Below, piece by piece: positions 1 through 39,478 of a DNA stretch of 39,478 bases. This DNA comes from Terriglobia bacterium (lineage in GTDB: Bacteria; Acidobacteriota; Terriglobia; JAIQFV01): contig JAIQFV010000043.1 in NCBI GenBank assembly GCA_020073085.1, positions 1 to 39,478 of the forward strand. The letters run 5' to 3'. The stretch's first letter is position 1, and each line of letters starts with the position of its first letter. The notes under the pieces are model-generated. The model saw only the letters and a program-made list of their open reading frames with translations. It ran no database searches and was not told where the DNA came from. A program made the translations under genes and the position numbers.

Positions 1-120
1 CCCACGACGAGAAAAGGAACACGAAAGGAGATTCGGATGCGGAGCGTCCCCAGCCGGCCGCCTTAGCAATCGGCGCCAGGCCACCACGTTGGCCTTGACA
101 TTGAATGCCTTCTCATGGAA

Positions 121-204
121 GCCCCATCTGAAGCTCCGCGTTCTTTGCGGAGCGAGGGTGGGGCAGCGATGAGAGAAAATGGGAGAGCCCCGCTTGCGGG
201 GCGA
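121..204. repeat. REP-like palindromic block, left copy
   Basis: The block holds two hairpins. One has the arms CTCCGC and GCGGAG inside a longer segment framed by GCCCCATCTG and GGGTGGGGC. The other is GCCCCGCTTGCGGGGC at 187-202. The whole block recurs in inverted orientation at 486-584, with the same order of hairpins and spacer words. The two copies flank a transposase fragment. This is the arrangement expected of REP/BIME repeats mobilised by a RAYT transposase. Confidence 0.6.
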
Positions 205-220
205 AACAATGCCCTCAGGT

Positions 221-421
221 TCAAGTGTAGCGTTGGTCAAGTTCGATCTCTTGCACCTTGAGATCACTCAGTAACGCTTCTTGAAAAGAGATTTTCCGAT
301 GTTGTTCCTCCTGCCATGAAAACCCATGGTGTCTCTGCCATACGTCGAGAACCAAGCGGTGGAGTTGGACTCTACTAATTCGGGAAACGAGTAGGGTGAC
401 AGGAGGGCGGAGAGGAAGCAT
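221..421 (-). pseudogene. fragment of REP-associated tyrosine transposase (RAYT, Y1_Tnp/IS200-like)
   Basis: The 66-residue reading frame ends in a segment (EEQHRKISFQEALLSDL, then EIELDQRYT) that resembles the conserved C-terminus of IS200-like/RAYT transposases, typically QEEHHRK..FQEE..LL..H.IEYDERY. Just before it stands HHGFSWQE, which resembles the F.WQ motif of the same family. The roughly 25 residues that normally separate these motifs, and the whole catalytic N-terminus (HUH and Tyr), are missing. The remnant is therefore internally deleted and truncated, and cannot be active. It lies between inverted REP-like blocks, as full RAYT genes do. The family call comes from remembered motifs, not a search. 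If wrong, this is simply non-coding DNA. Confidence 0.55.
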
Positions 422-485
422 TGCAGAGAGGAATATGGCAGGGAGTTATTGTATGGCTGTCCGAAGGTTTATTCGCCAGATTCTT

Positions 486-584
486 TCACCCCGCAAGCGG
501 GGCTCGGATGGCCATGAGGGGGAAACCGTACCCCACCCTCGCTCCGTCCCGCAAAGAGCGCGGGACGGAGCTTCAGGTGGGGCT
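486..584. repeat. REP-like palindromic block, right (inverted) copy
   Basis: This is the inverted counterpart of 121-204. It contains ACCCCGCAAGCGGGG (488-502) and the hairpin CTCCGTCCCGC...GCGGGACGGAG (542-570). The second hairpin has a stem about five pairs longer than in the left copy, so the copies differ by stem-length changes rather than random drift. Confidence 0.6.
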
Positions 585-594
585 ACATTCTGGC

Positions 595-735
595 AGCCCT
601 CCAGGCTTAATCGGACTCTCTTCTGATTCTGACCCACCCTTGCTACGCAAGGAACGCGGAGCTTCCCGCCACGGGGGATCTTCGACAGGTGGGGCTGTCC
701 GCCTAGGTGGACCCTCCGGGCTTAAAGCGACAGAT
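595..735. repeat. degenerate REP-like repeats
   Basis: CCCTCCAGGCTTAA (597-610) and CCCTCCGGGCTTAA (712-725) are near-identical direct words. The stretch between them has further fragments of the same block: GACCCACCCTTGC, a GCGGAGCTTCCCG arm and GGTGGGGCT. The reading is decayed tandem copies of the REP-like unit at 121-204 and 486-584. Confidence 0.4.
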
Positions 736-835
736 GCCTTGATCGAAAAGCATCGATTAATGGGAATCGAATCTTCTTCCGAGGCTGGTCACAGCCTTCA
801 AGTTCGGAATCCCGCTGAACGGATGAAAACCGGAT

Positions 836-1402
836 ATGACTACCACGACCCTCTTTGTTGAACTTGTCGTCATCGGGCTTCACTCGATTCTCTGGATCGG
901 TTTGCTGGTTCTGACCTTTGCCGGGTATCAGAATCCGGCCTGGGAGAAGCTGCTGACATTGAATCTTGCCGTCCCTGCCCTGGGAGTAACATACGTGTTG
1001 GGGATTGTGATCGACCGGCTATGTGATTTGGCCTGCATCTCCAAGGACCACCGCCTGAGAAAGGTGCACCCCTTGGAGCATCTTCCTCCATTTCTCACAA
1101 TGCGGTTCTATATTCTCAACAAATCAAAGGACACCTATGAGCAGCTGGAATACACCCGCAGCCGTTTGCGGATTGCCCGCGCCGCCATCCTGAATTTCGC
1201 CATGATGACCTTTGCCGCACTTCTTTTTTTATGGGTCCGTCAAAGGGGCACGCACCCCCTCCCTCACCTGCTCCTCGCCTCCCTCGTCATTGTGGTGGTC
1301 GGGTTCCTGTTGACTTATTTCAGTTACGAATCATGGGTTGCTTTGACGAAGACCTACACGAGCAGCGTGATCGCGGCCTATCAGGTCCTTCAGGGAGAAT
1401 AA
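836..1402 (+). CDS. hypothetical four-helix inner-membrane protein
   Basis: The 188-residue product has four hydrophobic segments at about 7-29, 41-61, 114-134 and 144-163. A hydrophilic cytoplasmic-type loop at about 62-113 is rich in charged residues (DHRLRK, YEQLEYTRSRLRIAR). There is no signal peptide, catalytic motif or recognisable domain. The start at 836 has only a weak GGATGA-like sequence upstream. It stands alone between a repeat island and convergent genes. It is probably a real gene because the amphipathic pattern and membrane segments are coherent over the full length. I cannot assign a function. Confidence 0.6.
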   Translation: MTTTTLFVELVVIGLHSILWIGLLVLTFAGYQNPAWEKLLTLNLAVPALGVTYVLGIVIDRLCDLACISKDHRLRKVHPLEHLPPFLTMRFYILNKSKDTYEQLEYTRSRLRIARAAILNFAMMTFAALLFLWVRQRGTHPLPHLLLASLVIVVVGFLLTYFSYESWVALTKTYTSSVIAAYQVLQGE

Positions 1403-1540
1403 AGCAAGAAATAGCTCGGGGACTAGGGGGGGATGGCGCCGGGACTTCGACAGATTTTCGCGGCAAAAGTACCCCAGCCCTCCCAGGGTGTTCGCGATCA
1501 CCGCAAAACCGATGATGAGTAGAATTTTCTCAAACGTCAC
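1331..1540 (-). CDS. possible small membrane protein (doubtful)
   Basis: This 69-residue frame starts with GTG at 1540. The sequence GGGGGG lies about 9 bases upstream, and an N-terminal hydrophobic segment (EKILLIIGFAVIANTLGGLGYF) is followed by a basic stretch. That layout is typical of small single-pass proteins. The 3' half overlaps the end of the convergent membrane-protein gene, and its C-terminal residues look like antisense translation. The real product may therefore be shorter or absent. No family is recognised. Confidence 0.25.
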   Translation of the reverse strand: MTFEKILLIIGFAVIANTLGGLGYFCRENLSKSRRHPPLVPELFLALFSLKDLIGRDHAARVGLRQSNP

Positions 1541-1726
1541 CTTGATCCCCCCGCGAATTTAAGAACACCGTTCCGCCCTTGAACTGGGAAGTCGGTCTGA
1601 TCTCAGTCACGAAAGGGAGATGTCGACTCTCAAGAAACCCCTGCCGTTGAATATTACGTTGAGCCTTTGCCTTACGGAGTTGCGAAATTGACGTGTCTGC
1701 CCTCTTTTTCTCTGCGGGGCATGAAA

Positions 1727-3097
1727 TCAGGTGCCGTTCGCATCGAGCTGATACATTGTTAGCCCGGAGAGCAATTTGGGATAAAAGTCCGTCGATTTCT
1801 GAGGCAATCGTTCTCCGGCAAAAGCCAGGTCGCGCACCTGTGCAATCCGTGTAGGGTTGAGAAAAAAGGCGAGCTGAGATTCTTTTCTTTCGACGGCCTG
1901 CAATCCCTCCTCAAAGTCGCGAAGGTAACGGACGTACCGCTCGGACCGGATATCCTCGTCGGAGATTCCCAGACATCGCTCCAGGATGATCTTGTGCAAG
2001 ATGACCACATCCAGCTGATGTTGGCGCTCGGGGACATCGGGCAAAAGCTGTTGAAGATTCAGAGTCCCTTTCAACTTCATCAAATAGAAGTTTGAAGTAC
2101 CGGTTGCGCGGAGCCCGATCGCCGGGATGACCTGGCCCACTTCATGCAGCTCCCGCCGAAATTGTTCCAGTTTTCGCTCCCGTTCCTCGGGCGTGAAAAA
2201 TTTGAAGCCCGCGAGATCAAAGAACCACTGCACTCGGGTGAGGAAATCCTTCATCTCGAAGTAGGGAAGGTTTGAGACCAATCGATGGGCGGGCAAGATG
2301 GTCAGGCCTTCGCTGTCCATGTTGACGAAGGTCATCATCACCTTTTCGTAAGGGGGGAGGTCGCCGGCGGTTGTAGTCCCTGCCGTGCCGGGTTGGAGGG
2401 CGCGACACTCATTTCGAAAATTCAAGGCCGTTTCATACCGATGATGGCCATCGGCGATGATCAGGCGCTTGTCTTCCAGCTCCCGCTGGATCCTGGAGAT
2501 CCAAGCGGGTTCCGTGACTTTCCAAACCGAGTGAATGACCCCGTATTCATCGGTCACACGAATGTCCGGTGCGGTTGCAGCTGTTTCCTCCAAAATCGCA
2601 TCAACAGCCCGATGCGGGTCCGTGTAGAGCATAAAAAGCTGGCCAAAATGCGTTCGGGTCCGCCGCAGCAAGTTCAGGCGATCTTCCTTGGGTCCACTGA
2701 GAGTCTGCTCGTGAGGAAAAACAACTCCGGAGGAGTAGTCTTCCAGCTTCCCGAGGCCAATGAAGCCTTTCCGGGTCAGTCGTCTGCCCGGATTGGAAGG
2801 GAGCTCATAGTCCTGAAAGTAGACGAACAGGGCCGGCTGATCAATTTGGTGGAGAATACCGGATTTGATCCACTCCCGGAGCGACTGCTGGGCGCGGGTG
2901 TAAACGTTTTCAGCCCCGGTGTCGCCGGGAAGCGGCCTGCCCCGAATGATGCGCGCCAGGTTAAAAGGACTGGAGGCATAATAGCGCTCCCGCATCTCAT
3001 CGGAGATCTTATCGTAAGGTTGCGTGACGACCTTCTCGAGACCACCGACCCGGGCCGAATCGTACTGGAAGGCTTTAAATGGAAAGATTCTGGCCAC
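1727..3097 (-). CDS. DUF1015 family protein
   Basis: The 456-residue soluble protein matches the DUF1015 family from start to end. It begins with an ARIFPFKAFQYD segment, then VTQPYDKISDEMRERYYASSPFNLARI at about 24-50. The family hallmark IIADGHHRYETAL sits at about 213-225, and the paired histidines suggest a metal or phosphate-binding role. The start is GTG at 3097 with AGGA about 7 bases upstream. It is the last gene of the minus-strand cluster, 82 bases after the CoA-transferase gene. The biochemical function of DUF1015 is not established, so its link with ureide or pyrimidine catabolism is only positional. Confidence 0.9.
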   Translation of the reverse strand: MARIFPFKAFQYDSARVGGLEKVVTQPYDKISDEMRERYYASSPFNLARIIRGRPLPGDTGAENVYTRAQQSLREWIKSGILHQIDQPALFVYFQDYELPSNPGRRLTRKGFIGLGKLEDYSSGVVFPHEQTLSGPKEDRLNLLRRTRTHFGQLFMLYTDPHRAVDAILEETAATAPDIRVTDEYGVIHSVWKVTEPAWISRIQRELEDKRLIIADGHHRYETALNFRNECRALQPGTAGTTTAGDLPPYEKVMMTFVNMDSEGLTILPAHRLVSNLPYFEMKDFLTRVQWFFDLAGFKFFTPEERERKLEQFRRELHEVGQVIPAIGLRATGTSNFYLMKLKGTLNLQQLLPDVPERQHQLDVVILHKIILERCLGISDEDIRSERYVRYLRDFEEGLQAVERKESQLAFFLNPTRIAQVRDLAFAGERLPQKSTDFYPKLLSGLTMYQLDANGT

Positions 3098-3128
3098 TGT
3101 TCATCCTGATCGAATTCTGAGATAAGGG

Positions 3129-3150
3129 TTCTTTGCGCCCTTTGCGTTGG
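3129..3150. repeat. GC-rich dispersed repeat fragment (CTTTGCGCCCTTTGCG type)
   Basis: TTCTTTGCGCCCTTTGCGTTGG in the spacer before the DUF1015 gene matches one arm of a repeat seen at 5935-5952, 22140-22227 and 24859-24893, where it alternates with CACCGCAAAGACGCAGAG-like arms. Confidence 0.4.
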
Positions 3151-3179
3151 AATGATTTGCCGAGGCAAACGGTGTCGAA

Positions 3180-4313
3180 CTAAGCGAGCGAGGAGAGGAT
3201 TTCCTCCGTATGTTCTCCCAGCCGCGGAGGAGGCAAGCGAATCGCTCCGGGGCTTTCCGACAGCTTGATGGGAATGCCGACGAGCCTCAAAGATCCAATT
3301 GTCGGGTGATTGACTTGCGCGATCATGCCGCGGGCTTGAATTTGGGGATCCTCAAAGACTTCTCCCACCGTGTTGATATAGCCCGAGGGAACTCCCGCCT
3401 CTTCCAGTATCCTCCGCCATTCGGCGCGGGATTTTGTTTTCAGCTTCCCGGCCAGGAGCGCGCGCAAGGAATCGTAATTCCTTAGCCTGTCCGAGTTGGA
3501 GACGAAGCGAGGATCTTTGCACAAATCCGGAAGCCCGATGGCTGCACAAAATTTCTTCCAAAGGCCCTCATTCCCGACTCCCACATTCATGAACCCGTCC
3601 GCGGTTTCAAACATCTCGTACGGGGCAATCGAGGGATGGCGGTTCCCGAGTCGTTTGGGGGTGCCTCCGGCAAAATGATTCTGCGCCTGGTAAGTCAGAC
3701 AACCGACCAGCGAATCGAGCAGCGCAATGTCGATGTGCTGTCCATGACCGGTCCTTTCCCTGACCCGAAGCGCCAGGAGAATCGCCTGGACGGCGTTCAT
3801 GCCGGCAACGATGTCGGCAATGGAGAGACCAAACTTGACAGGAGGACCGTCCGGGAAGCCCGTCACATCCATGGCTCCACTCTCGCCTTGAATGACCACA
3901 TCGAACCCCGGAGCTGAGGCCCGGGGACCGGTATGCCCGTAACCCGTGATGGAGCAATAGATCAGTCGGGGATTTCTTTTCGAGACCTGATCAAAACCAA
4001 AGCCGAGCCTGGCGAGCGCCCCTGCCCTGAAGTTTTCAACCAACACATCGGATTTTCGGATGAGCTTCCACAGCGCATCCTTGCCGGCCTCCGTTTTCAA
4101 GTCCAGCACAATGGATTTCTTGTTCCGGTTCAGACTCAGGAAGTAGGCGCTTTCACCCTGAATGAAAGGGGGGCCCCAACCTCGCGTGTCATCCCCCGCG
4201 GGCGGCTCCACCTTGATGACCTCAGCCCCCATATCGCCCAACGTCATGGTGCAATAGGGGCCCGAGAGGATGCGCGAGAGATCACACACACGAAGGTCTT
4301 CGAGGGGCAGCAT
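3180..4313 (-). CDS. class III (CaiB/BaiF) CoA-transferase
   Basis: The 377-residue enzyme belongs to family III CoA-transferases, which move CoA between carboxylic acids through an aspartyl-CoA intermediate. It opens with LEDLRVCDLSRILSGPYCTM and GDMGAEVIKVEPPAGDDTRGWGPP. Further on come DLKTEAGKDAL and DVLVENFRAGAL, all typical of formyl- and succinyl-CoA transferases. By alignment from memory with formyl-CoA transferase, the catalytic aspartate is D167 in SIADIVAG. I chose ATG 4313 because AAAGG lies about 10 bases upstream and the family N-terminus begins there. The frame stays open to 4451, but those extra 46 residues do not look like the family. It lies between the NCS1 permease and DUF1015 genes. 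The substrate is unknown; a carboxylic acid from ureide or pyrimidine breakdown is a guess. Confidence 0.9.
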   Translation of the reverse strand: MLPLEDLRVCDLSRILSGPYCTMTLGDMGAEVIKVEPPAGDDTRGWGPPFIQGESAYFLSLNRNKKSIVLDLKTEAGKDALWKLIRKSDVLVENFRAGALARLGFGFDQVSKRNPRLIYCSITGYGHTGPRASAPGFDVVIQGESGAMDVTGFPDGPPVKFGLSIADIVAGMNAVQAILLALRVRERTGHGQHIDIALLDSLVGCLTYQAQNHFAGGTPKRLGNRHPSIAPYEMFETADGFMNVGVGNEGLWKKFCAAIGLPDLCKDPRFVSNSDRLRNYDSLRALLAGKLKTKSRAEWRRILEEAGVPSGYINTVGEVFEDPQIQARGMIAQVNHPTIGSLRLVGIPIKLSESPGAIRLPPPRLGEHTEEILSSLA

Positions 4314-4470
4314 GCGGTACCCGCCTTTCATCTGCGATCGAAAAGTGCGGAGAAAATCTACACGAAGATACAGTGGATGGCGAGAGAAAGATGGAATGGT
4401 CTTGTAAGATCTCCGCCTGTTGAACCCGGCCTCTCCCTTGCTGCACGGCAAAAGTGCGTCGAGATCCGGT

Positions 4471-5883
4471 CTATGCTTGCTTCATCAGAACAAGATAGAC
4501 AATCCCCGAGGTAAAGAAGCCGCCAAACCAGGCGTAATCGTAGAGCCAGTGAAGCGACGGTACCACCACGCCGATCAGGGCGATCCCGATGCCGAGAACC
4601 AATGCAATGACCGCGCGGATGTTGAACCCTCGATAAAATTCATAAAACCTCCCGCGCAAGTAGAGGTCTTCAGTCGCGATCATTTTCTTCCGGATCAAAT
4701 AGTAATCCGCGATCATGATCCCCGCGACGGGTCCCAGCAGCCCGGAATAACCCACCAGCCATCCGATATATTTATCGGCGTTTTCCATAAGTCGCCACGG
4801 CCGGATCAAAACGCCGATGATGGCCGTGATGATCCCCCCACGGAGGAAGGTAATCTTGCCGGGCCAGAGATTTGAGAAATCATTGGCCGGGGAAACGACA
4901 TTGGCGGCGATATTGGTGTTCAGGGTGGCCGTTCCTAAGGCAAAAAGAGCGATGAAAGCGATGAGGGGCTGGTTGAATTTTGACAGGAGCACCACGGGGT
5001 CCCAGATGGCCTGCCCAAAAATAACCACAGTGGCCGAGGTCACGGCGACGCCAATGAAGGAGTAAAGCGTCATGGTGGGGGGCAATCCCAGCGCCTGGCC
5101 GACCACCTGGTCACGCTGCGACTTGGCGAAGCGCGTGAAGTCCGGGATGTTCAGAGAAAGCGTCGCCCAGTATCCGACCATGGCCGTCAGGCTGGGCACA
5201 AAGACCTTCCAGAAATCCCCCCAGGTTTTCAATCGCCCGGGCTGCTTCAGCATAGGACCAAACCCTCCAGCCCTCTGCCAAGCCCAGACCAACAACGCGA
5301 GTCCGATGGCGATCATGAACGGGGCCGTCCAACTCTCCAGCCCACGAATCGTCTCGATTCCTCGTATGATGATGAGGACGTTGACCAGCCAGAATGCGAA
5401 GAACGCGATCCAAATGCCGGCAGAGAAATGAACCCAGCCCGGCACAAGAATGGCCAGCATGGCATTGATCGCGGAGCCTCCGATCCAGGTCTGGATGCCG
5501 AACCACCCGCAGGCGACGAAGGCGCGAAACATGGCGGGAATGTTGGCCCCCAGCACCCCGAACGAGGCGCGCGCAAAAACGGGGAAGGGGATTCCATACC
5601 GCGTGCCGGCGTGGGCGTTCAAGACCATCGGGATGAGAACGATAAGATTTCCCAGGAAGATGGTCCCGATCGCTTCCCACCAGTTCATGCCTTTTGCAAT
5701 CAACCCCGCGGCCAGCAGGTAGGTGGTGATGCACACGCTCATCCCGATCCAGAGGGCGGCGTAGTTGTACATCCCCCATGTTCGGCGCTCCCGCGAGACC
5801 GGAGCGAGGTCTTCATTGAAAAGCGGACTGCCCCGCAAGGGTCCCAAATCGATGTTGTCGATGATGTCTCGGACTGGCCGCAT
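4471..5883 (-). CDS. NCS1 family nucleobase/hydantoin:cation symporter
   Basis: The 470-residue membrane protein has the NCS1 N-terminus (NEDLAPVSRERRTWGMYNYAALWIGM) and about twelve hydrophobic segments in a LeuT-type order. The substrate-site signature CGWFGIQTWIGG places W127 and Q131 four residues apart, like W117 and Q121 that contact hydantoin in Mhp1. A later TNIAANVVSPANDFSNLWP segment carries the Asn residues found near the substrate and sodium sites. These transporters import uracil, allantoin, hydantoins or cytosine with Na+ or H+. The adjacent dihydropyrimidinase gene, 128 bases upstream, makes a dihydropyrimidine or hydantoin the likeliest cargo. The start at 5883 has only a weak GGAA sequence upstream. 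Confidence 0.93.
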   Translation of the reverse strand: MRPVRDIIDNIDLGPLRGSPLFNEDLAPVSRERRTWGMYNYAALWIGMSVCITTYLLAAGLIAKGMNWWEAIGTIFLGNLIVLIPMVLNAHAGTRYGIPFPVFARASFGVLGANIPAMFRAFVACGWFGIQTWIGGSAINAMLAILVPGWVHFSAGIWIAFFAFWLVNVLIIIRGIETIRGLESWTAPFMIAIGLALLVWAWQRAGGFGPMLKQPGRLKTWGDFWKVFVPSLTAMVGYWATLSLNIPDFTRFAKSQRDQVVGQALGLPPTMTLYSFIGVAVTSATVVIFGQAIWDPVVLLSKFNQPLIAFIALFALGTATLNTNIAANVVSPANDFSNLWPGKITFLRGGIITAIIGVLIRPWRLMENADKYIGWLVGYSGLLGPVAGIMIADYYLIRKKMIATEDLYLRGRFYEFYRGFNIRAVIALVLGIGIALIGVVVPSLHWLYDYAWFGGFFTSGIVYLVLMKQA

Positions 5884-5934
5884 CAGGGTTCCAGGTCGGG
5901 ATGTGCGTCTTGATCTTTAATGTGAGAATCAATT

Positions 5935-5952
5935 CACCGCAAAGACGCAGAG
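5935..5952. repeat. CACCGCAAAGACGCAGAG dispersed repeat
   Basis: The 18-base word lies between the dihydropyrimidinase and permease genes. Related arms occur at 3129-3150, 22140-22227 and 24859-24893. It is a non-coding interspersed repeat that separates genes of one presumed operon. Confidence 0.45.
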
Positions 5953-6011
5953 TTCGCCGAGCAAATTAAGCGGTTAGGTTCACGAAGTTCTAAAGACAAC
6001 GGAAGGGTATC

Positions 6012-7424
6012 TTACTTCCAAGCCCCGGCGTAAGTGGCGCGCTTGAGGAACTCGCCGCGGCCGGCCTTGCCGAGGAACTGCCCCTGGTCGACAATGACCT
6101 CTCCCCGGGAAAGGACTGTCCTGGCATTGCCCCGGATCGTCCATCCTTCAAACATCGAATAATCCACGCGCATATGGTGCGTCTTTGCTGAAAGCACATG
6201 CTCGGCGGCGGGGTCCCAGATCACCAAGTCGGCGTCACTGCCCACGGCGAGGGTGCCTTTGCGAGGGTAGAGTCCGAACATTTTGGCAGGCGCGGTAGAG
6301 GTGATTTCCACCCATCGGTTGACGGAGATCCGTTTCTGGTTGACGCCGTGTTCGTAGAGCAGTTGCAGGCGATTCTCGATGCCCGGCCCGCCGTTGGGGA
6401 TCTTGGTGAAATCGCCACGGCCGAGCTCCTTTTGTTCCTTGAAGCAGAAAGGACAATGGTCGGTCGAAACGACTTGGAGGCTGTTCGATCTCAGACCTTC
6501 CCAGAGCTTTCCCTGGTTCCATTTTTCCCGCAGAGGCGGCGTGAACACCACCTTCGCCCCTTCGAAATCCGGCATTTTTTCCATGTCTTCGAGCGAGAGC
6601 AGCAGATATTGAGGACACGTTTCGGCATAGGCCATCACCCCGCGGTCCCGTGCTTCGGCGACCTTTTGGAGGGCCTCGTTGCAGGAAAGATGGACAATGT
6701 AGACGGGGGCCTGAGCGATTTCGGCCAGCGCAATGGCGCGGTGCACGGCTTCGCCTTCCGCGGTGGTGGGGCGCGTCAAGGCGTGATAAATCGGAGCGGT
6801 TTTTCCTTCCGCAATCGCGCGGCGCACAATGACGTCGATGGCGCTGCCATTCTCGGCATGCATACAAACGAGGGCGCCATTCTTGGCCGTCTGTGACAAG
6901 GCCTTGAAGATCGTCCCGTCATCCACCATCAGGACGCCGGGATACGCCATGAAGAGCTTGAAGCTGGTAACGCCTTCGCGGACGACGGAATTCATCGAGT
7001 CGAGGCCCTTGTCGGCATCCGTGGAGCCTTCGCTGAGATCCGTCACAATCATGTGCAATCCGTAATCGATCACCGCGCGGCCGCGGGCCTTCTTCCACCA
7101 CGTCTCCAGGGCATCCTGGATTCTTCCGCCCCGCCCCTGGATGGCAAAATCCACGATCGTGGTCGTTCCTCCGAAGGCGGCCGCGCGCGTGCCGCTCTCG
7201 AAATCGTCGGCGGACGTCGTGCCGCCGAATGGCATATCCAGATGGGTGTGGGCATCAATGCCCCCCGGAATCACCAGCATGCCCTGGGCGTCGATGATCT
7301 TGTCGATGTTCTGGGCAGGAAGGTTCGCGCCGAGGGCCGCGATTTTCGAACCTTCGATGAGAAGATCAGCGCTGAAATTATCGACTGCGGTAACGACGTT
7401 ACCATTGCGAATAAGAGTCTTCAT
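6012..7424 (-). CDS. hydA: dihydropyrimidinase / D-hydantoinase
   Basis: The 470-residue cyclic amidohydrolase opens dihydrouracil, dihydrothymine or hydantoin rings to N-carbamoyl acids. The binuclear metal site is complete: H59 and H61 in GGIDAHTHLDMPFGG, the lysine to be carboxylated K156 in TSFKLFMAYPG, H189 in CMHAEN, H245 in YIVHLS and D322 in STDHCPF. The length is normal for the family. ATG 7424 is preferred because AGGAG stands 8 bases upstream and the family N-terminus (MKTLIRNGNVVTAVD) begins there; the open frame to 7745 runs through a repeat and is not credible. It is first in a minus-strand cluster with the NCS1 permease and CoA-transferase. Neither dihydropyrimidine dehydrogenase nor beta-ureidopropionase is in the window, so the pathway is incomplete here. 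Confidence 0.95.
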   Translation of the reverse strand: MKTLIRNGNVVTAVDNFSADLLIEGSKIAALGANLPAQNIDKIIDAQGMLVIPGGIDAHTHLDMPFGGTTSADDFESGTRAAAFGGTTTIVDFAIQGRGGRIQDALETWWKKARGRAVIDYGLHMIVTDLSEGSTDADKGLDSMNSVVREGVTSFKLFMAYPGVLMVDDGTIFKALSQTAKNGALVCMHAENGSAIDVIVRRAIAEGKTAPIYHALTRPTTAEGEAVHRAIALAEIAQAPVYIVHLSCNEALQKVAEARDRGVMAYAETCPQYLLLSLEDMEKMPDFEGAKVVFTPPLREKWNQGKLWEGLRSNSLQVVSTDHCPFCFKEQKELGRGDFTKIPNGGPGIENRLQLLYEHGVNQKRISVNRWVEITSTAPAKMFGLYPRKGTLAVGSDADLVIWDPAAEHVLSAKTHHMRVDYSMFEGWTIRGNARTVLSRGEVIVDQGQFLGKAGRGEFLKRATYAGAWK

Positions 7425-7556
7425 GGAAGGGGCTCCTGGGCTGTGCCCGGATGGATTTTCATAAGTTGATTCAGCGCTCCTATAGTAACACCAGTTGCAG
7501 AGGGATTTCTTGGAGAAAAAGGGGGCTAAGTGCTTCATTCCAAAATATGGTGACGC

Positions 7557-7673
7557 ATTTGGAGTGCGCAAGCTTGCTTGCGCTTTGATTCCGCGTGCCT
7601 TGTTGCGCCGAGGGAATGTGCGCGAAGCAAGCTTCGCTCTGTGAAAGCGGCAGCAAGCTCCCGCACTCAAAAT
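7557..7673. repeat. imperfect inverted repeat, REP/MITE-like
   Basis: The left arm (7557-7590) reads ATTTGGAGTGCGCAAGC and then TTGCTTGCGCTTTGAT. The right arm, around 7641-7673, is its near complement (GTGAAAGCGGCAGCAAGC, then TCCCGCACTCAAAAT). Internal hairpins such as GCAAGCTTGC and GAAGCAAGCTTC add to the structure. The element fills the 368-base space between the dihydropyrimidinase and the next gene. No coding sequence is supported in 7425-7792. Confidence 0.6.
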
Positions 7674-7792
7674 GGGCCCTGAATACGTTGGCGTATCAAT
7701 GAACCAGAGTGCTAAGGGGCCCTGTTCGCGGCCCGTGTGCGCCATTCGGGTGACCCCATACTGGTTTTTTGTTGATCCTCTTAATGGCGCTC

Positions 7793-8485
7793 TCAGTGAG
7801 GGGGTTGTATATACAAGGGTCGGAGTTCTTCATTGAAACTCCACCAAGACCAATTCAAAGTAGTTTGCTCCACCTCCTTCGCTGTTTTGGGTGCGGCGCT
7901 GGGGAAAACGATGACTGTAAAGAAAGTGGGGCTCTCAGTTGCTGCACGGAAAAGTATTTTCCGGCCAGTAATCTTGATCAGACCCCCTGGTTGAAGTCTG
8001 TTTTTCTCGAGTTCTTTATTGTAGAAGCCTTCAAACGCTCCACCCAATCCATCATATCCATTCATTAACCATATTATTTGGTTGGGAAACTTATACTCAA
8101 ATTCGGCCATGTTTCTTGGCATGGAAAACTGACGAAACTGGAAATTCAGAAAATTAAACTTCGCTTGAATCGACCGCCGGTTATAAAAATGAACCACGGA
8201 ACCGTTCAGTTCCCAGGTGTACCCCGGAGCTTGGTGGGCTATTAGGTCAAGCAAATGGCGACCCGCATCACTGCCTCCAGGAACCTTGATGTCCGGGAGT
8301 GGCTGAGCCAGCTCAGCAACCATCGGTATTCGGCCGGAATGCGCCACCTGAGCCAATACGTTCGCCAAGTTACCCCGCAGCGAAGCATGGGCCATCGGTT
8401 GACTGAGCAAATCGCTCTGCGGATTAGCCGCAGAGCAATTGATCACAAAGAGCAACGCAACAATAAGATGTAAACTACGCCGCAT
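7793..8485 (-). CDS. exported protein with STN-like segment, paralogue of 8626-9321
   Basis: The 230-residue protein has an N-terminal signal peptide (MRRSLHLIVALLFVINCSAA). A segment at about 35-105 (LRGNLANVLAQVAHSGRIPMV..., then HLLDLIAHQAPGYTWELNGSVVHFYNR) has the pattern of STN domains, the short domains at the N-terminus of secretins and TonB-dependent receptors. It lacks any secretin or beta-barrel part. The neighbouring upstream gene encodes a protein of the same length and layout, with a matching ...LDTLCGLDTRYTWSTDG..INIYPR line. The C-terminal half is not recognised. The start at 8485 has GGGGG about 10 bases upstream. A periplasmic role is likely; function unknown. Confidence 0.65.
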   Translation of the reverse strand: MRRSLHLIVALLFVINCSAANPQSDLLSQPMAHASLRGNLANVLAQVAHSGRIPMVAELAQPLPDIKVPGGSDAGRHLLDLIAHQAPGYTWELNGSVVHFYNRRSIQAKFNFLNFQFRQFSMPRNMAEFEYKFPNQIIWLMNGYDGLGGAFEGFYNKELEKNRLQPGGLIKITGRKILFRAATESPTFFTVIVFPSAAPKTAKEVEQTTLNWSWWSFNEELRPLYIQPPH

Positions 8486-8625
8486 CTTTATGAAACCCCC
8501 GTTGCCGTATCAGGGCTTGACCCGTACTGTTCAGATTGTGGCGCCGTAACGCTCGCTCTGAGATCAGTGTGCCCCAAATTCATGAGATGAATGATAACCA
8601 ATTGAGGCAACTTGCCCACTATTGC

Positions 8626-9321
8626 TCAGCTCTTGCGATGCGTATGAAAAGCCCCCTTTTGAAAAGTAAACAATCTCTCATCCTTCGAGCCGTGGAAGAT
8701 CCAAGAGCTGCGTGGACCCAAGTGTTCGGCGACCCTATTGATCAGCTGCCGCACCGTGAGATGCTCAAAAGTGACCGACCAAGGCTTAGCGTAGCCTATG
8801 TCTCCTCCCAACTGAAAATATCCAAGCTGTTCTTTCGGGAGCAGTATGTACAAAGGTGCGAACACTTTGTCAGGGTCAGGGATGTCCGTGAGTGTTATTC
8901 GTTCAAGTTGGAGATTCAATAAATACGAATAATCGCCGATAGTTGCTCGTGGGTAGATGTTTATCGAGGGTCCGTCTGTCGACCATGTGTATCGGGTGTC
9001 GAGCCCACAAAGCGTGTCAAGTGCCTCTCGTACAGTTTTATTCTCAAGATGCAGTGAGAACTGGACACTCTGGTCCTCGGGATCTGACATTTTTTCGCGC
9101 AGGATCTGCTCAATTCCCAGGTGCAAGCCCCCGATTGGCTTCGAACTCAACTCGGCTATTCCATCTATGAGGGTTGAGTCCTTAAACTCGAATTCCGCTA
9201 CCCTTCCGTCGAGGGGAGGTGTCGCTAGGGTTGCGGCGCTTTGATCGCCACGCGGTGCCTGGCCCAGACCTTCGACGCAGAGCAGTAGTGAAATCAATCC
9301 CAGTGTGAGAAAGATCTTCAT
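8626..9321 (-). CDS. exported protein with STN-like segment, paralogue of 7793-8485
   Basis: The 231-residue protein begins with a signal peptide (MKIFLTLGLISLLLCVEGLGQ). Residues of about 40-125 resemble an STN/short-secretin domain: VAEFEFKDSTLIDGIAELS, FSLHLENKTVREALDTLC, then TRYTWSTDGPSINIYPR. The rest (LNLQLERITLTDIPDPDK onwards) is unrecognised but again contains a VTFEHLTVRQLINRVAEHLG line that looks like a second STN-type repeat. It lies 140 bases upstream of its paralogue in the same orientation, so the pair may be an operon produced by tandem duplication. The start at 9321 has a GGCGGA-like sequence nearby. Function unknown. Confidence 0.65.
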   Translation of the reverse strand: MKIFLTLGLISLLLCVEGLGQAPRGDQSAATLATPPLDGRVAEFEFKDSTLIDGIAELSSKPIGGLHLGIEQILREKMSDPEDQSVQFSLHLENKTVREALDTLCGLDTRYTWSTDGPSINIYPRATIGDYSYLLNLQLERITLTDIPDPDKVFAPLYILLPKEQLGYFQLGGDIGYAKPWSVTFEHLTVRQLINRVAEHLGPRSSWIFHGSKDERLFTFQKGAFHTHRKS

Positions 9322-9515
9322 TTGTTTCCGCCGTTATTGGTAATTGCATGGGGCCAAGTTTCAAAATCTAACGAGTTGGACTGTTGATTTTTGAGAGCTG
9401 CCCCATCTTCTTGTTGAATATTCAATGATGCCTGCTCTTATATCTCCAGCGTATTGCTCCAGTCAATGGAGCACTCTAAATTCTATGTGGTGATTGTTCC
9501 CTTTATGCACGCCCC

Positions 9516-9551
9516 AAAAACAAAAGGCCCCGTCGCGTGTGCGACGAGGCC
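9516..9551 (-). terminator. intrinsic terminator of the cold-shock gene
   Basis: Read on the minus strand, GGCCTCGTCGC, loop ACAC and GCGACGGGGCC form an 11-pair GC-rich stem (one G-T pair), followed by TTTTGTTTTT. It begins 28 bases after the cold-shock stop codon. It is a textbook rho-independent terminator. Confidence 0.92.
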
Positions 9552-9579
9552 TTTCCAAAATGGATTTCGCTGTGGAAAA

Positions 9580-9783
9580 TTAGAGTTTGGTGACGTTTTC
9601 CGCCTGAAGACCTTTTTGGCCCTTGGTCACTTCGAACTCCACGGCCTGGCCTTCGGTCAAAGACTTGAATCCTTCGCCTTGGATTGCGGAGAAGTGCACG
9701 AAGACATCTTCGCCCGATTGGCGCTGGATAAACCCAAAACCCTTTGCGTCGTTAAACCATTTCACTGTACCTTGTTCTTTCAT
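9580..9783 (-). CDS. cspA: cold-shock protein, CspA family
   Basis: The 67-residue single CSD protein binds single-stranded RNA and DNA and acts as an RNA chaperone. Both RNA-binding motifs are intact: RNP1 as KGFGFI at about 14-19 and RNP2 as VFVHF at about 27-31. The chain opens with [15 protein letters not shown] and ends in a GLQAENV segment, exactly as in CspA relatives. AAGGAG lies 11 bases before ATG 9783. A strong terminator follows, so it is monocistronic. The 247 bases upstream to the amidase stop hold no gene and probably contain the promoter and a structured leader, as is usual for csp genes, but I could not identify one. Which csp paralogue it is cannot be told. Confidence 0.97.
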
Positions 9784-10030
9784 TTCTGTTAATGCTCCTT
9801 AGGTTGATGTTGCTTGTTTTAATTTACCTTGTCTCGTCTTCGTGTCCACCGCAAAAACAAATAGCTCCAAAATCCGATCATGGATTTGGAGCCAACGTAC
9901 TGCTACGACAACAAAAACTTGACCAAGACTGGCGAGAGACTACACGAGATTTGAAAGGAACGCAAGGAAAAAATTTGGCGAGAGATATGGTAGGGCGCCG
10001 AGCCTCGCCGCACTACATATGGCACAGGAA

Positions 10031-11488
10031 TCACGAAATCGAGGGGTGCTTCTCATGCCATGGCGTCCGGCTTTGATAGGCAATGCCAATCTCAAGCAGC
10101 GTTTTCTCGCTGAAGGGGGACCCCAGGAATTGAATTGAAGTCGGAAGGCCATTTTGCCCAAAACCGTTGGGAAGACACAAGGCCGGAGCCCCGACGGCAT
10201 TTCCAGCTGGAATCAAGGGAGTCCCCCCTTTGACCTCCGGATAAGCTTTGTCGAAATCCACTCCAATGGGCGGGGCCACGGCGCTGCGCGTCGGGGCAAC
10301 GACGGCATCGAACCTGCTCATGAACTCATGGTAGGCCGTCTGCATCGGGCCGCGGATGCGCATGGCCTGCAGATAATCGACGGCGGATACCACGGAGGCC
10401 GTGTATCCCCCAATGCGGTCCCGCGGTGTTTGAAGTTCAGCAAGTTTTCCACTTTCGATCAGATCATAAAAGGCGGACGCTCCCTCGGCATTCACAATCG
10501 TTCCCACGACATTGCCCCAGGGGAGGTCGGGAAAGGCCACGTCGGGCGTCACATCACAGAATTGCCGGAGCACCTCGACCGTCTGGTCAAAGTTGGCCTT
10601 GACCTCCGGTTGGATGTCTTTGGTGGCATCTTTGATGACACCGATCTTAAATTGTCGTTTGCCAGGGGCTGCTGAAGCAGTGACACCCGCCCGCCGGGTC
10701 CCGGCAGTCGCGCCCCCCGCGTTCAACGGATATTCGAACTTCTTTGCAACAGACGTCGGGTCCTTGGGATCCTGGCCGGCAATGGCGGCCAGGACCAGCC
10801 CGCAATCATCGGCCGTTCGGCACATGGGCCCGAGCTTGTCAAGACTCCAGCACAGGGCCATTGCGCCGTGACGGCTGACGAGTCCATAAGTGGGACGCAA
10901 TCCTGAAAGGCCGCAGCACGCGGAGGGGGTGAGAATGGATCCCGAAGTTTCGGAGCCGATGGAAAAAGCCACAAGACCGGCTGCCGTGGCCGCTCCGGGT
11001 CCGCTGGAAGAACCGCCGCTCCAAAAATTCGTGTTCCAGGGGGTCCGGCCGGGACCCGTGAAAGACGCATCGGGGTTGTTATATCCCATTCCCCCTGCCA
11101 ACTCCACCATCGCCAGCTTCGCGATCAGAACCGCGCCGGCGTTGCGCAGTCTCTCAACCACCGTGGCGTCATAGTCAAAAACCTGGTTCTTGTAGGGCGC
11201 CGCGCCCCACGTCGTAGGAATCCCTTTAGTTGCCAAAAGGTCCTTCACGCCAAAAGGGATGCCGTGCAAGGGTCCGCGATACTTGCCCGATTTGATTTCT
11301 TTCTCGGCCGCCCGCGCTTGTTCAAGGGCTTGCTGGCGCATCAAGGTCACCAGTGCCCCCAACTTCGGGCCAATCGCCTCCAGTCGAGTAAGGTACGACT
11401 CCGTCAGTTCTACGGGGGAAATCTTTTGGCTTCGAATTTTCAGCGCCAGGCTGGCCACTGGAGAATAAAGGATGTCTTCTGAAAGCAT
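10031..11488 (-). CDS. amidase signature (AS) family enzyme
   Basis: The 485-residue hydrolase carries the Ser-cisSer-Lys triad of the AS family: K82 in GIPFGVKDLLATKG, cis-Ser S160 in WSGGSSSG and nucleophile S184 in GSETSGSI. It hydrolyses amides or esters. It resembles GatA in layout, but no gatB or gatC is nearby and the C-terminal half follows general amidases, so a catabolic amidase is more likely than the tRNA amidotransferase. ATG 11488 is preferred over TTG 11500; GAGAGG is just upstream. It lies 61 bases after a Tat-signal small protein gene, and the two probably form an operon. Cytoplasmic, since no signal peptide is visible. Substrate unknown. Confidence 0.93.
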   Translation of the reverse strand: MLSEDILYSPVASLALKIRSQKISPVELTESYLTRLEAIGPKLGALVTLMRQQALEQARAAEKEIKSGKYRGPLHGIPFGVKDLLATKGIPTTWGAAPYKNQVFDYDATVVERLRNAGAVLIAKLAMVELAGGMGYNNPDASFTGPGRTPWNTNFWSGGSSSGPGAATAAGLVAFSIGSETSGSILTPSACCGLSGLRPTYGLVSRHGAMALCWSLDKLGPMCRTADDCGLVLAAIAGQDPKDPTSVAKKFEYPLNAGGATAGTRRAGVTASAAPGKRQFKIGVIKDATKDIQPEVKANFDQTVEVLRQFCDVTPDVAFPDLPWGNVVGTIVNAEGASAFYDLIESGKLAELQTPRDRIGGYTASVVSAVDYLQAMRIRGPMQTAYHEFMSRFDAVVAPTRSAVAPPIGVDFDKAYPEVKGGTPLIPAGNAVGAPALCLPNGFGQNGLPTSIQFLGSPFSEKTLLEIGIAYQSRTPWHEKHPSIS

Positions 11489-11549
11489 GTCGCCTCTCAA
11501 GGATCGGAATGTTGTCAGTTAGGATTCACACCGATGGGTTGATCAGGCC

Positions 11550-11960
11550 TCACGATTTCACCCGAGGGAGGTCCAAGGCATGAAACATCGTGACGGGTTC
11601 GTCGGCGTTGGTCAGTTTGAAAGCACGGATTCGTTGGCGGCCCCGCACACCGCGCTCCAACCCCAGTTTCACCTCGACCATCTGTTCGTCCGTTAGAAAC
11701 TTCCCGTAGCGCTGCTTGACAACCTCGGCCAAAGCTTCGGCCTCGGGCGAGGGTTTCATTTCCTGTGACCCTGTTTGGGCCGGCGCGGCAGGTTTTGCTT
11801 CCGGTTTACTTTGAGTCTGGGCAGGTGACAGATCGACGCTCGAAAGGACCGCGGGGAGGAGGGGAGCCAGGACAAGTGCTTTGACCATCCGCCGCCGTGA
11901 TTGTGAAATGGTCCGTCCTTTGGGGTTTGCCAGAGAGGGGGTGACCTTGGAAGAGCTCAT
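11550..11960 (-). CDS. small Tat-exported protein of unknown function
   Basis: The 136-residue protein has a twin-arginine-type leader: SQSRRRMVKALVLAPLLPAVLSS at about 19-41, with the S-R-R-x-x-hydrophobic pattern. A Pro/Ala/Gln/Lys-rich linker at about 45-75 follows. The C-terminal part (EALAEVVKQRYGKFLTDEQMVEVKLGLERGVRGRQRIRAFKL) is a helical segment with no visible catalytic motif. AAGGAG lies 8 bases before ATG 11960. It precedes the amidase gene in the same direction. Proteins of this layout may be accessory subunits carried with a cofactor enzyme, but that is conjecture. Confidence 0.75.
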   Translation of the reverse strand: MSSSKVTPSLANPKGRTISQSRRRMVKALVLAPLLPAVLSSVDLSPAQTQSKPEAKPAAPAQTGSQEMKPSPEAEALAEVVKQRYGKFLTDEQMVEVKLGLERGVRGRQRIRAFKLTNADEPVTMFHALDLPRVKS

Positions 11961-12201
11961 GAAATACTCCTTTTCAAAAAGCAGGCGCCGAGCGCGGGTT
12001 CAGAGTGGGATTGCTCCTTGCTTGTTCTACTGCGTGATACAGAGCGTCCGTCCTGCCTGACAGCTAGCCAGACCTGAGCCTCTTCAACACCTGACTTGAT
12101 CTGAATGGGCTCTGTTTTGTTCTCCAGGGAAGCGGCAGTATATCACAAGTTACTCTGCGCCTGGAGAAGGCGGGGAACTCTCCTGTGATAAACTTGAATT
12201 C

Positions 12202-13044
12202 ATGAATGACGGGGTTCACCTGATCGCGATTGACATCGATGGCACGCTGCTCGATTCAAAGGGAAGACTGAGCGAGGAGAACAAACATGCTGTGGACGCG
12301 GCGGTGGACGCCGGGATTGAAGTTTCGCTGGTGACCGGGCGTCGCTTTTCAATGGCCGAACGAATCGCAACCCTGTTTGAACACGATCTCACCGTGATTG
12401 CCAACAATGGTGCGGTCATCAAGACCTCCCGGAGCCACCATCTTTCTTACAAGGATCCTCTGCCCCTTCCGGCTGCGCGGCAGGCGCTCTACGCCACGCG
12501 GGCTTTTCGCTCCTCCTGTGTCGCGCATGCGGAAGAATCCGAGTACGGCCAACTCGTTTGTGAAGGGATCGATCCCAACAATCTCCCGCTGCGATGGTAC
12601 TTGGACAAGAGCAAGGAAGACGTACGGTATGTCGATTCGCTGGAGGAGTTCCTTACCGTCGACCCGATTCAGCTCATGTTCGGAGGGGCATTGGAGGTGA
12701 TGAACGGAGTGATCCAGGCGGTAACGCCCCTGGTCGAAGCCGGTGTCGTGAAGATGGCTCGGACGGAATATCTTCGCAACGATGTTTCCATCATCGATAT
12801 CCTTTCCCCTACTTGCAGCAAGGCGGCCGCGCTCCAATTCCTGCTGGCCCGGCATGGCTGGATCCCTGAAAACCTGATGGCCATAGGCGATAACCACAAC
12901 GACCATGACATGCTGGAACTGTCCAAAATCGCCGTCGTGATGGGTCAGAGCGTAGAGGAGTTGAAAACGACCAGCCGTTACGTTACCGCGACCAACGATG
13001 AGAATGGAGTAGCGCAGGCGATTGAGAGGTTCGTGCTCAAGTGA
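12202..13044 (+). CDS. Cof-type HAD-superfamily phosphatase
   Basis: The 280-residue enzyme has all four HAD motifs of the Cof/YidA group: DIDGT with nucleophile D11 and acid D13, SLVTGR as motif II, the lysine in SPTCSKAAAL as motif III, and GDNHNDHDML as motif IV. A type IIB cap occupies about residues 85-185. Family members dephosphorylate small phosphometabolites such as sugar phosphates, FMN or PLP; the substrate cannot be read from sequence. There is no clear Shine-Dalgarno before ATG 12202. TGTGATAAACT ends close to the start, so a leaderless transcript is possible but unproven. It stands alone. Confidence 0.93.
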   Translation: MNDGVHLIAIDIDGTLLDSKGRLSEENKHAVDAAVDAGIEVSLVTGRRFSMAERIATLFEHDLTVIANNGAVIKTSRSHHLSYKDPLPLPAARQALYATRAFRSSCVAHAEESEYGQLVCEGIDPNNLPLRWYLDKSKEDVRYVDSLEEFLTVDPIQLMFGGALEVMNGVIQAVTPLVEAGVVKMARTEYLRNDVSIIDILSPTCSKAAALQFLLARHGWIPENLMAIGDNHNDHDMLELSKIAVVMGQSVEELKTTSRYVTATNDENGVAQAIERFVLK

Positions 13045-13058
13045 GAGGCGACTGCGGT

Positions 13059-13217
13059 AAATTCCAAATTCCAATATCCAAAGTCCAAATAAAATCCAAA
13101 GCCCAAATTCCAAACAAGGACCTTGACCCCCACTATTCACTAAAGAGGGGCTCTGCCTTTGTTTGGATTTTGGAATTTGAGTATTATTTGGACTTTGGAT
13201 ATTGGAATTTGGAATTT
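13059..13217. repeat. long inverted repeat of TTCCAAA units (MITE-like)
   Basis: The left arm (13059-13119) starts AAATTCCAAATTCCAATATC and continues with CAAAGTCCAAAT. The right arm (13156-13217) is its near-perfect complement, ending GATATTGGAATTTGGAATTT. The arms are about 60 bases with a 36-base centre, so the element could fold into one long hairpin. Each arm is itself built of about 10-base TCCAAA units. A single, more diverged arm is found at 22045-22099. It sits between the HAD and ferredoxin genes. Confidence 0.75.
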
Positions 13218-13245
13218 GCTTCCCGAAGGATCGGCATCTGCGGTG

Positions 13246-13254
13246 TGTTATAAT
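13246..13254 (+). promoter_or_regulatory. extended -10 promoter for the ferredoxin gene
   Basis: TGTTATAAT is a consensus TATAAT hexamer (13249-13254) with an upstream TGn extension. It lies 36 bases before the ferredoxin ATG and just after the long inverted repeat. No good -35 hexamer is present at 16-18 bases. Confidence 0.45.
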
Positions 13255-13290
13255 CGTGTTTAATTCCAATCAGGGAGATCACAGCACAAC

Positions 13291-13698
13291 ATGGGTGGAA
13301 AGAATCCGTATTTAGCCGCAGTCGAAGTGCCACCGCCGAAAACCAAGTACAAGATCACCTTCCTGCCCATGAATAAGACGGTCGAGGTGGATCCCGAGCG
13401 GTTGCCGGACCATGTGGATGGGTTGCCCGGGTCTGTCTTGTCGATCGCCCTGGCCAATGGAATCGACCTGGATCATGCCTGCGGGGGTGTGTGTGCTTGT
13501 TCCACGTGTCATGTTTATGTGCGTCAGGGGTTAGAGACCTGCAATCAATCCTCGGACGACGAGGATGACATGATTCAAGAAGCTCCCGGCCTGGAACTGG
13601 ATTCCCGCCTGGGATGCCAAACCGTTCCCAATGGAACTCGGGACATTATTGTGGAAATTCCCGAATGGAATCGGAATGCGGCCAAGGAAGAGCACTAG
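13291..13698 (+). CDS. fdx: ISC-type [2Fe-2S] ferredoxin
   Basis: The 135-residue ferredoxin has cluster ligands C64, C70, C73 and C109. The spacing (5, 2 and 35 residues between) equals that of E. coli Fdx (42, 48, 51, 87). The loop ACGGVCACSTCHVYV is the adrenodoxin/ISC type rather than the plant type. It transfers electrons, classically for Fe-S cluster assembly. The protein is about 22 residues longer at the N-terminus than E. coli Fdx (GGKNPYLAAVEVPPPKTKY). No isc or suf genes adjoin it. A consensus -10 lies 36 bases upstream and AGGGAG stands about 13 bases before the ATG. Confidence 0.93.
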   Translation: MGGKNPYLAAVEVPPPKTKYKITFLPMNKTVEVDPERLPDHVDGLPGSVLSIALANGIDLDHACGGVCACSTCHVYVRQGLETCNQSSDDEDDMIQEAPGLELDSRLGCQTVPNGTRDIIVEIPEWNRNAAKEEH

Positions 13699-13989
13699 CA
13701 AAGTTTTAGTGCTTTGAAAAGCCATTGGCGCTGAGAACACCTGAAAGCTTTTGTTGCCAGAAGATGCCTGGACCCGTTTCATTAATCCCGATCCGCACGA
13801 GCTGGGCCAAACCCAGAATTCATTTGGATCCCAGAACATCGTTCGTCATTGAATGCCCGTGCCGGCTGGATCATTCGATGTTCTCTTCCGACCTCTACCG
13901 CCGGGGCGGACGGATCCGGCCACACCGTCACCCGTGTTAACGAATTCTTCACAGATTTGACCACTCTTTGAGAAGGAGACAAAAGATAA

Positions 13990-16194
13990 ATGTATTTTCA
14001 CGGCTTACGGAAGGCTTGGTTGGTTGAATCCATGTGTCTCTTGATGGGGATGGGCGGAGCCGTTCTTGCGTGGGCACAAAAAGACGAGGTTCCAGGTCCT
14101 GAACCTCTGCGGGGTTATTCCGCCCCGGAGAGCAAACTTGAGCGGGATTGGGAGGAGAAGATGCGAGCGATTCCTGACCCCAAGAACCTCCGCGAGAACA
14201 TGCGCTTGCTTTCCTCAGCCCCTCATCATGTGGGATCGGCAAAAGACAAGGAAAACGCCGAGTTCATTCTTCGAAAATTTCGGGAGTACGGATTGAAGGC
14301 CGAGATCGAGCAGTTCTATGTGCTTTTTCCCACACCCAAGGAACGGTTGGTGGAGTTAATCGAGCCTGAGAAATACAAGGCGCAGTTGAAGGAGCCTGCG
14401 GTCATGGAAGACTCAAACTCCACGGATACAGGACAGTTGCCCACATATAACGCCTATTCTGCCGATGGGGATGTGACGGCCCAGGTCGTCTACGTGAACT
14501 TTGGGACTCCAAAGGATTATGAGGAACTCGCCCAACTGGGCATTGACGTGAAAGGCAAGATTGTCCTGGCGCGCTATGGCGAGAGTTGGCGCGGGATCAA
14601 GCCCAAGGTCGCCTACGAACATGGGGCCGTCGGGTGTTTGATTTATTCGGACCCCCATGAGGACGGCTATTTCAAGGGAGACATCTACCCGGAGGGCGCG
14701 TACCGGCCCTGGCAGGGGGTTCAGCGCGGCAGTGTAGCGGACATGCCGATCTATCCGGGGGATCCGGAGACTCCCGGCTGGGCCAGTGTCAAAGGCGCCA
14801 AGCGGCTGTCTCTGGTTGAGGCGAAGACGCTGATGAAAATTCCCGTGCTCCCGATCTCCTACGGGGATGCATTGCCTATCCTAAAGAATCTGCGCGGTCC
14901 CGTTGCCCCGGAAGGTTGGCGCGGTTCGCTTCCCACCACTTACCACATCGGAGCGGGTCCTGCCGTGGTGCATCTGAAAGCGGCATTCAATTGGAATATT
15001 GAACCCATCTACGATGTGATCGGACGAATTGAAGGGAACACTTTTCCCGATCAATGGATTGTCCGCGGCAATCATCATGACGCCTGGGTGAATGGGGCCT
15101 CTGATCCGCTGAGCGGCATGGTTGCGGAACTGGAAGAAGCCCGTGCCTTGGGCATATTGTCGCAGCAGGGGTGGCGGCCGAAACGAACGATCGTGTTCGC
15201 GGCATGGGACGGCGAAGAACCCGGTCTGTTAGGCTCCACGGAATGGGCTGAAGCGCATGCCGAGGAATTGAGCAAGAAGGCGGTGATCTACCTCAACACG
15301 GACAGCAATGGCAAGGGCTGGCTGGGCGCCTCAGGTTCTCACACGTTGGAAAGGTTTATGAACGAAGTGATGCGCGACATCCGGGACCCGCAGACCGGCA
15401 AGTCGGTCTGGCAAGCGCTTCAGGAGCGCCGGCAGGGTCAGGCCAAGACCGACGAAGAAAAGAAGGATCTGAAGGAACGGGCAGATTTGCGCATCGGCGC
15501 CCTCGGCTCGGGTTCCGATTACACGGTCTTTGTTGATCACCTGGGAATCGCCTCCCTGAATCTGGGGTTCGGGGGCGGCGGCGACGGGGGTGTCTATCAC
15601 TCCATCTATGACTCCTTCGCGTGGTTTACGCGGTTCTCAGACACCACGTTTGAATATGGCCGTGCGCTGGCACAGACGTCAGGCTCATCCGTGATGCGGG
15701 TGGCGGACGCAACAGTGCTCCCGTTTGAGTTTGAGGATTTTGCCGATACGGTCGCGAAGTATGTCACAGAACTGGAGAAGCTCAGCCAGGAAGCGAAGCC
15801 CCCGGAGACGATCGATTTCTCAACGTTCAAGGATGCGGCCACCAACGTAAAACAGGCGGCCGAACGCTATCAAGCTGCTTTCAAAAAGCAATCCTCCTCC
15901 CAGAACTGGAAGATCAGTGCCTCCCAGGAGAATTCTCTCAATGAAACGCTTTTTATGATTGAGCGTCACATGATCAATCAAGAGGGCCTTCCCGGCCGCC
16001 CCTGGTTTAAGCATGAGATCTATGCGCCGGGCCTTTATACCGGTTACGGGGTGAAAACCATCCCCGGGGTGAGGGAGGCGATTGAACAGAAGAACTGGGC
16101 CGACGTCAAACCCCAAATGGAAAGAGCGCGGGCTGCCCTGCTCGAGGTGGTATCGCAAATCGATGCTGCTACCCGGCTCCTCGAGGGGCAATAA
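13990..16194 (+). CDS. secreted M28-family metallopeptidase, glutamate carboxypeptidase II-like
   Basis: The 734-residue zinc exopeptidase has a signal peptide (about 1-29, ending VLAWAQ). A PA domain interrupts the fold at about 130-330, the catalytic core spans about 335-560, and a helical TFR-type dimerisation domain fills about 590-730, as in human GCPII/PSMA. Zinc ligands are visible: H362/H363 with D372 in NHHDAWVNGASDPLSG, E409/E410 in WDGEEPGLLG, D438 in YLNTDS and H537 in VYHSIYDS. It likely trims C-terminal residues from peptides in the periplasm or outside. AAGGAG lies about 11 bases before ATG 13990. The DUF1028 gene follows 149 bases downstream. Confidence 0.95.
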   Translation: MYFHGLRKAWLVESMCLLMGMGGAVLAWAQKDEVPGPEPLRGYSAPESKLERDWEEKMRAIPDPKNLRENMRLLSSAPHHVGSAKDKENAEFILRKFREYGLKAEIEQFYVLFPTPKERLVELIEPEKYKAQLKEPAVMEDSNSTDTGQLPTYNAYSADGDVTAQVVYVNFGTPKDYEELAQLGIDVKGKIVLARYGESWRGIKPKVAYEHGAVGCLIYSDPHEDGYFKGDIYPEGAYRPWQGVQRGSVADMPIYPGDPETPGWASVKGAKRLSLVEAKTLMKIPVLPISYGDALPILKNLRGPVAPEGWRGSLPTTYHIGAGPAVVHLKAAFNWNIEPIYDVIGRIEGNTFPDQWIVRGNHHDAWVNGASDPLSGMVAELEEARALGILSQQGWRPKRTIVFAAWDGEEPGLLGSTEWAEAHAEELSKKAVIYLNTDSNGKGWLGASGSHTLERFMNEVMRDIRDPQTGKSVWQALQERRQGQAKTDEEKKDLKERADLRIGALGSGSDYTVFVDHLGIASLNLGFGGGGDGGVYHSIYDSFAWFTRFSDTTFEYGRALAQTSGSSVMRVADATVLPFEFEDFADTVAKYVTELEKLSQEAKPPETIDFSTFKDAATNVKQAAERYQAAFKKQSSSQNWKISASQENSLNETLFMIERHMINQEGLPGRPWFKHEIYAPGLYTGYGVKTIPGVREAIEQKNWADVKPQMERARAALLEVVSQIDAATRLLEGQ

Positions 16195-16343
16195 TTCGGG
16201 AGTGCCTGAAGGGGAAACCCGGTGCGAAGCCTCGAAAAATGACGGATCACAACAGAAGCCCTGGATTCGGGCCGGAGGAACTGCCGTGGCTCCTTTGGGC
16301 CAATAGACTCAGATCGACAACGGACATCTTCAAGGAGGGATCG

Positions 16344-17375
16344 ATGTCGAAAATTCTTCAAGTGAGGCACGTCTTGAAGCTCGGATTGTTGTTCGTATGC
16401 GTCTCTTGCGGCCTGAGTTTCGGCCAAACGGGAGTGGGGGAGAACAAAGCCCTTCGTCCGGTTCACACCTTCTCGATCGTGGCTCGGGATCCGGCCACGG
16501 GTGAACTGGGAGTGGCGGTGCAGTCGCATTGGTTCTCGGTTGGCAGTGTGGTGCCATGGGCCGAGGCCGGCGTGGGCGCCGTTGCAACACAGTCGATTGT
16601 TGAACCCGGTTACGGCCCCCTGGGATTGGACTTGATGCGCGCCGGAAAGTCCGCCCCGGAGGCCCTGAAGGCGCTGCTGGCGGCGGATTCGAACGCTGAC
16701 GTGCGTCAAGTGGCGATGGTGGACGCACAAGGACGAAGCGCCGCACACACCGGAGAGCACTGCATCCAAATGGCCGGTGACGTGGTGGGAAAGGGCTTTA
16801 CCACCGAGGCCAATCTCATGGAGAAAAATACCGTCTGGGGGGCAATGGCCCGGGCGTTTGAGGATTCCAAAGGAGATTTGACAGACCGGTTGCTTGCCGC
16901 GCTGGAAGCCGCCCAGGCGGAAGGCGGGGATATCCGCGGAAAACAGTCGGCCGCCATCCTGGTGGTCGCCGGGAAGTCGACGGGCCGGCCGTGGGTCGAT
17001 CGCCTTGTGGATTTGCGGGTCGATGACAGCACTGATCCCATCAATGAATTGAAGCGGTTGGTGAGATTGAATCGCGCCTATCATCACATGGACGAGGGGG
17101 ACAACCTGTTTGCCAAGGCGGACGTGGAGGGCGCCATCCGCGAGTACGGAACCGCAGAGCAGATGGTTCCCGACAACATTGAAATGGTCTTTTGGCACGC
17201 CATCACGTTGGTCAATGCCAAACGGGTGGATGAGGCGCTTCCGTTATTCAGGAAGGTCTTCGCGGATCCGGTGCAGGGAGCGAAATGGGCCGAGCTTGTT
17301 CCCAGGCTGCCCCATTCGAAGATGCTGCCGGAGGATCCCAAGGTGATAGAGAAAATTCTGAGCGCCCGAAAATAA
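16344..17375 (+). CDS. secreted DUF1028 (Ntn-hydrolase-like) protein with TPR-like tail
   Basis: The 343-residue protein has a signal peptide (about 1-25, ...CVSCGLSFGQ). The DUF1028 domain follows: HTFSIVARDPATGELGVAVQSHWFSVGSVVPWAEAGVGAVATQS, then GYGPLGLDLM, and GFTTEANLM, NTVWGAMA. The last 90 residues (AYHHMDEGDNLFAKADVEGAIREYGTAEQMVPDNIEMVFWHAITLVNAKRVDEALPLF) form about two TPR-like helix pairs in place of the peptidoglycan-binding domain seen in some members. ATG 16344 has AAGGAGGG at the ideal distance, which decides the start over the open frame from 16239. DUF1028 has an Ntn-hydrolase fold but its substrate is not established. It follows the M28 peptidase gene in the same direction. 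Confidence 0.92.
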   Translation: MSKILQVRHVLKLGLLFVCVSCGLSFGQTGVGENKALRPVHTFSIVARDPATGELGVAVQSHWFSVGSVVPWAEAGVGAVATQSIVEPGYGPLGLDLMRAGKSAPEALKALLAADSNADVRQVAMVDAQGRSAAHTGEHCIQMAGDVVGKGFTTEANLMEKNTVWGAMARAFEDSKGDLTDRLLAALEAAQAEGGDIRGKQSAAILVVAGKSTGRPWVDRLVDLRVDDSTDPINELKRLVRLNRAYHHMDEGDNLFAKADVEGAIREYGTAEQMVPDNIEMVFWHAITLVNAKRVDEALPLFRKVFADPVQGAKWAELVPRLPHSKMLPEDPKVIEKILSARK

Positions 17376-17504
17376 GCCATGGTTTCATGCCGGGTGACAA
17401 AGACGTCAAAGTCGAAATAGGTCCCTTTCAGGCTTCTTGCGGCCCGGGGTCTTGGTCCAAAACAGTGCATTCATCCTTCAAAGCGAAGGGTTGCTGAAAA
17501 GAAC

Positions 17505-18527
17505 ATGCCGCGATCGGTCTTCATCACCAAACGAGGTCCTCCTGAGGTATTGAAGTCCCAGGAGGTCCCGGAACCTCGGCCGAAGCCTCATGAAGTTCGG
17601 GTTCATGTGAGGGCTGCCGGGGTGAATTTTGCCGACATCATGATGCGACTCGGCCTGTACGCGGGGGCGCCCCCACTCCCGTTTGTCCCGGGTTACGAAG
17701 TGAGCGGGACCATCGATGAGATCGGAAGTGAGGTCAAGAATCGGAGTGTCGGGGACCGTGTGATTGCCATGACGGAATTCGGGGGATATACGGAATCCGT
17801 GTGCGTTGCTGCGGATCGCGCGGTTCCCATGCCTGCAACCATGTCGTTCGAGCAGGGGGCGGCGCTGCCGGTCAACTACCTGACCGCCTATCATATGCTT
17901 TATTATCTCGGGCATGTCCGGAGAGGCGAGCGGGTCCTCATTCATCAGGCCGCCGGAGGCGTCGGATTGGCGGCGCTCGAGTTGTGCAAGGTGGCGGAGG
18001 CAGAAACCTTTGGCACGGCTTCCGCCTTTAAAAAGGACTTTCTTCTGTCGCGGGGACTCCACCACCACATCGACTATCACACCCAGGATTACGAGCAGGA
18101 AGTTCAGCGAATCACTCAAGGCGAAGGGGTCGAGATCGTTCTCGATCCGATGGGCGGGGAGTCTTTGCGGAAGGGGTATCGACTTCTTGCCCCGCTGGGA
18201 CGACTCATGGTTTTTGGTTTTTCCAGCAGCGTCTCCGGCAAAGGGAGGAATCTGTTCAAAGCAGGGGCTCAATTTCTTAAGACACCGCGGTTTTCGCCAC
18301 TCGATCTGATGCTTCACAACCGCGCCGTCTTTGGGGTCCATCTGGGACGGTTGTGGAAAGCGGCCGGAGTATTGGCGGAGGAAATGAGGACCTTGCTCGA
18401 CCTGTACGATCAAGGAAGGATATCTCCCTATGTCGGCAGCACGTTCCTTCTGGACGAGGCCGACGCGGCCCACCATTTCATCCAGGACCGGAAGAATCTG
18501 GGCAAGGTCATCTTGCTTGTGGACTGA
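17505..18527 (+). CDS. zinc-independent MDR oxidoreductase, VAT1/quinone-reductase-like
   Basis: The 340-residue medium-chain reductase lacks the catalytic and structural zinc cysteines of alcohol dehydrogenases. It has the quinone-reductase signature (AAGVNFADIMMRLGLY at about 38-52) and the NADPH-binding glycine motif AAGGVGLAALELCK (about 149-162). The long insert SSSVSGKGRNLFKAGAQFLKTPRF and the VFGVHLGRLW segment match the VAT1 branch. It probably reduces quinones or enones in the cytoplasm with NADPH. It lies between the DUF1028 and S9 peptidase genes, about 130 bases from the first and 161 from the second, with no obvious functional link. Confidence 0.93.
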   Translation: MPRSVFITKRGPPEVLKSQEVPEPRPKPHEVRVHVRAAGVNFADIMMRLGLYAGAPPLPFVPGYEVSGTIDEIGSEVKNRSVGDRVIAMTEFGGYTESVCVAADRAVPMPATMSFEQGAALPVNYLTAYHMLYYLGHVRRGERVLIHQAAGGVGLAALELCKVAEAETFGTASAFKKDFLLSRGLHHHIDYHTQDYEQEVQRITQGEGVEIVLDPMGGESLRKGYRLLAPLGRLMVFGFSSSVSGKGRNLFKAGAQFLKTPRFSPLDLMLHNRAVFGVHLGRLWKAAGVLAEEMRTLLDLYDQGRISPYVGSTFLLDEADAAHHFIQDRKNLGKVILLVD

Positions 18528-18688
18528 GGACAAAAGACAACTCCCGCGGGCCATGCTCGTATCTGCAAACGCCTGCGAGGGCGTTCCATGCCAGGCGTAA
18601 CGCCGCTCTCAAAAGGACCGTCATTTCTCTCGTCGCACCTCGACTGTCATCCATTCCCACCGAACGCCTTTCAGGAGAATGAATTTCA

Positions 18689-20944
18689 ATGAACCCCAAA
18701 CCTGTTCGCACAAGAATCCTTTTGCGCTGTCTATCATTGTTTGTGTTTGTCTCGATGAGCCTCCTGGCTGTGGCGCAGCCCGCCAAGCGCCCCATGACCT
18801 TTATGGACATCATCGAGATGCGAAGTGTAAGCAACCCTGCCGTCAGCCCCGACGCCAAATGGGTGCTCTACACAATGTCCACGCCGGACTGGAAGGCCGG
18901 GAAGAGTCAAACGGATATTTGGCTGGCATCCACCGATGGCGCGGTCAATAAGGAGATGACCTTCACCCGCGACAAGAACGAAACCAACCCGCGATGGTCG
19001 CGCGACGGGAAGTTTTTCGTATTTGCCTCGGATCGCGATGCGAGTCCAGCAGCGGCGGCCGCACCCGGCGGGGGGGCCGGTGAGGGCGCGCCAGGCGGGA
19101 GAAATCAACTCTACCGGATGCGTCCTGACGGCGGGGAGGCCGAAAAAATCACGGATGCCAAGGATGGGGTAGGAGCATTTGGTTTCAGCAAAGACGGAAA
19201 ATGGCTTGCTTTTTCCGCCGGCAAGGCCGACGAGCAGCAGGTCTGGATTTTCTCAACCGCCGACATCGGCCCGGGGAAGGCCAAGCCGCTGACCAAGCAC
19301 TCCAATCCCATCAGCTCCTGGCAGTTTTCGCCGGACAGCAGAAGGATCTACTTCCTCTCTCCGGATACGGTTGATAAGGACGACAAGGAGCGGAAGGAGA
19401 AGAAGTTTACAGTGAAGATTCGCGACCCACAGACGCCCGCCAATCATCTCTGGGCGTTGGATATGGATTCCAGGCAGGGAAAACGGTTGACCTCCGGGAC
19501 GGAGTACACGGTGACCGGATTTACCCAGTCCAAGGATTCCCAGTGGATTGGGTTTCACGGCGGATCGATGAACCGCTATGAGAAGGGCACTGAAGCCCGT
19601 GACTATGCGGATCTGTTCCTGCTGAATGCCGCCACAGGAAAAATAGAACGACTGACCGAAAACAAAGACATCGGCGAAAGCCCGCTGAGCTTTTCTCCAG
19701 ACAGTCAATTGATCGCCTTTTCTGCCGCCGACGATTTCAAATACTTCCACAATGGCAGGGTCTACGTGCGTCCCGTGGCCGCAGGCACCTGGAAAAAGCT
19801 GGGGGATGGGTTTGATGCCGATGTCAACCTGGGGTTCTGGGCAAGAGACGACAAGACGATCTATTTCAATGAAGGGATGGGCGCCACAAATCAGTTTTTC
19901 TCGGTTTCGGTAGACAACGGCAAGGTGACTCAGGTCACCCAGGTGAAGGGTGCGCTTAATGTGACGGAGGACGAAGACTCCGGCACTCTACTGGTCAGCT
20001 ATTCCGACCCCACCACGCCGGGAAATATCTACTCCACGTCTCTGACGACCGTTTCAGACCGCGGCACCTGGAAACGATTAACGGATTCCAACCCCCAGGT
20101 CGCGGATCTTCTGCTGGGTGAGACGGAGGCGATTCGCTGGAAGAGTTCGGATGGGACCCTGATTGAAGGAGTCCTTGTGAAACCCGTGGGATATGAGAAA
20201 GGTAAGCGATATCCTCTCATTGTCCAAATTCACGGGGGGCCTGCGGGTGCTGACCTGCTCGGGTTTAACGGCCGCTATGTGAATTATTCTCACATCTACG
20301 CCGCCAATGGCTACTTTTGCCTGATGCCGAACTACCGGGGTTCCACCAACTACGGAGAAAAGTTCAAGATGGAGATTTCCGGGGATTATTTCCGGCAGGC
20401 GTTTGATGACATCATGACCGGCGTGGACAACCTGATCAAGCTGGGGATGGTCGACGAAGCCAGAATGGGCGTGATGGGTTGGAGTGCCGGTGGGCATTGG
20501 TCAAACTGGATCCTCACCCATACAAATCGCTTCAAAGCCATCTCGTCCGGCGCCGGCGCGATGAACTGGACATCCATGTATGCCGAGACCGATATCCAAC
20601 GAAACCGCGAGTTTTACTTTCAGGGAAAACCCTACGATCGTTTCGAACATTACTGGGACGTGTCTCCCCTGAAATACATCAAGAATGCCAAAACGCCGAC
20701 CCTGATTCATGTGGTCGAGGGCGACCCCCGCGTGCCGCGGCCCCAGAGCGAAGAGCTGCACATGGCCTTGAAGAAGCTGGGAGTACCCACCGAGTTCATG
20801 GTCTACCCGGGGAATACCCACGGCATTCCCGACATGCGCAACCAGATGGTCAAGATGGTCAGCGAATTCGGCTGGTTTGAGAAGTGGATCAAGGGCAAAG
20901 ACGTCTGGTTCGATTGGGAAGCGTTCATTCAACTCAAGAAATAA
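18689..20944 (+). CDS. secreted S9-family prolyl oligopeptidase-type peptidase
   Basis: The 751-residue serine peptidase has a signal peptide (about 1-31, SLLAVAQ). A beta-propeller of WD40/TolB-like repeats spans about 45-480, with recurring SPD/SKD...W..F motifs, and an alpha/beta-hydrolase domain spans about 500-750. The triad is S599 in GWSAGGHW, D679 in EGDPRVP and H711 in NTHGIP. A low-complexity Ala/Gly stretch (about 114-135) sits in a propeller loop. AGGAG is 11 bases before ATG 18689. Members of this group cleave oligopeptides, often dipeptidyl or acylaminoacyl peptides. Together with the M28 peptidase it suggests extracytoplasmic peptide use. Confidence 0.95.
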   Translation: MNPKPVRTRILLRCLSLFVFVSMSLLAVAQPAKRPMTFMDIIEMRSVSNPAVSPDAKWVLYTMSTPDWKAGKSQTDIWLASTDGAVNKEMTFTRDKNETNPRWSRDGKFFVFASDRDASPAAAAAPGGGAGEGAPGGRNQLYRMRPDGGEAEKITDAKDGVGAFGFSKDGKWLAFSAGKADEQQVWIFSTADIGPGKAKPLTKHSNPISSWQFSPDSRRIYFLSPDTVDKDDKERKEKKFTVKIRDPQTPANHLWALDMDSRQGKRLTSGTEYTVTGFTQSKDSQWIGFHGGSMNRYEKGTEARDYADLFLLNAATGKIERLTENKDIGESPLSFSPDSQLIAFSAADDFKYFHNGRVYVRPVAAGTWKKLGDGFDADVNLGFWARDDKTIYFNEGMGATNQFFSVSVDNGKVTQVTQVKGALNVTEDEDSGTLLVSYSDPTTPGNIYSTSLTTVSDRGTWKRLTDSNPQVADLLLGETEAIRWKSSDGTLIEGVLVKPVGYEKGKRYPLIVQIHGGPAGADLLGFNGRYVNYSHIYAANGYFCLMPNYRGSTNYGEKFKMEISGDYFRQAFDDIMTGVDNLIKLGMVDEARMGVMGWSAGGHWSNWILTHTNRFKAISSGAGAMNWTSMYAETDIQRNREFYFQGKPYDRFEHYWDVSPLKYIKNAKTPTLIHVVEGDPRVPRPQSEELHMALKKLGVPTEFMVYPGNTHGIPDMRNQMVKMVSEFGWFEKWIKGKDVWFDWEAFIQLKK

Positions 20945-20945
20945 A

Positions 20946-21110
20946 GAGGGTCACATCTTCGCATTTTGCATTTGGTTAATGGTGAGGGTCAGGTCTCCGC
21001 AATCTGCATTTGACGAAGCAAATCCGCATTCTCTGCATCAATGATCCTCGACTACCCTCCACAATGGCACTCGCCCGCCAGCAATTGAAGAATGCGGAGA
21101 CCTGACCCTC
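20946..21110. repeat. inverted repeat with GAGGGTCAGGTCTCCGCA ends
   Basis: GAGGGTCAGGTCTCCGCA at 20984-21001 is perfectly complementary to TGCGGAGACCTGACCCTC at 21093-21110. A degenerate direct copy of the left end (GAGGGTCACATCTTCGCATT) starts at 20946. A third left-end copy occurs at 21874 (GAGTGTCAGGTCTCTGCAAA). Short terminal inverted repeats around a non-coding centre suggest a MITE or RAYT-type repeat. Confidence 0.6.
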
Positions 21111-21173
21111 GCGATTACAATTGTTTGACCTTCTTGAAAAGTCGGGATTTTCGTTCAAAGAAGCGAGGCCGAA

Positions 21174-21863
21174 ATGAAACCAATTATAAACGGGCTGCTT
21201 TTTGTCATCGTAACAGCCTGCGCGTATGCGCAAGGGGCTTCGATTCGCTTGCACGTTGTCCACCGCTTTAGCTTTGCAGACGAGGTGGCTGAGGGTTCTG
21301 TTCAGGCGGTGTTTCCGGAAGATCAACAACCAAAGGCTACTGAGACCCAGAAAATTATAATCCATCCCCACCCTCGCGAGGTCGCTATTGGTAAAGGGAA
21401 GAGTCTATTAGTATGGTTCTCGTATACCAACCCACCCACCAACAAGCACGAGGTGTATGGAGAGGCTGACCAGCCTGATTTTGGTGCCGTGTTATCCAAC
21501 AGGACTCTTTACGTTTGCTCGTGGCGTTCGCCCGAACTATCAGTGCCAGTCCTAAATCAGTACTTGAGGTCAGTGCTCTCAGGAAGGATGAGCCAAAAGG
21601 ATGCCCGTTCCACAGCAGTACTACTTGCTCGGTGCTCCGAACACCTACAAGTGCTGGATGAGACGACTCCCGAGTTAGATGGTCTGCGCGAGCAGCTTGT
21701 CAAGATAGGCCACCTGCCTACCGTCGTCGCCACTACGGATGGATTCTTAGTGACTTTCTTTACTTGGACTGGACTACCGCAAGGAGAATTAAGTAAGTGG
21801 TCTATTCACATGAAAGGAAGACTCATTGCAGATGTGAAACGGGAGCATGTTACAAACATCTGA
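21174..21863 (+). CDS. exported protein of unknown function, flanked by repeats
   Basis: The 229-residue protein has a short signal peptide (MKPIINGLLFVIVTACAYAQG). No motif or family is recognised. A HPHPREVAIGKGKSLLVWFSYTNPP segment and a helical segment at about 128-175 are the only visible features. It has a lower GC content than neighbouring genes, with runs such as AGTACTACTTGCTCGG and more A/T-ending codons. It lies between repeat copies at 20984-21110 and 21874, and between two direct GATTACAATT words (21113-21122 and 21862-21871). These signs suggest acquisition. A GAAGCGAGG-like sequence precedes the ATG. Confidence 0.55.
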   Translation: MKPIINGLLFVIVTACAYAQGASIRLHVVHRFSFADEVAEGSVQAVFPEDQQPKATETQKIIIHPHPREVAIGKGKSLLVWFSYTNPPTNKHEVYGEADQPDFGAVLSNRTLYVCSWRSPELSVPVLNQYLRSVLSGRMSQKDARSTAVLLARCSEHLQVLDETTPELDGLREQLVKIGHLPTVVATTDGFLVTFFTWTGLPQGELSKWSIHMKGRLIADVKREHVTNI

Positions 21864-21873
21864 TTACAATTTT

Positions 21874-21904
21874 GAGTGTCAGGTCTCTGCAAATGGCAAT
21901 TGGT
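21874..21904. repeat. GAGTGTCAGGTCTCTGCA repeat copy
   Basis: This is a degenerate copy of the left end of the inverted repeat at 20984-21001, directly after the unknown exported protein gene. GATTACAATT immediately precedes it, as GATTACAATT immediately follows the first repeat. Confidence 0.45.
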
Positions 21905-22044
21905 CAAGAAAGTTCGCTGTCTTGACAATGACGAAACGCCATTTCACGATTGCAGTGACCTTCTGTGTGGTCGTAATTGTCAGGCCCCTTCCTTTGTGAT
22001 TTTCTGCTTGGCTGTGGACGGGTGGCGCATACTCCGAGAAGAGC

Positions 22045-22099
22045 AAATTCCAGGATCCAAACTCCAAAATCCAAGTAAACTCCAAAACCCAAATTCCAC
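22045..22099. repeat. single arm of the TTCCAAA repeat
   Basis: AAATTCCAGGATCCAAACTC followed by more TCCAAA units and ending CCCAAATTCCACC aligns with the left arm of the long inverted repeat at 13059-13119. The second arm is missing, so this is a partial or decayed copy. Confidence 0.55.
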
Positions 22100-22139
22100 C
22101 GCGCCCACTCCCACTTCTCTGGCGGCCCTATTGCAGTTT

Positions 22140-22227
22140 CACCGCCGAGACGCAAGAGCCCTTGGGGTATTTGAAGTTTTCAAACTAACTTATGATTTTC
22201 TTTGCGCGCTTTGCGCCCCTGCGGTGA
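22140..22227. repeat. CACCGC...GCGGTGA dispersed repeat
   Basis: CACCGCCGAGACGCAAGAG (22140-22158) is partly complementary to CTTTGCGCCCCTGCGGTGA (22209-22227). These are the two arms of the repeat also seen singly at 3129, 5935 and 24859. Confidence 0.5.
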
Positions 22228-22263
22228 CCTCCGTTTCACTCCCCCTCGTTCCAATATCCTTTC

Positions 22264-22291
22264 TTGTAAGGGCGTGACAGTCTGCTATACT
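22264..22291 (+). promoter_or_regulatory. sigma70-type promoter for threonine synthase
   Basis: TTGTAA (22264-22269) and TATACT (22286-22291) are 16 bases apart, and TGC directly before the -10 gives an extended -10. The predicted transcript starts near 22298, about 30 bases before the thrC ATG. No attenuator or riboswitch fold is evident in so short a leader. Confidence 0.5.
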
Positions 22292-22329
22292 TTCCATTTT
22301 TAAACTCATCTGAAGGGGATTCCTCATTC

Positions 22330-23499
22330 ATGAATAACGTTTCACATCTGGAGTGTTCCTCGTGTCGAAAACATTGGTCTCCGCGGAGGATTTACAACCT
22401 CTGTCCGGAATGCAAGTTGCCCCTCCTGGTTCGATACGATCTCAAGGCCGCGAAGGGGCAGCTCAATCGTGAAAACCTAGCTTCACGTCGAAACGATATG
22501 TGGCGCTACCGGGAAGTCATGCCGGTGGTTGATGACGGAAATATTGTTTCGTTGGGCGAAGGAAATACTCCTCTTTTGTCGGCCCGGAGGCTCGGAAAGG
22601 TGACCGGCCTCGAAAACCTCATGATTAAGGACGAGTCGCCGAATCCGACCGCCTCATTCAAGGCACGGGGGATGGCTGCAGCGATCTCCATGGCAAAGGA
22701 ATTAGGGATTCAAAAAGTGGTGGTTCCCTCGGCGGGAAACGCCGCCAGCGCCCTGGCGGCATATGCGGCCCAGGCGGGCATGGAGGCACATATTTTCATG
22801 CCGAAAGACGTCCCCCAGGCCAACTACATGGAGTGCGCCATGTTCGGCGCCCGCGTGACCCTGGTCGACGGGCTGATCAGCGATTGTGGACGTATGGTTG
22901 CGGAACTCAAGGATAAGGAAGGGTGGTTTGACGTCTCAACCCTCAAAGAGCCGTATCGAATCGAGGGCAAGAAGACGATGGGCTACGAGCTTGCTGAGCA
23001 ATTGAATTGGCATCTCCCCGACTGGATTGTTTATCCTACCGGGGGAGGCACCGGCCTTATCGGGATGTGGAAGGCGTTTGAGGAAATGGAAGCGATGGGA
23101 TGGATCGACTCGCAGCGTCCCAGGATGGTGACCGTACAAGCGAGCGGCTGTGCACCCATTGTCAAGGCCTTCCACGAGGGCGCGACGAAGGCGACTGTCT
23201 GGCCCAACGCCCGGACCATTGCCGCCGGATTGCGCGTGCCCGGGGCCATTGGGGATTTCATTATGCTCGAGATCCTGCATAAGAGTGGCGGGACGGCCGT
23301 GATGATCAGCGATGAAGAGGTGAAATCCGCAGTGGCCGAGATTGGAAAGCAGGAAGGGATTTTCTGCGCCCCCGAGGGGGCAGCCTGCTGGCCCGCAGTC
23401 AAAAAACTCCAGGGTGATGGTTCCATCCGCCCCGAAGATCGAATTGTCATGTTCAATACCGGTTCAGGCCTGAAGTACCTGGACGTGTTGGGGGAGTGA
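22330..23499 (+). CDS. thrC: threonine synthase
   Basis: The 389-residue PLP enzyme converts O-phosphohomoserine to threonine. An N-terminal zinc ribbon has C9, C12, C25 and C28. The PLP lysine is K111 in [11 protein letters not shown]. The substrate and phosphate-binding segments include [39 protein letters not shown] and [11 protein letters not shown] at the C-terminus. The short form with a zinc ribbon matches the class related to archaeal and plant-like enzymes. GAAGGGG lies about 12 bases before the ATG, with a likely promoter further upstream. It is monocistronic or weakly linked to the AlaX gene 138 bases downstream. No other threonine-pathway gene is in the window. Confidence 0.95.
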
Positions 23500-23637
23500 A
23501 GGTACCAGGGATAAGGAGTTAAAGAGGCATGGAAGCAGGTCGAATGGGAGGGCAGTAGACTTGGCGGCTTGGCCGCGTCCGCTGTCACGAGCCCCACTGC
23601 GGTGGTCCTTCCGACGAATCTAGTTGCTTGATTACCT

Positions 23638-24837
23638 ATGCCGACCGAACGATTGTATTACGGCGACTCCTTCCTGCGCTCCTTCGAGGCGCAGATTGCG
23701 GACCTGCGCGAAATGAAGGGTCAGTTCCACGTTGTCCTCGACCGGACTGCGTTTTATCCGACCGGGGGGGGACAACCGAATGATCGGGGGACACTCAACG
23801 GGGTTGAGGTCGTCGATGTGTTTGAGCAGGAAGGCACCGGCGAGGTAATTCATGTCATCTCTTCCGCCGTCCGAGCCGGGCGCGCCGTGGGTGAGGTCGA
23901 TTGGCCCCGCCGTTTCGACCACATGCAGCAACACACCGGCCAGCACATTTTCTCTGCGGCGTTTATTCAGATGTGTGAGGCGCCCACCGTGGGGTTCCAT
24001 CTGGGTTTGGAGACCTCCACCATTGATTTGCGGACGAACCTCGCCATTCCTGAGCGCCTGGAGGAAGTTGTGAATCTGGCCAACCAGATCGTTTTTGAAG
24101 ACCGTGAAGTCGCGGTTTTGAACGTGTCACGGGGAGAAGCGGCGGCGATGCATCTACGCAAGGAATCGGACCGTGAAGGTGTCCTCCGGATCATCGAGGT
24201 GACCGGGTTCGATCGCACGCCATGTGGGGGCACTCATGTGACCCGCACAGGGCAAATCGGTCTCATCGCCCCACGCAAGGTGGAGCGATACAAACAGGGT
24301 TGGCGCGTCGAGTTTGTCTGCGGAGGTCGCGCCCTGCGACGGTCAAGGGATGACTTCGATACGCTGGCCCGGGCCTCGAAGCTGCTTTCGTCACCCGTGG
24401 ATCAGATTCCCGGCGTCATTGAGAGACAAATTGAGGAGTCGAAATCGTCCCGCCGTGAGCGGTCCCGGTTACTGGAAGAATTAGCGTCCTTCAAGGCAAT
24501 GAGTCTGCTCCAAGGGGCGAAATCCTGCGGAGGCCGGCGCCTCCTCATTGAGACCTTTCGAAATGAAGGACTCGATTATTTGAAAATGCTGGCCCAGCAT
24601 GCAGTCGCGGAATCGAGGGTGGTGGTGTTTTTTGTGCTGGCCGGCGAAAAACCACAGGTGTTGATTGCGACTTCTCCCGATTCCGGCGTGGATGCGAGTC
24701 AGCTCTTCAAGGTGTTCGGGCAAGAGTTTTCACTCCGGGGCGGCGGTTCCAGGCACCTGGCTCAAGGCTCGCTTGCAGACGCCTCGGCGGTCGCGCCTTT
24801 GATTGAATCTGCGGAAAAGAAATTGACAGCAATGTAG
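23638..24837 (+). CDS. alaX: AlaX-type alanyl-tRNA editing protein with DHHA1 domain
   Basis: The 399-residue free-standing editing factor hydrolyses Ser-tRNA(Ala) (and perhaps Gly-tRNA) mischarged by AlaRS. It has the AlaRS second-domain fold: [13 protein letters not shown] at about 39-51, and zinc ligands H99 and H103 in HTGQH and C196 and H200 in CGGTH. A coiled region (about 255-300) leads to a DHHA1 domain ending [11 protein letters not shown]. That makes it the long AlaX form. It is interesting that the window also holds tRNA-Ala, but the two are 5 kb apart. There is no strong Shine-Dalgarno before ATG 23638. Confidence 0.93.
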
Positions 24838-24858
24838 ACGTCTCTGCGGAAGAGCGTA

Positions 24859-24893
24859 ACCGCAAAGCGCGCAGAGAAGGCGCGAAGGACGCA
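24859..24893. repeat. ACCGCAAAGCGCGCAGAG dispersed repeat
   Basis: ACCGCAAAGCGCGCAGAGAA, followed by GGCGCGAAGGACGCA, is another copy of the GC-rich dispersed repeat (see 5935 and 22140). It lies in the spacer between alaX and the asparaginase gene. Confidence 0.45.
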
Positions 24894-25049
24894 ACACATG
24901 AGTGGCGGTAATGAGGCTCGAGATGGCTGCGGCCTAGGTGCCCTCACGAAGGTCTTCGTATTCGCATTTCCCGGAAAACGGAACTCGAATCACTATCCGC
25001 ATTTTTTTCGTTCGATCGAATCCGTTCGCAGATGAGTGGTTGATCCTCT

Positions 25050-26042
25050 ATGAATTCTCCGAAAGTTTTGTTTGTCTTCACGGGCGGCACGATGTCGATG
25101 AAGTTTGACCCGGAGATTGGAGCCGCGGTGCCGGCCTATTCCGGGAAGGAAGTTCTCGCCATGGTGCCCCACCTCGAGTCGATCTGCGATTACGACCTCA
25201 TCGATTTTGCCAGAATTCCGGGGCCGCACATGACGCCGGAAAAAATGTTTGAGCTCTCGAAGCTGCTGAACGAACAGTTGCGCCGCGACGAAATCGCCGG
25301 AGCGGTGGTCACCCATGGAACGGACGCACTCGAGGAGACCGCCTATTTCCTGGAGTTGACGGTCGATTCCTACAAGCCCGTGGCCGTGATCGGCGCCATG
25401 CGCCACAGCGGGGAGATTGGCTGGGATGGCGCGACCAACCTGGTGTCGGCGGCCCGTGTGGTGCTCGATCCGAATGCCACCGACCGCGGCGTCATGGTGG
25501 TCATGAACGACGAGATCTGCACCGCTCGCGAGGTGACGAAGACCCACACGGAGGCCTACGATGCCTTCAAGTCGCCTGAGTTTGGCCCCATCGGGCTGGT
25601 GGACAGGGACCGCATTATGTGGGTCAGGGGCAAATTCTGGCGAAAGATTATCCGAACGGAGCGCATCGAAACCCGGGTGGATATGTTCAAGACATATGCG
25701 GGATTTGATCCCCGGCTCATCCACTATGCATTGGACACCGGCGCGCAAGGCCTCGTCATTGAGTCCATGGGACGTGGCAATACCCCGCCGGCGGCTTTCA
25801 CGGCGGTGAAACGGGCCTTGGAGATGCCGCTTCCCGTGGTCATCTGTTCGCGCTCGGTTCGGGGCCGGGTGCTGGACACGTATGGCTATGAGGGCGCAGG
25901 AAAACAGGCCCGCCGGCTGGGGGCGATTTTCGGCGGAAACCTGCCGGGGCAGAAGGCAAGGATCAAACTGATCCTGGCCTTGGGGAAGACTAGCTCGATC
26001 GAAGAGATTCGGAATATTTTTGAAGAAGGGGTGTATTTCTAG
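25050..26042 (+). CDS. ansA: L-asparaginase
   Basis: The 330-residue amidohydrolase converts asparagine to aspartate and ammonia. Active-site residues match the bacterial type I/II family: T14 in FTGGTMSM, T91-D92 in [12 protein letters not shown] and K164 in REVTKTHT. The GAMR segment (116-119) is conserved, but is followed by HSGEIGWDG where the family often has P..LSADG. There is no signal peptide, so it is probably cytoplasmic, like type I enzymes. The glycerol kinase gene follows after 13 bases, so the two are probably co-transcribed. An APC permease downstream (28181) belongs to the superfamily that includes asparagine permeases, but a joint role is only inferred. Confidence 0.92.
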
Positions 26043-26055
26043 AACGGTAGGCTCT

Positions 26056-27618
26056 GTGACCACTTCCAAACGATTCATTCTCGCGCTTGATCAAGGGACC
26101 ACCTCCTCGCGTGCCATTCTGTTCGATCATGATTCGAATCTAGTGTCCATCAGCCAGAGGGAGGTTCAACAGATTTATCCCCGATCCGGCTGGGTGGAAC
26201 ATGATCCGGAGGAGATCTGGCAATCTCAACTCCTCACCGCGCGTGAAGTCCTCGACCAGTCCGGTGTTTCAGCGAAGGAAATTGCAGCCATTGGCATTAC
26301 CAATCAGCGGGAGACCAGCATTGTCTGGGAACGCGCGACGGGTCGGCCCATCCACAATGCCATCGTGTGGCAATGTCGTCGAACCGCCGAATTGTGCGAT
26401 GAACTGAAGGAGGAGGGGTTCGACAGAAAGATCCTGAAAAAGACCGGCCTGGTGACCGATGCCTATTTTTCAGGGACGAAAATCAGATGGATGCTTGACC
26501 ACATTCCCGGAGCACGGGCGCGGGCCCGCGACGGAGAACTTTTGTTCGGGACCGTGGACTCCTGGCTCATTTACAAGCTCACCCAAGGGGGCGTTCACGC
26601 CACGGATTATTCCAATGCCTCCCGCACCCTGCTGTTTGACATCCATCGGAAGCGTTGGGACCAGGAAATCCTCAACCGGTTGGAGATCCCGAAAATCATG
26701 CTCCCGCGAGTTCTCCCCTCCAGTGGCGTGTTTGGGGAAGCGGCAAGTGAATGGTTTGGCACGGCCATCCCGATTGCGGGGAATGCGGGAGACCAGCAGG
26801 CGGCCTTGTATGGGCAGGCCTGCTTTGAGGTGGGGATGGTGAAGAATACCTATGGCACGGGGTGTTTCCTTCTCCTTAATACGGGGGAGCGTGCCGTGTC
26901 GTCAAAAAACGGCCTCTTGACCACGATCGGGTGGGGCATGAAATTTTCCGGCCCCAGGAAGTCCCCGGGCCGGGGGGCCGCCCCAGGGAGACGCGGTGAC
27001 GCTGATGATGTAATTACGTATGCGCTGGAGGGAAGTGTCTTCATCGCAGGCGCAGCGATCCAATGGCTGCGCGATGGACTCAAGATTATTGATCAAGCCA
27101 GTCAAAGTGAAACGCTCGCCACATCGGTGAAGGATTCGGGAGGAGTCTATTTTGTTCCCGCGTTTGTAGGGCTGGGGGCGCCTTACTGGGATATGCAGGC
27201 TCGTGGCACCCTGGTCGGAATCACCCGAGGAACGGAACGGGCCCACATTGTCCGCGCGGCGCTGGAATCGATGGCATTTCAGACCCGCGATGTCGCGGAG
27301 GCGATGCAGCGCGATGCCGGAACCCGAATCGGCGAATTGCGCGTAGACGGCGGGGCCGTTGCTAACAATTTTCTCTGCCAGTTTCAAGCCGATATCCTGG
27401 GGGTGCCGGTGCTCCGTCCCTCCATCACGGAGACCACAGCATTGGGTGCCGCCTATCTGGCCGGTCTGGCGGTTGACTTTTGGAAAAATCAAAAAGAAAT
27501 CTCCTCTCACTGGAAACTCGACCGGAAGTTCGAGCCGCGCCTCCGACCCACGGTTCGAGAAGCCGCCTATGCCGAATGGAAACGGGCGGTGGAGCGATCC
27601 CTCCGATGGAAAAATTAG
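26056..27618 (+). CDS. glpK: glycerol kinase
   Basis: The 520-residue FGGY kinase phosphorylates glycerol to glycerol-3-phosphate. It shows [18 protein letters not shown] at the N-terminus, [20 protein letters not shown], the Trp-Gln loop [10 protein letters not shown], and [13 protein letters not shown]. The C-terminal domain has [13 protein letters not shown] and [15 protein letters not shown] 26056 is preferred because the family N-terminus starts there; a TTG at 26020 inside the asparaginase gene is the alternative. An unusual insert of about 20 residues ([17 protein letters not shown], near 296-315) lies between the GLLTTI and YALEGSVF segments. It overlaps or closely follows asparaginase. 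No glpF or glpD is nearby. Confidence 0.94.
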
Positions 27619-27781
27619 ACTGGGGATCCAAGCTCGCATGCGGCGCCCCTTGAGCCTGCCCTGCTCGGCGTGCCCGTTGACCTGTGGTATGATCCCGTCC
27701 GAATCAGGCTCCCGGAAAACCGTGATTCGCTCAAGAAACCAATAAAACCGAGTCTTCCGGGACTTAAAGGTGCGCGCTGTC

Positions 27782-28099
27782 ATGGAGAAATCCCGTCTTG
27801 AGATCTTCGAAGACACAACCAGGAACTCCCCCACGGATTCCTTCGCACATTATGCCCTCGCCATGGAATACGAGAAGGCAGGACGGATTGAAGATGCGCT
27901 TGCCACCTACAGGAGACTGATCGGTTTCGATCCCGCGTACGTTCCGGCTTTTCAGATGTGCGGACAGCTCTTGGTGAGCCTTGGCCGCTCCCCGGAGGCG
28001 CGCGAGATATTGACTCGCGGTCTGGAGGCTGCCCAGAAGATCGGCAACGCGAAGGCGGCCAACGAAATTCAGGTGCTTTTGTCGGGTTTGGCCGGGTGA
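27782..28099 (+). CDS. small TPR protein
   Basis: The 105-residue protein contains about two tetratricopeptide repeats: DSFAHYALAMEYEKAGRIEDALATYRRLIGFDPAYVPA, then FQMCGQLLVSLGRSPEAREILTRGLEAAQKIG, each with the W/Y-L-G-A-Y-P type pattern. No other domain is present. ATG 27782 has AAAGG about 10 bases upstream; GTG 27770 is possible. Such proteins are generally protein-interaction scaffolds. It lies between glpK and a permease gene, in the same direction. Confidence 0.8.
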   Translation: MEKSRLEIFEDTTRNSPTDSFAHYALAMEYEKAGRIEDALATYRRLIGFDPAYVPAFQMCGQLLVSLGRSPEAREILTRGLEAAQKIGNAKAANEIQVLLSGLAG

Positions 28100-28137
28100 G
28101 GGATTGCAACGCATGTAATGCTCAGATGTCCCTGGCA

Positions 28138-28165
28138 GGGGCGCTCCGACTCGTCGGAGCGCCCC
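28138..28165 (+). repeat. GGGGCGCTCCGA hairpin before the permease
   Basis: GGGGCGCTCCGA, loop CTCG, TCGGAGCGCCCC gives a 12-pair perfect stem. It ends 15 bases before the permease ATG and is followed by TACAAGTTTAATTTT, which contains no Shine-Dalgarno. It could be a weak terminator for the TPR gene, a REP-type repeat, or a translational control hairpin. Confidence 0.65.
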
Positions 28166-28180
28166 TACAAGTTTAATTTT

Positions 28181-29602
28181 ATGGTTACGAATCATCAATC
28201 GCCTTCCGACCCCGTCCCCCTGCAAGACCTTTCTTCACAGCAACACGGCCTTCAACGCCAACTCTCCGGGCGCCAGTTGACCATGATTGCGATTGGCGGA
28301 GCCATCGGCACTGGGCTGTTTCTTGGCAGTGGAGTCGCCGTGCAACTTGCCGGGCCCGGGGTTCTAGTGACTTATGGGGTCGGCGCCATCATCGCGTTGA
28401 TTGTTACGCTGGCGCTGGCCGAGATGACCGTGGTGCGTCCTGTGGCGGGTTCATTTGGCGTTCATGCCGATGAGTTTCTGCACCCTTGGGCGGGCTTCTC
28501 GGTCCGGTACTCCTACTGGCTGGCGCAAGTCATCGCGATTGGAAGCGAAGTCGTTGCAGCCTCGATTTACTGCCGCTACTGGTTTCCATTTGTTCCCCAA
28601 TGGGTCTGGATCGTCATGTTCTCCGCTACGATGGTGTACGTGAACTCGCGCACGGTTTCACGGTTCGGCGAATTTGAGTACTGGTTTGCGATGATCAAGG
28701 TGGTCACCATCATCGCTTTCCTCGGGGTCGGAGTTGGCTTGATCTTTGGAGGAAGGCAGGGCGTGGCACTCTCGTTCCACGATTTTCTGAATTCCTCCAA
28801 AATGCTGCCGCACGGATGGTCGGGAGTCTGGTTTGCTTCAAGCCTTGTGATATTCAGTTTTTTAGGGGTTGAGATCGTGGCGGTGACTTCGGGTGAAGCA
28901 AAAGATCCAGCCTTGAACATCCCAAGGGCGATGAAGGGTACGGTGGGGCGATTGGTTTTGTTCTATGTCGGCGCCATCTTCGTCCTCATCATGATCGTCC
29001 CCCATGCGGACATCGGGATACGAGAGAGTCCGTTCGTGACAGTGTTCCGGGCCGTCGGCGTGCCCTATGCCGGGGGATTGATGAATTTTGTGGTGCTGAC
29101 CGCGGCGTTGTCATCCATGAATGCAAACCTGTACCTGACCTCCCGGATGCTTTTCTCTCTCTCTCGAAGCGGCTTTGCCCCCCAACTTTTTGGAAGAGTG
29201 ACTCATGCGGGAGCTCCGCGCAATGCCCTGCTCGCTTCCACCGGGGGCCTTTTCGCAGCCGTACTGATGGCTCTCTTCTTCCCTCAAAGAGCCTATCTCG
29301 CGATGGTTGGTGTCGCGTTGTTCGGCGGCATCTTCGCCTGGATGATCATTCTGATCACGCACTTCTTTTTCCGCAGACGCGTAGCCGCGGAGACCCTCCA
29401 AAACCTCCCCCTCCGACTTCCTTTCTTTCCATGGAGTGGAATGGCGGCGCTGGGTGCGCTGATCGCGATCACCGGATCGTCGGCGTGGGTTCCTGAAATG
29501 CAACCCCTGGTGTGGAGTGCCGGGCCATGGCTGTTGGCAGTAACAATCTTCTATTGGGGGTGGAGAAGATTCAGGGCGAAGGAACTGAACGGATCACGCT
29601 AA
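28181..29602 (+). CDS. APC-family amino-acid permease (AAT type)
   Basis: The 473-residue membrane protein has about twelve hydrophobic segments. The family N-terminus QLSGRQLTMIAIGGAIGTGLFLGSG holds the helix-1 GGAIGTG substrate loop. GVEIVAVTSGEAKDPALNIPRA follows helix 6 as in GabP, AnsP and LysP relatives. It imports an amino acid with protons. The cargo could be asparagine, GABA or an aromatic amino acid, and sequence alone does not decide. The open frame continues to 28118, but the upstream codons run through a perfect hairpin, so ATG 28181 is preferred. No Shine-Dalgarno is visible. The end is 15 bases from the tRNA-Ala 3' end, with the genes convergent. Confidence 0.9.
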   Translation: MVTNHQSPSDPVPLQDLSSQQHGLQRQLSGRQLTMIAIGGAIGTGLFLGSGVAVQLAGPGVLVTYGVGAIIALIVTLALAEMTVVRPVAGSFGVHADEFLHPWAGFSVRYSYWLAQVIAIGSEVVAASIYCRYWFPFVPQWVWIVMFSATMVYVNSRTVSRFGEFEYWFAMIKVVTIIAFLGVGVGLIFGGRQGVALSFHDFLNSSKMLPHGWSGVWFASSLVIFSFLGVEIVAVTSGEAKDPALNIPRAMKGTVGRLVLFYVGAIFVLIMIVPHADIGIRESPFVTVFRAVGVPYAGGLMNFVVLTAALSSMNANLYLTSRMLFSLSRSGFAPQLFGRVTHAGAPRNALLASTGGLFAAVLMALFFPQRAYLAMVGVALFGGIFAWMIILITHFFFRRRVAAETLQNLPLRLPFFPWSGMAALGALIAITGSSAWVPEMQPLVWSAGPWLLAVTIFYWGWRRFRAKELNGSR

Positions 29603-29616
29603 TTCGGTGGGAGATA

Positions 29617-29693
29617 TGGTGGACCGCATGGGGCTCGAACCCACGACCTCATCGTTGCGAACGATGCGCTCTCCCAAACTGAGCTAGCGGCCC
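29617..29693 (-). tRNA. tRNA-Ala (anticodon CGC), CCA encoded
   Basis: The minus-strand sequence folds as a full cloverleaf. The acceptor GGGCCGC pairs with GCGGTCC, and the G3-U70 pair is the alanine identity element. The D arm is GCTC/GAGC, the anticodon stem CATCG/CGATG carries loop TTCGCAA (CGC at 34-36), and the T arm is GTGGG/CCCAT with loop TTCGAGC. A73 and an encoded CCA complete it. It reads codon GCG. A promoter lies at 29714-29742. The 5' half and the promoter are duplicated at 30086-30194. No clear terminator is visible downstream. Confidence 0.97.
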
Positions 29694-29750
29694 ACGTTCA
29701 ACGAACGTCTCAAATACTACTCGATACCTGTGGGTTTTGCAAGGCAGCGG
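29641..29750. repeat. direct repeat copy A: tRNA-Ala 5' part plus promoter flank
   Basis: This 110-base block is matched by 30086-30194 with one substitution in the flank (GGGTTTTGC versus GGGTTATGC). The only other change is the replacement of the anticodon arm, 15 versus 14 bases. It covers the tRNA from the start of the T arm to its 5' end, the leader hairpin ACGTTC/GAACGT (29694-29708) and the promoter. Confidence 0.9.
29714..29742 (-). promoter_or_regulatory. promoter of tRNA-Ala
   Basis: On the minus strand, TTGCAA (29742-29737) and TAGTAT (29719-29714) are separated by exactly 17 bases. Transcription would start about 14 bases before the tRNA 5' end, leaving a leader with the ACGTTC...GAACGT hairpin for RNase P removal. 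Confidence 0.65.
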
Positions 29751-29763
29751 AAAGGCTCCCGGG

Positions 29764-30033
29764 CTACTTTCGTCCTGGGACAAATGGGCCATTTTGTCTT
29801 ATTAATTCTTCAATAAAGAGTCGACTTTTCTGCCTCTTGATAAATCTCTCGCGACGTCGGGCCGTGCTTTGGTCTGGATGGGGCTCCGCATATTCGAGTC
29901 GAAAAGGTCTGCGATATCGCGTGGCCTCTTGCTGCCCCGAGTTATGTTCGCGCAAACGTCGTTCAAGATCACTAGTCGAGCCAATGTAGTATCGCCCATC
30001 TTTCAGGCTCTTAAGAATATACACGAAGAACAT
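29764..30033 (-). CDS. GIY-YIG nuclease domain protein (UPF0213/YhbQ-like), inside a tRNA duplication
   Basis: The 89-residue protein is a single GIY-YIG domain: VYIL (4-7) and YYIGST (15-20) for the two tripeptide motifs, R25/R26 in LERRLREHN, and the metal-binding Glu E62 in RRERFIKRQK. It ends with the family's LFIEELIRQ. These domains cut DNA with Mg2+ in homing endonucleases and repair proteins; free-standing UPF0213 members are poorly defined. Here it sits between a broken tRNA-Ala copy upstream and the intact tRNA-Ala downstream, all on the minus strand. A duplicated tRNA promoter lies 125 bases upstream and could drive it through the pseudo-tRNA. No Shine-Dalgarno is evident before ATG 30033. 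A mobile or homing function is inferred from context, not shown. Confidence 0.9.
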   Translation of the reverse strand: MFFVYILKSLKDGRYYIGSTSDLERRLREHNSGQQEATRYRRPFRLEYAEPHPDQSTARRRERFIKRQKSRLFIEELIRQNGPFVPGRK

Positions 30034-30080
30034 GAACTTGACAGGGGGATGATTAGCTTAACTCTCAATTGCAGGCGGGG

Positions 30081-30137
30081 GGTGGCCACGACCTCTCCGA
30101 TGCATCGGAGCGCTCTCCCAAACTGAGCTAGCGGCCC
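30081..30137 (-). pseudogene. truncated tRNA-Ala copy with palindromic anticodon arm
   Basis: The acceptor 5' strand GGGCCGC, TA, D arm GCTCAGTTTGGGAGAGC and variable region AGGTCGTGG are identical to the intact tRNA-Ala. The anticodon arm is instead the perfect palindrome CTCCGATGCATCGGAG, whose centre contains TGC but cannot form a normal 7-base loop on a 5-pair stem. The T arm and acceptor 3' strand are absent: GTGG runs straight into CCACC. It cannot form a functional tRNA. Confidence 0.85.
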
Positions 30138-30194
30138 ACGTTCAACGAACGTCTCAAATACTACTCGATACCTGTGGGTTATGCAAGGCAGCGG
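30086..30194. repeat. direct repeat copy B: tRNA-Ala 5' part plus promoter flank
   Basis: This is the counterpart of 29641-29750. The near identity of the non-coding flank shows that the duplication is recent or is kept alike by conversion. Confidence 0.9.
30158..30186 (-). promoter_or_regulatory. duplicated tRNA-type promoter
   Basis: TTGCAT (30186-30181) and TAGTAT (30163-30158) are 17 bases apart, one base different from the promoter of the intact tRNA. It should still be active and would transcribe the pseudo-tRNA and then the GIY-YIG gene. Confidence 0.55.
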
Positions 30195-30308
30195 GAAGAC
30201 TCACATCTTGCTCTTTGTATCGCGACGAGTGGATTATCTGGGTTGACTGGAACGTGAAAGAATTGACGAGTCATCCGCTCTTTGATGAATCTGTGGCAGC
30301 CTCGAGCC

Positions 30309-30881
30309 TCACTTTTTCTTCTTTAAGACCTCGGCGAAAACAACACGCCGGCCCTCCGGGTCAGAGCATTCGACGATGCGGTGTCCCCAAGGCATTTCCC
30401 GGGGCGGACCGAAGAACTGCACTCCTTTCTTCGACAATCGCTCATAGACCCGATCGACATCGCGCACCAACAGATAGATCTGGCCTGACAGAGGTTCCTC
30501 TGGCGGCCGGCCTCCCAGTTGGGCTACCCAATGATACGCCATGTTGTAATCCTGGAATTCAATCAGAGTGTCTCGAGTGGTTCGAAGGCACAAACTACCC
30601 CGGATTTCGTCGTTCCGGGCGTAGCCCGGTTTGAGAGTGGCTGCCGGGCGCTGGCCACTGGCATCGACGAACCCGAGAGAATCCCGGTAGAAGTTGGCAA
30701 CCACATGCGGTTCCTTGGTGGTGAAGGTCAAGTGCAAGCCTTCAATTCCCATCCACCCGGGCTTATCCCCGGCCGTCCTCAAGCGAGTAAGGCTCCTGGC
30801 TGGCGGTCGGTGCGGCTTGATGCTCTTCTTCGACTTCGCCCCGCCCTTACTAGCCTCCTTGGAGCCTTTCTTCTTTGCCAT
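30309..30881 (-). CDS. VOC (glyoxalase/bleomycin-resistance) superfamily protein with Lys-rich N-terminus
   Basis: The 190-residue protein has one VOC domain from about residue 45: GLHLTFTTKEPHVVANFYRDSLGFV, LIEFQDYN, IYLLVRDVDRVYERLSKKGVQFFGPP and HRIVECSDPEGRRVVFAE. H50, E108 and E185 sit where VOC metal ligands often lie. The first 35 residues (AKKKGSKEASKGGAKSKKSIK) are strongly basic and look disordered, as does the KKKK end; such tails can bind nucleic acid. AGGTG is 5 bases before ATG 30881. It stands alone. The reaction is unknown; the VOC family includes dioxygenases, isomerases and resistance proteins. Confidence 0.88.
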   Translation of the reverse strand: MAKKKGSKEASKGGAKSKKSIKPHRPPARSLTRLRTAGDKPGWMGIEGLHLTFTTKEPHVVANFYRDSLGFVDASGQRPAATLKPGYARNDEIRGSLCLRTTRDTLIEFQDYNMAYHWVAQLGGRPPEEPLSGQIYLLVRDVDRVYERLSKKGVQFFGPPREMPWGHRIVECSDPEGRRVVFAEVLKKKK

Positions 30882-31925
30882 GAGTCACCTCAATAAACAA
30901 TTGTCCTATCGAACGGGCCCGGATTGCCGTTGACATTCTGCTGGCGGCACCTTTTGACCTCCCCGGCATTTCTCATGAGACGCCAAAAAGGACATGAACA
31001 CCGGCTGGATTAAGGTCCTGCTGCTTTCAAATCCATGGCCGACCCGCCGGGTCGGTTCGCGTTGGCGTATTCCTGAAAAAGAAGAGGTCCGCCCACCGCG
31101 ATCGCGGAAAAGGGCCGTCCTGGGGCAAGCAATCGAAGCTGAAATCAAGGCAATCCGAAATTGGTTAAAACAAAGAGAGTTCCGCCAATGCCGCCGCCTT
31201 CACGAGACCAGGAAATACGACACCAACGATGATCCAAGTTGTTGCGATAGGAGACCTTGCATCGTCGTGCGGTATGATGTCAGCACAAACGAGCCAATCA
31301 ATGGGACGTGGAATCGGTACGAAATGAAACTACCTAAATTGCTCGAAATCCTGAGCATGAGTGGTGGTAGTGTACCCATTTTCGAAACGCTTGGCAAATC
31401 ATTTGAGAGGAGCAACCAGTACTGGACCCCTAAAGTTCGGGTATTTCTCTGTAACTAGTTGAAGAAGAAAGGGTAAGTTGTTAGAACGACTTGGCTTGGA
31501 TTCACTTCCTTCGATTGCGATGGGCCTAATCCTGCTGTCAACGCGTTGATTTCGTAGGCTGCAGATGAATCTTCACGAAAAGGGACTGTCCCTAGGGACA
31601 GTCTCTCGAGGTTTGTGGAGCGAAATCGGATCAAATCTGACTTCCGAAGTGGAAGATTCGTTCTGATCCAGGCAAGGAAAGCCTTTAAGAACTCCTTTTC
31701 CGGTTCCACGGGCATGGTCGCGGGCATGCTTCAGGGTTAAGGAACCGTCTTGGTCTCTGTCTCAGTGGTCAGTTGTCCACTCCAACTCAGGACTGTTCCT
31801 GATCTCAAATTTGAGATTTCAAATTTTGCCTGCTGAAGGGGGAAAGCTTCCTCTCAGCAATAGATTCCCCAGGGGTCTTGACTGGACAACCCTGAGGAGC
31901 AACGCGGAATTAATGGAACCCGCCA
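30882..31925. other. about 1 kb without a convincing gene
   Basis: Short reading frames exist on both strands, but none has a recognisable domain, a good ribosome site or consistent codon use. The stretch holds a 20-base perfect palindrome (31584-31603), an AAATTTGAGATTTCAAATTT-type palindromic run near 31807-31829, and a CCGACCCGCCGGGTCGG palindrome near 31040. GC content is lower than in the flanking genes. It may be a decayed mobile region. Confidence 0.5.
31584..31603. repeat. perfect 20-base palindrome
   Basis: GACTGTCCCTAGGGACAGTC is its own reverse complement. It lies in a gene-free stretch. Confidence 0.6.
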
Positions 31926-33272
31926 TTATTTTTTGGGGCCGTGCTGGCGAACCCAATTTAGTTTTTCCTTCAGGTTTTTTTCCAACCCTTGGTCGGTGGG
32001 TTGATAGTATTCACGGTTTTTCAGGTTTTCCGGGAGGCACTGCATATCGGTGATGCGGTCGTCGTAGTTGTGCGCATATTTGTAACCGTCCCCGTATCCC
32101 AGATCTTTCATCAGGCGGGTCGGGGCGTTTCGCAGGTGCAGAGGGACCGGTTCAGCGAGGGTTTCGTTGGCATCCCGGTGGGCGGATGAATAGGCCTCGT
32201 AAACGGCATTCGATTTGGGTGCCAGGGAGAGGTAAACCGTTGCTTCGGCGAGCGCCAGGTTCCCCTCGGGCATGCCAATAAACTCCACCGCCCTCATGGC
32301 GTCCATGGTCAGGGTGAGGGCGCGGGGATCCGCGAGGCCAATATCTTCGGTCGCCATTCGGACCAGGCGCCGGGCGACATAGAGGGGGTCTTCTCCTCCT
32401 TCCAACATGCGCGCCAACCAGTAGAGGGCGGCATCAGGATCACTGTTGCGGACGGATTTGTGGAGGGCAGAAATGATGTTGTAGTGTTCTTCTCCCGTCT
32501 TGTCATAGAGCAGGGTCTTCTTCTGGAGGACGGCTTCCATTTCCTCCTCGGTAACGCGCTTGATGCCCTGCGCATCGGGACGGACGCCGGCCAGCGCCGC
32601 TTCAATCGCGTTATAAGCCATCCTGGCGTCGCCATTCGCAAAAAGGGCGATGCGCTCGAGGACCTTCTCACCTATTTCGATTTGTTCCCGACCCAATCCG
32701 CGCTCCGGATCGGTGATCGCGCGCCTGAGCAGTTTGATGATCTCGTCGAGAGTCAGCGGATGAAGCACATAGACCCGGCAACGAGAGAGCAATGCCGAGA
32801 TGACTTCAAAAGAGGGATTCTCCGTGGTAGCGCCGATCAAAATAATGCTGCCCTTCTCGACATGGGGAAGAAAGGCATCCTGCTGCGCCTTGTTGAATCG
32901 ATGAATCTCATCAATGAACATAATGGTTCGCGACCCGTACTGGCGAGCCTGCTCCGCCTTGGACATCACTTCCTTGATTTCCTTGATGCCTGCGAGAACG
33001 GCGCTGTACGTGACAAAAGTAGAGTGGGTCATCCGGGCGATGATCCGCGCGAGGGTGGTCTTCCCGACGCCGGGAGGGCCCCAGAAGATCATTGAAGAGA
33101 GGCGGTCGCTTTCGATCTGAACGCGGAGTGGTTTGCCGGATCCAACGAGGTGTTCTTGCCCGACGAGTTCATCGAGGGTGCGCGGGCGCATCCGGTCTGC
33201 CAGAGGACGGGAACGGTCGACGGTCCGATCTTCATCGGGGGTGGGTGAATCCGGACTTGAGAAGAGATCCAT
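31926..33272 (-). CDS. rarA: replication-associated recombination protein RarA (MgsA), AAA+ ATPase
   Basis: The 448-residue AAA+ protein acts at stalled replication forks and is related to the clamp loader, with eukaryotic WRNIP1 as its counterpart. Walker A is [10 protein letters not shown] (K71), Walker B is [10 protein letters not shown] (D121, E122), sensor 1 lies in [13 protein letters not shown], and the arginine finger region is [11 protein letters not shown]. The C-terminal tetramerisation domain has [27 protein letters not shown]-type and [17 protein letters not shown]-type segments. The length and the DxF-like N-terminal tail (MDLFSSP) fit the family. The start at 33272 has no strong Shine-Dalgarno. 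Monocistronic. Confidence 0.96.
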
Positions 33273-33526
33273 GGAATGGTCTGTAGGGCTTTCGATGAAG
33301 CAGCCTTGTGCCCCGACAAACAGCCCCTCCTACAATGCTTTTGTCCGATTCTTGAGGTTTGCCGTGTTGAAGGTGCTTCAGCCCATCGGAGAGTACAAGA
33401 ATGAAGGGGGGGATGCAAGAGGAAGCGAAACCGCGGGAAGCGCACGTCTTGTGCGTGAGCGCCGCGCGCCTTCGGGCTGCGGTAAATCTGGACGGGCTGT
33501 TGCCCAAAGCCGAAACCGCCCGGTGG

Positions 33527-33810
33527 GGCCCCGATGACTCATCGGGGGGGCCTACAACTTAACCCCATGATTCTGTGTTGTAGGCCGTCCCGCTCTGCGC
33601 CCGCCGCGGCGTCAACCTAAGACCGGAGTAACGAGCGGTCCATAATCCCCCCGGCGGAAGCCGGGGGATGATTCAGGTGAAGCCTACAGCGGCGATCCCA
33701 TTTTCATTATCCCCCCCCATCCCGCGAAGCGGGATGGTGGGTGTGGTTTATTTTTGGAGCCTGTGTTTGTAGGCTGTACTTGAACTTTCCCCCAGCTTCC
33801 GCTGGGGGGA
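33527..33810. repeat. cluster of four REP-like hairpins
   Basis: Four strong stems lie between rarA and the RND operon: CCCCGAT...ATCGGGG (33527-33552), ATCCCCCCGGC/GCCGGGGGAT with loop GGAA (33645-33669), CCATCCCGC/GCGGGATGG with loop GAA (33717-33737) and TCCCCCAGC/GCTGGGGGA with loop TTCC (33788-33810). The third resembles the hairpins of the REP island at 187-202 and 488-502. The last, 39 bases past the RND pump stop, could terminate that operon but has no T-run. No gene is supported in 33273-33848. Confidence 0.6.
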
Positions 33811-33848
33811 TTCAACAGAACGGTCTCCCTCCCGGTGCGGCCCTGAAC

Positions 33849-36800
33849 TCAGGGATGCGTTCCGGGGTTCGCAGTATCTTTTTCAAACCAGCAATAAATG
33901 TTCGGCAACACGATCAGGGTGAGCAAAGTGGAGGTTATCAATCCACCGATGACTACTGTGGCCAGGGGCCTTTGGACTTCCGCTCCGGTGCCGGTGGCCA
34001 ATGCCATCGGGACGAAACCCAGGCTGGCCACCAGGGCGGTCATCAGCACCGGGCGCAAGCGGGTGAGAGCGCCTTCGACCACGGCGGCGTCCCGCGCCAC
34101 TCCCTCTTGCCGGAGTTGATTGATGCATGCCAGCATGACAATTCCGTTCAGAACGGCCACACCGGATACGGCGATGAACCCCACTCCGGCACTCATCGAG
34201 AAATTCATTCCTCTCACCAGCAAAGCCAGGACGCCCCCCGTCACGGCAAAGGGAATCCCCGTGAATACGAGGGCGGCGTGACGGAGAGAATTGAAGGTGA
34301 TAAAGAGCAGCAAAAGGATGATGAAGAAAGTCACCGGTATCGCCAGGAGAAGCCGATTGCGACCACTTTCCAGGTGCTCCCACATTCCGCCCCATTCCAT
34401 CATGTAGCCGGGTGGGAGCTTGACCTTCTGGTCCACGATCCTCCGGGCCTCCGCAACGAATGAACCGATATCGCGGCCTCGTACATTCGCCTCCACGGAA
34501 ATACGGCGCTGGCCGTTCTCCCGGCTCACCTCGGAAGGACCCTCTTCGCTTTGAATTTCCGCGACCTGATCCAAGGGGACCCTTTGCCCGTTGGGAGCGA
34601 CCACCAGGAGTTTTGCGATGGCGAGGGCGTCATTTCGTGCCCATGTCGGGAACCGTACCGCCAGGTCGAAGCGCATCGACCCTTCGAGTACCGTGGACGC
34701 GGTGGTTCCTGCAATGGCCGTCTGAATGACCTCCTGAACATCAGAAATGTTGAGACCATAGCGGGCGATCGCATCCCGCTTGATCCTGACCTCCAGGGTT
34801 GGCAAACCGGTTACCTGCTGCACTTTCACGTCTTCGGCTCCAGAGACGGACGATATCAGCCGGCCCACTGCGCCTGCCTCCTGCCGGAGAGTATCCAAAT
34901 CGTCTCCATAGATCTTGATAGCCAAATCGGAGCGCGATCCCACTCCTTCGATGAGTTCCATCATTCGGAACTTAATCGGCTGAGAAAACGAGTAGGCAGC
35001 ACCTGGTATCTTTTCCAGTTCATCATGAATCTTGCCGACCAATTCCTCCTTGGTCTTCACCGTGGTCCACTGTGATTTCGGTTTCAGAAAAACATAGGTG
35101 TCGGCCATGTCCGGCCCCATCGGGTCGGTGGCGATTTCAGGCCGGCCAATTCGGCTGACGATGGTCTCGACCTCCGGAAACCGTTTGATGGCCGCTTCAA
35201 TCCGGGTCGTTTGGCGCACCGCCTCGGAGAGCGAGACGCTCTTGAGGCGGACGTGGTTGATCGCAATCGCTCCCTCATCCAACTCGGGCAGGAATTCCAT
35301 TCCAAGCAGCAGGAACATGGCGGAGCATAAAAGAACGAAGGCGGCGGCAAAACCCACCGTTGCTTTCCGACGGGGGATCGTCTTCTCCAGGAGTTCGCGA
35401 TACGAGTTCTTTAAAGAGGCGACGAACTTGTTTTCGCGATCTCCGTGACCTTCCTTCAAAAACACCGCACACAGAGCCGGAACGAGGGTCAGGCTGAGCA
35501 AGAGAGCCCCTGAAAGGGCGAAGATGACGGTCAAGGCCATGGGTTGGAACATTTTTCCCTCGATGCCGACGAGGGAAAGGACGGGGATATAGGCCACGAT
35601 GATAATCAGCTCCCCAAACTGGCTTGCCCGTCGGACCTCGGAACTGGCCCCCAGGATCGTGTGAAGGCGCTCTTCCTTACTCAGCGGTCGGGACATTGCG
35701 GAGCGCCGTTCTGCAAGGCGGCGAACGCAGTTCTCAACGATGATGACAGCCGCATCCACGATCAACCCGAAGTCAATGGCGCCCAGGCTCATCAGGTTGG
35801 CCGAAATCCCAAAAACCCTCATCCCAATGATCGCGATCAACATCGCAATCGGAATGACCGAGGAGACAATCAATCCGGCCCGGGCCTGGAGAAGGAACAG
35901 GAGCAGGATGAAGACGACCAGTGTCCCGCCTTCGATGAGGTTCGTCACCGCTGTGCGAATGGTCCTGTCGACAAGTTTTGTGCGATCGTAGTAGGGGACA
36001 ATCTTGACGCCGGGCGGCATCGCATGCTGCAAAGCGCCGATTTTTTCTGCAATGGCCTTAGTGACTGCTCGACTGTTCTCCCCTTTGAGCAGCATCGCAA
36101 TTCCCATCACGGTCTCCCCGTTTCCGTTCCGCGTGGCGGCTCCCTGGCGGACGGGCGATCCCAGGCCCACTGTGGCAAGGTCTCGGATATAGACCGGGAC
36201 ACCTCGGGGGCTGGCGACCACGATGTTTGCGATGTCGTCGATGTTCTGGATTAAACCGATCCCCCGGAGGAGTTGTTGCTCCGACCCGCGTTCCAGGTAT
36301 CCGCCACCCGCGTTCATGTTGTTTTGTTCCAGCGCTGCAATCACCTGATGCACGGAGAGGCCGTAACTGACCAGTTTGTTCGGGTCGATCAAAACTTCGT
36401 ATTGTTTTTGCAGTCCACCGAAGCTGTTCACTTCGATCACCCCGGGCACGGTCCGTAGCTGAGGTTTGATGAACCAGTCCAGGAGGGTGCGCAACTCCAT
36501 AGGGGAATGATGTGCCTCTGACTCGACCGTAAACTGATAGATCTCCCCCAGGCCGGTGCTGATGGGGGCGAGTTCGGGGACCACCCCCGGAGGCAGCGCG
36601 CGTTGCGCTTCAATCAGCCGCTCCAGCACCAATTGACGCGCCCAGTAAATGTCCACGTTGTCATGAAACGTCACGGTCACCTGGGACAAACCAAACTGAG
36701 AAACAGACCGGATTCCCTCCTTCCGGGGAAGGCTGCTCAAGGCCACTTCCAGGGGCAACGTGACGTACTTCTCCATCTCCAGCGGTGCAAACGCCGGAGC

Positions 36801-36956
36801 CACGGTATTGATTTGGACCTGGTTCGAGGTAATGTCGGGCACCGCATCAATGGGCAGGGAACGACCCATATAGAGCCCGATTCCAATGGTCGCCAGGCCA
36901 AGAATAAGAATGAGAATGCGCCACTGAATGCTGAAGCGAAGAATGCGTTCGATCAC
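33849..36956 (-). CDS. heavy-metal efflux RND pump (CzcA/CusA family)
   Basis: The 1035-residue inner-membrane pump exports metal ions from the periplasm or cytoplasm using the proton gradient. It starts with the HME-type N-terminus (ERILRFSIQWRILILILGL, LPIDAVPDITSNQVQI). The proton-relay motif in TM4 is GAIDFGLIVDAAVIIVENC with D395, D401 and E408, as in CzcA, except that the Gly after the second Asp is Ala. Two large periplasmic loops and twelve membrane segments have the usual spacing. GTG 36956 has AAGGAGG 9 bases upstream. It is 24 bases after the adaptor gene. Zn/Co/Cd/Ni or Cu/Ag cannot be decided with confidence, though the DFG...D...E pattern favours the divalent CzcA type. No outer-membrane channel gene is present. 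Confidence 0.95.
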   Translation of the reverse strand: MIERILRFSIQWRILILILGLATIGIGLYMGRSLPIDAVPDITSNQVQINTVAPAFAPLEMEKYVTLPLEVALSSLPRKEGIRSVSQFGLSQVTVTFHDNVDIYWARQLVLERLIEAQRALPPGVVPELAPISTGLGEIYQFTVESEAHHSPMELRTLLDWFIKPQLRTVPGVIEVNSFGGLQKQYEVLIDPNKLVSYGLSVHQVIAALEQNNMNAGGGYLERGSEQQLLRGIGLIQNIDDIANIVVASPRGVPVYIRDLATVGLGSPVRQGAATRNGNGETVMGIAMLLKGENSRAVTKAIAEKIGALQHAMPPGVKIVPYYDRTKLVDRTIRTAVTNLIEGGTLVVFILLLFLLQARAGLIVSSVIPIAMLIAIIGMRVFGISANLMSLGAIDFGLIVDAAVIIVENCVRRLAERRSAMSRPLSKEERLHTILGASSEVRRASQFGELIIIVAYIPVLSLVGIEGKMFQPMALTVIFALSGALLLSLTLVPALCAVFLKEGHGDRENKFVASLKNSYRELLEKTIPRRKATVGFAAAFVLLCSAMFLLLGMEFLPELDEGAIAINHVRLKSVSLSEAVRQTTRIEAAIKRFPEVETIVSRIGRPEIATDPMGPDMADTYVFLKPKSQWTTVKTKEELVGKIHDELEKIPGAAYSFSQPIKFRMMELIEGVGSRSDLAIKIYGDDLDTLRQEAGAVGRLISSVSGAEDVKVQQVTGLPTLEVRIKRDAIARYGLNISDVQEVIQTAIAGTTASTVLEGSMRFDLAVRFPTWARNDALAIAKLLVVAPNGQRVPLDQVAEIQSEEGPSEVSRENGQRRISVEANVRGRDIGSFVAEARRIVDQKVKLPPGYMMEWGGMWEHLESGRNRLLLAIPVTFFIILLLLFITFNSLRHAALVFTGIPFAVTGGVLALLVRGMNFSMSAGVGFIAVSGVAVLNGIVMLACINQLRQEGVARDAAVVEGALTRLRPVLMTALVASLGFVPMALATGTGAEVQRPLATVVIGGLITSTLLTLIVLPNIYCWFEKDTANPGTHP

Positions 36957-36980
36957 GGCGGCCTGCCTCCTTTCCCGCGA

Positions 36981-38198
36981 CTACTCGCTCGATATCTGGC
37001 CTCTCAGAATTGTCGATTTCAGATAGAAGCTCCCTTTTGACACCACCTTCTCCCCCGCTTTCACGCCTTGGAGGATCTCGACCCACTGAGATGTTCTCGT
37101 GCCCAGGCGAAGGGGACGCTTCTCAAAGGTGGTCTCATTGCGCTGAACAAAGGCGACCGCCTCCCCATTAATTTCCTGCAAGGCCTCGATCGGGATCGCC
37201 ACAGCCGCACGCGCCTGTTCCGTTGGAATCTCTACCGAAGCAAACATCTCCAGTTTCAGGCGTCCATTCGGATTGGCCACGACACACCGGGCTTTGGCAG
37301 TGCGGGATGCCGGGTCGATGGAATCACTGACGTTGGTGAGGGATCCCGGGAACACCTCATTCGGGTACGAGGAGACTCGCACCTGGCACCGGCTCCCGGT
37401 TCGCACCAATCCCAGGTCTTTCTCATAAACATCGGCTAAAATCCACACCGAGCTGATGTCGGCGAGTGTCAGTATTTCCCGGTCTCGATCGACCACCGTT
37501 CCAATCGATGCGCTGCACTGGGTAATGACGCCGCCAAAGGGCGCACGAATCGTGGAGGCCGATGCCGTCGGTCGCATCCCACTGGACGCAGTCATTGATT
37601 CGAGCTCTTGAGTCCCCATCCCCATTCGGCGGACTTTCATCTCAACTTGGGAAAGCGCTGCCATTTGTCCTGTCACGGCAGCCTTTGCCTCTTCCCACTC
37701 CGCCTCTCGAAGCTCGAATTCACGTTGGGAAATCGCCCGGACTTCAATCAGGGTCTTCGCTCGCACAAAGGATTGCTCTGCGGTCCGTTCTTGGGCTTTA
37801 AGTTTTCCGAGTCCGCTTCGAAGAGTCAGGTAATCGCCCACAAGTTCGCCGAGCTCAATGTTGTCGTATAAGACGAGGGGTTGTCCCGGGGTGACCCGGT
37901 CTCCCAGGCGGACGTATAGTTTCTCTACGACGCCTCGGGCCAGGGGAAGTACATGCGCGATGCGGGCCTGGTCGGCGGAAACAATGCCGGTCGTCTGCAA
38001 GGCGTTTGCTATGGGAACCGACCGGATTTCCTCGACAACAAGCCCTGCGTTCCGTTGGGATTCAAGGCTCAACTCCGCCACATTCGGATTGACAGTTTCC
38101 ACCGGTTCAGTAGGCTTTGGTCCCCCTCGGTAGCGGATCACTGTGACAAGAACCGCTGCCGCGATGACTACCACAAGAATAGGAATCCATTTTTTCAT
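36981..38198 (-). CDS. RND efflux periplasmic adaptor (CzcB/CusB family)
   Basis: The 405-residue adaptor is anchored by an N-terminal segment (about 5-22, IPILVVVIAAAVLVTVI). It has lipoyl-type halves (ARIAHVLPLARGVVEKLYVRLGDRVTPGQPLVLYD and STIRAPFGGVITQCSASIGTVV) around a coiled-coil hairpin (about 120-195). Beta-barrel (SVWILADVYEKDLGLVRTG) and membrane-proximal (GTRTSQWVEILQGVKAGEKVV) domains follow. It lacks the Met-rich N-terminal metal-binding strip of CusB, which again favours a Czc-type role. AGGAG is 9 bases before ATG 38198. The pump gene follows 24 bases later. Confidence 0.94.
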   Translation of the reverse strand: MKKWIPILVVVIAAAVLVTVIRYRGGPKPTEPVETVNPNVAELSLESQRNAGLVVEEIRSVPIANALQTTGIVSADQARIAHVLPLARGVVEKLYVRLGDRVTPGQPLVLYDNIELGELVGDYLTLRSGLGKLKAQERTAEQSFVRAKTLIEVRAISQREFELREAEWEEAKAAVTGQMAALSQVEMKVRRMGMGTQELESMTASSGMRPTASASTIRAPFGGVITQCSASIGTVVDRDREILTLADISSVWILADVYEKDLGLVRTGSRCQVRVSSYPNEVFPGSLTNVSDSIDPASRTAKARCVVANPNGRLKLEMFASVEIPTEQARAAVAIPIEALQEINGEAVAFVQRNETTFEKRPLRLGTRTSQWVEILQGVKAGEKVVSKGSFYLKSTILRGQISSE

Positions 38199-38363
38199 GG
38201 CTTAAACTCCTATTGGAAAGATCCTTGCGTCGAATTTGCAGGGCTGCGCTCCTGCGATTTGGCACGACTCCCGGCAGTCCGACTGCACACTCCGACGGGT
38301 CATGTGAAATCGAACGGGCTCCGGCACAATCGATTATTAAAAGGATGAAAGCAGGAAATGCGT

Positions 38364-38711
38364 CTAGGAAAGTCGCGGAGGGTGATAAGGATGAGGGGTA
38401 AAGCCGGCCAGGGCTTCGAACCTTACGGGAGCCGCCGGGATCCTAACGGAATCCAAAATGACCAGAGAAGGTGGACTTTGAGGACGGATTCGTGTGCTGC
38501 AGCAATAACAATCTTCATCCGGGTCCGAGGGATCAAGCGCAGAAACATGGGTCGCAAGGCGCTCACTTGTCAGGTTTGTATTTGTCCCGAGGGGAGAACC
38601 GGTGGCGATAAGATGAACTTCATACGGACAGAATCCAGGGATCAGCAAGTCCGCAGCGCCATAAAGCAGCAGCATAACAGCCACGAGTCTTTTCAGAGGG
38701 CTCGAATTCAT
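38364..38711 (-). CDS. small exported Cys-containing protein upstream of the metal efflux genes
   Basis: The 115-residue protein has a hydrophobic leader (about 8-26, RLVAVMLLLYGAADLLIPG). C28 and a DPDEDCYCCSTRI motif (C68, C70, C71) follow, next to a run of acidic residues. The C-terminus (GFTPHPYHPPRL) holds two histidines. These features suggest a periplasmic metal-binding or sensing protein for the efflux operon, 165 bases downstream in the same direction. ATG 38711 is chosen because the leader begins there; TTG 38738 is the alternative. There is no good Shine-Dalgarno. A long opposite frame covers the same bases but lacks any such features. Family recognition is from memory and weak. 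Confidence 0.55.
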   Translation of the reverse strand: MNSSPLKRLVAVMLLLYGAADLLIPGFCPYEVHLIATGSPLGTNTNLTSERLATHVSALDPSDPDEDCYCCSTRIRPQSPPSLVILDSVRIPAAPVRFEALAGFTPHPYHPPRLS

Positions 38712-38916
38712 CGGATTAGGAAGGGCGAACTGTACCAAATCCGAGCCGTGGAGTCAACAAAAGGGCTGATTCATTGCCGTGCCCTTCGCGCGGACCGTCG
38801 GGCGGGGATGTGCCGGGGGGCTTGTCATGTGGTTCCATTTGCGCCCGAACATCCACCCCCTTTATTGGGGCACCAAAAGAAGGTCCGCGAATTTTTGGGG
38901 CCTGGTGTCAACAATC

Positions 38917-39065
38917 GATTCTGCTGCAAAACCCCCTGGGCTCGATCTGTGGAAAAATAAATCGCGTTTAGAAAGCCTACAATGCATTTCCATCGTGTTG
39001 GGATACATTTGTGGTCCCCCGAAAAATTGCATTTTTCAAACAACAGGGGGTTTTGCAGCAGAATC
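38917..39065. repeat. MITE-like element with 22-base perfect inverted ends
   Basis: The left end (38917-38938: GATTCTGCTGCAAAAC followed by CCCCTG) is exactly complementary to the right end (39044-39065). The 105 bases between are A/T-rich and non-coding. No flanking duplication is obvious. Confidence 0.65.
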
Positions 39066-39104
39066 AACAATCCACGATCCCACTTATGACCGCATGTGTG
39101 CGGG

Positions 39105-39230
39105 AGCCCGCTTCAGCGGGCTTGATTACGTACAGCCCGCCGGTTTACCGGCGGGGAAGCCCGCCCCCATTGCTCCCTCACCCCGATTCATCGGGGTTGA
39201 GCTTTGATTGCGGTCGGCCGTTAACGACCG
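39105..39230. repeat. array of four consecutive hairpins
   Basis: Stems are AGCCCGC/GCGGGCT with loop TTCA (39105-39122), CCCGCCGG/CCGGCGGG with loop TTTA (39136-39155), CCCCGA/TCGGGG with loop TTCA (39181-39196) and CGGTCG/CGACCG (39211-39230). The first three share a four-base T-rich loop, though their stems differ in sequence. Confidence 0.65.
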
Positions 39231-39478
39231 ACCCAACGAATACCCCCGATCTGAAATTTTGAGGGTGAAAAGGCCTGATTAAGCCCTAAAAACACCCGAT
39301 TTTTGAGATTATCCCCACCTCGTTATTACAACTTAGCTTGGTCTGATATACATCTCAAAGTTGTGGAAGAAAGTTTATCGCTTTTGGGCAAAGGAAATCC
39401 CATGAACAGCGTATCATGTCGGCCAGCACCGGGAGGATAGGGCCACGCTGAAGAGCGACCTGAGCGCCACGGTGCTGG

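Follow-up and report, generated by a model that had tools for sequence, protein, structure and literature searches.

A candidate single-gene mobile unit with a GIY-YIG nuclease in a tRNA-Ala gene of a Terriglobia bacterium, and its relatives across bacteria

The window analysed here, the whole of a 39,478-nucleotide stretch from a Terriglobia bacterium (contig JAIQFV010000043.1), contains a tRNA-Ala locus that is probably occupied by a mobile unit with a single gene, whose GIY-YIG nuclease would drive entry into the tRNA gene and duplicate the half that it disrupts. For these nuclease units I infer both mobility and cleavage. Related units occur in very distant bacteria, and together they have the look of a family of tRNA-gene parasites that is widespread and so far undescribed; no description of an association between GIY-YIG genes and tRNA units was found in open-licence papers, and an earlier description elsewhere is possible.

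In the order of transcription, on the minus strand, the locus begins with a promoter and leader, followed by ~53 bases from the start of tRNA-Ala, a spacer of 52 nt and a GIY-YIG open reading frame of 89 codons. Behind these come the promoter and leader once more and, last, a complete tRNA-Ala(CGC) (Table 1). The original prediction had placed a GIY-YIG gene between an intact and a damaged tRNA-Ala, and this is what the annotation tools recover: the inner tRNA is complete (ARAGORN; Rfam tRNA, 60 bits), with G3-U70, A73 and an encoded CCA, and the outer copy ends after position ~53, without the T loop and the 3' acceptor strand. The duplicated block is also real, as 29666-29758 and 30110-30202 are 97% identical, the T-arm side is repeated too, and the repeat has a local-alignment score of 184 compared with 24 in shuffles. 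However, the two copies are not the same but for one substitution, as had been claimed. That description holds from the -35 to the tRNA start, where the sole difference lies in the -35-like hexamer, which reads TTGCAT in the outer copy and TTGCAA in the inner, but within the outer tRNA the 17-nt anticodon stem-loop CATCGTTCGCAACGATG has been swapped for the 16-nt perfect palindrome CTCCGATGCATCGGAG, which tRNA positions 27 and 45 abut directly. The outer copy can be ruled out as a working tRNA-Ala(UGC), having an anticodon loop of 6 nt and lacking the T loop and 3' strand. Elsewhere in the window, near the start of an amino-acid permease gene (28137-28166), there is a long perfect palindrome, AGGGGCGCTCCGA-CTCG-TCGGAGCGCCCCT, whose core fits the pattern of the palindrome in the tRNA copy.

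Table 1. Features of the tRNA-Ala locus, in positions of the window.
Feature	Position	Strand	Evidence
Intact tRNA-Ala(CGC), regenerated functional copy	29617..29693	-	ARAGORN; Rfam RF00005, 60 bits; 77 of 77 bases shared with G001's empty allele
Inner promoter and leader copy; -35 TTGCAA (29737-29742), 17-nt spacer, -10 TAGTAT (29714-29719)	29694..29758	-	Direct repeat; hexamers putative, read from the sequence
GIY-YIG (UPF0213-like) nuclease open reading frame, 89 aa	29764..30033	-	Pfam PF01541, E 9.3e-18; closest solved chain UPF0213 BH0048 1zg2, E 3.9e-10
Unique 52-nt spacer, from truncated tRNA to nuclease start codon	30034..30085	-	Lacking in the empty allele
Truncated tRNA-Ala copy, positions 1 to ~53, without T loop and 3' acceptor strand	30086..30137	-	Repeat; comparison of empty and occupied alleles
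Palindrome CTCCGATGCATCGGAG in place of the truncated copy's anticodon stem-loop	30095..30110	.	Exact replacement
Outer promoter and leader copy, TTGCAT in the -35-like hexamer, upstream of truncated tRNA and nuclease gene	30138..30202	-	Direct repeat
Stretch of ~445 bp by which the occupied allele exceeds the empty one, made up of spacer, nuclease gene, promoter copy and tRNA 5' part	29641..30085	.	Comparison with G001:C11

Comparison of the window's genome (G000) with that of another species of the same genus (G001) supports entry at the T arm with regeneration of the tRNA, as originally proposed. At the tRNA-Ala(CGC) gene, occupied in G000 and present in G001 as an identical copy without a nuclease gene, the alignment is unbroken to the T arm (~tRNA position 53), after which the occupied allele has ~445 bp extra and then the remainder of the tRNA. 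The full tRNA regenerated there equals the empty allele at 77 of 77 positions, and the promoter is mostly retained (95.6% over 135 bp). The situation is reversed at tRNA-Ala(GGC), which is empty in G000 and occupied in G001, so that the predicted empty sites, each a single tRNA-Ala lacking the nuclease gene, are found reciprocally at two loci within one genus. The unit is also as small and as simple as had been supposed, with less than 450 bases, no integrase within the insertion and the GIY-YIG gene as its sole open reading frame; no inverted-repeat ends were seen on it, a point against mobility. The window's class has a parallel case in a different family, where G022 and G085 carry a unit at tRNA-Ile and G007 and G063 have that site empty. 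A relic in G029 joins the nuclease's initial codons to a palindrome and a tRNA 3' half. The promoter copies are at least 97% alike within G000 and within G002 but very different between these two genomes, which suggests that the duplication is recent in each lineage, recurrent at the same site, or kept uniform by conversion.

Immediately past the empty tRNA-Ala(CGC) of G001 (L147, contig C11), on its downstream side, lies a gene with repeats of the CCGCAGATTACACAGATGACGCAG type, which I take to resemble the GxxExxY family. In two genera, L202 (G022:C8) and L204 (G043:C75) have near-identical flanks upstream of tRNA-Ala, one of them carrying a nuclease unit and the other only a palindrome-bearing 5' half; this likeness is possibly due to recent transfer or contamination.

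The window protein belongs to the GIY-YIG superfamily, matching Pfam PF01541 above the cutoff and containing conserved catalytic-type residues. Tyr16, Gly18, Arg26, His30, Glu62 and Lys66 are invariant or nearly so in the alignment of relatives once row L092, a wrong-strand translation, is disregarded. By sequence, the closest solved structures are the UPF0213 proteins BH0048 (1zg2) and EF2693 (1ywl), followed at weak E-values by the structure-specific nuclease SLX1. In close pairs of relatives, dS/dN is 0.78/0.09, 1.46/0.13 and 1.04/0.18, and since dS is well above dN the nuclease is kept functional by purifying selection. A phage search returned 12 records with weak matches to the window protein, 10 of them from Rhizobium phages; the GIY-YIG protein in the Rhizobium phage records H1-H10 aligns with 72% of the window protein at 45-46% identity.

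The association with tRNA genes extends well beyond this genus. The family sample comprises 79 loci, with similarity of the protein as the sole criterion of choice. A tRNA on the same strand lies within 150 nt at 56 of them, compared with 6 of 396 control open reading frames, and none has one on the opposite strand within that distance. Direct repeats flank the gene at 47 of 73 loci (1 of 289 control pairs), and the flanks contain a YCCG-type palindrome at 47 of 79 (16 of 942 random control windows, 0 of 790 shuffles). The search suggested by the original prediction, for GIY-YIG genes with a partial tRNA common to both sides, yields dozens of examples spread over many phyla. Hosts include Bacteroidota, Fidelibacterota, Zixiibacteriota, Balneolota, Omnitrophota, many candidate-phylum lineages and the window's own class, and the tRNAs affected include Asn, Val, Ala, Ile, Met, Asp, Pro, Ser, Arg, Lys, Tyr, Thr and Gly. 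It counts against a tRNA-invading unit that about a quarter of the relatives have no ARAGORN tRNA nearby and that a few lack any tRNA remnant.

Comparison of these loci brings out several features that the original prediction had missed, namely the palindrome that stands in for the anticodon arm, a mirror-image architecture with 3' halves, tandem arrays, protein clades sorted by isotype, and relatives with inverted repeats. Units come in two arrangements. In those of the window type the order is damaged 5' half, nuclease gene, complete tRNA; in their mirror images it is complete tRNA, nuclease gene, 3' half, and the end of the open reading frame often runs into that 3' half. At seven loci the stop codon of the open reading frame falls on tRNA bases 8-10. 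A palindrome in the damaged copy is the hallmark of the family: it replaces the anticodon stem-loop exactly in Ala, Val, Met, Ile, Asp, Tyr and Thr units. Units of Asn have lost part of that stem-loop to it, and in those of Pro it takes the place of the D arm. Arrays, both tandem and nested, surround the full tRNA, with 5' halves on its upstream side and 3' halves on its downstream side. They are expected if new units keep entering a regenerated tRNA, and could alternatively be built by unequal crossing-over. At L016, L062, L070 and L075, nuclease copies stand in tandem downstream from a single complete tRNA, and behind every copy comes a tRNA 3' half with a palindrome. Downstream of the full tRNA-Asn at L070, a palindrome (TCCCGAGAGCATAGCGATTCGGGA) lies inside the loop of a duplicated terminator hairpin.

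The protein tree follows the isotype of the tRNA, with 29 isotype changes compared with 49-60 when labels are shuffled and 42-53 when they are shuffled within phylum (90 columns, with many forks left unresolved). Asp units of three candidate phyla fall into one weakly supported region of the tree, and the sister of the Fidelibacterota Ser clade is a Taylorbacteria Ser unit (support 85). Isotype-sorted clades of this kind fit site-specific spread, and the same fidelity could be enforced by the homology arms alone, without any specificity of the nuclease.

Seven units that are from candidate phyla or unplaced (L014, L019, L027, L033, L036, L006 and L029) form a supported clade (SH-aLRT 97). In the inverted-repeat subclade, most members have ends of the type CCCCCACACC...GGTGTGGGGG, and the sites are tRNA 5' ends in some and gene starts in others. 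The gene starts, named here from translations, are those of ribosomal protein L24 (rplX) in L033, an epimerase-like gene in L036 and a hisS-like gene in L006, with the GIY-YIG open reading frames and their ends around 2970-3290. L033 and L036 have TGAA on both sides, a target duplication, and the right end supplies a GTG start. These inverted repeats and TGAA duplications strengthen the reading of the nuclease family as mobile elements. Separately, L085 (G008:C141) has a GIY-YIG open reading frame with 18-bp inverted-repeat ends (CTAGGGCCGTTCCAACTT/AAGTTGGAACGGCCCTAG) ahead of a carA-like gene.

How might such a unit move? In the mechanism I favour, a unit with only a GIY-YIG nuclease of ~85-100 aa would enter the tRNA gene of one isotype, starting from a break made by the nuclease; the break would probably fall in or close to the anticodon arm, or at the palindrome found in its place. 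The tRNA halves would then serve host repair as homology, regenerating the tRNA and yielding the duplicated half, which is the promoter and positions 1-53 in the window and the 3' half and terminator in its mirror-image relatives. One copy of the tRNA would remain whole and working; the other, which faces the nuclease gene, would be left truncated. The palindrome, with its conserved YCCCG/CGGGR-type arms, may be a structured site of the nuclease itself or else the target in a form proof against cutting.

A homing gene has alleles with and without it at one site, which is just what the reciprocal tRNA-Ala loci present; its insertion also destroys its recognition site, and here the occupied allele keeps a full and unchanged tRNA. 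Because the regenerated tRNA is the same as the empty allele, sites inside the tRNA should stay cuttable, unlike the outcome for a classical homing endonuclease. Self-immunity through an altered tRNA is rejected, as full copies equal empty alleles at both the Ala and the Ile loci, and classical homing immunity as a whole seems doubtful on these comparisons. The unchanged tRNA thereby leaves real weight on a version of the mobile unit akin to REP/RAYT systems, in which the nuclease would recognise a hairpin or cruciform and free or move the DNA that it bounds, with the tRNA arms as landing hairpins and homology arms and the tRNA sequence itself uncut. Such a palindrome-driven element would account for the full tRNA's survival, and in its favour are palindrome arms that are alike across isotypes and phyla, palindromes in the T arms and a terminator loop of duplicated copies, and the faint resemblance of the nuclease to structure-specific SLX1. 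Less comfortably for it, the window genome has CTCCGAN0-6TCGGAG at only 7 sites (1 for the reversed control), the other six away from tRNAs, which makes a weak case for a high-copy REP, and the excess of TCCCGRY palindromes in nuclease-bearing genomes as a whole is slight (median 9 vs 6.5, p 0.03, phylogeny ignored). I regard this version as a serious but lesser possibility; since it and the homing-like version are forms of one mobile-unit idea, my confidence in each overlaps with that in the other.

The remaining alternatives do without a nuclease-driven unit. The protein might act on RNA, as an anticodon nuclease or toxin that cuts its cognate tRNA, with the anticodon-swapped copies as decoys (compare the arrays of type III toxin-antitoxin systems). 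This would make sense of isotype-specific protein clades, of the exact replacement of the anticodon arm, and of the tandem arrays of altered 5' halves upstream of the gene at some loci. However, the altered copies are half tRNAs, truncated where they face the gene and situated inside the very tRNA gene entered, the relatives at rplX, hisS-like and carA-like starts are without a tRNA, and the inverted-repeat subclade acts like an insertion element, so an RNA-level system seems unlikely. Ordinary tandem duplication and decay next to an unrelated GIY-YIG gene, the outcome that the original prediction had named as its undoing, would suit the near-identical tandem copies of the window, but as a general account it is refuted by strand-biased adjacency to tRNAs, repeats and palindromes at dozens of loci, far above controls, and by an anticodon-arm swap too precise for decay, and I give it very little credence. 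An integrase-driven island attached at the tRNA and since reduced to its GIY-YIG gene would likewise explain tRNA halves that regenerate the gene, as they do in integrase islands generally. Against it stand the ~445-bp insertion without an integrase, the independent recurrence of the one-gene structure in many isotypes, and a 5'-half duplication that includes the promoter, which is atypical of attachment sites; no integrase was seen outside the repeats in those flanks of relatives that were read, and I consider this origin highly improbable.

A nuclease-driven mobile unit remains my preferred reading. Its widest form I can put forward only tentatively, at somewhat less than even confidence: a new pan-bacterial class of mobile elements may exist whose sole mobility gene encodes a GIY-YIG protein of 80-100 aa, with units that specialise in an isotype, regenerate the tRNA and mark the sacrificed copy by swapping the anticodon arm for a palindrome, the inverted-repeat subclade likewise sparing the host at the start codons of essential genes. 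If this is true, many anonymous single-domain GIY-YIG proteins gain a function, many of the partial tRNAs and palindromes that lie close to tRNA genes gain a source, and bacterial mobile DNA gains a GIY-YIG-driven class. It would also mean that a parasite free of recombinases can inhabit essential tRNA genes without host death, and how a nuclease recreates its own target would become a testable question.

The closest known case is SegB of phage T4, a free-standing GIY-YIG homing endonuclease whose gene lies in the tRNA region and which drives the inheritance of that region (PMC2988022). The likeness is a GIY-YIG nuclease gene within a tRNA region; in SegB, however, the setting is a phage tRNA cluster with an intergenic site and no described duplicated tRNA half or anticodon-arm palindrome, whereas the window protein is a lone domain of 89 aa. 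For BH0048 and EF2693, the window protein's closest solved relatives, no description of mobility or of a link to tRNA was found. RAYTs are tyrosine (HUH) enzymes paired with small REP palindromes. They share with the nuclease units a tie between small palindromes and a nuclease-type enzyme, but the window insertion has no HUH transposase, and the palindromes of the units replace tRNA arms beside a GIY-YIG gene. Integrase islands that target tRNAs also insert into a tRNA gene and regenerate it; the nuclease units differ in having no recombinase, in duplicating 5' or 3' halves of up to ~130 bp and in measuring less than 0.5 kb. Finally, group I introns with homing endonucleases invade tRNA genes while sparing tRNA function, but the nuclease units involve neither intron nor splicing, and a second, complete tRNA is present.
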